Of a DNA stretch of 50,479 bases, positions 1-50,479 are shown one piece after another. The DNA lies in assembly GCA_021790515.1 (NCBI GenBank), contig JAJYHV010000003.1, positions 1 through 50,479 of the forward strand. The letters run 5' to 3'. Both the position numbers and the translations under genes were made by a program. The notes beneath the pieces are model-generated. The model saw only the letters and a program-made list of their open reading frames with translations, was not told the origin of the DNA and searched no databases. How positions within the stretch are numbered: the stretch's first letter is position 1; each line of letters starts with the position of its first letter. The DNA is from Pseudomonadota bacterium (GTDB lineage Bacteria; Pseudomonadota; Gammaproteobacteria; Burkholderiales; Sulfuriferulaceae).

Positions 1-61
1 TGATAAGTAATACTGGGGTCAATCTGCTTTCCTTCGTGTGCGGTGACTTTTTGAGCCAAGG

Positions 62-335
62 CTAGGAGCCTGTCGGACTTGATTCGTCGTACCCGCAGGA
101 TGGCTGCGTGGTGCAGTGCAAGGCGCGGAATGCGACGTTGTGTTGCCCACAACAAGCGGTTCGCAACGATGCAATGTGCCGCGCAGCCGTCCTGCCCTTT
201 GGGTTGCAACCGGAAATCGCGTCTGCGGCGTTGTAAAACTTGCCAATGGAATGACCATTCGCTGCGTTTTACGCCTTGCATCCATCGTTTTCTGGTTGCA
301 ACGGGCACGGCAAATCAAGTCCGACAGGCTCCTAG
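62..335. repeat. MITE-like palindromic element with perfect 23-bp terminal inverted repeats
   Basis: A 23-bp sequence starting CTAGGAGCCTGTCGG (62-84) is repeated as its exact reverse complement at 313-335, enclosing about 230 bp with no convincing gene. Smaller imperfect inverted repeats are nested inside: 98-109 with 185-196, 203-216 with about 290-303, and a short hairpin at 244-258, so the element could fold into a branched structure. The ends carry a TA inside the outer CTAG, which would fit a TA-duplicating transposase of the IS630/Tc1 type, but that is inference. No transposase lies in the window, so it would need one in trans. Ten bases of the terminus recur at 395-404. Confidence 0.7.
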
Positions 336-423
336 GTAACAATGAGATGGCGTGATTTTAAGCTATTTCTGTGACCGTTGCATTATACATTTACGTCGGA
401 CTTGTCTTGGCCTGATACATTGG

Positions 424-469
424 CAACTACATTAACAACTACATTAGTTTATCAACAACCTGTTATAAT
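424..469 (+). promoter_or_regulatory. Promoter region of the ArsR-type gene: 11-bp tandem repeat and -10 box
   Basis: An exact 11-bp direct repeat CAACTACATTA occurs at 424-434 and 436-446, a 12-bp period. A perfect -10 hexamer TATAAT follows at 464-469, with no good -35 hexamer at the right spacing. The repeats fall where the -35 region would lie, so they may be a regulator site. The bases between the upstream palindromic element and this point (336-423) show nothing else recognisable. Confidence 0.45.
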
Positions 470-506
470 CTGATTGTCATAAATTGGCGTCATGGATGGG
501 GGTACG

Positions 507-836
507 ATGTCTCGATTGGTGTTGAATCTTGAGCAGGTAAATCTGATTGACAAGGATGAGCATATCGAACAGGCATCGCGTGCGATGAAGGCCATGGCTC
601 ACCCGCTGCGATTGAAAATCTTGTGTATATTGGGCGATCAAGAAGTTAATGTGCAGGATATCGTGGATCGGGTTGGTACATCGCAAAGCAATATTTCCCA
701 GCACTTGGCCATTTTACGCGATAAAGGGGTGTTGCGGACACGCAAGGATGCGAATCGGGTATTTTATCGCGTGAGCGACACGCGCACGCTGAGGCTTATC
801 AGCCTCATGCGTGACGTATTTTGCGGGTTTACCTGA
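507..836 (+). CDS. ArsR/SmtB-family repressor with a SqrR/BigR-like cysteine pair
   Basis: A small winged-helix dimeric repressor of 109 residues. ATG 507 is preferred because a G-run (498-502) lies just upstream; an in-frame ATG at 492 would add five residues. The DNA-recognition helix region reads SQSNISQHLAILRDKG (about residues 59-74). The arsenic/cadmium ELCVCDL metal site is absent. Only two cysteines occur: C40 in helix 2 (LKILCIL) and C106 near the C-terminus. They are 66 residues apart, the same separation as the persulfide-sensing pairs of SqrR (C41/C107) and BigR (C42/C108). Persulfide or redox sensing is therefore a reasonable inference. The gene ends 8 bp from the convergent neighbour, so its target is not evident from context. 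Confidence 0.85.
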   Translation: MSRLVLNLEQVNLIDKDEHIEQASRAMKAMAHPLRLKILCILGDQEVNVQDIVDRVGTSQSNISQHLAILRDKGVLRTRKDANRVFYRVSDTRTLRLISLMRDVFCGFT

Positions 837-843
837 TTCGTTT

Positions 844-1368
844 TCAGGGGGCAGGAGCAGGGGCAGGGGCAGGGGCAGGAGCACCTGCTGGCATATTCAT
901 GTTTTGGTGCGGCATGTTATGCATCATGCGCCGGTGGTGCGCGCCGGCCATTTCGTTGAAGACGGCTTGCTGTTGTGGTGATAACTGACCATACAGGGTT
1001 TTGGCAGATTCTGCCACTGTTTTCATGCCGTTGGCACGGATAGCCATGGCGTCAGCCATCTGGTGCATGCGTTCCGGCGCGGTGAGTTGTTCATGATTTT
1101 GCATCATCTGACGATGAACATCAGCCATGTCTTTGGCTTGCGCCATGACACTGTCAGCAAAGCCTTTCCAGGCATCGTGCTGGTTGTCGGTGAGTCCGAG
1201 GCGGCTTTTGAGTTTTTCCAGATGGTGCTGCGCCATGCGAACCGGATCGAAGTGATCTTTCCATTCCGCATGGGAAGGCGCGGTGGCGGGTTGTGTGTCT
1301 GCAAACGCGGCGGTGACAAGGCCGAGCGAGAGCGTCAAGCCATACAGGGTATTTTTGATGAGAGACAT
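844..1368 (-). CDS. Spy/CpxP-family periplasmic LTxxQ-motif protein
   Basis: A secreted small helical protein of the Spy/CpxP family, which act as periplasmic chaperones or envelope-stress adaptors. ATG 1368 is chosen because it has an AAAGGA-type ribosome site and starts a clear signal peptide (MSLIKNTLYG..., cleavage near AFA-DT); a longer frame upstream lacks one. Two LTxxQ-like motifs are visible, LTDNQ (about residue 60) and LSPQQ (about residue 127), in a His/Met-rich helical body. The Met- and His-rich C-terminal stretch (HHRRMMHNMPHQNMNM) could bind metal. It ends in an Ala-Pro repeat from a 6-bp tandem repeat likely prone to slippage. It is last in the minus-strand run after crcB and the DUF190 gene. 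Confidence 0.75.
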   Translation of the reverse strand: MSLIKNTLYGLTLSLGLVTAAFADTQPATAPSHAEWKDHFDPVRMAQHHLEKLKSRLGLTDNQHDAWKGFADSVMAQAKDMADVHRQMMQNHEQLTAPERMHQMADAMAIRANGMKTVAESAKTLYGQLSPQQQAVFNEMAGAHHRRMMHNMPHQNMNMPAGAPAPAPAPAPAP

Positions 1369-1448
1369 TGCTATCCTTTCCAGAGAGATTGTCGGCAAGC
1401 GTTGAATGGTTACAGCGCCTGCGTTGGAGAGGAATGGCCTGATTTGGT

Positions 1449-1802
1449 TCAATGGCCGAGGCTGGTATATCCGGAATCGACCGGCGTACGAGTATAGAAC
1501 AGGACAATATTCTCGCGCTCGACGAGATCGAGCAACAGTGCTGCTTCGACTTCCTGAACAAAAAACATCACCTGAATGGTCAGGTTGCCGCCGAGTTCAA
1601 AAAAATGATCTTCCTGTAACTGGCCGTGTCGGCCGAAACCAGCGATGGCCCGGAATGCAGAACCGCCCTGAATGCCGTTTTTTTTCGCCTGTTCGAGCAG
1701 CCATTCGTATAGCAGCGTGTGGTGGTGTTGACGGTTTTCATGGATGTAGAACGTCAGGCAGATGGTTTGTGGGGTTGTGTTTGGCGCAGTCGTGTTTGAC
1801 AT
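1449..1802 (-). CDS. DUF190 family PII-like protein linked to CrcB
   Basis: A 117-residue protein of the DUF190 family, which has a PII-like ferredoxin fold and often sits next to crcB fluoride-exporter genes. The start at ATG 1802 has an AGGAAA ribosome site; an upstream in-frame start at 1844 would overlap crcB. Characteristic pieces are the N-terminal strand TICLTFYIHE, the helix HTLLYEWLLEQAKKNGIQGGSAFRAIAGFGRHG (about residues 28-60), and the ELGGNLTIQVMFFVQ strand. It begins 32 bp after the crcB stop, so the two are almost surely co-transcribed. A role in modulating fluoride export is inferred from context; the ligand is not known from the sequence. Confidence 0.8.
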   Translation of the reverse strand: MSNTTAPNTTPQTICLTFYIHENRQHHHTLLYEWLLEQAKKNGIQGGSAFRAIAGFGRHGQLQEDHFFELGGNLTIQVMFFVQEVEAALLLDLVERENIVLFYTRTPVDSGYTSLGH

Positions 1803-1834
1803 GACATATTTCCTGTTCTGGACGCAGCTTGCTG

Positions 1835-2230
1835 TTATAGCCACCCCTTTGTTTTGAGTAGGTTAAAGCTCGTGATGCCGAGCACTGTCATGAGGAGCGA
1901 GCCGCCGAGGTGAGCCAGGACGTGTATCAGCGCCCATAGATACTCTGTTCGGGAAATAAGGGTGACCGATTCGGCGGAAAAGGTGGAAAAGGTGGTCAGC
2001 CCCCCCATGAATCCGGTAATGATGAATAATCTTGCTGCCGGATGGATGCCAGCGTGTTGGGAGAAAAAAGCCACAGCAACGCCGACGAGATAACCGCCCA
2101 GCAGATTCGCGGCGAGCGTGCCTGGCGGCAGCGTCGGAAACATAGGGTTGAATATGATGCCCAGCCACCAGCGCAGCCATGCACCAATCGCCGCACCGAT
2201 GCCCACAGCAAGAAAACCGATGGCGCTCAT
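1835..2230 (-). CDS. crcB: Fluoride ion exporter CrcB/Fluc
   Basis: A 131-residue four-helix membrane protein, the usual size for a dimeric Fluc fluoride channel that removes cytoplasmic fluoride. Family hallmarks include the N-terminal GIGAAIGAWLRWWLG, the LAANLLGGYLVG helix and the signature GGLTTFSTFSAE (about residues 74-85) with the pore-lining Phe/Ser/Thr residues. The first gene of a minus-strand run with DUF190 and Spy-like genes. I looked for a fluoride riboswitch upstream and did not see the conserved core. Instead a dispersed inverted-repeat element (copy A) lies about 30 bp upstream of the start. Confidence 0.93.
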   Translation of the reverse strand: MSAIGFLAVGIGAAIGAWLRWWLGIIFNPMFPTLPPGTLAANLLGGYLVGVAVAFFSQHAGIHPAARLFIITGFMGGLTTFSTFSAESVTLISRTEYLWALIHVLAHLGGSLLMTVLGITSFNLLKTKGWL

Positions 2231-2258
2231 CGGGTAATTGTTCTCCGGTCCTGGTCAG

Positions 2259-2395
2259 GGAAGCGCTGATTCATTCCCACACGGTCGCGACGGCGGTCCG
2301 GCATCGTAATCCTGACCATGACCTGCGCCGTACGCGTTGCGCTCTTCCTGATTTGACCCGCAGCGTGGCTTATGAAGGAATTAATCAGTGGCTCC
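2259..2395. repeat. Dispersed inverted-repeat element, copy A
   Basis: The left end GGAAGCGCTGATTCATTCC (2259-2277) pairs with the right end at 2377-2395, 15 of 19 bases complementary. The interior shares blocks with copy B at 7185-7276: a CGCGACGG core on the left and TTTGACCCG on the right, with extra sequence between them here. It lies between divergent crcB and plsY. Confidence 0.6.
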
Positions 2396-2516
2396 TTATG
2401 TCATGAGGTCGATCCGGTTGCAGTGTACGGTTTTTTTACCGGGTAGTCAAGTGACGGGAAAACATACCATAGGCGCAGGGTTTTCGTTACAATGCCAGCT
2501 TCGCAGTGAATGAGAA

Positions 2517-3119
2517 ATGGTAATGCTGGCGATTATACTGGCGTATCTGTTGGGGTCTGTGTCGTTTGCCATATTGGTGAGCCGTCTGTTTGGATTGCCG
2601 GATCCGCGTACGCATGGCTCAGGTAATCCGGGAGCGACCAATATGTTGCGTACCGGGCGCAAAAGTGCGGCTGCGCTCACATTGCTGGGTGATCTGGTCA
2701 AAGGCTGGCTGGCAGTCGTATTGGTGCGTGTGATGGTGGAGCAGGGTTTGTCTGCACCGTGGAGCGTGGAGGCAGCCGCCGTGGCAGTGCTGTTGGGGCA
2801 TATCTATCCCGTATTCTTTGGTTTCAAGGGTGGCAAAGGCGTGGCAACTGCGTTGGGTGTGTTACTGGCGATTTCACCTTGGTTGGGTCTGTCATGTGCC
2901 GGGGTCTGGTTATTGGTTTTTGTGGTGACGCGGGTATCTTCGTTATCCGCGCTGACGGCGGCGTTGGCCTCTCCAATCCTGGCCTGGTTCTGGTTACGGC
3001 AACCTCGCGCCGTGTTTGCGCTGGTTTTGCTGGCAGCACTGATTCTCTGGCGTCATCGTGCCAATGTTCGTCGTTTGCTGACAGGAGAGGAAGGCCGTTT
3101 TGTCAAACGGCAATCTTGA
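2517..3119 (+). CDS. plsY: Glycerol-3-phosphate acyltransferase PlsY
   Basis: An integral inner-membrane enzyme that transfers an acyl group from acyl-phosphate to glycerol-3-phosphate, the first step of phospholipid synthesis. Three family motifs are present: GSGNPGATNMLRTGRK (about residues 36-51), the glycine-rich FKGGKGVATALG (about 103-114), and RHRANVRRLLTGEE near the C-terminus. Its 200 residues with about five hydrophobic helices is the normal size. ATG 2517 and ATG 2523 are both possible. A TACAAT -10 lies at 2488-2493. It stands alone, after the copy A repeat and before an unrelated membrane gene. Confidence 0.95.
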   Translation: MVMLAIILAYLLGSVSFAILVSRLFGLPDPRTHGSGNPGATNMLRTGRKSAAALTLLGDLVKGWLAVVLVRVMVEQGLSAPWSVEAAAVAVLLGHIYPVFFGFKGGKGVATALGVLLAISPWLGLSCAGVWLLVFVVTRVSSLSALTAALASPILAWFWLRQPRAVFALVLLAALILWRHRANVRRLLTGEEGRFVKRQS

Positions 3120-3351
3120 AACTTGTCCGGTCATGCATGCCGTCGGTATGGCAACCCGGTGAAACGGAGTTGCGCGGATTTTGTGGCATCATCTGACGTG
3201 GTGTGCGATTTGGCTGTGTGGTTTAACCTTGAGACGAGGCAGACGTGTGGTTTTGCGCTGGATGGTGACGTTGTGTGTGCCTGGGATGGCTGGATTACCG
3301 ATTTTTGGGTGATGTTTTGACGGACATTCCGGCGGGGGATGGGGAGTAGAC

Positions 3352-4155
3352 ATGGCCTGGTTCGAGAAAGAAATGAATTATGCACGCGAGCAGTTGACAG
3401 AAGCGTCACGTGAGTCGATTGCGCTGGCCGGAGATCGGTTGGGCGAGGTAGTCAAAACGGGTGCAGAGCAGGTTGGCGCCGAGTTGCGCGAGGTTGTACA
3501 GACAGCCAGTCAGGAAATGGATGTCAAGCTGGACAAGATTTCCGCCGAGTTGCACAATCAGCGCCAGTTTACCAAGGATGATGTGCGTGAGTTGGTGGAT
3601 TACGCCGCAGAGCGTTTTTCAACAGCGCTTGACGCGCGTATGGTAGTGGTTCGGGAAGAAGTTTCCGAGTTGGTGCAAGAAAAGGTCGAGTATTTCAAGC
3701 AGGAAATCGACCAGTTTTTTATCCGTCGCCAGCAGGATTTGGCACGTGAACGTCATCGCCTGTGGTGGAATGTGTTGATTGCTGTTACCGCTTCGATTCT
3801 GGTTGGCGTAGTCTCTTGGTTTTATCAGCACGTGGCGCGCGGCGAATTGGATTTGTTCGGTATTTTTCGCATTATGATGGCGTCATTGACAGGCGGCTAT
3901 ATTGTGTACCTGCTGGTGCGCATGATATTGCGCTGGCGCAGCATGACTGAACATCGCAAGGACATCATGTTCCTGACTATGCGTTACTGGGGCGTATTGC
4001 GGCCGGAAAATCTGTTTGTTAATGCGTTGTTGCTGTTTTTGGCGTTGATTGCGCTGGAACTGGTTCTGTTCCCGGATTGGTTGTTGCATCTGCCCGGTGG
4101 GGCGTGGATGGACAGAACCGTGCGTGATATGTTCCCCCATTATTGGCATTGGTGA
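3352..4155 (+). CDS. Uncharacterised membrane protein with N-terminal amphipathic coiled coil
   Basis: Not assigned to a named family. The first 130 residues are charged and helical (EQLTEASRESIALAGDRLGEVVK, VVREEVSELVQEKVEYFKQEI), with the 11- and 7-residue periodicity of apolipoprotein-like or coiled-coil segments. Three transmembrane helices follow: about 138-158 (NVLIAVTASILVGVVSWFY), 172-194 and 222-246. A GGGGAG ribosome site precedes ATG 3352. It ends 4 bp before the 6-phosphogluconolactonase gene and so heads an operon with that gene and the proton ATPase. A structural or membrane-remodelling role is possible but not shown. Confidence 0.8.
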   Translation: MAWFEKEMNYAREQLTEASRESIALAGDRLGEVVKTGAEQVGAELREVVQTASQEMDVKLDKISAELHNQRQFTKDDVRELVDYAAERFSTALDARMVVVREEVSELVQEKVEYFKQEIDQFFIRRQQDLARERHRLWWNVLIAVTASILVGVVSWFYQHVARGELDLFGIFRIMMASLTGGYIVYLLVRMILRWRSMTEHRKDIMFLTMRYWGVLRPENLFVNALLLFLALIALELVLFPDWLLHLPGGAWMDRTVRDMFPHYWHW

Positions 4156-4159
4156 AAAA

Positions 4160-4840
4160 ATGGATATGCCGTGCGTGACCCGTTGGCACAAGAGCCTGCA
4201 GTTGTCGGAAGATGCTTTGTTGCGTGTGGCTGCGCGTGCCAGCGAAGCTTTGGCGGCCAGGGGTGTGTTTCATATCGTGCTCTCTGGCGGTAATACGCCA
4301 CGTGAATTGTATATGCGATTGGCGACGTTGGAGACGGATTGGTCGCGCTGGCAGATATGGTTTGGTGACGAACGCTGTCTGCCGGGTAACCATGTCGAAC
4401 GTAATAGTCGTATGGCGGGTGAAGTATGGCTGGATGCTTCGCCCATTCCACGTGCGCAGATTCATGTCATTCCTGCCGAATCGGGTGCCAAGATTGCTGC
4501 GCAGCAGTATGCGCAGCAATTGGCCGGGGTGGCAGAATTTGATCTGGTGCTCTTGGGGTTGGGCGAAGATGGTCATACGGCCAGTTTGTTTCCGGGACAG
4601 GTGGAACAGGATTCGGCGCAGGATGCGGTGCCGGTTTTTGCCGCACCCAAACCGCCACCTGAACGGGTCAGTTTGAGCGTCCGTCGTTTGAGCCATGCGC
4701 GAGAAATACTGTTTCTGGTAAATGGTCGTGGTAAACGGGTTGCGGTGGCGGACTGGAAGGCAGGGAAGGCCATTCCTGCCGCACTGGTGTGTCCTGCGCA
4801 GGGCGTCGATGTGTTGATTACGCCGGATGCTTTGCCATGA
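4160..4840 (+). CDS. pgl: 6-phosphogluconolactonase (DevB type)
   Basis: Hydrolyses 6-phosphogluconolactone in the oxidative pentose phosphate pathway. Family motifs are present: the phosphate loop VLSGGNTPRELY, the WFGDERCLP strand-turn, and LVLLGLGEDGHTASLFPG, which contains the catalytic region. ATG 4160 (or 4166) follows the stop of the upstream gene by 4 bp; the open frame extends further upstream only inside that gene. At 226 residues it matches bacterial DevB-type enzymes. Its stop overlaps the start of the P-type ATPase (ATGA), indicating translational coupling. Glucose-6-phosphate dehydrogenase and edd/eda are not nearby, which is unusual. Confidence 0.93.
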   Translation: MDMPCVTRWHKSLQLSEDALLRVAARASEALAARGVFHIVLSGGNTPRELYMRLATLETDWSRWQIWFGDERCLPGNHVERNSRMAGEVWLDASPIPRAQIHVIPAESGAKIAAQQYAQQLAGVAEFDLVLLGLGEDGHTASLFPGQVEQDSAQDAVPVFAAPKPPPERVSLSVRRLSHAREILFLVNGRGKRVAVADWKAGKAIPAALVCPAQGVDVLITPDALP

Positions 4841-7176
4841 ACACGCAGACGATACCCAGTCATGCGGGATTGACTTCGGCGGAAGCTGCCAATCGTTTGC
4901 TGGCCGCCGGCGCCAACGAGGTTGCTGCGGAAAAAGCTCATCCGTGGCGTGATTTTCTGACCAAATTCTGGGCACCCGTGCCGTGGATGCTCGAAGCTGT
5001 CATCGTGTTGCAGCTTGCGTTGGGCAAGCAGGGCGAAGCCATCGTCATTGCGGTGTTGTTGGTAGTGAATGCGCTGTTGGGTTTCGTTCAGGAAGGCCGC
5101 GCCAATCGGGCGTTGGCCTTGTTGCGCACACGTCTGGACGTACAAGCGCGCGTGTTGCGTGACGGACAATGGCAAATGAAACCGGCGCGCGAACTGGTGC
5201 CGGGTGATTTTGTTCACGTTCGCATGGGCGATTTGATACCAGCCGATTTGCGGCTGGCTGAGGGAGAATTGCAGCTGGATCAATCCAGTCTGACTGGTGA
5301 ATCGTTACCCATAGAGGCCAAGTTCGGTGCGGATGTATTTTCCGGATCGATAGCGACGCGTGGCGAAGCCAGCGGCGAAGTGACAGCAACTGGTACGCAT
5401 ACCCGATTCGGCAAGACAGCAGAGCTTGTGCGCAGCGCCAAAACGGTGAGTCACTTGCAGAGTATCATTTTCGGTATCGTCAAATATCTGGTGGCGTTTG
5501 ATGTGGTGCTGGTGGTGTCATTGCTGGTTTATGCAGTGCTGATGGGAATGCCTTTGACCGATGTATTGCCTTTTGCGTTGATTTTGCTGGTGGCGTCTGT
5601 TCCGGTCGCACTGCCGGCGACGTTTACTTTGGCAACGGCATTGGGGTCGCTGGAACTGGCGCAGCACGGTGTCTTGGTGACACGTTTATCGGCGATTGAA
5701 GAAGCTGCGGCAATGGATGTGCTGGCCAGCGACAAAACCGGCACCATTACGGAAAACCGGCTGACGCTGGCAGAATGGCAGCCTTGGAACGGTGTGGCCG
5801 AAGACGATTTGTTGCGTTATGCTGCCTGGGCCAGCGATGCTGCAACGCAGGATCCGATCGATCTGGCGATTCTTGTCGCTGCGCAGGAGCGTGGCGTGTT
5901 GTCCTTGTCTCCTCAGCGCATTCGTTTTACTCCGTTTGATCCCCAAACCCGCCGTTCTGAACTGTTGTATGCCTGCGATGGCGCACAATGTCTTGCGGTG
6001 AAGGGCGCAGCGGCAGAAATCGCGAGTTTATCCGGACAGACAGGGGTTGCGGATAAAGTAGAAGCGCTTGCCGGACAAGGGTATCGTGTGCTGGGCGTGG
6101 CGCAAGGGGTAGCAGGCAAGTTGCAATTTTCCGGTTTGCTGGCTTTGCAAGATCCTGCACGAACCGATTCGGCACAACTCATTGCCAGTTTGCGTGAATT
6201 GGGTGTGCGGGTCATTATGGTGACAGGCGATGGAGAATCTACGGCGCGCCACATTGCGCAACAGGTGGGGATTGGTGATCGGGCATGTCCGGCAAGTCGT
6301 ATTCATGCGGATACGGTGCAGGCATTGGCAAACTGCGACGTGTTTGCGCAAGTATTTCCTGAAGACAAGTTCGCATTGGTGCAGGCATTGCAGCAACAAG
6401 GGCGAGTGACCGGCATGACTGGTGATGGCGTGAATGATGCGCCCGCATTGAAACAGGCCGAGGTCGGAATTGCCGTATCGAATGCCACGGATGTTGCCAA
6501 AGCGGCGGCGAGTCTGGTGCTGACCCGTCCCGGATTGACGGACGTGCTGGAAGCGGTCAAGACGAGTCGGCGTATTTATCAGCGTATGCTGACTTATACT
6601 TTGAACAAGATTATCAAGACGCTGGAAATAGCCGTGTTCATGAGTGTGGGCGTGATGCTGACCGGAGTGTTGGTGATTACGCCCATGTTGATTGTCATGC
6701 TATTGTTTACCAATGATTTTGTTACCATGTCAATCGCGACGGATCATGTGGATTATGCGCGCAGACCGGAGCGATGGCGTATCCCGGATTTAATGCTGAC
6801 AGCTGCACCTTTGGCCGGTTTTACGTTGCTGCTGTCATTCAGCGTGTTTTTCTTCGGTCGCGATGCATTGCATTTGCCTTTGCCACAATTGCAGACACTT
6901 ATTTTTCTGATGTTGGTGTTTACCGGGCTGGGCAACGTGTTCTTGGTGCGCGAACGCGGCCATTTCTGGCATTCGCGCCCCAGTCGCTGGATGTTGCTGA
7001 GTGCGCTGGCCGATGTGCTGGTAGTGGCAATGCTCGCCACACGAGGTATCTTGATGGCGACGGTGCCGGTGAAACTGATTCTGGTTTTGTTTTTGACGGT
7101 TGTGGTTTATCTGTTCGTGCTTGATTTGATAAAAATTCGCATTTTTCGCTGGCGCAGCAAGATGATGACTGTTTGA
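4837..7176 (+). CDS. P-type (type IIIA) proton-exporting ATPase
   Basis: A plasma-membrane P-type ATPase of 779 residues resembling type IIIA proton pumps. Motifs in order: TGES dephosphorylation loop (about 153-156), the M4 segment PVALPATFTLATALG with the PxxLP signature, the phosphorylated Asp in DKTGTITEN (D299), and the hinge MTGDGVNDAPALK (about 527-539). The heavy-metal CPC and the calcium-pump PEGL motifs are absent. The eukaryotic-type regulatory tail is missing, as is usual in bacteria. ATG 4837 overlaps the pgl stop. A pump that acidifies the outside would help pH homeostasis in an acid or chemolithotrophic habitat. The transported ion is inferred from family, not proven. Confidence 0.85.
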   Translation: MNTQTIPSHAGLTSAEAANRLLAAGANEVAAEKAHPWRDFLTKFWAPVPWMLEAVIVLQLALGKQGEAIVIAVLLVVNALLGFVQEGRANRALALLRTRLDVQARVLRDGQWQMKPARELVPGDFVHVRMGDLIPADLRLAEGELQLDQSSLTGESLPIEAKFGADVFSGSIATRGEASGEVTATGTHTRFGKTAELVRSAKTVSHLQSIIFGIVKYLVAFDVVLVVSLLVYAVLMGMPLTDVLPFALILLVASVPVALPATFTLATALGSLELAQHGVLVTRLSAIEEAAAMDVLASDKTGTITENRLTLAEWQPWNGVAEDDLLRYAAWASDAATQDPIDLAILVAAQERGVLSLSPQRIRFTPFDPQTRRSELLYACDGAQCLAVKGAAAEIASLSGQTGVADKVEALAGQGYRVLGVAQGVAGKLQFSGLLALQDPARTDSAQLIASLRELGVRVIMVTGDGESTARHIAQQVGIGDRACPASRIHADTVQALANCDVFAQVFPEDKFALVQALQQQGRVTGMTGDGVNDAPALKQAEVGIAVSNATDVAKAAASLVLTRPGLTDVLEAVKTSRRIYQRMLTYTLNKIIKTLEIAVFMSVGVMLTGVLVITPMLIVMLLFTNDFVTMSIATDHVDYARRPERWRIPDLMLTAAPLAGFTLLLSFSVFFFGRDALHLPLPQLQTLIFLMLVFTGLGNVFLVRERGHFWHSRPSRWMLLSALADVLVVAMLATRGILMATVPVKLILVLFLTVVVYLFVLDLIKIRIFRWRSKMMTV

Positions 7177-7184
7177 AGATGGTA

Positions 7185-7276
7185 GGGAAACACGGATTCA
7201 TTCTCACATGGCCGCGACGGTGGTCTGGCGATTTGACCCGTAACGCGGTTCATGGAGGACTGAATCAGTGCTTCCC
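7185..7276. repeat. Dispersed inverted-repeat element, copy B
   Basis: Ends at 7185-7203 and 7258-7276 are complementary at 16 of 19 positions; the right end contains AATCAGTGCTTCCC. The interior blocks CGCGACGG and TTTGACCCG match copy A at 2259-2395. It starts 8 bp after the ATPase stop and separates that operon from the TPR lipoprotein gene. Confidence 0.6.
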
Positions 7277-7389
7277 CTGACGGGTAATTTCACGTATTAA
7301 TGTTGGCATGGCTTTCGTGTTAACATCGCGTCGCGGTGGTTTTTAATGATATGGTCTTAACAACGTAAAATTCTTTGGCAGGGTGGGTC

Positions 7390-9798
7390 ATGAAAAAAAA
7401 CAAAGGGTGGGGGTACGTTCGGCACCTTGCTGGCATAGTGCTGATATTGGGGTTGGTGGCGTGTGCATCGCCGCAGGAAAAGGAAAGCCGATATATTCAG
7501 CATGCGGATGCCTTGCTGGCCAAAGGTGATGATGTCAAGGCAGGTATCGAATACCGGAATGCGCTGCAAATCAATCCAAAATCCGTACCTGCCTTGAAGG
7601 GTTTGGTGTCTATTGCTGAAAAACGCGGGCAATGGCAGCAAATGTATGCTTACCTGAGTCAGTTGGTTGCAGCAGACCCAAAAGAAACCAAACCACAACT
7701 TCAATTGGGCACATTGCTGTTGGCAGCAGGGCACGTCAGTGACGCCATGTCGGTCAGTGACAGATTGATCCAGCAGGATGGCAGTAATCCTGCCGTACTG
7801 GCATTCCGGGCAGCGGTGCTCCTGAAAAAAGGCGATATCAAATCCGCAACAGATTTTGCGCAGCAGGCCTTGGCTAAAAACCCGGCCACCATCGATGCGT
7901 TTGCCGTACTGGCTGCGGTTGCGTTATCCAATGATGATATTGCGGGCGCGCTGGAAGATGTCAATAAAGGCTTGGCGATCGATGGCGGCAATATGCCGTT
8001 GCTGTTTATGAAAATTGCCCTGTTGGAGAAACAAGGCAATCTGGATCAGGCCGCAGCGGTTTACCAGGTCGCGATTGCGGCGCATCCGACGGACGATGGA
8101 TTGAAAACATTGCTGGCGCAGTTTTATGTACGACATGGCATGCTGGACAAGGCCGAAGCGATATTGCGCGCCAGCGCGATGGCCGTGCCCGCGAATGCGG
8201 CTGCCCAGATTGAATTGGCGCGTTTCTTGAATCAATATCGTGGTGCGTCAGCTGCTCAACAGTCGTTGCAGGATGATCTGAAACAAAGTCCGGATAGCGA
8301 TGAGCTGAAATTTGCCCTGGTCGGTTTGTATCGTTCGCAACACAATGATACGTCGGCAACGACGGTGTTGAATGACGTGATTGCGCATGCACAAAAACCG
8401 GATGACGTGTTGAAGGCCAGGGACATGCTGGCGTCCATGGCAATACAGGCCGGGAAACCGACGCTCGCCAGCCAGTATATCCAACAGGTATTGAGTGTGG
8501 ATGCGCGCAATGAACAGGCGTTGTTGCTGAAAGCCAGCATGGAAATCGATGCGCGACAATTCGATCAGGCGATTGCTGATTTGCGCACTATCTTGCATGA
8601 CGCACCCAATTCGCCCCGCGCCTTGTTCTTGATGGGCAAGGCGGAACAGAGTTCCGGCAGACCGGATTTGGCCGATCAGAATTATTCGCAGGCATTCAAC
8701 GCCAGTCACAAGGCGCCAGAATTCGGCATGCCGTATGCGAGTTATCTGATGCAGCGACGCCAGACGGATGCCGCGAGCCAGGTTTATCGCGGTATTCTTG
8801 AGCATGCCCCACATTTTGTACCGGCATTGGTTGGCCTGGCGCAATTGCAGATCGGTTCGGCAGACTGGTCAGGGGCGATGCAGACGGTCAGTGTGTTGAA
8901 ACAGATTCCGGACGCGGCTGCCGTGACGGATAAAATTACCGGTATCATTTTGAGCGGGCAAAAAGATTTGGCGGGCGGTTTGGCGGCGTTTCAGCGCGCC
9001 TACGCGCTGGCACCAAATGATGAACAACTGGTGGAATACATTCCTCGCACAGAGATGATGGAAAACAATCCACAGGCTGCGCTGGATTTTCTTGCGTCTG
9101 TGCTGCAAAAAAATCCGGATGATGTTGTTGCGCGGGTGCTGCGAGGCAGAATTGAAATGGGATTGAAAAAAACGGACGAGGCGATTGCCGACTGGCAGAC
9201 AGCCATCAGTCGCGCACCACATTCGCCCTTGGGTTATCGCGCCTTGTCCGGCTGGTATTTGCAGAACAAGCAATATGCAGAGGCGCAAAAAGTGCTGACA
9301 GAAGGGTTGACTGTGGTGCCGGATGACGGCGACCTGGGGTTCATGCAGGCGCAACTTGATGATGCACAAGGCCAGCATGCTGCAGCTATCAAACAGTATC
9401 AGGCCTTGCTGGGCAAGGCGCCGGGGTCGTTGGTCGTCATCAATAATCTGGTGAGTGATATGGACAGTTACCAGACGGATAAAGACAGCCTGCAACGCGC
9501 TTATGCCCTGGCGCAAGCATTGCAGGGCAGTCAGGTGCCTTATTTCAAGGATACCTTTGGTTGGGCAAGCTATAAAGTGGGCAAACCGGTCGATGCAGTA
9601 TCTTATTTGAGCAGCGCTGCCGCCGCTTTACCGAAAGAGGCTGTCTTTCAATATCACTTGGGTATGGCCGAAATGGCCAACGCCAACAAACAGGCAGCAA
9701 GTGATGCGCTGAACAATGCGCTGCAATTGTCAGGCAATGATCCGGAACTGCATCAGCAGGTAGCCAACGGATTGCAGACGCTGGCAGCACAAAAATAA
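7390..9798 (+). CDS. Large TPR-repeat lipoprotein (PrsT-like)
   Basis: An 802-residue lipoprotein built almost wholly of tetratricopeptide repeats. The start at ATG 7390 gives a clean lipoprotein signal with lipobox LVAC and lipidated C25. TPR-type helical pairs run from about residue 35 to the end (for example DVKAGIEYRNALQINPKS and DEAIADWQTAISRAPHSPLG). The architecture resembles the PEP-CTERM/exopolysaccharide-associated TPR lipoprotein PrsT, but no exosortase, PEP-CTERM substrate or polysaccharide gene is in the window, so that link is only suggested. It is monocistronic, convergent with the proline-rich membrane protein gene. A GGGTGGG sequence upstream can serve as ribosome site. Confidence 0.8.
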   Translation: MKKNKGWGYVRHLAGIVLILGLVACASPQEKESRYIQHADALLAKGDDVKAGIEYRNALQINPKSVPALKGLVSIAEKRGQWQQMYAYLSQLVAADPKETKPQLQLGTLLLAAGHVSDAMSVSDRLIQQDGSNPAVLAFRAAVLLKKGDIKSATDFAQQALAKNPATIDAFAVLAAVALSNDDIAGALEDVNKGLAIDGGNMPLLFMKIALLEKQGNLDQAAAVYQVAIAAHPTDDGLKTLLAQFYVRHGMLDKAEAILRASAMAVPANAAAQIELARFLNQYRGASAAQQSLQDDLKQSPDSDELKFALVGLYRSQHNDTSATTVLNDVIAHAQKPDDVLKARDMLASMAIQAGKPTLASQYIQQVLSVDARNEQALLLKASMEIDARQFDQAIADLRTILHDAPNSPRALFLMGKAEQSSGRPDLADQNYSQAFNASHKAPEFGMPYASYLMQRRQTDAASQVYRGILEHAPHFVPALVGLAQLQIGSADWSGAMQTVSVLKQIPDAAAVTDKITGIILSGQKDLAGGLAAFQRAYALAPNDEQLVEYIPRTEMMENNPQAALDFLASVLQKNPDDVVARVLRGRIEMGLKKTDEAIADWQTAISRAPHSPLGYRALSGWYLQNKQYAEAQKVLTEGLTVVPDDGDLGFMQAQLDDAQGQHAAAIKQYQALLGKAPGSLVVINNLVSDMDSYQTDKDSLQRAYALAQALQGSQVPYFKDTFGWASYKVGKPVDAVSYLSSAAAALPKEAVFQYHLGMAEMANANKQAASDALNNALQLSGNDPELHQQVANGLQTLAAQK

Positions 9799-9861
9799 CA
9801 AATCATGCGGTACACCGGCATGTCGGGCGAACGCGGGGTGCGTGCGTTTGATGCCCGCCAT

Positions 9862-10803
9862 TTAATGCACGCCATTATTGTAGTCGTAGAAAAATTCTTT
9901 TAACAGAAATTCTTCCAGTCCGGCGTTGTTTTCCGGTGCCGCAGACAGTGTGACCACGCGTCCGAGACGGCGTGATTCCCAGTCAAAATCACCAGGATGT
10001 TTTTGGCGGATGATGGCAATCATTTTACGTACGATGGCGTGTTCGATGTCGACTTGATCGGTGGCTTGTACGCTAAACATTTGTTTGATGGGGTTGCTCC
10101 AGGTGGCGTGATCCCAGCCACGGAAGATAAATGTGGCATTTTCGCTGTTCATGCTGGTAATCTGGAAGATGCCGCCGCCGCCATCGTCTTGCAGGTTACG
10201 GGTGATGTTGGCCATGCGGGAGTCCATTGGCGCAGGAGAAGGTGCCGATGTGTCGTTTGCGCTGTTGTCTTCGTCAGGGTTGTTGGCGTGGTTGCGGGCA
10301 CGTTGCATCTTGATATAGCTCGACATATCGGTAGCGGTAGTGGCAGGATTCGGGCGGGGGTTGGGAGTTGGTCGTACGGTGGGCGGGCGAGGCACGGGTT
10401 GGCGTATGACAGGATGACGTGTTGAATGCGGTGGCAAAATCAGGGCGTGCGGGGTTGGGTGGATGACCGGAACGCTGAGAATACGCTCGGTTTGCGTGGC
10501 GACGTTTTTTGGGGCAGGCGTGGCGCGTGTTGCCGTGAGTGGTACGTTGGGGTTGATGTTCACGGTCAAGGGTTGTTGGCTGCCGCCCGCGTTGATGAGC
10601 GGAGAAACGGGCGGTGTATGCCAGTGCAGGCGCAGCAGCAACAACAGATGGAGGAGCAGCGAGATGATGAGTGCCCACAACAGCGTCTGGCTGATGCGGA
10701 ATTCGACGAATTGCGGTGGATGCGGCAATACCGCACGCAGTTCGGTGAAATTGTTTTCGAACGGGCGTGTTTTTGGTTGTTTGAATGGGTTAAAGCGCGT
10801 CAT
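9862..10803 (-). CDS. Proline-rich, TonB-like membrane-anchored protein of unknown function
   Basis: A 313-residue protein with one hydrophobic anchor near residues 36-58 (LLWALIISLLLHLLLLLRL), a Pro/Thr/Ala-rich spacer (about 60-165), and a conserved-looking C-terminal domain starting at MSSYIKMQRARN and containing FRGWDHATW, VDIEHAIVRKMIAIIR, FDWESRRLGRVVTLSA and GLEEFLLKEFF. I associate this combination with a betaproteobacterial family of unknown function; the topology resembles TonB or TolA, with a periplasm-spanning proline region. ATG 10803 is chosen; a TTG at 10860 would add 19 residues. Neither has a strong ribosome site. It follows prfC on the same strand by about 80 bp. Confidence 0.75.
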   Translation of the reverse strand: MTRFNPFKQPKTRPFENNFTELRAVLPHPPQFVEFRISQTLLWALIISLLLHLLLLLRLHWHTPPVSPLINAGGSQQPLTVNINPNVPLTATRATPAPKNVATQTERILSVPVIHPTPHALILPPHSTRHPVIRQPVPRPPTVRPTPNPRPNPATTATDMSSYIKMQRARNHANNPDEDNSANDTSAPSPAPMDSRMANITRNLQDDGGGGIFQITSMNSENATFIFRGWDHATWSNPIKQMFSVQATDQVDIEHAIVRKMIAIIRQKHPGDFDWESRRLGRVVTLSAAPENNAGLEEFLLKEFFYDYNNGVH

Positions 10804-10884
10804 ATATCGGGATGATGTAGCCGCAACAAGATCGAGGCGCTGTTGGACAGCATGAAGCAAAGACTGTTCCTGACGTTCTATTCA

Positions 10885-12456
10885 TCAGAATATTTCTCGC
10901 GTTTCCAGAAACTGGAGATCGGGAAAGCGTTCGCGCGTCATGTCGAGATTGACACGGTTCGGGGCAAGATAGACATATGCGCCGCTGCCGTCAATAGCGA
11001 CGTTAAAGCCATATTTGTCAGCGATTTGCTTGATGGCGGCATCACTGCCGTGTAGCCAGCGGGCGGTAACGAATTCACAGGATTCAAAAATTGCATCGAC
11101 ACCGTATTCGTATTCCAGTCGATGGGCGACGACTTCAAACTGGAGGGTGCCGACGGCACCCAGAATCAGATCATTGGATAATAAGGGGCGGAATAATTGA
11201 GTTGCGCCTTCTTCGGAGAGTTGCTGTAGTCCTTTTTGCAGTTGCTTGGTTTTTAATGGGTTTTTGATACGCGCTTTGCGGAAAAATTCAGGGGCAAAGG
11301 AGGGAATGCCGGTAAATTTCAGGTTTTCACTGTCGGTGAAAGTATCACCCAACCGGATGGTACCATGGTTGGGGATGCCGATGATGTCGCCGGAAAAGGC
11401 TTCGTCGGTGGTTGAACGATCCTGTGCCATAAATGTGATGGCATTGTTGACGGTAAATTGTTTGTCGCTGGCAACCTGGCGGATTTTCATGCCACGGTCA
11501 AAGCGGCCGGAACATACGCGCACAAAGGCGATGCGGTCACGGTGTTTTGGGTCCATATTGGCTTGTATCTTGAATACAAAGCCGGAGAAAGCAGGTTCAT
11601 CCGGCGCGACGGTGCGGGTTTCTGTCGGGCGCGGTAGCGGTGCAGGCGCGAGATCAATCAGCGTGTCCAGCATCATCTGTACGCCAAAGTTGTTGACAGC
11701 GGAGCCAAACAATACTGGTGTCTGTTGTCCGGCCAGATAAGCGGCCGATGAGAAGATGTGCGAAGCGCCGCGGACCAATTCGATTTCATCGCGTAATTCG
11801 GATAACTGGTCACCGAGCAGATTGCCGAGTTCCGGGTTGTCAAGGCCGTGCACGATGGCGCTGGTGCCTTTTTCCGCCTGGGGGTCGAATACCAGTACGG
11901 TATCATCATACAGATGGTAGATGCCACGAAATCGTTTTCCCATGCCGATGGGCCAAGTCATGGGCGCACATTGCATGCCCAGTACGGATTCGATTTCATC
12001 GAGCAGATCAATCGGGGATTGCCCTTCCCGGTCGAGTTTGTTGATGAACGTGATGATGGGTGTGTTGCGCATCCGGCACACATTCAGCAGTTTGATGGTT
12101 TGCGCTTCGACCCCGTTGACCGAATCAATGACCATGACAGCCGAATCGACAGCGGTCAGTGTACGGTAAGTGTCTTCCGAAAAATCTTCGTGTCCGGGCG
12201 TGTCGAGCAGGTTGACGATGTGCTCGCGATAAGGGAACTGCATCACCGAAGAGGTGACGGAGATGCCGCGTTGCTTTTCCAGTTCCATCCAGTCGGACGT
12301 GGCATGGCGACTGGCTTTGCGCGCGCGTACTTCACCGGCTACCTGAATGGCGCCACCATACCAGAGCAATTTTTCCGTCAGTGTGGTTTTACCCGCGTCG
12401 GGGTGAGAAATGATGGCAAAAGTGCGGCGGCGGGCAATTTCATCGACAAGCGACAT
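10885..12456 (-). CDS. prfC: Peptide chain release factor 3 (RF3)
   Basis: A GTPase that recycles RF1/RF2 from the ribosome after peptide release. G-domain motifs: G1 SHPDAGKTT (about residues 17-25), the switch segment [13 protein letters not shown]3 [12 protein letters not shown] and G4 NKLDRE. The later sequence [23 protein letters not shown] is typical of RF3 rather than EF-G. At 523 residues the length is normal. ATG 12456 begins the canonical [20 protein letters not shown]; an upstream TTG at 12480 is less likely. A TATAAT -10 reads toward the gene at 12492-12487. It follows the NlpC/P60 gene on the same strand. Confidence 0.95.
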
Positions 12457-12509
12457 GTTGGTCGGGACAGAAAATGGCAAACCGCCATTATACCGCTATT
12501 TTTCTGGTA

Positions 12510-13139
12510 TTACTGAGCAAACGAAGCAATGGGATCGGTTGGAGCTGTATCGGTTGCGGAAGTGACGGGTGGCGATGCCGCGGATGCGCTGGGTAATATC
12601 CGGCGGGCACCTTCATAACGTTTTGCCCAATAGGCTTCATCGAGATTGGAAACCATGACGAAACCGGTTTTGCTGCTGGAGGCATGCACAAACTGGTTGT
12701 CGCCCAGATAGATGCCGACATGGGAAAATGCATGTTTCATCGTTTTAAAAAACACCAGATCACCCGGTTTCAGGTCGGCCTTGGCGATGGTATTGCGAAT
12801 TTTACTGAGTGCACGCGCACTGTGCGGCAATTTTAATCCGGCAACTTCGTGGTACACGTAACGGACGAATCCGCTACAGTCCATGCCAACGGCGGGGTTA
12901 TCGCCGCCCGGCTTGTATACGGCACCGATGAGGCCTATGGCGAACAGGGCGAGTTCAACGCGGGAAGGACGTTGTGCCGCTGTGTTGATCGATGCGGCGG
13001 GTGTCGCTGTGACGGACGATGCGGGCGCAGCAGAAGCAGTCGGGACGGGCGGCACGGTGGCGAACGCGTCTGCCGGCCAACCCGGCAGCGGGTTGGCAAG
13101 CGCCAGAACCAGAATAATCAGGCGGAGAAGATAGATCAT
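12510..13139 (-). CDS. Secreted NlpC/P60 cysteine peptidase (cell-wall hydrolase)
   Basis: A 209-residue exported protein with a signal peptide (MIYLLRLIILVLALANPLPG) and an Ala/Pro/Thr-rich linker (about 25-58), then one NlpC/P60 domain (about 60-185). Catalytic Cys lies in GMDCSGFVRYVYHEV; the catalytic His is in SHVGIYLGDNQFVHAS; LKPGDLVFFK is the usual strand before it. These enzymes cut peptide cross-links of peptidoglycan. The C-terminal Ser/Thr/Pro tail is probably disordered. Divergent from the AarF/UbiB-like gene, with a TAGAAT -10-like hexamer at 13204-13209 in the shared intergenic region. Confidence 0.88.
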   Translation of the reverse strand: MIYLLRLIILVLALANPLPGWPADAFATVPPVPTASAAPASSVTATPAASINTAAQRPSRVELALFAIGLIGAVYKPGGDNPAVGMDCSGFVRYVYHEVAGLKLPHSARALSKIRNTIAKADLKPGDLVFFKTMKHAFSHVGIYLGDNQFVHASSSKTGFVMVSNLDEAYWAKRYEGARRILPSASAASPPVTSATDTAPTDPIASFAQ

Positions 13140-13238
13140 GGGCGAAAGTTACCCGATTTGTGGCAATTTGTCAAAAGTGGGTAATGCAAGGCATGGTTTC
13201 GGGTAGAATGGGCGCATTTCAGCCGGCGTTTAATCTGT

Positions 13239-14900
13239 ATGTTGTGGGAAACTTTTAGTGTGGTACGCGATTTGTCGCGTTTGCATGAAATCGCCAGCGT
13301 TCTCATCCGTTATGGTTGGGGGGATTTTGTGCGCGTGCTTGGCATGGGCAGTGTGCTGGAGCGTGCCGGGCGGATTTTGCACTGGAAGACGACGGAAAAC
13401 GAATGGGATCAGTTGGAACCGCAAGTCCGGTTTCGTCTGGCGCTGGAAGAGTTGGGGCCGACTTTCATCAAGCTGGGCCAATTGCTGTCCACGCGGGTGG
13501 ATGTGTTTGCGCCCGCATGGATAGAAGAGCTGGAAAAATTGCAATCACATGTCCCTCCTGTGCCATTTGATACGCTTGAAGCAGATGTGTTGGCGATACT
13601 GGGTATGCCGATAGAACAGGTATTCGTTGATTTTGAACGTGAGCCTTTCGCCAGCGCATCAATAGCCCAAGTACACCGGGCAAAGTTGCTCGATGGCACC
13701 AAGGTGGTCGTCAAGATTCGTCGTCCCGGACTTGAGCGCAAGGTAGAAGCCGATTTGCGCATCATGCAGCATGTGGCGCGGCTGGCGGAACATGAATATT
13801 CGGAGGCCAAACGGTTTCAACCGGTGCAGATGGTAGGTTATTTTCGTCGTTCCTTGCTGCATGAATTGGATTTGCTGACCGAAGCGCATCATATGGTGCG
13901 CTTTACCAAAAATTTTGCTGACGATGATACGGTGCGTATTCCGCAGGTTTATTGGGAATATACCCGTCCCGGGATGAATGTGCAGGAAGAGTTGCTGGGT
14001 ATTGTCGGCACACATCTGGCGCAGGCACGGGAATCCGGGCTGGATACAAAATTGTTGGCGCAGCGCGGTGCCAGCATCGTGCTGAAAATGATTCTGGTGC
14101 ATGGTTATTTTCATGCCGATCCGCATCCGGGAAATGTCATGTACTTGCCGGGTAACCGCATCGGCATGATTGACTTTGGCATGGTAGGCCGATTGACCGA
14201 GTTTCGTCGTCAGCAGTTGGTCAACCTGCTTGATGCGCTGACGCATAATGATGAGTCCGACCTGATTCAGATATTGCTGGAATGGACGGGTGAAGCTGAG
14301 ATAGACGAAGTAAAACTTGCGCACGATGTGGCGGATTTGATGGGAAATTACGACCATCTTCAGCTCAAGGATGTGCGGGTGGCGTCGTTGCTTAATGATA
14401 TTGCCAGCCTGATTCGTGACAATGGTCTGGTGTTGCCGGCGGATTTGACGCTGTTATTCAAGGCGCTGATTACGCTGGAAGGTCTGGGACAGCAGCTTGA
14501 TCCGGAATTCCAGCTTTCACCCTTGATGGCACCATTTGTGCAGGAAGTCATTTTGCGTCGCTATACACCGGACGCGTTGATGCAACGCGGACGACGCGGG
14601 GTCAAGGAAGCCTTTGAGGTGGTGGCGGGGTTGCCGCGCGATCTGGCGCGATTGATGCGCGAGGTGAGGCGCGGGCGGTTGCGGATTGATCTGGATCTCA
14701 AGCGGCTCGATACGTTTGGCCGTCAACTGGATCGCGCCAGCAACCGTATTACCATGGGCATTTTGACGGCATCGCTGGTGATTGGTTCATCCATTGTCAT
14801 GACGGTGGATGGCTGGCGATTCATGGGGTTCATCGGGTTTATTCTGGCTTTTCTGAACAGTTTGTGGGTGATTATTTCGATTTGGCGTTCGGGTAATTAG
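13239..14900 (+). CDS. AarF/ABC1/UbiB-family atypical kinase
   Basis: A 553-residue member of the ABC1/ADCK/UbiB family, needed for ubiquinone synthesis or lipid handling in characterised members. Diagnostic motifs: KxGQ in FIKLGQLLSTR (about residues 78-88), an Ala-rich nucleotide loop ASASIAQVHRAKL, the ExD in HELDLLTEA, catalytic HADPHPGNVMY (about 290-300) and metal-binding DFGMVGR. Two C-terminal membrane helices (about 505-549) complete the usual plan. The sequence is closer to the general AarF branch than to the ubiB of ubi operons, and no ubiE/ubiJ is adjacent. I therefore give no symbol, though it may supply UbiB function. The ribosome site at ATG 13239 is weak. Confidence 0.9.
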   Translation: MLWETFSVVRDLSRLHEIASVLIRYGWGDFVRVLGMGSVLERAGRILHWKTTENEWDQLEPQVRFRLALEELGPTFIKLGQLLSTRVDVFAPAWIEELEKLQSHVPPVPFDTLEADVLAILGMPIEQVFVDFEREPFASASIAQVHRAKLLDGTKVVVKIRRPGLERKVEADLRIMQHVARLAEHEYSEAKRFQPVQMVGYFRRSLLHELDLLTEAHHMVRFTKNFADDDTVRIPQVYWEYTRPGMNVQEELLGIVGTHLAQARESGLDTKLLAQRGASIVLKMILVHGYFHADPHPGNVMYLPGNRIGMIDFGMVGRLTEFRRQQLVNLLDALTHNDESDLIQILLEWTGEAEIDEVKLAHDVADLMGNYDHLQLKDVRVASLLNDIASLIRDNGLVLPADLTLLFKALITLEGLGQQLDPEFQLSPLMAPFVQEVILRRYTPDALMQRGRRGVKEAFEVVAGLPRDLARLMREVRRGRLRIDLDLKRLDTFGRQLDRASNRITMGILTASLVIGSSIVMTVDGWRFMGFIGFILAFLNSLWVIISIWRSGN

Positions 14901-14964
14901 GGAGGTACTGATTTACTCTGCCACGAGCCGCGTTGCGGCCATGTGGGAATAAATCAGTGGTTCC
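14901..14964. repeat. Dispersed inverted-repeat element, short copy C
   Basis: The left end GGAGGTACTGATTTA (14901-14915) pairs with 14950-14964 at 12 of 15 positions. The shortened interior forms its own small hairpin (CCAC...GTGG around 14921-14946). It begins at the stop codon of the AarF/UbiB-like gene and ends just before lolC. Confidence 0.5.
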
Positions 14965-15000
14965 TTACGTTCGGGCAGTTGGTTTTTTTTGGGATTTTTC

Positions 15001-16245
15001 GTGCATTATTTTGAATGGCTCATCGGCTTGCGGTATACGCGGGCAAAACGGCGTAATCACTTCATTTCTTTTATTTCGTTGACTTCCATGCTTGGCATTG
15101 CGCTTGGCGTGGCGGCATTGATCGTCGTGCTGTCGGTGATGAACGGCTTTCAGGGTGAGTTGCGACACCGCATTCTTGGTGTGGTGTCGCATGTGGAAAT
15201 CAGCCAGTTTGACGGGAGCCTGAGCGATTGGCGACAGTTGGCAGGATGGGCGGTCGGACAACCTCACGTGCTGGCGGCCGCGCCGTATGTGTCCGGACAG
15301 GGTTTGGTCGCTTACGATCAAGCGGTGGAAGGAGTGGCGGTACGAGGTATTGATCCGGCAGCGGAAAATCGGGTGGCTGACATTGGCCGTCATATGCGGG
15401 CAGGCAGCCTGAGCAGTTTGCGTGGCGGTAGCTGGAACGTGGTGATTGGCGATGAATTGGCGCATGTGCTGGGGGTCAGAGTGGGTGACAAGATTACCAT
15501 CATCACGCCACAGGGGCAGATTACACCGGCTGGCATGATACCGCGTCTGAAAGAATTTCGGGTATCAGGCGTGTTTCACATGGGTTTGTATGAATATGAT
15601 TCCGGGTTGGTGCTGATTGCGTTGCCGGATGCGCAGGTTCTGTTCCGCACCGGTGATAATGTGTCGGGTCTGCGGTTGAAACTCGATGATTTGTATCAGG
15701 CGCCGCAGGTGGCGCGTCAGTTGTCACGGCAATTGCATGACGTTTTTTACGTGCGTGACTGGACGGCATCGCACAGCAATTTTTTTCGCGCCGTGCAAAT
15801 GGAAAAACAAGTGATGTTCATCATTCTGTCGTTGATTGTCGCTGTGGCTGCATTCAATATCGTGTCTACGCTGGTGATGGTGGTGACCGATAAACAGGCA
15901 GATATCGCCATTCTGCGCACTTTGGGGGCTTCTCCGGCCAGCATCCAGCGCATTTTCATGATTCAGGGGGCATTGATTGGCCTCATCGGCACGGCCATGG
16001 GGTTGGTGGCCGGTGTGGTGATTGCGCTGAATATCAGTGTTCTGGTACCTGCCATTGAGCACACCTTCGGCATACATTTCTTGTCGTCCGACGTGTATCA
16101 GATCAGTGAATTGCCGTCGCGGTTGGACTGGCATGATGTATGGACGATCGGGCTGGTGTCGCTGGTGTTGTCCTGGTTGGCGACATTGTATCCGAGTTGG
16201 CGCGCGGCGCGCATTCAGCCTGCGGAGGCGTTGCGCTATGAATGA
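15001..16245 (+). CDS. lolC: Lipoprotein-releasing ABC transporter permease LolC/LolE
   Basis: The inner-membrane subunit of the LolCD(E) machine that extracts mature lipoproteins and passes them to LolA. The N-terminus [34 protein letters not shown] is highly typical. A periplasmic domain (about 50-265) and three more membrane helices ([26 protein letters not shown], then about 320-345 and 380-400) follow, ending in [13 protein letters not shown] choose GTG 15001 with GGGA at 14991-14994 as ribosome site; a TTG at 14989 is the alternative. It overlaps lolD by 8 bp. No separate lolE is present; a single LolC/E-type permease is common outside enterics. Confidence 0.93.
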
Positions 16246-16915
16246 TCCGGTCTTGGTCTGTGAAAACGTCGACAAAACCTTTCGACAAGGCAATCTGACG
16301 GTTGATGTGCTCAAAAACGTCAGTTTTTCTGTTGCAGCGGGCGAAATGGTGGCCGTCATGGGGGCGTCTGGTTCAGGCAAATCGACGCTGCTGCACGTGT
16401 TGGGTGGGTTGGATGAATTGACCGCCGGCCACGTGCATGTGTCAGGAAAAAATATTCACGACATGACAGAACGTGTGCGCGGGGAATGGCGCAATCGTTC
16501 GTTGGGTTTCGTGTACCAGTTCCATCATTTGCTGCCGGAATTTTCTGCTCTGGACAATGTGGCGATGCCGTTGCTGATTCGGCGGATGAAGCGCATTGAT
16601 GCGCATGCAAAGGCAAGCCAGATACTGGGACGGGTAGGGTTGTCACCTCGATTGATGCACATGCCGGGTGAACTGTCGGGTGGTGAGCGACAACGGGTGG
16701 CGATTGCGCGGGCATTGGTCACCGAACCGGCCTGCGTGCTGGCAGACGAACCCACCGGAAATCTTGATCGCCAAACAGCGTTTTCCGTCTACGCATTGAT
16801 GCGGCAGTTGAATCAGGAACAAGGCACCAGCTTTCTGGTCGTCACGCATGACGTAGAATTGGCGCAGGCAATGGATAGAGTCATTCGTCTGGTAGATGGC
16901 CGGTTGGTGGCATGA
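16238..16915 (+). CDS. lolD: Lipoprotein-releasing ABC transporter ATPase LolD
   Basis: The ATPase subunit that powers lipoprotein release. Motifs: Walker [10 protein letters not shown] (about residues 43-51), Q-loop [20 protein letters not shown] signature [15 protein letters not shown] (about 147-161), Walker [13 protein letters not shown], and H-loop VVTHD. The LLPEF-type Q-loop region is characteristic of LolD. ATG 16238 overlaps the lolC stop at 16243-16245, so translation is coupled. Length 225 residues, normal for the family. Confidence 0.95.
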
Positions 16916-17043
16916 AGGTGTTACAGCTGTGGCGACTGAAAATTGCTCGCTCAGAAGAATTGTCATGAAAATGACGCATTATTCAGGTAGAGTGACGCCG
17001 TTTTATTGCGATAAATGAGTCTTGATTTCTTTCTTTAAATATA

Positions 17044-17060
17044 GAATAATTCTCATTTAC
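17044..17060. promoter_or_regulatory. Possible Fur-type site upstream of the porin gene
   Basis: GAATAATTCTCATTTAC contains the palindrome GAATNATTC, and its reverse complement AAATGAGAATTATTC resembles proteobacterial Fur boxes (about 10 of 14 positions of TGATAATNATTATCA). It sits about 35 bp before the porin start in an AT-rich stretch. Iron control is inference; an AT-rich promoter could look the same by chance. Confidence 0.3.
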
Positions 17061-17091
17061 AAAAAAGGCAATTTTTGACACAACAAAACGG

Positions 17092-18528
17092 ATGCACTTC
17101 TTGAAGCAGATCAGACAAATATTTTATCGGGGATGGTTCTTTGTTGTGTTGGTGACGCTGAGCAGTCAGCCTGTACTGGCAGAAAATGCGCTCTCATTGG
17201 TCGCAGATTCGAGTGCAGGCACAGAGGCAACATCTGCGTCAACGCTTGTTTCCGGTAATGCTGTGACCAAGATGACGGTCGCCAGTGATCCGTGGGCGGT
17301 GTATGGGCAATACACCAACACCTATCAATGGCATCCGGCGTTTTCTGCACCCGGTTATATAGCCACTGCCCAGAGCTTGACCCCATCCAACAATGGTGAG
17401 CAAACCAACGATGCCACGCTGTATCTGGGTTATCGCATCGATGCACAGACGGAAATCTGGGTCAATCCGGAAGAAGATCAAGGCTTCGGTTTGAACGATA
17501 CCATGGGGATTGCCGGTTTTCCAAGCGGGGAGGCATACAAGGTCGGTGCGGTAAATCCGTATTACCGTACACCGCGTCTGTTTGTGCGCAAGGTATGGAA
17601 TCTGGGCGGAGTCAGTGCCGATGTGACTGCTGGAGAAAATCAGATGGCGCAAAGCCGTACTGCGAACAATGTGGTGGTCACCATAGGCAAGTTTGCCGTG
17701 ACCGATGTGTTTGACACCAATGTGTATGCGCACGATCCGCGCAATGATTTTTTGAACTGGTCGATTGTTGACGCAGGAGCCTACGATTATGCTGCGGATG
17801 CCTGGGGCTACAGTTACGGCAGCAGCATCGAGTGGACGCAAGATTGGTGGACGGTACGCGGCGGCATCTTTGATTTGTCCGTGGTGCCAAACAGTGAAAA
17901 GTTGACGGAGAACATGAGCCAGTTGGAATGGGTCACCGAGCTGGAAGCGCGCGAGAACTGGTTCGTCCGCCCCGGAACAATCAAATTATTGGCATATGTG
18001 AATCATGCCAATATGGGCAGTTATAAAGACGCGCTGCAATACGCAGCGCAAACCAACACCGTTCCCAACACAGCCAATGTGCGTCGTTTCGCCAATCGCC
18101 CCGGAGTTGAAATCAATTTTCAACAAGGTTTGACGGCGAACAGCGGATTGTTCGCCCGTGCCAGCATCAACGATGGCAGTGAAGAAACCGACGAATTTAC
18201 CGACATCAACCAGTCGGTTTCCGGTGGACTTTCCGTGCAGGGTAACAATTGGGGGCGATCTGACGATACCGTTGGCTTGGCAGGTGTGGTCAATGGACTG
18301 TCGCACGCGGCACGCGATTATTTCGCGGCAGGCGGGATGGGGGTAGTGATTGGGGACGGCTCATTACCGCGTTATGCCAACGAAGATATCGTTGAGATGT
18401 ATTATTCCTGGTGTGCGATGCAGCATGTGCATATCACGGCGGATTACCAGCATGTGAATAATCCGGCATACAACGCCGAGCGGGGCCCGGTCGATATTTT
18501 CGCCATACGGACACACCTGGATTTTTGA
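17092..18528 (+). CDS. OprB-family carbohydrate-type outer-membrane porin
   Basis: A 478-residue outer-membrane beta-barrel with a signal peptide (cleavage near PVLA-EN, about residue 31). The body shows alternating aromatic strand patterns (DATLYLGYRIDAQTEIWVNPE, GVEINFQQGLTANSGLFARASIN). The C-terminal IVEMYYSWCAMQHVHITADYQHVNNPAYNAERGPVDIFAIRTHLDF is the hallmark end of the carbohydrate-selective porin OprB family, ending in Phe for BAM recognition. No sugar transporter is adjacent, so the solute is unknown. A possible Fur-like site lies upstream. It is convergent with the YDADG repeat gene. Confidence 0.85.
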   Translation: MHFLKQIRQIFYRGWFFVVLVTLSSQPVLAENALSLVADSSAGTEATSASTLVSGNAVTKMTVASDPWAVYGQYTNTYQWHPAFSAPGYIATAQSLTPSNNGEQTNDATLYLGYRIDAQTEIWVNPEEDQGFGLNDTMGIAGFPSGEAYKVGAVNPYYRTPRLFVRKVWNLGGVSADVTAGENQMAQSRTANNVVVTIGKFAVTDVFDTNVYAHDPRNDFLNWSIVDAGAYDYAADAWGYSYGSSIEWTQDWWTVRGGIFDLSVVPNSEKLTENMSQLEWVTELEARENWFVRPGTIKLLAYVNHANMGSYKDALQYAAQTNTVPNTANVRRFANRPGVEINFQQGLTANSGLFARASINDGSEETDEFTDINQSVSGGLSVQGNNWGRSDDTVGLAGVVNGLSHAARDYFAAGGMGVVIGDGSLPRYANEDIVEMYYSWCAMQHVHITADYQHVNNPAYNAERGPVDIFAIRTHLDF

Positions 18529-18623
18529 TATGGCGGACGGTATCAGTTGAGACAAGAGAAATGTTGCAATGCAAGACTTGACCCCAGCTTTCGCTCTGAT
18601 CAAAACAGCCCAATCACTTTCAG

Positions 18624-20096
18624 TCAATTTTCATTGCTGCTGATGTCGCCCGTGTCATCATAGCCGCTGCTGTCATAGCCGCTGCTGTCATAGCCGCTGC
18701 TGTCATAACCGTCGGCGTCGTAACCGTCGGCATCGTAACCATCGGCGTCGTAACCATCGGCATCGTAACCGTCGGCGTCGTAACCATCGGCGTCGTAACC
18801 GTCGGCATCGTAACCATCGGCATCGTAACCGTCGGCGTCGTAACCATCGGCGTCGTAACCGTCGGCATCGTAACCATCGGCATCGTAACCATCGGCATCG
18901 TAACCATCGGCGTCGTAACCATCGGCGTCGTAACCATCGGCGTCGTAACCGTCGGCGTCGTAACCGTCGGCGTCGTAACCATCGGCGTCGTAACCATCGG
19001 CGTCGTAACCGTCGGCATCGTAACCATCGGCATCGTAACCATCGGCGTCGTAACCATCGGCATCGTAACCATCGGCATCGTAACCATCGGCATCGTAACC
19101 ATCGGCATCGTAACCATCGGCATCGTAACCATCGGCGTCGTAACCATCGGCGTCGTAACCACTGCTGTCATAACCGCTGGCGTTGTAGCCGTCATCATTA
19201 TAATCAGCGATATTTGTGTTGTCGCTGTTCAAGAAATCTTCTTGTGCATTAATCGTAAGCGAAAAATCCTGTACCAACTCGATATTGTTGGTGGCTTGAT
19301 CGGAATAGCTTTCGGTGCATACCTGCTCGGCATTATCATTGACAACAACTTCCCCGCTGCCGTTGATCGCGGCTCTGTCGCCATAATCAATACGAACCAC
19401 TCCAATATTCGGATCAACCGTGGTTTCAATGCTGCTGACATCCACGCGAAGCTCATTTATCGCCGGATCAATCCAGGACTTGGTGAAACTTTCAGCTTCA
19501 TTGATATTGGAGCCGCTATTTTTGTCTGCGAATACTTGGCTTAAAGGGATATCATTCCAACCATCATCAACAATTCCAAAGTCAACAGGAATCGTATTCG
19601 CCGTTCCTGTGTTCGATGTTGATACAAATACCAAACTGTTCAGGCTACGCCAAAAATTATTGAAATTCTCTGCCCCTGATGGCGTATCCAAATATTGGCT
19701 CACAGCAGAAGCTTCAAGAGAAACAACATTGGCTGCAATCTTGACTTCCGGGTTGAATTCATCACCCGGAATCGAACCAACCACCCCTGCAATACCACCC
19801 ACCAGATTTACCAATTGAACAGCAATCTCTGCAGTTGCAGCGTTGCCGCTTTTATTCTCATGAATGGCCCTTGCCAAGTTTGTAACCGCAAGTGATGTTT
19901 TGAGGATGTTTGCTTTGAATGCGACAATGTCCAAGCCAATGGGCGTTTTTTTAATAAGTAGATCAGAAAACGAAACGACCGCCGTAGCGTAATTTAATAC
20001 CCCCTGCACCTTATTCAAAAATTCTTTATCACCAAAGTCTTCAAATGCCTCCTTGGCATCAGTAAAAACTCCCAGTACATCCGTAAAACCCGCCAT
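18624..20096 (-). CDS. Unknown protein with about 36 tandem acidic pentapeptides (YDADG)n
   Basis: A 490-residue protein I cannot assign. Residues 1-140 are helical and partly hydrophobic (AVQLVNLVGGIAGVVGSIPG), with no signal peptide. Residues 140-298 look globular with one Cys (AEQVC). Residues 299-479 are an unbroken run of pentapeptides: DYNDDG/YNASG/YDSSG variants, then 30 consecutive YDADG, then YDSSG three times, and a short acidic tail. The run puts two Asp and one Tyr in every five residues, so calcium binding is plausible by analogy with DxDG-type loops, but it is not a standard RTX or dockerin repeat. It starts 10 bp after the small membrane-protein gene, with GAGAAAG as ribosome site. 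Base composition is lower in GC than its neighbours, suggesting transfer. Confidence 0.75.
   Translation of the reverse strand: MAGFTDVLGVFTDAKEAFEDFGDKEFLNKVQGVLNYATAVVSFSDLLIKKTPIGLDIVAFKANILKTSLAVTNLARAIHENKSGNAATAEIAVQLVNLVGGIAGVVGSIPGDEFNPEVKIAANVVSLEASAVSQYLDTPSGAENFNNFWRSLNSLVFVSTSNTGTANTIPVDFGIVDDGWNDIPLSQVFADKNSGSNINEAESFTKSWIDPAINELRVDVSSIETTVDPNIGVVRIDYGDRAAINGSGEVVVNDNAEQVCTESYSDQATNNIELVQDFSLTINAQEDFLNSDNTNIADYNDDGYNASGYDSSGYDADGYDADGYDADGYDADGYDADGYDADGYDADGYDADGYDADGYDADGYDADGYDADGYDADGYDADGYDADGYDADGYDADGYDADGYDADGYDADGYDADGYDADGYDADGYDADGYDADGYDADGYDADGYDADGYDADGYDADGYDSSGYDSSGYDSSGYDDTGDISSNEN
18661..19200 (-). repeat. 15-bp in-frame tandem repeat (36 units)
   Basis: Thirty-six contiguous 15-bp units. 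The 30 central units (18706-19155) have plus-strand form TAACC(A/G)TCGGC(A/G)TCG and differ only at two G/A positions, both synonymous Asp GAC/GAT wobble positions. Three units at 18661-18705 (YDSSG) and three at 19156-19200 are diverged edge units. Unit length preserves the reading frame for any copy-number change. Confidence 0.95.
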
Positions 20097-20106
20097 TTTA
20101 TCTTTC

Positions 20107-20556
20107 TCAAGACCATTTCTTCAGAATAAACAAAGCAAATTGCACTACAACTGATATGGCGATCATGCCAAGGCCTACTCCGCCGATAAATATCCCGGCT
20201 TTCTCTATCCACCCAATTCCTTGATTATTTTGTGCATTGCGATCTAATGCATTAACCAGATTTTCAGCATTTCTATCTCGCATTATGCGCAATAATGCCA
20301 AAATTAGCCCTATGGCGACGATGAAATGATTTAAATAAAGAATCAAACCTAAACTTTTTGCCGTAAAAATCGATGGAAGTATAGACCACATGGCCCCACG
20401 CCACAGCCAACGGTAAACCCATGCATCGCGTTCCTTCTCATCCTGATAAAATCTCAACGTTGAACCCTCGGGAGCTTTTTTAGCGGTAATGCAAGTAGGG
20501 TTTTCACTCTCCCCAACACATTCCGAGGCCGTTTCCACGCCCTGTTTATTGTTCAT
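20107..20556 (-). CDS. Small membrane protein paired with the YDADG-repeat gene
   Basis: A 149-residue protein I cannot assign. The N-terminal 50 residues are polar with two cysteines (C13, C22). Hydrophobic helices lie at about 68-92 (SLGLILYLNHFIVAIGLILALLRIM) and 118-145 (EKAGIFIGGVGLGMIAISVVVQFALFIL), separated by a polar Asn-rich loop; a weaker one may lie at 53-66. A GGAGA ribosome site precedes ATG 20556. The downstream repeat-protein gene starts 10 bp after this stop, so the two are probably one transcript and may work together. An exporter, anchor or immunity-like partner are all possible; none is shown. Confidence 0.7.
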   Translation of the reverse strand: MNNKQGVETASECVGESENPTCITAKKAPEGSTLRFYQDEKERDAWVYRWLWRGAMWSILPSIFTAKSLGLILYLNHFIVAIGLILALLRIMRDRNAENLVNALDRNAQNNQGIGWIEKAGIFIGGVGLGMIAISVVVQFALFILKKWS

Positions 20557-21119
20557 AATGTCTCCATAATTTGCAAAACGAAACGGAACTGGCTTGATTC
20601 AATCCAATCCGATCAGAAATTTTGCCAGAACAAGATTTTTTTCTTTCGGATCTTTGTTGTCAAAATCCTTTGCTTAAAACGCCAAATTTAAAATATTAAT
20701 TACATAAATAATTGATTTAAATATAAATTTAGTCTGTAAATCGCCGTAATGTAAATAATCTGGTGGGTAGCCACCACTTCAACCGGGCAAAATGACGTTT
20801 GCGAGACGTTGATCAACCAAAGGGTGCAGACGCAATGGCTGGATATGATATTAACATATGAATTAACGTAAAGCAGGATTTGTTGCCAGAGTTGTCTGGT
20901 AACGACAGGCAACATGAAAGCTGTGGTCAAGCCTTCCATAACGATTCAGGAACGTTTCTGTTTCGACATACGCTGTTGCCATTGTTGTATCATTCCGGTT
21001 TGTTTGGCTGGCGCAAGTGTTGTATGTGGCAATTGCCTTGTTGTGGTTGATACCTGATCGGCATATTGAGCGCCGGTTGTCTGTTGATCAGTTTGAAGTT
21101 TGAGTGTTTGGGTGACAGT
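20557..21119. other. 563-bp AT-rich intergenic region
   Basis: No convincing gene. The part next to 20557-20760 is strongly AT-rich and is the likely promoter region of the leftward gene pair. A small hairpin (GGTGG GTAG CCACC) lies at about 20762-20775. A 79-codon leftward frame at 20700-20939 has no ribosome site or recognisable domain. The drop in GC beside an unusual gene pair is consistent with a horizontally acquired segment, but no flanking repeats or integrase were found. Confidence 0.5.
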
Positions 21120-21806
21120 ATGACAGTGCATTTTCATCGTAGTCATCGGTCTGGCTGGTTGCGCGCGGGGGTTCTTGGCGCCAATGATGGTGTTTTGTCT
21201 GTTGCCAGCCTGTTGCTGGGTGTTGCGGCAGCACATATGTCGCCGCATGGGATCATGGTGACGGGGTTGGCCGGATTGGTCGCGGGGGCGCTTTCGATGG
21301 GAGCGGGTGAGTATGTGTCGGTCAGTTCGCAGGCTGACACGGAACACGCTGATCTTGAGATGGAACGGCACGCGTTACAGCATCATTATGACGCTGAATG
21401 TGCGGAATTGCGTGATATTTACATCCATCGTGGTCTTGATGTCGAGCTGGCTACGCAGGTCGCTCATCAGTTGATGATTCATGATGCATTGGGTGCGCAT
21501 GCGCGAGATGATATTGGTATCACGGGGACACTGGCTGCCAGACCCTTGCAGGCGGCTGTTGCGTCGTCAATCAGTTTTGTGTTTGGCGGTATCGTGCCGA
21601 TCGTGATGGGTGTTGTTGTGTCGCCAGCCTATTTTATTCCTGTTGTTACTGCGGTTTCGTTGTTATTTCTGGTTGTGTTAGGAGCGCTCGCGGCATGGGC
21701 GGGCGGTGCTTCGATATGGCGCGGGGCGGGGCGTGTACTGGTTTGGGGCGCATTGACGATGGGGATGACCGGGTGGTTGGGCGCTTTGTTCCATCTTGCC
21801 ACCTGA
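21120..21806 (+). CDS. VIT1/CCC1-family iron or manganese transporter
   Basis: A 228-residue membrane protein of the VIT/CCC1 family, which move Fe(II) or Mn(II) out of the cytoplasm. The first helix region GWLRAGVLGANDGVLSVASLLLGVAAA and the second GLVAGALSMGAGEYVSVSSQADTEHADLEMERHAL are diagnostic; the latter is followed by a Glu-rich cytoplasmic metal-binding segment (DAECAELRDIYIHRGLDVELATQVAHQLM). Three further helices fill residues 150-226. ATG 21120 is chosen since homologues start just before the HRSGWLRAG segment; the frame opens earlier at 21066. It is convergent with the psiE-like gene, 26 bp apart. Confidence 0.9.
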   Translation: MTVHFHRSHRSGWLRAGVLGANDGVLSVASLLLGVAAAHMSPHGIMVTGLAGLVAGALSMGAGEYVSVSSQADTEHADLEMERHALQHHYDAECAELRDIYIHRGLDVELATQVAHQLMIHDALGAHARDDIGITGTLAARPLQAAVASSISFVFGGIVPIVMGVVVSPAYFIPVVTAVSLLFLVVLGALAAWAGGASIWRGAGRVLVWGALTMGMTGWLGALFHLAT

Positions 21807-21832
21807 TCGATTGGACGAAAATTTGAACAGGT

Positions 21833-22282
21833 TTACTGCTTTCTGCCGGAAATGTTGGCGGCCCCTACCAGCCAGTGCAAAATACCGACTACTAGCAACG
21901 CGGCCAGAATCAGCCCGTACTGCGTCGGATCAAACACATCGTCCGGGTTTTGTTTTCCGGTGACCAGCATGACGGGTTTGGTGATGATCTGGCGCAGCAG
22001 GGTAATGATGGCGACTTCGATGAATAACCTGACTTGCAGGACGCCATCCTGCAAGTAGCTGATTTCTGCCGAGATAAGACTGGATAGAGTCCAGACCAGA
22101 AACAGGGTGCCGAGTGATTGCAGAAATCCTCTGACCATGTGGTCGTGCAGGATGGCGGTGCTGACTTCCATGCTGAATTCCCAGATGACCATGGCGCTGG
22201 CGATGAGGAGGGCCAGCGCCAGCGCCACGTGCAGCAGATGGTTGAAACGCGACAGGATGGCGATGAGTTTTTCTTCAAACAT
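21833..22282 (-). CDS. PsiE-family phosphate-starvation-inducible membrane protein
   Basis: A 149-residue, four-helix membrane protein matching the PsiE/DUF-type family: FNHLLHVALALALLIASAMVIWEF, GFLQSLGTLFLVWTLSSLISAEISYLQDGVLQVRLFIEVAIITLLRQIITKP and ILAALLVVGILHWLVGA. The central EISYLQDG...VRLFIEVAIITLLRQIIT block is the family signature. ATG 22282 lies 10 bp after the metG stop, so it is the last gene of that run. No Pho box was seen directly upstream, and its function is unknown in general. Confidence 0.8.
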   Translation of the reverse strand: MFEEKLIAILSRFNHLLHVALALALLIASAMVIWEFSMEVSTAILHDHMVRGFLQSLGTLFLVWTLSSLISAEISYLQDGVLQVRLFIEVAIITLLRQIITKPVMLVTGKQNPDDVFDPTQYGLILAALLVVGILHWLVGAANISGRKQ

Positions 22283-22292
22283 GGTGTTGGTG

Positions 22293-24413
22293 TTATTTGA
22301 CGCGCATGCCGGGTTGGGCGCCGTTGTCGGGAGAGAGCAGGAATAATCCCGGCGCATCACCGGAAGCAGCCAGTACCATGCCTTCGGACAGGCCGAATTT
22401 CATTTTGCGTGGGGTGAGGTTGGCGACCATGACGGTGAGACGGCCAATCAGACTGGCCGGGTCGTAGGCGGATTTGATGCCGGCAAAAACCTGCCGGGGG
22501 TTGCCTTCGCCAATGTCGAGCGATAGCCGTAACAGTTTTTCTGCGCCTTCGACGTGCTCGGCATTTACGATGCGTGCGATGCGCAGGTCGATTTTGCTGA
22601 AGTCATCGATGGAAATGGTCGTTGCAGTGGTTGTTGCAGTGGTTGTTGCAGTGGTCGTTGCAGTGGTCGTATCGTTTGTCATGGTGGTCGGTGCTGTTGC
22701 TTTGGGTGAAATGGCTTTGGATGTGGCGTCAATCGGTGTTGTCGTGGTATTGGTGGTCGATGTGGCAGTGGATTGCGTGACATTGGCCGCCAGCATGTTG
22801 GCAACCAGTTTACTGTCTACCCGTGCCATCAGATGCCGGTAAGGGAGAATATGGTGCTCGCTGAGCAGTGTTTGTGCGTCCTGCCAGCGCAAAGGGGCGA
22901 TGGACAAGAATTGTTCTGCGTCTATGGCCAGTTGCGGCAAGACGGGTTTGAGGTACAGGGTGAGCAGGCGAAACAGGTTGAGGCTCACGCTGCAGATTTC
23001 GTGTAATTCCGCGTCTTTTTCTGCCTGTTTGGCGATTTCCCAAGGTTTGTGGTCGTTGACATATTGGTTGGCGCGATCAGTCAGGTGCATGATGTCGCGA
23101 ATGGCGCGGCCATAATCCAACTGTTGGTAGGCGTCGGCAATGCTGTCGGCAGCCTGTTGCATGTCGCTGAGCAAAGGTGTGTCTGGCAAGGACGCGCTCA
23201 GTTTGCCATCGAAGCGTTGCTGGATGAAACCCGCGGTACGGCTGGCAATGTTGACGAATTTTCCGACCAGGTCGCTGTTGACTCGTGCGACAAAATCATC
23301 CAGATTGAGATCGATGTCTTCCATGCTGCCGTTGAGCTTGCTGGCAAAGTAATAGCGCAGGTATTCCGGGTTCAGGCCGCTGTCAAGATAACTGCTGGCG
23401 GTGATGAACGTGCCGCGTGATTTGGACATTTTTGCGCCATTTACGGTTAAAAAGCCATGCACGAAGATGTTGTCCGGAGTGCGGTGACCAGAAAAATGCA
23501 GCATGGCCGGCCAGAACAGAGCATGAAAATACAGGATATCTTTGCCAATGAAATGGTATAGCTCGGTGTCGCTGTCAGCTTGCCACCAATCGTCGAAATT
23601 CAGCCCTTTTTGGCGAGCCAAGTGTTGAAAGCTGGCCATGTAACCGATGGGCGCATCAAGCCAGACGTAGAAATATTTTCCGGGCGCGTCGGGGATTTCA
23701 AAGCCAAAGTATGGAGCGTCGCGAGAAATATCCCAGTTTTGCAGGCCGGCAGTAAACCACTCGTCGAGTTTGTTGCTGGCTTCACGTTGCAGGTGCCCGG
23801 CGCGCGTCCATTCACGTAAAAAATCGCCGCACTCGCCGAGGCGAAAAAAATAATGTTCTGAATGGCGGCGGACGGGTTTGGTGCCGGAGAGCGCCGAGAC
23901 GGGGTTGATGAGGTCGGTCGGCGAATAAGTGGCCCCGCAGACTTCGCAGTTGTCGCCATATTGATCGGCAGCCCCGCAACGGGGGCATTGTCCTTTGATG
24001 AAACGGTCGGGCAGGAACAGTTGCTGACTTTCGTCGTAATATTGCTCGATGGTTTTGCGCTCGATGAGTCCTGCATCTCGTAGTTTGCGGTATACCAACG
24101 CGGAGAATTCGCGATTTTCTTCTGAATGCGTGGAATGATAACTGTCATAGTGAACGTGAAAGCCGGTAAAGTCGCGCAGATGTTCATCATGAACGCGGGC
24201 AATCAGGTCTTCCGGGCTGATGCCTTCATTTTGTGCGCGGAGCATGATGGGCGTGCCATGGGTGTCGTCTGCACAGACGTAGTAGCATTCGTGGCCGCGC
24301 AGGTTTTGGAAGCGTACCCAGATGTCGGTTTGTATGTGTTCAATCAGATGGCCAAGATGGATAGCACCGTTGGCGTACGGCAGGGCGGAGGTAACCAGTA
24401 TTTTACGTGTCAT
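22293..24413 (-). CDS. metG: Methionyl-tRNA synthetase
   Basis: Charges tRNA-Met with methionine. Class I motifs: HIGH-type AYLHLGH equivalent in [19 protein letters not shown] (residues 10-28) and KMSKS in [12 protein letters not shown]. The zinc knuckle [18 protein letters not shown] (about 145-162) is of the four-Cys type. Residues about 600-706 form the C-terminal tRNA-binding dimerisation domain ([34 protein letters not shown]...). An unusual Thr/Ala-rich linker of about 60 residues, partly coded by a 12-bp tandem repeat, precedes it. ATG 24413 starts the canonical [16 protein letters not shown]. It follows the DUF202 gene by 13 bp. Confidence 0.96.
22621..22668 (-). repeat. 12-bp tandem repeat in metG linker (4 units)
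   Basis: Four contiguous units of GTTGCAGTGGT(T/C) on the plus strand encode TTTA repeats in the linker between the catalytic core and the tRNA-binding domain of MetG. Twelve-base units keep the frame if the number changes. Confidence 0.9.
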
Positions 24414-24426
24414 GACGAGCGTCGAT

Positions 24427-24801
24427 TTATAAATCCGTGATGAGATAAGTGGCCAGCAGCACACCGAGTGCTGCCAGCATGAATGTGGCGAAAACGGCCA
24501 GATTGACCCAGTAGCCTTGCGGAATTTCTACTGATTTGAAAGTAAGCAGCATGCGCCGATATTGCAGGATGGCGAGGATGGCGGTAACAACGCCCAACAG
24601 GATAAAACTGATGCCTATCCAGAACGAAGAGCCGTGATGCAACCCTGCGTGTTGCAGATCTTGTGGCATGAGCATGCGCATGAACAGGGCAAAACGCTCG
24701 ACCACGAAGCCAAATCCCATCAGGGTCAGGCTGGTGCGGTTCCACGCCAGCAGGGTGCGTTCGGCCGCAAAAAAAACGCGCGGATCGTTCAGATCGGACA
24801 T
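24427..24801 (-). CDS. DUF202 (YidH-like) inner-membrane protein
   Basis: A 124-residue protein with the DUF202 signature [28 protein letters not shown] near the N-terminus, followed by a second hydrophobic segment [25 protein letters not shown] and a third [24 protein letters not shown]. The family has no established biochemical function. It lies 16 bp after the acnA stop and 13 bp before metG, within one minus-strand transcript. Confidence 0.88.
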
Positions 24802-24817
24802 GGTGGCAGTTTATCCT

Positions 24818-27475
24818 TTAGTTTGCTGTCAGCAGTTGTTGCAGGACATAGGGCAAAATGCCGCCATGGCGGTAGTATTCGACTTCAATCGGCGTGTCGA
24901 TGCGTAGTGTCAGCGGGACATGCTGACTGCTGCCATCGGCGCGGTTGATGATCAGTATCATGTCTTGCTGTGGCTGGATACCTTGCTCAAAACCAAACAG
25001 ATCGAACTGTTCGCTGCCATCGAGTTGCAGACTGTTTGCGTCCGTGCCCGCTTTGAATTGGCACGGTAAAATACCCATGCCAGCCAGATTGGCGCGATGA
25101 ATGCGCTCGAAACTTTTGGCAATCACGGCCTTGACTCCCAGCAGGCGGGTACCTTTGGCTGCCCAGTCACGGGAAGACCCGGTGCCATATTCTTCTCCGG
25201 CGAAGATGAAAAGGGGGGTATGGGTTGTTTGGTAGCGCATGGCGGCGTCATAAATGGGCATGACGGCCGCATCGGGTTGATGGTGGGTGACACCACCTTC
25301 GCTGCCGGGCACCATGCGGTTTTTGATGCGCACATTGGCAAAAGTACCTCGCAGCATGACTTCGTGGTTGCCGCGTCGTGCACCATAGCTGTTGAAATCG
25401 GCTTTGGTGACACCGTGGGCTTGTAGATACAGACCGGCGGGAGAGTCTGCCCGAATCGAGCCGGCCGGGCTGATATGGTCGGTGGTGACGGAATCGCCAA
25501 AAATGGCCAGCGCCCGGGCATGGCGGATGTCGCCAACGGTTGGTGCGGTGTCATGGAAAAATGGTGGTTGGCGAATGTAGGTAGACTCTGTATCCCATTG
25601 ATAGAGTTGTCCCGCAGGCGCGGGGACTTCTGCCCATAGCGGATTGTTTGCGGTCAGGTCGTGGTAACGTGCGCGGTAAATTTCCGGATTGGTGGCTGTT
25701 GCCATGACGGCGGCAATTTCCGTGGCATCCGGCCACAGATCGGCCAGATAAACCGGATGGCCGGCAGTGTCATGGCCGAGCGGATCGTGTGCCAGATCGA
25801 TGCGCACGGTGCCGGCCAGTGCATAGGCTACCACGAGTGGCGGACTCATCAGGAAGTTTGCTTTGACGTTTTGATGGACGCGAGCTTCAAAGTTGCGGTT
25901 GCCGGACAGGACGGCAGCTGCCACCAGATCGTGTTCCAGAATGCTCTGTTCGATATGGGCGGGCAAGGGGCCGGAGTTGCCGATACAAGTTGTGCAACCG
26001 TAACCGACCAAATTGAAACCCAATGTTTCCAGCGCGCTCATCAATCCGGCGTCAGATAGATAATCGCTGACCACGCGCGATCCGGGAGCCAGCGAGGTCT
26101 TGACATGCGCGGGCACTTTGAGGCCACGGGCCACGGCTTTTTTGGCCAGCAGTCCTGCGGCCAGCATGACCCCCGGATTCGATGTATTGGTACAGGAAGT
26201 AATCGCGGCGATGACGATATCGCCATGTTGCAGTGCCGGCGTTGTCGGAACAGACGCCGGTTTCCCCCAACCACCTTGCTCAACAGAGTGCGTCAGCAGT
26301 TCGGCAAATTGTTGCGCGACGTCTGTCAGGGCAATCCGGTCTTGTGGCCGACGTGGACCGGCCACCGATGGCACGACGCTGGACAGGTCGAGTTGCAATG
26401 TGCTTGAGTAATCGCAGTCTCCCGCTTTGGGCAGACCGAACAGACCCTGTGCTTGATAATATGCTCGCAAGGTATTGACGTGTTCCTGTGAGCGCCCGGT
26501 TGACAGGTAATAGGTGCAGGTCGCTTCGTCGGGCGGGAAAAAGCCCATGGTGGCACCATATTCCGGCGCCATGTTGGCGATGGTGGCGCGATCCGGTAAT
26601 GACAGGGCCACAGCACCTTCGCCGAAAAATTCGACAAATTTGCCGACCACTTTGGCACGACGCAGCATTTCAGTCAGCGTCAGTACCACGTCTGTTGCGG
26701 TGACGCCGGGCTGGATTTTATTGGTCAGTTCCACACCGACGACGTCGGGTGTCAGAAAGTATACTGGCTGCCCCAGCATGGCGGCCTCGGCTTCAATGCC
26801 GCCCACGCCCCAGGCAACGATGCCCAGACCATTGATCATGGTGGTGTGTGAATCGGTGCCAACCAGACTGTCGGGAAAATAGACAGCATCTTTTTGCATG
26901 ACACCTTGCGCCAGATATTCCATATTGACCTGATGGACGATGCCGATACCGGGTGGCACGACCTTGAAGGTCCTGAATGCCTGCATTCCCCATTTGAGGA
27001 ATTGGTAGCGTTCCCGATTGCGGGAAAATTCCAGCGCCATGTTTTGTTGCAAGGCATCCGGTTTGCCGAATACATCGACCTGTATGGAATGGTCAACCAC
27101 CATGTCCACTGGTGCCAAAGGCTCGATCCGCGCTGCATCATGCTGGGTGTCATTGGCAGCGCTGCGCATTGCGGCCAGGTCAGCCAGCAAAGGTACGCCG
27201 GTAAAGTCTTGCAGCAGTACTCGGGAAACGGTGAAGGGAATTTCTTCACTGCGTGATGCGTTTGGTTGCCAGCCAGCCAATTCCCGGATATGTGATTCGG
27301 TGATTTTTTTGCCGTCGCAATGGCGCAGCACTGATTCGAGCACCATGCGCAAACATACCGGCAGGCGGGAAATTTTACCGATACCTGCCTCTTCAAGGGC
27401 GGGAAGTGAATACAGGAAGCTGTCGGCTTTGGCAGAAAACGGTCGCAGTGTATTGAACGGGTTGTGATGGCTCAT
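24818..27475 (-). CDS. acnA: Aconitate hydratase A
   Basis: Interconverts citrate and isocitrate in the TCA and glyoxylate cycles using a [4Fe-4S] cluster. The 885-residue length and start ([23 protein letters not shown]) are those of the AcnA/IRP1 branch. Cluster cysteines are in [15 protein letters not shown] and [20 protein letters not shown]-type active-site sequence appears as [13 protein letters not shown], and the C-terminal swivel domain holds [16 protein letters not shown]. No citrate synthase or other TCA gene is adjacent. First gene of the acnA-DUF202-metG-psiE run. Confidence 0.97.
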
Positions 27476-27569
27476 GGCATGTCGCGCAGGGAAACAATAC
27501 CCGGATTGTAGCGCAAAACCACCTCTTTTGTTGTGCCTGGCGTTGAAAAACCATTGTTACCGGTACGTT

Positions 27570-28286
27570 TTATGAGAATTGCAGCATCTGCTCGATACGC
27601 CATAGCAGGGCAGGTTTTTCCATGCTGTCTGCGGCATTGAGGGCAATGTCCCATTGCGGGAACAGGTTTTCCTCTTCGCGGTATTCGTGTTTGGCGAGTC
27701 CGCCGGACAGAATGGATAAAAAGGCGCCGATTTCGGCACCGTCCCGCAGTTCGTGCGTATACAGCGCTTCAATGTGTGCCATTTGCGCCAGAATATCATC
27801 GTGTTCGCGCAACATGATCTCCACAGGTTCCGGATTGGGAATATGGAATGCCGGAGCCAACACGTTGTTTTCCACGTTGATATGGCGTTGAAGAAGAATG
27901 GAAAATTCATGTATATATGGAAATGATGCTGTGATGTTGCCTTCGTTGATTTGTTGCAGGGCGAGTCCGAACAGGCGATCCAGACGCTGGTGATCGCGGC
28001 TCAATCGGTCCAGGATACTTTGTGGCGCGACGTGTTCCCGTCGCTGGATGATGGCATGCCAGCGCTGCAAATCATCTTGATATAGTTGCCAGTGCAGGGC
28101 GCGGCGCCATTGCAGATTGAGGCTATGCAGCAGAATGGTCGGGTCTTGCTGAAAAATGAGGTGTACGTTGGTATCCAGGTTCTGTAGCAGTGTACTGCAG
28201 GTCAGGTGCAGATGGCTGGTGCGGGTATGGCACAGATCATGAATGATATCGTGATTTGTTGCAGGGGCGATGGTTGTGGCGTGCAT
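27570..28286 (-). CDS. Hemerythrin HHE-domain protein, divergent from nnrS
   Basis: A 238-residue cytoplasmic protein with a C-terminal hemerythrin-like helical bundle (about residues 95-230). Likely diiron ligands are in DHQRLDRLF, LLQRHINVENNVLAPAF, REHDDILAQMAHIE and AKHEYREEENLFPQWD. Residues 1-90 are His-rich and without recognised family. A GGAG ribosome site precedes ATG 28286. Its promoter region is shared with nnrS and holds a perfect FNR/DNR-type box, so control by low oxygen or NO is likely. Such proteins bind NO or O2 or help repair iron centres (RIC-like); which applies here is unknown. Confidence 0.85.
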   Translation of the reverse strand: MHATTIAPATNHDIIHDLCHTRTSHLHLTCSTLLQNLDTNVHLIFQQDPTILLHSLNLQWRRALHWQLYQDDLQRWHAIIQRREHVAPQSILDRLSRDHQRLDRLFGLALQQINEGNITASFPYIHEFSILLQRHINVENNVLAPAFHIPNPEPVEIMLREHDDILAQMAHIEALYTHELRDGAEIGAFLSILSGGLAKHEYREEENLFPQWDIALNAADSMEKPALLWRIEQMLQFS

Positions 28287-28388
28287 GTCATGCTCCAGAT
28301 CGGGCTTTACGGTGGTCGGATTGATGGCGAAAATCAGTGCTTTTAGTGGTGCATCGGGTAAAGGTATCGTTTGCGCCAGCCTTGTGCA

Positions 28389-28402
28389 TTGATGTAGATC
28401 AA
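28389..28402. promoter_or_regulatory. Perfect FNR/DNR-type box with downstream -10 for nnrS
   Basis: TTGAT-GTAG-ATCAA is an exact match to the FNR/Dnr/Nnr palindrome TTGAT-N4-ATCAA. It lies in the 190-bp gap between the divergent hemerythrin gene and nnrS. A -10-like GATAAA at 28423-28428 would put the nnrS start point near 28436, about 40 bp from the box centre, the class II activator geometry. The box centre is about 110 bp before the other gene, so it may serve both. Confidence 0.85.
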
Positions 28403-28439
28403 GGCGCTATTGGATTTGGTTGGATAAACTGGCGATCGT

Positions 28440-28464
28440 GCTGGAGTTAATCAGCGCTTCCATA
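28440..28464. repeat. Possible half copy (D) of the dispersed inverted-repeat element
   Basis: GGAGTTAATCAGCGCTTCC closely resembles the right ends of copies A and B, but no matching left end was found. It lies just upstream of the nnrS ribosome site. Confidence 0.35.
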
Positions 28465-28477
28465 AAGGAGAATGACT

Positions 28478-29695
28478 GTGCTTTGTTGGCGGTGCGTGTT
28501 GGCAGCTCCACACAGGATGCTGTTTTCAGCTGGCTTTCTGCAGGCGTTGTGTGCCGCAGGATGGTGGTTGATGGTTTTGCTGTTGCGCAGTCATGCTGAC
28601 AGTGGTGCTGTCTGGTGGAGAATGTCATGGGCGCATCCGGTGATGATGGCGTATGGTATTTTTCCTCCTTTTATTTTTGGATTTTTGTTGACGACATTTC
28701 CAGCGTGGTTGAATGAACCGGTGATTGAGCCCGTGCGTGCGCTTCCGGTGGCGTTGTTGATAAGTTTTGGCGGTTTGCTGTGTTATGGCGGTATGGCGAC
28801 AGCAGACTGGGTGTTGTTGATGGGATTGGTGCTGATACTGGCCGGTTGGTTGCTGGCAGCGGGTTTGCTGGGGCAGGTTTTGTTTCGCACCCGGCGGGCG
28901 GTGGGGCTGGTTGACCGTCGGCATGCATGGGCGGCTGGCGCCGGTATATTGGGCGGAGCAGGCGGATTGTTATCAGTAGTGTTGTGGATGTTGACACAGC
29001 GTCCCTTCTGGCTCGAACTGGCGCGGGTTGCCGGGGTATGGTTTTTTTTGTTGCCCGTTTTTATGACGGTCAGTCATCGCATGATTCCGTTTTTTTCCAG
29101 CCGTGTTCTGAAGGATTATGTGGTGGTGCGGCCATACACCCTGTTGTGGGTGATGCTCGCTGGCAGCGTCGGGCATGGACTGCTGACGTTGTGGCACGTT
29201 ACGCCATTGATCGGCGACGCGCCATTGTTTGCCTGTGCCGCCTATCTGTCCTGGCAATGGCGGTGGTGGCGCAGTTTTTCTGTCAGTTTGCTGGCTGTGT
29301 TGCACATGGGGTTTTTGTGGCTGGTGTGTGGTATGGCGTTATTTGTCTGGCAGGACATGGGCAGATGGTTTGCCTGGCCTGACATTGGTTTGGCACCGTT
29401 GCATGCGTTGACACTGGGATTTTTTTTCAGCATGTTGATGGGCATGGTGTCACGGGTCAGCCTTGGACATTCCGGGCGACCATTGCATCTGGCGCGGACG
29501 GATTATGCATTGTTCTGGATGATGCAGGCGGTGGCGTTGACGAGGGTTCTGGCGGATTGTTTGCCGGGGCCTGGTGTGGCAAGACAGGATGTATACGGTC
29601 TGGCGGCCGGGGTATGGCTGCTGGTGTTAGTGGTATGGGGCGTGCGTTTCATGCCGATGTATTGGCAGGTTCGTGTGGATGGCAAATCGGGTTGA
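28478..29695 (+). CDS. nnrS: NnrS-family heme/copper-containing membrane protein
   Basis: A polytopic membrane protein of about 405 residues and around 12 helices, the NnrS family linked to nitrosative-stress protection and denitrification regulons. Family hallmarks: APHRMLFSAGFLQAL at the start, WWRMSWAHPVMMAYGIFPPFIFGFLLTTFPAWL, FMTVSHRMIPFFSSRVL and LHALTLGFFFSMLMGMVSRVSLGHSGRP, with conserved His likely binding heme or copper. AAGGAG at 28465-28470 is only one base before ATG 28472 but seven bases before GTG 28478, so I prefer the GTG. It heads the rightward NO-stress operon and lies under the FNR-type box. Confidence 0.9.
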   Translation: MLCWRCVLAAPHRMLFSAGFLQALCAAGWWLMVLLLRSHADSGAVWWRMSWAHPVMMAYGIFPPFIFGFLLTTFPAWLNEPVIEPVRALPVALLISFGGLLCYGGMATADWVLLMGLVLILAGWLLAAGLLGQVLFRTRRAVGLVDRRHAWAAGAGILGGAGGLLSVVLWMLTQRPFWLELARVAGVWFFLLPVFMTVSHRMIPFFSSRVLKDYVVVRPYTLLWVMLAGSVGHGLLTLWHVTPLIGDAPLFACAAYLSWQWRWWRSFSVSLLAVLHMGFLWLVCGMALFVWQDMGRWFAWPDIGLAPLHALTLGFFFSMLMGMVSRVSLGHSGRPLHLARTDYALFWMMQAVALTRVLADCLPGPGVARQDVYGLAAGVWLLVLVVWGVRFMPMYWQVRVDGKSG

Positions 29696-29705
29696 AGGAG
29701 TCAGG

Positions 29706-30143
29706 ATGAAAACCATCAGTAGTTTCATGGGACAAGAACATCGCCATTGTGATGATGTGTTTGTGGCGGCCGATCAATTGGCGCAAGCGGGGGACTGGCA
29801 GGCAGCACAACGGCACTTTGATACGTTTCAGGCGGATATGGCGCGACATTTTGCGCGCGAGGAATCCGCATTGTTCCCGGCGTTTGAGCGGGCAACAGGG
29901 AGCCGTATGGGGCCAACCAAAATGATGTTGCACGAACACGAACAGATGCGGGTGCTGATGATGCAGTTGAATGATGCGTTGTTGGCGCAGGATGAGGAAA
30001 ACTGGGCGGGGCACGCGGAAACCCTGCTGATTGTGTTGCAACAACACAACATCAAGGAAGAACAGGTGCTGTATCCGATGGCGGAGCAGGTGTTGCGGGA
30101 TGGCGCCGGGCGTGTGCTCGATGAAATGGCGGCATTGGGGTGA
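29706..30143 (+). CDS. Hemerythrin HHE-domain protein
   Basis: A 145-residue single-domain hemerythrin-like four-helix bundle. Candidate diiron ligands: GQEHRHCDDVF (about 8-18), MARHFAREESALFPAFE (about 45-61), LHEHEQMRVLMMQL and LLIVLQQHNIKEEQVLYPMAEQ. ATG 29706 has AAGGAG five bases upstream and follows nnrS by 10 bp. Expected to bind NO or oxygen or to take part in iron-sulfur repair in the NO-stress operon. Confidence 0.9.
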   Translation: MKTISSFMGQEHRHCDDVFVAADQLAQAGDWQAAQRHFDTFQADMARHFAREESALFPAFERATGSRMGPTKMMLHEHEQMRVLMMQLNDALLAQDEENWAGHAETLLIVLQQHNIKEEQVLYPMAEQVLRDGAGRVLDEMAALG

Positions 30144-30145
30144 CG

Positions 30146-30373
30146 ATGTCGACATCGGAACAGGAAAGTTTGCTGGATGCACGTCATCTCGAACCGCCGG
30201 AACCGATGGTTCTGGCGTTGCGGGAATTGGAAAATCTGACGCATGGACATCGTTTGCGTCTGTTGCTGGATCGGGAGCCCTATCCGTTTTATGGGTTGTT
30301 GCGCGATGCTGGCTGGCAATACGATAGTTGTCTGTTTGAAGACGGTCACGTTGAAGTATTGATCTGGCGATGA
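30146..30373 (+). CDS. DUF2249 small protein
   Basis: A 75-residue protein of the DUF2249 family, recognisable from LLDARHLEPPEPMVLALRELENLTHGHRLRLLLDREPYPFYGLLRDAGWQ, a SirA/TusA-like fold often found beside hemerythrins and nnrS in denitrifiers. ATG 30146 is used; a GTG at 30140 overlaps the upstream stop. Its own stop overlaps the next start (ATGA), so translation is coupled. Its role is unknown; the fold suggests a small redox or sulfur-relay-type partner, but the usual TusA Cys is absent. Confidence 0.85.
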   Translation: MSTSEQESLLDARHLEPPEPMVLALRELENLTHGHRLRLLLDREPYPFYGLLRDAGWQYDSCLFEDGHVEVLIWR

Positions 30374-31656
30374 ATCCTTCCCTGACTGGACTGTCGTTGA
30401 AACAGGCGCCGCCCTTGTCGGTGCCGCTGCGTTTTTTTCTGACCGCACCGGTTTTTCTATTGCTGGCGGCCATGTTGTTGTGGCATCTCGGTGCAACGGT
30501 ATGGGCATCGCGTTGGAGTGCCGGCGTGCTGGCGTTGACTCATTTGCTGACCTTGGGGTACTTGAGCATGGTGATGCTGGGTGCTTTATTGCAGATATTG
30601 CCGGTGGTGGCGGGGTCTGTGGTGCCGGGTGGGAAATGGCTGGCGGCATGGGTGCACAGTTTGTTTGTCTTGGCAACGTCGCTGTTGGTATGGGCGCTGT
30701 GGCGGGGAAAATTGACATGGTGGATGCCTGTTGCAGGCTTGATGGGGCTTGCGTTGGGCGTTTTTGTGCTGGCCGCACTGTTTGCACTGTCTCGCTCCAT
30801 GGTGCGACATGCCACAGTGCGTATGATGTGGTATGCGGTGATTGCTCTGGCGGTGACGGCAGGTTCAGGAATGTTGATGCTGGCCGGGCTGTCTGGTGTT
30901 TGTGCCTGTGCGACACGCTGGTTGGTAAAGTTGCATCTCGTTTGGGGCACAATGGGCTGGATGTTGTCTTTGGTCATGGGGGTGGCCTGGCAAGTGGTGC
31001 CGATGTTTTTGTTGACACGTCCTTACCCGGTGGCGTTGATGCGTTATATCGGAGCAGGATGGTTGTTGCTGTTGTTGATGGTGATGATTTTTAGTCTGGC
31101 ATCAGCAGGTGTGGCGTTGTCGGTTGTTTTGGGCATATTGGCGTGCGGTGTTGCATTTTTTTCGATGACCACATTGTATTTGCTGGAAAAAAGACGGCGC
31201 AAAAAACCAGATGCCAGCTTGTGGTTCTGGCGTATCAGCATGACGAGTTTATTGGGAGCATCCGGTTTGTGGCTGACGGCAAGTGTTTCTCCTGCGTTGG
31301 CGGCATGGGTTGGCTACCCGTTTTTATTGGTTGTTTTATTTCTGTATGGCGGCATGATTTCGTTGGCAAACGGCATGTTGTATAAAATCGTGCCGTTTCT
31401 GATCTGGTTGCATTGGCAGGCACGATTGTCAAAAGGTCAGCTTGCCCCCAATGTCAGGCAGATTATTCCGGATCGCGTGGCACAGCGCCAGATGTGGGTG
31501 CATTTGGCGAGTTTGTGTGCATTGCTGGCAAGCGTCTGGTGGTCGACGTGGGTGGAGTGGGTGGAATTGACAGCCGGTCTGGTGGCGTTGTCGGCCATTT
31601 TGTCATGGCTGGCGATGTGGCAGGCCGCCTGGCGATACTGGCGTCAGGCGGCGTGA
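30370..31656 (+). CDS. Polytopic membrane protein of the NO-stress operon, oxidase subunit I-like
   Basis: A 428-residue protein with about 12 hydrophobic helices and no firm family assignment. The segments LALTHLLTLGYLSMVMLGALLQILPVVAG (about 56-84) and LVKLHLVWGTMGWMLSLVMGVAWQVVPMFLL (about 186-216) place histidines in helices much like heme-copper oxidase subunit I relatives and NnrS. MISLANGMLYKIVPFLIWLHWQ near residue 340 is another conserved-looking block. It is coupled to the DUF2249 gene by an ATGA overlap, and its last 13 bp overlap the convergent HDOD gene. Heme or copper binding is inferred only. Confidence 0.75.
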   Translation: MNPSLTGLSLKQAPPLSVPLRFFLTAPVFLLLAAMLLWHLGATVWASRWSAGVLALTHLLTLGYLSMVMLGALLQILPVVAGSVVPGGKWLAAWVHSLFVLATSLLVWALWRGKLTWWMPVAGLMGLALGVFVLAALFALSRSMVRHATVRMMWYAVIALAVTAGSGMLMLAGLSGVCACATRWLVKLHLVWGTMGWMLSLVMGVAWQVVPMFLLTRPYPVALMRYIGAGWLLLLLMVMIFSLASAGVALSVVLGILACGVAFFSMTTLYLLEKRRRKKPDASLWFWRISMTSLLGASGLWLTASVSPALAAWVGYPFLLVVLFLYGGMISLANGMLYKIVPFLIWLHWQARLSKGQLAPNVRQIIPDRVAQRQMWVHLASLCALLASVWWSTWVEWVELTAGLVALSAILSWLAMWQAAWRYWRQAA

Positions 31657-33164
31657 ACGGCCAGACCGAGAAGGAGTTGTGTTTTCAGTGCCCGGATGAG
31701 CGTGGCTTCGTCGGCAGTGATGCCTTCCGGAGCGGGTAGTGCGCGGTCGGCAAAGATGAGTCCCACCGGTTCGTTTTGTTGTAACAGTGGCAGAATGATG
31801 AAACTTTTGGCATCTTGCGTCAGTCGGCCATAATGGCCGGGTAGCAGGGTTTGGACTTTTGCCTGAGTGGCATCGGTGATGATGATGTCAACACGCCGTG
31901 ATAATGCCAGGTGAAAAATGTCCTGTTCACCCGTTTCCGGAAAACCGAATCCGGCGCGGCGGCGGGCGCAGTCTGTGCCGATGGCGACAGAGGCGCGGTA
32001 TTGATGGTTCCGGTGGTCTTTCAGGCAAATGACGATAAAACGCAGTCCGAGCGCCCGTTGCAGTAGTTCGGCGAATTGCAGCATCATGTCTTCCGGGGCG
32101 TTTTTGTGGGCGGATATGGCGTTTGACAGGGTTTGCAGGCTGTTGAGCAGCAAGGATTGGGCATGGTGCGGTTTGCCACTCGGGTAGCATTCTTGCGCTG
32201 TCGTTGTTGATTCTGCGGCTTGTTCTGGCAGTAAGAAATCGCCTGGTAATTCTGCGTCGGCAGTTTCTGTGTTGTTGATATCACTTGCGGTGATGGTTTG
32301 GGTAATGGCCTGCGTTTCCAGACGTGCCTGTCTGGCCAGTTCTTGTAATTCTTTCGCGTCGATGTGCAGTGCGCCGCCATAGCGTAGCAACAGCTTTTGC
32401 TGGAATACAGCCGTATCGATTTGTTCGGTCGGGAAAATGCTGGCAGCCAGTTCGGCGCTGAATGCGGCAATATGTTGCAGGCGTTCTTGTACCGAACCGG
32501 CAGGGCGCAATGTACCCGCTGGGGGTTTGGTCATGGCATTGATGATGCTGGCTGGAATTTGCCAGCGCACGAGAATGGCTGTCGTGATGAGGTCAAAATT
32601 GCAGATGGGTGTGAGTTGGGTGGCAGGAGATGGTGCGCCGGTCTGTCGTGTTTGTTGGTACAGTTCGGGCTCGTGCAAGGCGGCGAGTAAACGGCCAAGG
32701 TTTTTGAATAGCGCGCCAACCGCAGCTTCTTCGCTTTCGGTTTGGTGGGTACGACGTGCAATTTCCCGCCCGACGACGCTGGCAGTGAGTGCTTGCAGCA
32801 GTTCATGTTGAACCAGCGCGGCGTTGCGGCTGTTCAGGTTTTCAACCACCATCATGGCTAGCGCAATGGCTTTGACGGTTTCAAAGCCCAGCAGATAAAT
32901 GGCGCGGGATATGGTGGTGACTGGAATACGGGAGGCTGTGCGGTATTGTGGCGTGTTGGCGACGTGCAGGATTTTGTTGGTTAGCGCCACGTCTGACAGG
33001 ATGAAACGCGCCAGTTCTTCAGTGCCTTTGTTGTCGTCCGAGACGATGCTGATGACTCTGGCTATATTTTTCCCCAGAGCAGGGAGACTCGGCGTGGCTT
33101 CGATTTTTGCCAGTAGTTGCTGGGTGAAATCAATTGGCTGTTTTGTGGGAGATGGTGAGAGCAT
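31644..33164 (-). CDS. HDOD-GAF signalling protein
   Basis: A 506-residue cytoplasmic protein. Residues 18-220 form an HDOD domain (LPALGKNIARVISIVSDDNKGTEELARFILSDVALTNKILHVANT; AIYLLGFETVKAIALAMM), a non-catalytic HD-like output domain. A disordered linker (about 270-330) leads to a GAF-like sensor (about 335-505; FIVICLKDHRNHQYRASVAIGTD and FIILPLLQQNEPVGLIFADR). Such proteins link signalling states to other regulators. It overlaps the convergent membrane gene by 13 bp and lies 148 bp downstream of a c-di-GMP enzyme gene on the same strand, suggesting a shared signalling theme. Confidence 0.85.
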   Translation of the reverse strand: MLSPSPTKQPIDFTQQLLAKIEATPSLPALGKNIARVISIVSDDNKGTEELARFILSDVALTNKILHVANTPQYRTASRIPVTTISRAIYLLGFETVKAIALAMMVVENLNSRNAALVQHELLQALTASVVGREIARRTHQTESEEAAVGALFKNLGRLLAALHEPELYQQTRQTGAPSPATQLTPICNFDLITTAILVRWQIPASIINAMTKPPAGTLRPAGSVQERLQHIAAFSAELAASIFPTEQIDTAVFQQKLLLRYGGALHIDAKELQELARQARLETQAITQTITASDINNTETADAELPGDFLLPEQAAESTTTAQECYPSGKPHHAQSLLLNSLQTLSNAISAHKNAPEDMMLQFAELLQRALGLRFIVICLKDHRNHQYRASVAIGTDCARRRAGFGFPETGEQDIFHLALSRRVDIIITDATQAKVQTLLPGHYGRLTQDAKSFIILPLLQQNEPVGLIFADRALPAPEGITADEATLIRALKTQLLLGLAVHAA

Positions 33165-33312
33165 TGCCTGTCGACATTATTGCTGTTATCTGGCAGTCGT
33201 ATTGTATACCGATTAAGAAAAACAGGTTAGGAAAAATAGGTGAATCATGATTTTCGTCGGGCAACCGATTGTCGTTTGGTATGCGGTTTTTTCTGGTTTT
33301 GGCAACGCGCGA

Positions 33313-35598
33313 TCAAAATGGTGGATCAAGACGGAATTGTTGATGCCAGCGCAAGACTTGATCTGGCATTAGTGGGCGGGAGATATAGTAACCTTGGATT
33401 TCATCACAGTGTTCTGTTTTGAGTTGTGATAGTTGTCCCTGCGTTTCAACACCTTCGGCGATGGTCTTCAGATCCAGCCCCTTGGCCATCTGAATGATGG
33501 CGCGGACGATGGCGATGTCGCCGCCGTTCTGGGTCATGCTGTTGACGAAGGATTGATCGATTTTCAGTTTATCAACCTTGAAGCGTTTGAGATAAGACAG
33601 GCTGGAATAGCCGGTACCAAAATCGTCGATGGAGAGTTGTATGCCCAGATGTTTGAGCTGACGAACCGTGTCCAGAATTTGTTCGGCATTGCGCATCAGG
33701 ATGGATTCGGTGAGTTCCAGTTCCAGCAGTGATGCAGGCAACCCGGATGTCTTGAGCGCATGCTCGACGGTGGCGATCAGGTTGCCATGACTAAACTGGA
33801 CGGCTGACAGATTGACCGCCATGCGGCAGCCGGCAAGACCCTCATGTTGCCAGGCGGCGGCTTGCCGACAGGCTTCGTGCAGTACCCAGGCGCCAATCTG
33901 CACGATGGTACCGTTGTCTTCTGCAATGGGAATGAAATGTCCGGGCGGGATGTTACCCAGTACGGGATGTTCCCAACGCAATAGCGCTTCGACACCGATG
34001 AGTTGACCAGTGACGAGGTCGATTTGCGGCTGATATTGCAAGTAGAATTGTTGCAGAGAGAGTCCTTGGCGCAGACCATTGCTCAATTCGATGTGCTGCT
34101 GCGCTTCGGTGTGCATTTGCTCGCTGTAAAAACGCCAGGTATTGCGGCCACCTTCTTTGGCGCGGTACAGTGCGATGTCAGCGGCTTTGAGCAGGGCATC
34201 AAAATTTTCGCCATCGTTCGGGTACACTGCCGCGCCGATAGAGACGTTGACAGCGATGTGCGTGTCTCCAATCTGGAAGGGAATCTGCATTTGCCGATGA
34301 ATGGTTTCCAGCAGTTCCGGCAACCGTTCGTCATCGTGTGTCAGCGGTGACACAATCAGAAATTCGTCGCCGCCTTGTCTGCCCAGAATATCCCGGTCGG
34401 CCAGACAGGTGCGCAGGCGCAGTGCCGTTTCTACAATCAGCGCATCACCTTGCGGGTGCCCCATGGAATCATTGATGTGTTTGAAGTGGTCTATGTCCAA
34501 CAGCAGGAAAGCAAGGCGGGTTTTGTTGTCGTGAGCGGCGAGCAAGCTCAGTTCGGCACGGTTTTTGGTCAGCGGTCGGTTAGGTAATCGTGTCAGCGCG
34601 TCGTGCCAGGCCAGAAATTCGACTTGTGCCTGTGCCTGTTTCAGATGACTGATGTCGGAATAAACAGCGATGTAATGGGTGATGGCGTTGTGTTCGTCAC
34701 GCACGACAGAGATGCCGGCCAGAAATGGTTTGATGGTTCCATCTTTGGTTCTGTTCCAGATTTCGTCCTGCCAGTAGCCAGTCTGTTGTAGACGGCGCCA
34801 CATTTTCTGGTAAAAATTGCTGTCATGATGGCCGGATTTCAGCAGTTTGGGCGTTTGCCCCATGACTTCCTGCTCGGTAAAACCAAAGGTGCGGGTAAAT
34901 GTTGGATTGATGGAGACAAAACGTTGATGCACGTCGGTAATGATGATGCTTTCGCCACTGTTCTGGAAAATCTGGGCATTCAGGCGCTGGCGCGCCATGT
35001 GCTGTTGGCGCAGCAGAGCAATACCGATGATGGAAGCGCCGGTTTCCAGTAATTTTTTATGAAAATCGCTGGGGCTGCGGTATTCGAAACTGGATAGTGC
35101 GAATGTCCCGACAATCTGGTTGTCAGTTCTATAAATGGGTACCGACCAGCAGGATTTCAGATGATAAGTTTCTGCCAAATGGCGCAAATCTTGCCAGCGG
35201 GCGTCATGCGGGATGTCATTCACGAAAATGGGTATTTTCTGGAATAACACGTTCCCGCAGGAACCGGCGCCAGGGCCGGGGCGCAAATCGGAAAGCTGCT
35301 CGCGGACGACCGGAGAGATGTTTGGCGCGGCCATGACATCAAGTTTTTTCCGCTTGTCGTCATATAACATGACGCTGGCGGCCGCATTAGGTAATAGACG
35401 CTCGGCCATACGACAAAGGTCGTCAGCAATTTCCTGTGCGCTGCGGTCATGCAGCAAGGAGCGCAATATCGTTTGCTGCAAGTCGAGAATCTGCTCTTTT
35501 TCCAGTTCGGACAAGTTGGCATAACCATCTGATGCTGCCGTCGGTTGGCAGGTAGTATCTTGAGGTAATTGGTCAGATTCGCGTTCAATTTCTGCCAT
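33313..35598 (-). CDS. GAF-PAS-GGDEF-EAL cyclic-di-GMP enzyme
   Basis: A 761-residue regulator with four domains: GAF (about 45-200; LRPGPGAGSCGNVLFQKIPIFVNDI), PAS (about 208-325; GESIIITDVHQRFVSINPTFTRTFGFTEQEVMG), GGDEF (about 335-490) and EAL (about 505-755). GGDEF is intact in GRQGGDEFLI, so diguanylate cyclase activity is possible. The EAL catalytic set looks complete: GVEALLRW, LELTESILM, DDFGTGYSSLSYLK, KIDQSF and AEGVET, so phosphodiesterase activity is also likely. No transmembrane segment. GGAG precedes ATG 35598. Probably controls attachment or motility; no effector gene lies nearby. Confidence 0.93.
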   Translation of the reverse strand: MAEIERESDQLPQDTTCQPTAASDGYANLSELEKEQILDLQQTILRSLLHDRSAQEIADDLCRMAERLLPNAAASVMLYDDKRKKLDVMAAPNISPVVREQLSDLRPGPGAGSCGNVLFQKIPIFVNDIPHDARWQDLRHLAETYHLKSCWSVPIYRTDNQIVGTFALSSFEYRSPSDFHKKLLETGASIIGIALLRQQHMARQRLNAQIFQNSGESIIITDVHQRFVSINPTFTRTFGFTEQEVMGQTPKLLKSGHHDSNFYQKMWRRLQQTGYWQDEIWNRTKDGTIKPFLAGISVVRDEHNAITHYIAVYSDISHLKQAQAQVEFLAWHDALTRLPNRPLTKNRAELSLLAAHDNKTRLAFLLLDIDHFKHINDSMGHPQGDALIVETALRLRTCLADRDILGRQGGDEFLIVSPLTHDDERLPELLETIHRQMQIPFQIGDTHIAVNVSIGAAVYPNDGENFDALLKAADIALYRAKEGGRNTWRFYSEQMHTEAQQHIELSNGLRQGLSLQQFYLQYQPQIDLVTGQLIGVEALLRWEHPVLGNIPPGHFIPIAEDNGTIVQIGAWVLHEACRQAAAWQHEGLAGCRMAVNLSAVQFSHGNLIATVEHALKTSGLPASLLELELTESILMRNAEQILDTVRQLKHLGIQLSIDDFGTGYSSLSYLKRFKVDKLKIDQSFVNSMTQNGGDIAIVRAIIQMAKGLDLKTIAEGVETQGQLSQLKTEHCDEIQGYYISRPLMPDQVLRWHQQFRLDPPF

Positions 35599-36135
35599 GA
35601 CGTCTCCGGTCGGGAAATAGGCTTTTACAGAAAAACATTTTTGGCGAGAACAGTGGCCTGTGTATTCCGGGAGTCATGGGTTTGTTCCCGTATGGTCGCG
35701 TCTTATCCGCGTACGGACAAATCGGACATTCCTTCTACGAATGGTGCCATACGGGTCGCGATTTTTCAGGGTTGACTCGCAAGGCAATTTGTGGCGGAAT
35801 AAGGAGGTAATTTCTTTGCGCACGGTGATTTTGCCATTTCTAAAAATTTGCTTTTTATTTTCAGGGAAACAGAATGGATTTGTAAAGCATTTTCTGATGA
35901 TTGTCAGAAAGAAACTATAATACACCTGTATTTTCTCTGTAAGAGAAGTTTGTTGATAGTCGCGTTCACGGCCAAGAGACTGCTATAGTTTATTTGTCAG
36001 AGTGATTCCGGATTATTTATGGCGTGGTCATGTTGGTGTTTTCTGTGGTCTGCGCAACATTCGGGATGAAGAGGATGGGCGCCTTAAGAATGAACTTTGG
36101 TCATGCTGCAATGTCTCTAGCGGCAGGAGGTGGTG
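35599..36135 (+). promoter_or_regulatory. 537-bp intergenic region with operator-like palindrome and promoters
   Basis: No convincing gene. A perfect inverted repeat TTTCTGA-N6-TCAGAAA (35891-35910) is followed five bases later by an exact -10 TATAAT (35916-35921), so the palindrome covers the expected -35 and is well placed as an operator. A second -10-like TATAGT lies at 35984-35989. An imperfect longer inverted repeat (CCCGTATGG near 35687 with CCATACGGG near 35749) lies further upstream. The promoters read toward the Gly-rich secreted protein gene, leaving a 5' leader of about 130-210 bases. Confidence 0.5.
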
Positions 36136-36138
36136 ATG

Positions 36139-36597
36139 ATGAAAAAATATCTGGTGGCTTTGTTATTGGGAGTGTTGTCCATTACGGTGGCGGCTCCTTC
36201 GTTTGCCTGGTATGGCGGCGGGTGGCGTGGTGGTGGATGGCGTGGCGGCGGGTGGCGTGGCGGATGGTACCATCCTTATTGGGGCGGCTATGGTTGGGGT
36301 GGATGGGGTCCTTGGTGGGGGGCGGGAGCATTTTCTGCCGGGGTGTTGACTGGGGCTGTCGTCGCATCGCAACCGGTCGTTGAAGTAGATAATACGCCGC
36401 CGGTGGTGATGGATCCACAACCTCAGACAGTCGTGGTGCAACAGCAACCGGCTCCGCCTGCCCAGACGGGAGCGGTTATGCCGCAACAGCAGGCGGTCTG
36501 GTATTATTGCAGATCGTCAAAAATGTATTATCCTTACACTGATACATGTCCGGGCGGTTGGAAGACGGTGCCGGCGACACCACCTGATTCACATTAA
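36139..36597 (+). CDS. Small secreted Gly/Trp/Tyr-rich protein
   Basis: A 152-residue exported protein with signal peptide MKKYLVALLLGVLSITVAAPSFA. A (R)GGGW repeat region follows (about residues 25-55), then a hydrophobic Ala/Val stretch, a Pro/Gln-rich linker and the C-terminal block VWYYCRSSKMYYPYTDTCPGGWKTVPATP with two cysteines that probably form a disulfide. That terminal block recurs in many small proteobacterial envelope proteins of unknown function. AGGAGG (36125-36130) serves ATG 36139 or ATG 36136. Followed 21 bp later by a glycine-zipper lipoprotein gene, likely one operon for envelope proteins. Confidence 0.8.
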   Translation: MKKYLVALLLGVLSITVAAPSFAWYGGGWRGGGWRGGGWRGGWYHPYWGGYGWGGWGPWWGAGAFSAGVLTGAVVASQPVVEVDNTPPVVMDPQPQTVVVQQQPAPPAQTGAVMPQQQAVWYYCRSSKMYYPYTDTCPGGWKTVPATPPDSH

Positions 36598-36618
36598 TCA
36601 ATTATAAGGGATGGCACG

Positions 36619-37224
36619 ATGAGCGCAGGAAGAACAGGAGTATTATCGATTGCGGTGGTGGCACTGGTTGTTCCGGTGCTGGTTATGTCGGGTTGTGCCA
36701 CGCCACCCATGGGGCCGACTGTAGCGGTGATGCCGCCACCGGGCAAGCCGTTTGGGCAGTTCCAGGAAGATGATCTGGTGTGTCGTCATTTTGCGCAGAC
36801 GCAATTGGGCACCAATCCTGCCGATGCATCTCATCAACAGGAAGCTGCCGGTGCGATTGGCGGCGCGGCATTGGGTGCTGTGGCCGGCTCCTTGATCGGC
36901 GGTGGGCATCAAGGTGCTGGCGTGGGGGCTGGCATGGGCTTGCTGGCAGGCTCGGTCGTGGGGGCTGGTTCAGCCGGTCAGAGTGAGCGAGGCATGCAGC
37001 GTACTTATAATATCGCCTATGAGCAATGCATGTATTCCAGGGGCAATGTGCTGCCTTCTGCCGGGTACGGTTACCGCCGTCGGCAAACGGTTATCATGAT
37101 GCCGCCGAATGGCGCGCCGAATTATCAACAACCACCAACGGCGTCACCTCCGCCTCCACCACCTCCACCGGGTTATGGGCAAGCGCCTATGGCGTCACCT
37201 CCACCTCCTCCAGGTTATGAATAG
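36619..37224 (+). CDS. Glycine-zipper lipoprotein with proline-rich tail
   Basis: A 201-residue lipoprotein: lipobox VMSGC with C26, a Cys-containing region (DDLVCRHFAQTQLG), then a glycine zipper (about 75-115; GAIGGAALGAVAGSLIGGGHQGAGVGAGMGLLAGSVVGAGSAG) and a second conserved block RTYNIAYEQCMYSRGN. The tail is two proline-rich repeats (TASPPPPPPPPGYGQAPMASPPPPPGYE). A third, degenerate copy of the repeat lies past the stop codon and reaches into the convergent tsaD gene 4 bp away. Outer-membrane association is expected; function is unknown. Confidence 0.85.
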   Translation: MSAGRTGVLSIAVVALVVPVLVMSGCATPPMGPTVAVMPPPGKPFGQFQEDDLVCRHFAQTQLGTNPADASHQQEAAGAIGGAALGAVAGSLIGGGHQGAGVGAGMGLLAGSVVGAGSAGQSERGMQRTYNIAYEQCMYSRGNVLPSAGYGYRRRQTVIMMPPNGAPNYQQPPTASPPPPPPPPGYGQAPMASPPPPPGYE

Positions 37225-37239
37225 GCGCCTATGGCGTCA
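37183..37239 (+). repeat. 15-bp direct repeat spanning two convergent gene ends
   Basis: GCGCCTATGGCGTCA occurs at 37183-37197 and 37225-37239. The first copy codes for the lipoprotein tail (APMAS); the second lies just past its stop and encodes, on the other strand, the last residues and stop of tsaD. Confidence 0.85.
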
Positions 37240-38272
37240 TTTCCATCGTCCCGGTCGGTTCTGGCTTGCCGACCAGGGCGAGTTCCCAGCGCGGGCGTAT
37301 GCTGAATGCGCCTGCCGGTTGGCCGCGCTGGCGCATGAGCCGCAGACTGCCGGCCAGCGCAATCATGGCGCCGTTATCGGTGCAGAATTCCAGTTCCGGA
37401 AAGTGAACCGTCGCGTTTGATTTTCCGGTGTCTCGCAGCAACCGTTCACGTAATTGTCGGTTGGCGCCAACGCCGCCAGCCACGACCAGTCTGTTACATC
37501 GGCTTTGTTTCAGCGCAGTGAGTGTTTTGATGGATAGAATGTCAACCATCGCCGCTTGAAACGCTGCGGCAATGTCCGCATGTGGCGGATGGTCTGTATG
37601 TTGTTGTACCAACCTGCGTACGGCGGTTTTCAGCCCGCTAAAGCTGAAGTTGAGATCTCCCGAGTTGAGCAATGGACGCGGCAGGCGAAAGCGGGCGGCA
37701 TCGCCGCGTTCGGCCAAGGCGGACAGGGCAGCGCCTCCCGGGTAGCCTAAACCTAGTAACTGTGCGGTTTTGTCAAAGGCTTCGCCAGCGGCATCGTCCA
37801 GTGTGTCGCCTAGCAAGGTGTATTGGCCAATGTCATCGACGCGCATGATTTGGGTATGTCCGCCTGAAACCAGCAAGGCAATGAATGGAAAGGCCGGAGG
37901 AGTGGCGGACAGCAGTGGAGAGAGCAGGTGTCCTTCCAGATGATGTATGCCGATGATGGGGATGTCAAGGGCGCTTGCCAGTGCGTGGGCAAAACCGGTC
38001 CCCACCAGCAGTGCACCGGCAAGCCCGGGACCTTCCGTGTGGGCGATGGCGTCCAGATCGGTCAATGTGCAGCCTGCCGCAGCGAGAACTTGTCTGGTCA
38101 GTGGCAGGATGTGGCGGATATGGTCGCGTGAGGCAAGTTCGGGCACGACACCACCATATTCGGCATGCAAGGCAATTTGGGAATGCAAGGCGTGCGCCAG
38201 CAGACCGCGGTTGGCGTCATAAATCGCCAGGCCGGTTTCGTCACAGGAAGATTCAATACCGAGTACACGCAT
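37229..38272 (-). CDS. tsaD: tRNA N6-threonylcarbamoyladenosine transferase TsaD
   Basis: The catalytic subunit for the t6A37 tRNA modification, needed for ANN-codon reading. Motifs: [19 protein letters not shown], the metal-binding HHLEGH (about residues 111-116), [28 protein letters not shown], the [11 protein letters not shown] block and [15 protein letters not shown], with [12 protein letters not shown] near the end. 347 residues, the usual length. The C-terminal codons coincide with a repeat shared with the convergent lipoprotein gene. TsaB/TsaE genes are not in the window. Confidence 0.96.
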
Positions 38273-38352
38273 TGTTCGCTTTCATTCGCTGGCAGGATTA
38301 AAAAAGATGAATTGGCGAAAGTTTTGTGGTAAATCCGTTACAATTATCATAA

Positions 38353-38381
38353 TTGTCACAATGGTGTCATGTTACTGTCAT
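38353..38381 (+). promoter_or_regulatory. Pho box with three half-sites upstream of phoB
   Basis: TTGTCAC (38353), GTGTCAT (38364) and CTGTCAT (38375) are spaced 11 bp apart, the direct-repeat geometry bound by phosphorylated PhoB. A -10-like TAAATT lies at about 38391-38396. The site should replace the -35 element and allow phoB-phoR autoregulation under phosphate limitation. Confidence 0.88.
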
Positions 38382-38421
38382 AGCATGAAGTAAATTATAA
38401 GCGAATTCAGGGAGAAAACCG

Positions 38422-39117
38422 ATGGCGGCCATGATTTTGCTGGTTGAAGATGAGTCTGGTATTCAAGAACTGGTCAAATTCAATTTAACCCAGTCCGGAC
38501 ATGCGGTGTTGTGTGCGGATTCTGCCGAGCAGGCGCTGATGTTGACGCGTGACACCATGCCGGATCTGGTGCTGCTGGATTGGATGTTGCCGGGCATGAG
38601 CGGCATGGAGCTGGCGCGTATTTTTCGTGCCGACGTGCGCATGAAACAGGTGCCCATCATCATGTTGACTGCGCGCGGCGATGAGCGGGATCGCGTGCTG
38701 GGACTGGAAACCGGTGCAGACGATTATATTACCAAACCTTTTTCACCACGCGAATTGTCTGCGCGCATCAAGGCCGTGCTGCGTCGGCGCGCGCCACAAA
38801 TGACAGAAGACCGGGTTGAAATGCAGGGTTTGAGTCTGGATCCGGTCAGTCATCGGGTCATGGGTAACGGGATATTGCTGGATCTGGGACCGACCGAATT
38901 TCGTTTGCTGCATTTTTTGATGACGCATCCGGAACGGGTGTATTCACGGGCACAGTTGCTTGATCAGGTGTGGGGCGATCATGTGTTTGTCGAAGAACGC
39001 ACGGTGGACGTACATATTCGAAGACTGCGTCTTGGTCTGGAATTGTCGGGTCATGATGCGATGATCGAGACCGTACGTGGTGCAGGTTATCGTCTGTCTT
39101 CGCATGTGATGGCGTAG
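38422..39117 (+). CDS. phoB: Phosphate regulon response regulator PhoB
   Basis: A 231-residue OmpR/PhoB-family regulator. Receiver domain with acidic pocket D10 and phospho-acceptor D53 ([13 protein letters not shown]), switch region [32 protein letters not shown], and a C-terminal winged helix (about 130-227; [32 protein letters not shown] and [16 protein letters not shown]), which is PhoB-specific. GGGAGA precedes ATG 38422. The Pho box immediately upstream and phoR 4 bp downstream secure the assignment. phoU and pst genes are not next to it. Confidence 0.95.
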
Positions 39118-39121
39118 TAAA

Positions 39122-40456
39122 TTGCAGGATTTCTGGTGGCGCCCGGTTTTTTTGCTGGCATTGCTGTTGCTGGGAACATTGACGGCGGGAGTGATGCTGG
39201 GCTGGATGCCGGCATTGTTGCTGACCATTCTCATTTTGCTGGTGTATCTGTATCGTCATCTGCGCGACATGGCGGTGTTGTCTGCCTGGTTGGTGGCCGG
39301 CGAGGGAGGGAATCTGCCTGCGGCCAGCAGCGAATGGGATGAAATATTCTATGGTCTGGAACGGCTTGTCCGGCGCAACAAGCGCGGCACAGCACGCCTG
39401 ATGGCGGTACTCGATCGTTTTGAGCATGCGGCACAAGCCATCCCGGATGGCGTTATCATGCTCAACGAGCAGGGACAGATTGACTGGTTCAATCAGATTG
39501 CCGCCGAGCATTTTGATCTGAATGAAAAAACCGATCGCGGTCAGTTCATGACCTATCTCATCCGGCAGTCCGCGTTTCAGGAATATCTGGACAGGCAGGA
39601 TTTTCGTGAGCCGCTGTTGATGAAATCAACCGGTTTGCGCGATACCACGTTGTCCGTGCAGATGGTGGCTTTTGGCGACCAACAGAGGATGCTGATTTCT
39701 CGCGATGTCACCCAGTTTGAAAAAGTCGAAGCCATGCGGCGTGATTTCGTCGCCAATGTCTCGCATGAACTGCGTACCCCGTTGACGGTAGTTGGCGGAT
39801 TTCTGGAAACTTTCGTTGATAATCGGGATATGATTGGTCAGGCTGATTTTTTGCATTATTGCGAGATAATGTTACAGCAGACTGATCGCATGCGCAGATT
39901 GGTGGAAGACCTGTTGACGTTGTCCCGCCTGGAAAGTGCGCAAAACCGGTTGGTGGAGTCGGTGATTGATATGCGGGCGTTGGTACAGTTTCTGTATGAT
40001 GATGCGCTGACATTGAGTGCCGGCCGACACCCGATTGTTTTGCGTTATGACAGCGATGCTGATGTGTTGGGCAATGCCGATGAGTTATCCAGCGCGCTGG
40101 GGAATCTGGTCAGCAATGCCATACGGTATACGCCGCCGGGAAAAGCAATTTATCTGGAGTGGGGTTGGCGCGAAGGGCAGATGTGCTTCGGTGTGCGGGA
40201 TGAGGGTGAAGGTATCGAACCGCACCATATTCCGCGTCTGACCGAGCGTTTTTATCGGGTTGATCGAGGGCGATCACGCGAAACGGGAGGTACCGGACTT
40301 GGCTTGGCGATCGTGAAGCACGTATTGACCCGTCATCAGGCTAAACTGGTGATTGAGAGCCAGATTGGAAAGGGCAGTTGCTTTAGCGCATGTTTTCCCC
40401 CGGAAAGAGTGATGTTGGCGTCGGATGATGAACAGAACGGCATGGCGACGGCATAG
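39122..40456 (+). CDS. phoR: Phosphate regulon sensor histidine kinase PhoR
   Basis: A 444-residue membrane kinase. Two close hydrophobic helices at residues 9-44 without a large periplasmic loop are typical of PhoR, which senses through the Pst/PhoU complex. A PAS-like domain (about 100-200; AIPDGVIMLNEQGQIDWFNQIAAEHF) precedes the H-box FVANVSHELRTPLTVVGGF and the ATP-binding N, G1, F and G2 boxes (NLVSNAIRYTPPG, VRDEGEGIEPHHIPRLTERFYRVD, GGTGLGLAIVKHV). The start is TTG 39122, 4 bp after phoB; later ATG starts would remove the first membrane helix. No good ribosome site is visible, suggesting coupling to phoB. Confidence 0.93.
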   Translation: MQDFWWRPVFLLALLLLGTLTAGVMLGWMPALLLTILILLVYLYRHLRDMAVLSAWLVAGEGGNLPAASSEWDEIFYGLERLVRRNKRGTARLMAVLDRFEHAAQAIPDGVIMLNEQGQIDWFNQIAAEHFDLNEKTDRGQFMTYLIRQSAFQEYLDRQDFREPLLMKSTGLRDTTLSVQMVAFGDQQRMLISRDVTQFEKVEAMRRDFVANVSHELRTPLTVVGGFLETFVDNRDMIGQADFLHYCEIMLQQTDRMRRLVEDLLTLSRLESAQNRLVESVIDMRALVQFLYDDALTLSAGRHPIVLRYDSDADVLGNADELSSALGNLVSNAIRYTPPGKAIYLEWGWREGQMCFGVRDEGEGIEPHHIPRLTERFYRVDRGRSRETGGTGLGLAIVKHVLTRHQAKLVIESQIGKGSCFSACFPPERVMLASDDEQNGMATA

Positions 40457-40486
40457 CAGGCAAGTATGATCAATCCGCCGCTCGGC

Positions 40487-40526
40487 AAAAAGAACGCCTG
40501 TCTGCTGGCGCAAGCAAGCAGGCGTT
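40487..40526 (-). terminator. Intrinsic terminator for the sqr transcript
   Basis: Arms at 40519-40526 and 40493-40500 (AACGCCTG/CAGGCGTT) form a stem that, read on the minus strand, is followed by CTTTTT (40492-40487). It lies about 60 bp after the sqr stop. Confidence 0.65.
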
Positions 40527-40532
40527 TGAGAA

Positions 40533-40557
40533 AGCCGGGAAAAGTATTTTCCCGGCT
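40533..40557. terminator. Bidirectional hairpin between phoR and sqr
   Basis: A perfect 11-bp stem (AGCCGGGAAAA / TTTTCCCGGCT) with a 3-base loop. Either orientation carries T residues in the descending arm but only a short T-run beyond, so it could terminate phoR and assist sqr termination. Confidence 0.6.
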
Positions 40558-40583
40558 GGAGGCGGACAAGAGTCCGGATCGAA

Positions 40584-41852
40584 TTATTTCAGTTTTTCAA
40601 TTCCCATGGCTTTGAGTATGAAGCGCTCATACAACGGTTCGGTCGTGCCCTTTTTCATTTTGCGAATAAAGTATTTTTCAAAACCGACTTTCGCCAGATG
40701 CACCCATTTGCCTTCTTTGAACCAGTTGGTGTTGCGTGGCGGTATTTGTGGCAAGGCAACAAAAGCGGCTCCTGTATCGCCAAAATCAGCCAGACAGATG
40801 GCATTCCAGGTCGGTTTCTCGGTCGGTTCGTGACCATCAAGCGCCAGACGGATATTGTGCGCTGCTGCGGTGACCATGCTTTCAATCATATAGCCGGTTT
40901 TGGGCGCGCCAGTCGGTACGGGTGTTGGCTCAACCGGTGGAATGGCCACACAAACGCCGACAGAATAAATGTTTTTGTATTTTGGGTTGCGCTGGTAAGG
41001 GTCAATCAGTATGAAGCCACGGGGGTTGGTCAAACCGTCAATTCCGAATACGGCATCAATCCCTTTGAATGCGGGCAACATCATGGAGTAACGAAACGGC
41101 AGTTCGTGTTCTTTCTTGATGCTGCCGTCGTCGTTATGTTCAGCAATGAACATTTTTCCTGCTTCTACTTTCAGCACTTTGGCATTACAAATCCATTTGA
41201 TATGGCGGTCGCGCATAATCGACTCCAGCATGCCGCGCGAATCGCCTACGCCGCCCAAACCGAGGTGACCAATGTAAGGTTCGGCGGTGACAAAGGTCAT
41301 GGGGACTTTGTCGCGTATTTTGCGCCGACGCAAGTCGGTATCCATGATGAGGGAATATTCGTAAGCCGGGCCATAGCACGATGCGCCTTGTACGGCACCA
41401 ACAACGATTGGTCCGGGATTGGCGCAAAAGCTTTCCCATTCGGCGCTGGACTTTTCGGCGTGATCGATGTGGCATACCGAGTGTGTATGGCCTTCCGGAC
41501 CCAGACCGGGTACTTCGTCAAAGGCAAGTTTCGGGCCGGTGGCGATGACCAGAAAATCGTAATCGACATGCTCGCCGTTCATGAGTTCGATACGGTTTTG
41601 GTCGGGATGGACGCGCTTGGCGCCATTGGCGATGAAGTGGATGTCTTTTTTTGCCAGATACGGGGCAATGGGGAAGGTGATTTCATCCCGGTCGCGCCAG
41701 TTGACGGCAGCCCACGGGTTGGATGGGGTAAACTGAAAATAGCTATAGTCGGAAATGACAGTAACGGTATCCTCCTTGCGTGCCAACTCTTTCATCTCAT
41801 AGGCCATGGGCATACCACCGATGCCTGCGCCGAGAATGACAATATGTGCCAT
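40584..41852 (-). CDS. sqr: Sulfide:quinone oxidoreductase (Acidithiobacillus-like type)
   Basis: A membrane-associated flavoprotein that oxidises sulfide to sulfane sulfur and passes electrons to quinone. ATG 41852 has a GGAG ribosome site and starts MAHIVILGAGIGGMPMAYEM with the FAD-binding GxGxxG. The three cysteines expected for catalysis are at C127 (SVCHIDH), C159 (GASCYGP) and C353 (NAICLAD), nearly the numbering of the Acidithiobacillus ferrooxidans enzyme. The quinone-side PVEPTPVPTGAPKTGYMIE and C-terminal EGKWVHLAKVGFEKYFIRKMKKG are also typical. 422 residues. Divergent from the FisR-like activator and preceded by a sigma-54 promoter. Confidence 0.95.
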   Translation of the reverse strand: MAHIVILGAGIGGMPMAYEMKELARKEDTVTVISDYSYFQFTPSNPWAAVNWRDRDEITFPIAPYLAKKDIHFIANGAKRVHPDQNRIELMNGEHVDYDFLVIATGPKLAFDEVPGLGPEGHTHSVCHIDHAEKSSAEWESFCANPGPIVVGAVQGASCYGPAYEYSLIMDTDLRRRKIRDKVPMTFVTAEPYIGHLGLGGVGDSRGMLESIMRDRHIKWICNAKVLKVEAGKMFIAEHNDDGSIKKEHELPFRYSMMLPAFKGIDAVFGIDGLTNPRGFILIDPYQRNPKYKNIYSVGVCVAIPPVEPTPVPTGAPKTGYMIESMVTAAAHNIRLALDGHEPTEKPTWNAICLADFGDTGAAFVALPQIPPRNTNWFKEGKWVHLAKVGFEKYFIRKMKKGTTEPLYERFILKAMGIEKLK

Positions 41853-41898
41853 GCGATGCTCCTTTATGCTGTTGTATGGGTAGTGCTTCCCCAAGTGT

Positions 41899-41914
41899 AG
41901 CAGGAGGTGTGCCA
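41899..41914 (-). promoter_or_regulatory. Sigma-54 (-24/-12) promoter of sqr
   Basis: On the minus strand TGGCAC-ACCTC-CTGCT matches the sigma-54 consensus TGGCAC-N5-TTGC at all but one conserved base, with the required 10 bases between GG and GC. Transcription would begin near 41889, about 37 bases before the sqr ATG. Confidence 0.85.
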
Positions 41915-41962
41915 GTTTTTAATTAATTGAATTTATTTGTTTTTTTCTTGTGTATTTGGCTT

Positions 41963-41983
41963 ATACTGCCAATGTGTCAGTAT
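41963..41983. promoter_or_regulatory. Palindromic operator/enhancer between sqr and fisR
   Basis: ATACTG-N9-CAGTAT is a perfect inverted repeat, centred about 84 bp upstream of the predicted sqr start point, the usual position for a sigma-54 activator site. It is the best candidate for the FisR-like protein's binding site. A second repeat TCATG-N9-CATGA (41998-42016) lies just before the fisR start and could serve autoregulation. Confidence 0.6.
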
Positions 41984-42025
41984 TGGTGTACGATATGTCA
42001 TGTCAAATTGGCATGAGGGGAAAAG

Positions 42026-43396
42026 ATGTCAGACGAACTTGAACCAGCCTTGCAATCATTGATTGAAACGCACGAGTATCCTTTCGTGTTGATTGATGCG
42101 CAGTATCGCATTGTGGGCGCCAACCGGGCATATTGCAAAAATTATGGCGTGCAGAAAACGGACGTCATCGGACATTTTTGCTACCAGGTATCGCATCGTT
42201 CCAGTGTGCCATGTCACCAGAATGGCGAGGATTGTCCACACCAGACGGTGTTTCGCACGGCAGCAACATGCGATGTGATACATACCCATTTTGATGTGCG
42301 CCATCGTCCTGAATATGTGCGTATCAAAGGGTATCCGATTGTGGGGGACAAAGGGTTACAGTATCTGGGAGAGGCTGTGATAACGGTAACGGATCCGGAA
42401 GAAATCAGTTGCGATGGCTTGCGTATGGTGGGTAGTTCCCCCGTGTTTCTGCATTGTGTCGAACATCTGTCGCGCGCGGCCGAGTCAGAGGCATCAATTT
42501 TGCTAACGGGTGAAAGCGGTGTTGGCAAGGAGTTGGCTGCCCAGTATATTCACAAACGTTCATCGCGTCATGACAAGGCATTTTTAGCCATTAATTGCGC
42601 CGCTATTTCCGAAACCATGTTTGAAGACGAATTGTTTGGGCATGAGCGTGGCGCATTTACCGGCTGTATCGGGCGCAAGCAGGGCTTGTTCGAGTTGGCG
42701 GATGGCGGCACACTGTTTCTGGATGAAGTGGGTGAAATTCCACTGTCTCTGCAGGCAAAGCTGTTGCGGGTACTGGAATCCGGCGAATTTCGTCGTGTCG
42801 GCGGTGTGGAAACCTTGCGTGCCAATGTGCGTATCGTAGCGGCGACCAATCGTCATTTGTTGGAGCTGGCAACGGCCGGACGTTATCGCGCGGATTTATA
42901 TTACCGTATTGCCAGCATCGATTTGCGTTTGCCTAGCTTGCGTGAACGACGTGCCGATATTCCGGCGTTGGCAGAGGTCATCCTGAAGCGGATAACTGTG
43001 CCGGGTGGACAACGCTGCGAACTGACTGATGCGGCCATTCGCAAGTTGATGTTGTATGATTTTCCGGGCAATGTGCGTGAGTTACGCAATACGCTGATCA
43101 AGGCGGTAGCGTTGTGCCGACATCATCTGATTGACGAAGAATATATCGTGTTTGCGCAGGGAGCCATGTCGCCAGCGTTGCCAGTCTCACCAGCGTCAGC
43201 GTCGTCAGCGTCAATGACACAATTGGCGGTGACCGAGGCGGCGCCTGCCCAATCCATGGCCGAGATGGAGGCAGGATATATTGCGCGGTTGTTGCGTAGC
43301 CATGGCGGGCACAGGCGCAGGGTTGCTGATATACTTGGCATTAGCGAGCGGACGCTCTACCGTAAATTGAAACACTATAATCTGGCAGAAGGGTAA
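42026..43396 (+). CDS. fisR: FisR-like sigma-54-dependent persulfide-responsive activator
   Basis: A 456-residue enhancer-binding protein: PAS-like sensor (1-130), AAA+ domain (about 140-370) and Fis-type helix-turn-helix (about 415-452; RVADILGISERTLYRKLKHYNL). AAA+ motifs: Walker A GESGVGKE, sigma-54 contact GAFTG (HERGAFTGCIG), Walker B GGTLFLDEVGE. The sensor carries C52, C63 and C70 in FCYQVSHRSSVPCHQNGEDC, with the 11- and 7-residue spacing of the persulfide-sensing C53/C64/C71 of Cupriavidus FisR. This, divergence from sqr, and the sigma-54 promoter there make the assignment strong. GGGG lies before ATG 42026. Its stop is 9 bp from the next gene, so it heads an operon with three enzymes. 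Confidence 0.9.
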   Translation: MSDELEPALQSLIETHEYPFVLIDAQYRIVGANRAYCKNYGVQKTDVIGHFCYQVSHRSSVPCHQNGEDCPHQTVFRTAATCDVIHTHFDVRHRPEYVRIKGYPIVGDKGLQYLGEAVITVTDPEEISCDGLRMVGSSPVFLHCVEHLSRAAESEASILLTGESGVGKELAAQYIHKRSSRHDKAFLAINCAAISETMFEDELFGHERGAFTGCIGRKQGLFELADGGTLFLDEVGEIPLSLQAKLLRVLESGEFRRVGGVETLRANVRIVAATNRHLLELATAGRYRADLYYRIASIDLRLPSLRERRADIPALAEVILKRITVPGGQRCELTDAAIRKLMLYDFPGNVRELRNTLIKAVALCRHHLIDEEYIVFAQGAMSPALPVSPASASSASMTQLAVTEAAPAQSMAEMEAGYIARLLRSHGGHRRRVADILGISERTLYRKLKHYNLAEG

Positions 43397-43405
43397 AAGC
43401 AGCAG

Positions 43406-44881
43406 GTGGATGAGCAGAAAAAAGAGTGTGGACAAACCAGTCTGGATCCGCAAGATTGGGACAGTCTGCGCCGGCAGGGGCACCGTATGCTCGATGATAT
43501 GCTGGATTATTTGCAAAACATTCGGCAGCGTCCGGTCTGGCAACCTGCGCCCGGTGATGTTCGTCGGCGTTTCGACGTGGCGTTACCGGTTGCAGAAACA
43601 CCATTGGCTACCGTGCATCAGCAATTTCTTGATGACGTGTTGCCCTATGCGGTAGGCAATCCCCACCCAGGTTTCATGGGGTGGGTGCATGGCGGTGGCG
43701 CGCCGGTGGGCATGTTGGCGGAGATGCTGGCGGCCGGGTTGAACGCCAACTTGGGGGGGCGCAATCAGATTCCAGTCGAGGTGGAACGCCAGATAACGCG
43801 CTGGATGAGAGATTTGTTTGGCTTTCCCGCTTCGGCCAGTGGCGTGTTTGTGACGGGTACGTCGATGGCAACCCTGATTGCTGTTTGGGTGGCGCGAACG
43901 CGTCTGGCCGGAGAATCGGTGCGTGAACAGGGTTTACCTGTCGAGGCAAAACGCTGGACGGTATATGCGTCGCGTGCCACTCACGGCAGTTTTGCGCACG
44001 CGCTGGATTTGGCGGGGTTGGGGGCGGATTGCTGGCGTGTGGTGCCAGTCGATGCGCATCAGTGCATCGATGTCGCCGCGCTGAAAGCCGGGTTGCAACG
44101 TGATCTGGCCGCAGGGTTCCAACCGTTTATGTTGATTGGTAACGCCGGCACGGTGGATGCCGGTGCGATTGATGCGTTGAACAGTCTGGCTGATATCGCC
44201 AGCAGTCATGGCATGTGGTTTCACGTGGACGGAGCGTTGGGCGCATTGGGCATGTTGAGCCCGGAAATCGCCCCCCGGCTGGCTGGTATCGAACGGGCAG
44301 ATTCATTGGCGTTCGATTTTCACAAATGGGGGCAGGTGCCTTACGATGCCGGTTTTGCGCTGATTCGGGATGGTGAGTTGCATCAGCGGACATTTGTCTC
44401 GCGAGCGGCTTACCTGCGTCGCGAGCAGGAGGGCTTGGCGGGCGGGTCGCCCTGGCCCTGCGATTTTGGTCCGGATTTGTCGCGCGGTTTTCGCGCACTC
44501 AAGGCGTGGTTCACCTTGCAGGTATATGGCGCACAACGGATGGGGCGCATGATCGCGGAGACCTGTGCTGTCGCAGCATGGTTGGGTGAACAGATTGCGC
44601 ACCATGAGGAATTGGAACTTCTGGTGCCGGTTTCGCTCAACATTGTCTGTTTCCGTCACCGTGGACAGGATGGCGCTGATGTTGATGCGCTCAATGCCGC
44701 GATTGTCGTGGCAGTACAGAACAGCGGGCTGGCAGCCCCATCCACCACGACGATACAGGGTAAACTGGCGATTCGGGCGGCAATCGTCAATCATCGAACC
44801 TGTCGTCAGGATGTGGATGTGTTGTTGCAGGCAGTACTGCGTTTTGGGCGACAGCTTCAGAACGGGCGAAGAGAAGGATGA
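43406..44881 (+). CDS. Group II PLP-dependent amino-acid decarboxylase, fisR-linked
   Basis: A 491-residue fold-type I PLP enzyme of the group II decarboxylase family (aromatic-amino-acid/glutamate/diaminobutyrate types). The active-site Lys is K307 in DFHKWGQVPYDAG; the PLP-stacking region is ASRATHGSFAHALDLAGLG and the pyridine-N Asp is in WFHVDGALGALG. The N-terminal NPHPGFMGWVHGGGAPVGMLAEMLAAGLNANLGGRNQIPVEVERQ is typical of substrate-loop residues in bacterial members. Substrate cannot be told from sequence. The start is GTG 43406; the nearby ATG 43410 is in another frame. It lies 9 bp after fisR and overlaps the next gene start region, so it belongs to that operon. Confidence 0.88.
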   Translation: MDEQKKECGQTSLDPQDWDSLRRQGHRMLDDMLDYLQNIRQRPVWQPAPGDVRRRFDVALPVAETPLATVHQQFLDDVLPYAVGNPHPGFMGWVHGGGAPVGMLAEMLAAGLNANLGGRNQIPVEVERQITRWMRDLFGFPASASGVFVTGTSMATLIAVWVARTRLAGESVREQGLPVEAKRWTVYASRATHGSFAHALDLAGLGADCWRVVPVDAHQCIDVAALKAGLQRDLAAGFQPFMLIGNAGTVDAGAIDALNSLADIASSHGMWFHVDGALGALGMLSPEIAPRLAGIERADSLAFDFHKWGQVPYDAGFALIRDGELHQRTFVSRAAYLRREQEGLAGGSPWPCDFGPDLSRGFRALKAWFTLQVYGAQRMGRMIAETCAVAAWLGEQIAHHEELELLVPVSLNIVCFRHRGQDGADVDALNAAIVVAVQNSGLAAPSTTTIQGKLAIRAAIVNHRTCRQDVDVLLQAVLRFGRQLQNGRREG

Positions 44882-44883
44882 GC

Positions 44884-46101
44884 ATGAATCAGACGGCAAC
44901 CAGTTCCGGCGTGCCTTTTATCGGCCTGCCAGATTTGATGCGCATGGCCATCAAGGGTATCGATTTGACGCCATTGGGCAGCAAATTGATCGAATATGCG
45001 CAGCAGAAACCGCAGGCGGCCGAGGTCTGGCTGGATATCGCCACCATTTTTCAATTGAAGCAGAATCGTGATTTTGCGCTGGCCATGCAGCGTGAAGCAT
45101 TGAAGCTGCAACGGGTGTTTCATCAACCGGCCAAACGGTTTCCCATGCGTTTGCGCTTGTTGGCCATTTTTGGCGAGGGTGATTTGATGGCGAATACACC
45201 GGTCGAATTTCTGGTGGAAAATAGCGATATTTCATTGGATATGTTGTATGTGACAGCCGATTTTTCGCCATCGGACATTCAGTTACAGCAGTTGCCAGCG
45301 CATGATGCCATTTTTGTGGCCATTGCAGAGTCGGAAGAGAATCGCCCATTGTTGCACAAGGTGGCGGAATGGTTGCGCACGGTGACGGTACCGGTATTTA
45401 ACCGTCCGGAGTATATCAGCCGCTTGTCACGCGATGAAGTTTGGGCAAAATTTCATGATATTGATGGCATTTCATTGCCACGAACCTTGCGTTTGCCGCG
45501 TGATCGTCTGGCAGAATTGGTGCAGGAGGATGGTCGGGAAGGTTCGCCGGGTTGCGCTTTTCCTTGCATTGTCAGGCCGGTGGATTCGCACGCCGGGCAA
45601 GGACTGGAAAAAATGGATGATTTGTTTGCGCTGGAAAGATATCTGGCAACACATGAGGAATCAGTATTCTTTTTGGCGCCTTTTGTGGATTATCGTGGCG
45701 AGGATGGGCGGTTTCGCAAATACCGTGTCGTTTTGATACAGGGAAAACCGTATTTGTGCCATCTGGCGATATCACAGCACTGGATGGTACATTACCTGAA
45801 TGCCGATATGTTGCATAATGCAGATAATCGGGCGGAAGAAGCGCAGCGCATGATTGATTTCGACCAGACGTTTGCAGTACATCATGCGCCTGTCTTGCAG
45901 GAAATCGCGCGGCGTTCCGGGTTGGATTATCTTGGTATTGATTGTGCGGAAACGTCGGATGGACGCCTGTTGGTGTTTGAAATTGACAGCAACATGATTG
46001 TGCATGCGCTTGACCCAGAGGATATTTTTCCTTATAAAAAAGCGCACATGCAAGTCGTATTTGATGCTTTCCAGCATATGTTGGCAGATGCCATTACCTG
46101 A
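44884..46101 (+). CDS. TPR and ATP-grasp-domain protein (putative ligase), fisR operon
   Basis: A 405-residue cytoplasmic protein. Residues 20-80 look like a TPR-type helical pair (AAEVWLDIATIFQLKQNRDFALAMQREALKL). Residues about 175-400 match the ATP-grasp fold: a lysine/arginine-containing strand AFPCIVRPVDSHAGQGLEKM with the glycine-rich lid, FFLAPFVDYRGEDGRFRKYRVVLIQG, and the metal-binding end GIDCAETSDGRLLVFEIDSNMI. ATP-grasp enzymes join a carboxylate to an amine or thiol through an acyl-phosphate. ATG 44884 is preferred over ATG 44878 because the upstream GAAGG is better spaced. Sitting between two PLP enzymes, it may ligate a product of the decarboxylase. Confidence 0.75.
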   Translation: MNQTATSSGVPFIGLPDLMRMAIKGIDLTPLGSKLIEYAQQKPQAAEVWLDIATIFQLKQNRDFALAMQREALKLQRVFHQPAKRFPMRLRLLAIFGEGDLMANTPVEFLVENSDISLDMLYVTADFSPSDIQLQQLPAHDAIFVAIAESEENRPLLHKVAEWLRTVTVPVFNRPEYISRLSRDEVWAKFHDIDGISLPRTLRLPRDRLAELVQEDGREGSPGCAFPCIVRPVDSHAGQGLEKMDDLFALERYLATHEESVFFLAPFVDYRGEDGRFRKYRVVLIQGKPYLCHLAISQHWMVHYLNADMLHNADNRAEEAQRMIDFDQTFAVHHAPVLQEIARRSGLDYLGIDCAETSDGRLLVFEIDSNMIVHALDPEDIFPYKKAHMQVVFDAFQHMLADAIT

Positions 46102-46110
46102 TGCTGCCTG

Positions 46111-47502
46111 ATGCTGCGTGAGTCTGAACATATCTTGCCGCCATTGGCGCAACTGCTGACGGAAGGTGGTGATGCACGCATCATTCCTGATGCGTTTACC
46201 GGTCGCAACCGCTATGGTTGTATGGCATTGCCGCAGCCTGATGTTCTGGCATTCGGCTCCTGCACGGCGTCGCCGCCGGGTACCTTGGCATGGCAGGCTA
46301 CAGACAGGTGGCGGACAGCGTTGGCGGCACGTTTTGTCGACTCTTCGCCCGAGGCAGTGCGGATGGCGGAAACGACACGCATGATGCAGCAATTCATGCA
46401 GTTGTTGGGTTTTCATCATGATGAGGCGGCGGTAAGACTGGTTGCTTCCGGAACCGATGCACATCGTCTTGCTGTGACATTGTTTGCGCAAACGCCTTTG
46501 CGGGTCATCATGATGGCGACGCATGAAACCGGCAGTGGAGTGCCGGACGCGTTGCAACCGGTCATCGGTAGCGTTGACGTGATTTCATTGCGAGAGGCTG
46601 ATGCCGGTCTGCGGTCAATGCAAACAGTTGATTGGGAGGTGGAACGGGCTGTGCGCAGCGCAGTGCAGGCAGGTGAGCGGGTATTGCTGGTGGTGATTGA
46701 TGGCTCGAAAACCGGTCTGATTGCGCCTTCATTGTCATTGATAAAGCGATTGCAGGTTGAATGGGGTGATACGGTGACGGTGCTGGTGGATGGTAGCCAG
46801 TTTCGTCTGGCGCCCGCCACCATTCGTCGCTATGTGCAATCCGGCTGGCTGGTGGCGCTGACGGGATCAAAATTCATGGCGGGCCCCAGTTTTTCTGGCG
46901 CCTTGCTGGGTAATGCGACCTTGCTGTCACGCTTACCGATGGATGTGCCGTCGTTCGGTGTGCTGGCACGCTGGCACGCTGCGTTGTTTGAAATGGCGAC
47001 GTTTTTCGCGCTGGACGAAAAAATGCTGGCGAGTGGCTTGTTCCACTTGAACAGGAAAATACTTGCTCTGATGCAGAAAAGCACTTTTTTGGCGCTCTTG
47101 TCGGGAAACTTGCCCGAATATGGTGCGGGTGGACGGGCAGGGAGTTGGGATGGCATGCCTACCATTTTCCCTTTTTTGTTACGGGATGCCTATTCGGGAC
47201 AACCACTGTCTTTTCGTTGGATAAGTGATTGCTATCGCCAGTTACAGCAACCAGATGTGACAGGGCAACAGCCGGTATTATTGGGACAGCCGGTGATTTG
47301 CGGCACGGTGCCAGATGGTGAGCCGCTCGCGGCTCTGCGCCTGTGCCTGAGCGCACCATTGTTGGTGATGGCAATGCAAGGAAGCTTTGATGGATTGTTG
47401 GACGATGTGGCGCGGGTATTGAGTTATATCGAAGCGTGGGGCAAAAAAACGGGCATCCGAAGATGCCCCGAATACCGCATGGAGGATGAAGACAGGACAT
47501 AA
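46111..47502 (+). CDS. Class V aminotransferase-fold PLP enzyme, fisR operon
   Basis: A 463-residue protein of fold-type I, resembling class V aminotransferases, cysteine desulfurases or kynureninases. The PLP site is visible: D227 and Q230 in VLVDGSQFRLAPATIRRY and the Schiff-base Lys K254 in LTGSKFMAGPSFSG, a 27-residue gap like that of IscS (D180/K206). The Lys is preceded by Ser rather than the His of desulfurases, and no mobile Cys loop is evident. Whether it transfers amino groups, removes sulfur or does beta-elimination is therefore open. It begins 9 bp after the ATP-grasp gene with a poor ribosome site. Its 3' end contains a terminator for the opposite strand. Confidence 0.75.
   Translation: MLRESEHILPPLAQLLTEGGDARIIPDAFTGRNRYGCMALPQPDVLAFGSCTASPPGTLAWQATDRWRTALAARFVDSSPEAVRMAETTRMMQQFMQLLGFHHDEAAVRLVASGTDAHRLAVTLFAQTPLRVIMMATHETGSGVPDALQPVIGSVDVISLREADAGLRSMQTVDWEVERAVRSAVQAGERVLLVVIDGSKTGLIAPSLSLIKRLQVEWGDTVTVLVDGSQFRLAPATIRRYVQSGWLVALTGSKFMAGPSFSGALLGNATLLSRLPMDVPSFGVLARWHAALFEMATFFALDEKMLASGLFHLNRKILALMQKSTFLALLSGNLPEYGAGGRAGSWDGMPTIFPFLLRDAYSGQPLSFRWISDCYRQLQQPDVTGQQPVLLGQPVICGTVPDGEPLAALRLCLSAPLLVMAMQGSFDGLLDDVARVLSYIEAWGKKTGIRRCPEYRMEDEDRT
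47443..47468 (-). terminator. Intrinsic terminator for the mutL transcript, inside a coding sequence
   Basis: On the minus strand GGGCATC-TTCG-GATGCCC is followed by G and seven T. It has a stable UUCG tetraloop and ideal T-tract. It lies about 240 bp after the mutL stop, within the last codons of the convergent PLP gene. On the plus strand no T-tract follows. Confidence 0.85.
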
Positions 47503-47560
47503 CAGGGTTACATCCTGTTTTGACCGAAGCAAAAATCAGGCCAGCCCATTATTTTTCCTT

Positions 47561-47593
47561 GCCGGTTCAAAATTCCGGCCTTCTTCAGGCCGG
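47561..47593. repeat. Overlapping alternative hairpins between convergent genes
   Basis: CCGGCC-N7-GGCCGG (47575-47593) forms one hairpin. Its left arm can instead pair with GCCGG at 47561-47565, so two mutually exclusive stems are possible. The 203-bp gap (47503-47705) holds no gene; the flanking segment up to 47635 resembles the structured ends of IS200/IS605-type elements only superficially. Confidence 0.5.
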
Positions 47594-47705
47594 TAGGAGT
47601 GCCGAACCCTCCGCCCTGAAGGTTGGTGACTTCATTGCTGCTTTGTTTTTTGATGTGTTGACGAGCGATGCCGGGGCGCATTGCTGAATTATTATTTGCT
47701 TACTG

Positions 47706-49493
47706 CTATTTGCCACGCATGAACAGGCGATCCAATGCTGCCATCTCGAAGGCAACCCATGTCGGACGTCCATGATTGCATTGGCTGGCGCGCTCGGTGC
47801 GTTCCATGTCGCGCAAGAGTGCATTCATGTCTTCGAGTGACAAGGCATGATTGGCGCGGACGGCTCCGTGGCAGGCAATGGTGGCGAGCACCTGGTTGCG
47901 TTGTACTTCCAGTTGATTGCTATGGCCGGTTTCTGCCAGCTCCTTGAGAACGGCGCGCGCGAGCGGTATCGGGTTGGTCTGCTGCAATAACTGTGGCAGG
48001 GCGCGTATGGCCAGCGTGTTTGGCGCGACCTGTGTGATGTCAAGTCCAAAGGAGCGCAGTGATTCCGTTTGTTCGACGGCGGTGGCGACAGTGGCGCTGT
48101 CGACATCGAATGTCAAGGGAACCAGAAGTTGCTGGCTGGCCATGTTTTGTTGTGTCATCGCGGTTTTCAGCCGTTCGTACAGGATGCGTTCGTGTGCGGC
48201 GTGCATATCGACCACAATCAGTCCGGTTTCGTTTTGTGCCAGAATGTAGGTGCCATGTAATTGTGCCAGTGCGTATCCCAGCGGATGTTCCGGGGTGTAT
48301 TTCGGGCTGCTGGTGTCGTTTATGTTGGCCGGCGGAATGGCAGGCATAAAGCGTTGGCTTGCAGGGTAGTGTACAGCGGGTTCGGCAATCCAGCCGGTGA
48401 AACCTTGTTGGGCCGAATGGCTGAAAAGGGGTTTTTGTGTTGTGGACGGTATGGTCAATGACCGGTTTTCTGGCACGATGGGTGCAATGTTCGGTTCTGC
48501 GGAGGTAGCAGCAAGTGGTGCCGACAATGCACGATGGACGCCATGGTAAACGAACTGGTGAATGGCGCGACTGTTGTGAAAGCGCACCTCGGTTTTGGCC
48601 GGGTGAACATTGACATCGACCTCGCGGGCGTCCAGTTCCAGAAACAGGCACCAGGCAGGTTGCTGGTGATGGTGCAGGACGTCTTGATAGGCTTGACGCA
48701 GGGCATGAGCGAGCAGTTTGTCGCGCACAAAACGGCCGTTGACGAACAGATATTGCGCGTCACGCGCAGAGGTGGTTGGCCGTAATATTTTGCCTGACAA
48801 GCGCAATGAACCAGCCGTGACATCCAGTGTCACGGCCGCATCGGCAAAGGCATTGCCAAGCAGACTGGTAATTCGTTCGCTAATCGATTGTGGTTTTAGC
48901 TGGTATTGTTGCCGGTGATTGTGGGTGAGCGAACAGGCGATATCCGGGCGTGCCAGTGCCATGCGGATGAATGCAGTTTCGCAATGGCCGTATTCAGTGC
49001 CGGGGGTCTTGAGAAATTTGCGTCGCGCCGGTGTATTGAAGAATAAGTCGCTGATGGTGATGGTCGTGCCAGGATTACCGGCGCAGGGTATCGGGGTGCC
49101 GAGCATCCCGCCTTCGGCTGTGATTTCGCTGGCATGTTCTGCTTCTGCCGGACGGCTGATCAGGCGGATTTTCGCCACGGCGGCCATGCTGGCGAGTGCT
49201 TCACCGCGAAACCCGAAACTGGTAACTTGCTGTAAATCATCTAATGTCGCAATTTTGCTGGTGGCATGACGCAACAGCGCGAGCGGTAATTGTGACGCAG
49301 CGATGCCGCAGCCGTCATCGCTGACGCGCAGGCTTTGCGTGCCACCGTCTTCCAGATGGACCTGAATGCTTTGTGCTCCGGCATCCAGACTGTTTTCCAG
49401 CAGTTCCTTGAGCGCGGCAGCGGGTCGTTCGATGACTTCCCCTGCTGCGATCTGGCTGATGAGCAAATCAGGCAGTGGCAAAATTTCCGGCAT
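47706..49493 (-). CDS. mutL: DNA mismatch repair protein MutL (endonuclease type)
   Basis: The mismatch-repair ATPase linking MutS to strand removal. N-terminal GHKL motifs: ELLENSLDAGA (about residues 29-39), SDDGCGI, and TSFGFRGEALASMAAV. The C-terminal domain carries the endonuclease motif DMHAAHERILYE, fitting DQHA(X)2E(X)4E, plus ACHGAVRA and SQCNHGRPTWV, so this MutL should nick DNA itself, as in bacteria lacking MutH. 595 residues. ATG 49493 starts MPEILPLPDLLISQIAAGEVIERP. It follows the amidase gene by 32 bp, a common pairing (amiC-mutL, often with miaA). Confidence 0.96.
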   Translation of the reverse strand: MPEILPLPDLLISQIAAGEVIERPAAALKELLENSLDAGAQSIQVHLEDGGTQSLRVSDDGCGIAASQLPLALLRHATSKIATLDDLQQVTSFGFRGEALASMAAVAKIRLISRPAEAEHASEITAEGGMLGTPIPCAGNPGTTITISDLFFNTPARRKFLKTPGTEYGHCETAFIRMALARPDIACSLTHNHRQQYQLKPQSISERITSLLGNAFADAAVTLDVTAGSLRLSGKILRPTTSARDAQYLFVNGRFVRDKLLAHALRQAYQDVLHHHQQPAWCLFLELDAREVDVNVHPAKTEVRFHNSRAIHQFVYHGVHRALSAPLAATSAEPNIAPIVPENRSLTIPSTTQKPLFSHSAQQGFTGWIAEPAVHYPASQRFMPAIPPANINDTSSPKYTPEHPLGYALAQLHGTYILAQNETGLIVVDMHAAHERILYERLKTAMTQQNMASQQLLVPLTFDVDSATVATAVEQTESLRSFGLDITQVAPNTLAIRALPQLLQQTNPIPLARAVLKELAETGHSNQLEVQRNQVLATIACHGAVRANHALSLEDMNALLRDMERTERASQCNHGRPTWVAFEMAALDRLFMRGK

Positions 49494-49525
49494 GATATGT
49501 ATTTTTCAGTTGGGCAGGAATCCGG

Positions 49526-50479
49526 TTACTGGCGTTTGGCCAGTTTTCCCCGCAGGGTGGCCGGATTGCTGGAAAAGTATTGTTCGATTCCGTGTGCAAT
49601 CGCACTGGCCGTCTTATCCTGGTAGTCGGGGTCATTCAGGTGCCGTTCTTCCTGTGGGTTGGAAATGAATGCGGTTTCTACCAGAATCGAGGGAATGTCT
49701 GGTGCTTTGAGTACGGCAAAACCGGCCTGTTCGACAAAACCTCTGTGCAGGCGGTTGACTTTGGACAGTTGTGACAACACATCGTGGGCAATGCGGTGGC
49801 TGTCGTTGTTGGTAGCTGTTTGCGACAGGTCGATCAGGGTTTTGGCCAGATCGCGGTCATTGGTGTGAACGTTGATGCCGCCGACCAGGTCGGCTTCGTT
49901 TTCGGATTTGGCCAGCCAGCGCGCGGCAGCACTGGAAGCGCCGTGTTCGGACAAGGTGAATACACTTGAACCGCGTGCGTCTGGTGTGACATACGCATCG
50001 GCGTGGATGGACACAAACAGGTCGGCGTTCATGCGGCGTGCCTTGTTGACACGTTCTGCCAGCGGAATAAAGTAATCTCCATCGCGGGTCAGTTTTGCTT
50101 GAACATTATGAATATGGTTGAGTTTGGCAACCACGCGGCGGGCAATGGCCAGCGTGACGTTTTTTTCCAGTGTGCCTCCTTCGCCATGAGCGCCCGGATC
50201 CTCGCCACCGTGCCCGGGATCGATAGCGATAACGACCGGACGTGTGATGGTGAAACTGCCTAACGGCGTGTCATCGGCAGGAGCGCTGTCCGTTGCGTTG
50301 ATGTGGGTGTCTATATTCGCATCATTGTCGGTTTTATTGGCGTTGACCGTTGTTTTCGGGCTTGGCATGACATCTGCCGTATCAGGGGACTGTTGGATTT
50401 GAGGCCTATCTGTCGCTGTAGTGGCAACAGGTGAATCATTGGCTGTGGCAGCGGGCTGAGCGGCGGGTTGAGCGGCGGG
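49526..50479 (-). CDS. amiC: N-acetylmuramoyl-L-alanine amidase (AmiC-like), 5' end outside window
   Basis: A zinc amidase that removes peptide stems from peptidoglycan during septum splitting. The Amidase_3 domain reads VVIAIDPGHGGEDPGAHGEGGTLEKNVTLAIA with zinc-binding His and Glu, LFVSIHADA with the third ligand, and the catalytic Glu in ILVETAFISNPQEE. The frame stays open to the window edge through an Ala/Pro/Gln-rich linker; the ATG at 50368 is probably internal. The N-terminal AMIN and signal region are expected beyond the window. Its operon partner is mutL. AmiB or AmiC identity is not certain. Confidence 0.9.
   Translation of the reverse strand, partial: PAAQPAAQPAATANDSPVATTATDRPQIQQSPDTADVMPSPKTTVNANKTDNDANIDTHINATDSAPADDTPLGSFTITRPVVIAIDPGHGGEDPGAHGEGGTLEKNVTLAIARRVVAKLNHIHNVQAKLTRDGDYFIPLAERVNKARRMNADLFVSIHADAYVTPDARGSSVFTLSEHGASSAAARWLAKSENEADLVGGINVHTNDRDLAKTLIDLSQTATNNDSHRIAHDVLSQLSKVNRLHRGFVEQAGFAVLKAPDIPSILVETAFISNPQEERHLNDPDYQDKTASAIAHGIEQYFSSNPATLRGKLAKRQ

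Follow-up and report, generated by a model that had tools for sequence, protein, structure and literature searches.

Two MITEs of 160 and 169 bp in Methanosarcina acetivorans are tied to the IS1182-family insertion sequence ISMac2, and the columns of the table that lists them are read here as inverted ends of 26 and 25 bp and repeats of 4 and 0 (PMC3852290). Elsewhere in the same family, a Paracoccus element is listed with the values 16/16 and 4, which we read in that listing as ends and repeats (PMC3281130), and ISPsy36 is given as having GGCC repeats in the passage that mentions it (PMC8027508). Correia/NEMIS, ERIC, RUP and YPAL are summarized as small repeated elements, mostly with inverted ends and with strong folding (PMC2229807), and TIMEs as non-autonomous, mosaic elements (PMC4133298). 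The element considered here occupies positions 62-335 of the window, by which we mean the whole 50,479-nucleotide stretch of a Pseudomonadota genome (Sulfuriferulaceae) that was analysed. Like the ISMac2 MITEs it is short and assigned to IS1182, and those MITEs are close in length to hairpins of about 162 bp that share its ends; judged by description, it is set apart from them by its 274 bp, its Y shape and a core common to elements with other ends. Compared in the same way, Correia/NEMIS, ERIC, RUP and YPAL differ in their mostly TA termini (PMC2229807), and TIMEs in being Tn3-derived, according to the title of that report (PMC4133298), whereas the window element has IS1182-type ends. An ISAzo2-like element on plasmid 2 of Aromatoleum aromaticum (L361) has termini reading CTAG-CAGCCTGTCGG, with CTAG on both sides; it differs in being 1553 bp long and carrying a transposase, and resembles the MITE at the termini only. 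An exact-letter search of open-licence papers for the ends and the core returned nothing relevant (the one match of a 15-letter end was a primer), and titles and abstract beginnings of open-licence literature on MITEs, IS5, palindromes, cruciforms, the host genera and IS1182 held no description of this family.

We conclude that positions 62-335 are very probably a non-autonomous DNA transposon, a MITE moved in trans by an ISAzo2-like transposase of the IS1182 family. As such it is an ordinary MITE with a candidate partner family, and its modular build is what is unusual. The reading as a MITE, already proposed in a preliminary description of this DNA, is supported by the copies in the genome, by an insertion sequence family with matching ends and by the CTAG on both sides, each taken up below; the features of the locus are collected in Table 1.

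Table 1. Features of the element and its neighbours, in window positions.
Feature	Positions	Strand	Basis or remark
Start of gpmI (phosphoglycerate mutase), neighbour outside the element	1..22	-	TTG start at 22; continues on contig C17
Whole putative MITE, both CTAG included	62..335	.	Inverted ends and genome copies; 274 bp
CTAG, presumed 4-bp target duplication, left	62..65	.	CTAG pairs; empty site of a same-ended element
CTAG, presumed target duplication, right	332..335	.	CTAG pairs; empty site of a same-ended element
Left terminal inverted repeat	62..95	+	Outer ~19 bp match IS1182-family termini
Right terminal inverted repeat	302..335	-	Pairs with 62..95
Long hairpin forming arm 1 of the Y; stem 95-120/170-195, conserved tip TGCAAGGCGC...GCAACG	95..195	.	
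Hairpin forming arm 2 of the Y; stem 203-219/286-302	203..302	.	
First GGTTGCAAC repeat, base of arm 2	202..213	.	Partner 294-305; arm 2 lost between the repeats in L033 and L034
Second GGTTGCAAC repeat	294..305	.	Partner of 202-213
ArsR-family regulator, neighbour outside the element	507..836	+	In-frame ATG also at 492

Counted with the CTAG at each end, this short, gene-free element starts CTAGGAGCCTGTCGGACTTGATT... and finishes ...AATCAAGTCCGACAGGCTCCTAG. Its terminal inverted repeats of 34 nt are 91% complementary, and the exactness of the ends noted earlier holds for the outer 23 bp; the interior holds further inverted repeats, the stems of arm 1 (81%) and arm 2 (88%). With two hairpin arms inside, the entire strand folds as a Y on the terminal stem. 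A scan of the whole window for inverted pairs of at least 20 nt within 400 bp, using exact seeds of 11, gave one other, an 80% palindrome at 4486-4515. The predicted DNA folding energy is -92.5, against -48.8 (sd 3.4) in shuffled sequences (z -12.8), and the strand folded as RNA gives z -14.1 (plus) and -13.4 (minus), with none of 200 shuffles as good in any of these comparisons. The ORFs of 79-107 aa that cross the element run through a stop-poor palindrome (5 stops over all six frames, where shuffles average 10.4; P 0.022), which bears out the view that no gene lies inside.

The element sits between two genes that both read away from it, gpmI (with iPGM_N and Metalloenzyme matches, and a TTG start 39 bp from the element) and an ArsR-type regulator. 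Its description as lying just upstream of a regulator gene is thus accurate on one side, but gpmI diverges on the other. The accompanying suggestion that it could supply promoter or termination signals drew no support from window 1-900, where sigma-70-like promoters and terminator-like sites both numbered 0, while shuffles averaged 1.1 of each. Contig C17 also carries the left end of this copy, at C17:1-66, and next to it the left flank seen in the window. It thus shares 127 bp with C73 and supplies the missing flank with gpmI; the assembly break at window 1-127 is apparently due to the repeat itself.

Four full-length copies (on C73, C30, C10 and C19; 272-274 of 274 bp, 97-100%) are present in the window's genome, a 2.0-Mb assembly of 80 contigs estimated as 96% complete, together with partial copies that are truncated, internally deleted or hybrid, and the end motif occurs there, at up to 3 mismatches, in 26 places against 3 for the reversed control. 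The element is therefore multicopy, contrary to the prospect of a single copy conserved in place that had been raised as an argument against it. Whether its movement was recent, as first proposed, is answered in part: searches of the window's genome gave no matching transposase, and "recent" accordingly stands solely for the 97-98% likeness of the full copies to the one in the window. Element matches extend to 15 of 41 genomes (drawn from its own genome, genus and order, with its own counted), and full-length relatives are found at 81% in G009 and 72% in G010.

Among the partial copies, L033 and L034 are without arm 2, the junction falling at the GGTTGCAAC repeat at its base or close by (L033 is also without the first 18 bp), L032 is without arm 1, with the junction near CGTC, and L041 is without both arms. 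Losses of whole arms are what deletion across a hairpin would be expected to produce. Complete copies occur within and at the edges of coding sequences. The C10 copy (L003 615-2093) lies in frame inside a 492-aa ORF, with a net gain of 270 bp, or 90 codons, and no stop; the C19 copy lies at the N-terminus of a PAS-GGDEF-EAL ORF; and the right CTAG of the C30 copy lies at the stop codon of a 390-aa ORF. A general preference of terminal CTAGs for stop codons was considered and rejected. Such CTAGs ended an ORF of at least 100 aa in 37 of 140 cases, against 62 of 840 control strands, before genic control CTAGs were excluded; the apparent excess is explained by which CTAGs are free, and it disappeared once genic control CTAGs were excluded (10 of 63 elements, 23 of 93 control sites; P 0.23).

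The element's ends, CTAG followed by GAGCCTGTCGGACTT, are distributed far beyond this genome. The exact pattern GGAGCCTGTCGGACTTRA was found in at least 119 stretches of the species-genome collection; by our own arithmetic about 15 chance matches are expected in a collection of that size, so that lone matches mean little, and many however occur as inverted pairs. When 89 end pairs were measured, CTAG stood on both sides in 54 and not in the other 35, and the distance from AGCC to GGCT was 156-160 bp in 54 of the 89, defining a hairpin type of about 162 bp. The same ends enclose unrelated hairpins of about 162 bp in several phyla. By record title the pairs belong to Gamma- and Betaproteobacteria and, solely in metagenome-assembled records, to Nitrospirae, Spirochaetales and Lentisphaeria; misbinned contigs could explain some of those from outside the Proteobacteria. 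Some genomes are very rich in these ends: at up to 1 mismatch G044 has 103+109 and G041 50+54, with controls of 0 in both. Plasmids and phages are nearly devoid of the small elements. The window element itself had no match in 72,556 plasmid records, in which the two hairpin types tried gave 1 and 0 records and the c-type core (defined below) 1; one hairpin type was absent from 50,697 phage records, and the 16-bp end was present in 11 stretches of viral contigs. A Firestonebacteria record (L129, L094, L133) holds a 146-bp element with the same ends and another interior.

CTAG is its own reverse complement, and identical flanking 4-mers alone therefore do not prove a target duplication. Among the 35 pairs lacking CTAG on both sides, the flanking 4-mers were equal in 1 and reverse-complementary in 2. 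A direct comparison is afforded by a same-ended element (L182) in Pseudomonas cuatrocienegasensis, situated between genes that, from a reading of their ORFs, we take to be minC and minD. That region had a match in all 79 genomes searched (P. cuatrocienegasensis itself counted), and of 12 relatives aligned two (L297 and L299) have exactly the length expected for one 4-mer duplication, reading CAGATGCCTTTTTTGTG where the occupied site reads CAGATATCCTAG/element/CTAGTTGTG; the 4-mer there is CTTT, not CTAG. In L298 and L302 the site is one base shorter than expected, L300 and L307 have a different stretch, and the rest are more diverged. The preliminary description had proposed to look for a TA or CTAG duplication at empty sites; the CTAG pairs and the empty site are consistent with a putative 4-bp duplication, the empty site for the Pseudomonas element and not for the window copy. 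Terminal CTAGs that have decayed among the 89 pairs often read CCAG or CTGG (CTAGG to CCAGG, CCTAG to CCTGG). Very-short-patch repair would make these same changes.

The best-supported partner is the IS1182 family, since seven of nine IS1182 elements compared (of ten retrieved from the best matches to one transposase, and so not a random sample) are complete elements of 1517-1611 bp whose matching ends each stand next to CTAG; the other two have one such end each. The transposase in question comes from a G044 locus (L232 = L338) with the left end CTAGCAGCCTGTCGGGCTT, the right end not being seen on its contig, and its relatives occur in 2591 plasmid records. Plasmid-borne ends of this type read CTAG-(G/C)AG(C/T)CTGTCGG with CTAG at both sides, in Persicobacter, Aromatoleum, Pseudomonas aeruginosa, Polaromonas, Methylobacter, Mesorhizobium and Marinobacter, and the Aromatoleum element is annotated as ISAzo2 family. 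All four transposases scanned (L338, L360, L361, L366) scored above the NCBIfam IS1182 cut-off. In a BLAST comparison the likeness of the window element to IS1182 elements was confined to terminal stretches of 16-40 bp; one match that falls within a hairpin-type element is short (26 bp, E 0.02) and unconvincing. On the Persicobacter plasmid a 21-bp end match (1014361-1014381) adjoins the transposase match (1013164-1014327) and represents one end of an IS1182 element. One further locus (L344), at first taken for a transposase beside two exact ends, was set aside, the ends being remnants of MITEs.

A transposase with matching ends, sought in line with the earlier proposal, was thus located in the IS1182 family and not in the window's own genome, where profile searches with PF01609, PF05598 and PF13586 (G000, 96% complete) gave 0 matches; in two sets of other genomes, PF01609 was absent as well from 4 of 13 and from 9 of 28. 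With no IS1182- or IS5-type transposase found in their own genome the copies look orphaned, and the family is probably stranded there unless its partner lies in the missing 4%. Under the preferred reading, an ISAzo2-like IS1182 transposase acting in trans would have recognized the ends, 5'-GAGCCTGTCGGACTT, and insertion would have taken place at CTAG, with duplication of those 4 bp. Between the ends lies a Y-shaped palindromic core that does not resemble the internal parts of any insertion sequence compared. Its stems would be kept complementary as DNA, probably through template-switch correction within the palindrome, and whole arms are lost, as seen in the copies, through deletions that join the short repeats flanking an arm at its base; without its transposase in this genome, the family would now be decaying.

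Two other transposases have to be weighed against this reading. An IS5-group enzyme would also duplicate YTAR, a target that CTAG fits in the account of IS5 given in PMC10359306, and the window's genome has other elements with IS5-like ends; the ends of the present element, in contrast, are those carried by IS1182 elements, and among 92 transposase loci from 44 genomes (30+30+29+3, some overlapping, a subset of the matches) there was no IS5 element with these ends, nor a complete element with them among the families searched, so that we consider an IS5 origin very unlikely. Movement of a REP/REPIN-like element by a Y1 (RAYT) transposase would suit the hairpin units, their many copies in some genomes and two Y1 matches in the window's genome. 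The ends are long, however, not hairpins, and have CTAG on both sides; five element-bearing genomes are without a Y1 match (G004, G009, G010, G015, G061) and four element-free members of the genus have one (G012, G013, G014, G017); and an exact end pair lies near just 1 of 30 Y1 loci (L266, in G044, a genome very rich in ends). The presence of PF01797 (RAYT) being uncorrelated with that of the element, it was rejected as a partner, and we regard this explanation as exceedingly improbable.

A different kind of alternative is that the fold acts in a transcript, as a structured RNA or regulatory element, and that function in RNA accounts for the covariation of its stems. That covariation is pronounced. 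Over the 85 pairs of an alignment of 13 Y elements, pairing holds in 95.5% of cells, and 48 of the 85 have changed on both sides with pairing kept, against 23.7 (sd 2.8) in shuffles, none of 500 of which scored as high; sliding the partners against each other abolishes the signal, which is somewhat favoured by the derivation of the structure from the same alignment. If a fold is functional in a transcript, G-T mispairs should outnumber A-C on its strand. In 54 hairpin-type elements there were 196 G-T and 180 A-C mispairs, with no per-element strand excess (P 0.16). The Y type leans toward G-T (26 against 14 over 76 strand-neutral pairs), which speaks for RNA, but the figures become 34 against 25 once single mismatches are filled, and the strand preference is not clear; predicted structures that allow G-U inflate G-T whichever strand is folded (60 against 18, 66 against 26). 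The copies, moreover, sit in and beside unrelated genes, and an Rfam search of the window returned 0 families at the gathering threshold. We therefore judge a functional RNA highly unlikely. With no clear strand preference among mispairs, palindromy is probably kept at the DNA level, whether because the palindrome is corrected against itself or because the mobile DNA requires it.

The core of the element has a distribution of its own, and this raises a possibility that adds to the reading as an IS1182-dependent MITE rather than competing with it. Element positions 49-226 match, at 69-74%, elements with other ends that occur elsewhere in the genus and also in a different family of the same order (G031). 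These ends read TTAAGGGCTCGTTAATGAATA (set c) and ATTAGAGCCGCTTTCAATAGG (set e, L019); an element in G039 (L064) has ends CTAGGGAGTCTCTGAACAATG (set d) and a short, weak core match (69 bp, 74%, E 5e-4), and a copy of the core on an Azotobacter plasmid, 69% over 59% of a c-type query (E 3e-6), has ends CTAGGGTCTGTTGACGTTTTG (set f), which resemble the ends CTAGGGTCTGTTGACATTTC of an IS5-family element in G057. Within the window's genome, three hybrids (L037, L040, L042) combine one end of the present family with one GGAAGCGCTGATT end (set b), L042 having CTAG on both sides, and an IS5-family element in G041 has b ends of the GGAAGCGCTGATT type next to CTAG.

The Y core could, on this evidence, be a structured DNA cargo that has repeatedly gained the ends of different transposon families. 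It might then be viewed as a mobile parasite of transposons that spans families and orders, swaps ends (IS1182, IS5 and others) through hybrid-ended intermediates and has its stems rewritten complementarily as DNA, a view that we advance tentatively and with less than even confidence. In its favour are the alignment of cores between elements with unlike ends, the IS5-like ends of the Azotobacter copy and the hybrids. Against it, 60 transposase loci scanned yielded no partner for end sets c and d, the d example matches the core weakly and over a short length, the hybrids could be decay products, and the cores could be alike through ancient common descent, their ends having diverged and no exchange having taken place. 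The two arms appear as in-register inverted copies of each other in some elements (0 to 43 of 200 shuffles as good over the 13 Y elements), weakly so in the window copy (28 of 200). Elements are also found end to end: two MITEs in L120 with a single 4-mer (CCAG) between them, a plasmid element in L359 adjoining a type-a end with CTAG between, the G057 IS5 element in L258 beside a type-a-like end (4 mismatches), again with CTAG between, and in G001 a c-type element whose TTAA end adjoins an IS5-type element. This arrangement fits repeated use of the same target and, more speculatively, may offer a route for the exchange of ends.

The ISAzo2-like IS1182 transposase is a concrete candidate partner for widespread palindromic repeats, and with a partner named their mobility becomes testable. 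Were the swapping of ends real, a DNA structure would be passed on and would spread without being tied to the transposase that mobilizes it, and its copies would be natural material on how long palindromes stay complementary in bacterial chromosomes. As a separate observation, the hairpin interior of the plasmid element in L359 (Pseudomonas sp. MPC6) is 75% like that of the P. cuatrocienegasensis element, and its ends differ (GGAGGCTGTCCGAGAA). The window itself also contains small elements with GGAAGCGCTGATT-type ends as inverted pairs, at 2259-2395 (137 bp) and 7186-7275 (90 bp), and a lone end of this type at 28449-28461; at up to 2 mismatches the GGAAGCGCTGATT motif has 9 matches in the window against 1.5 expected.
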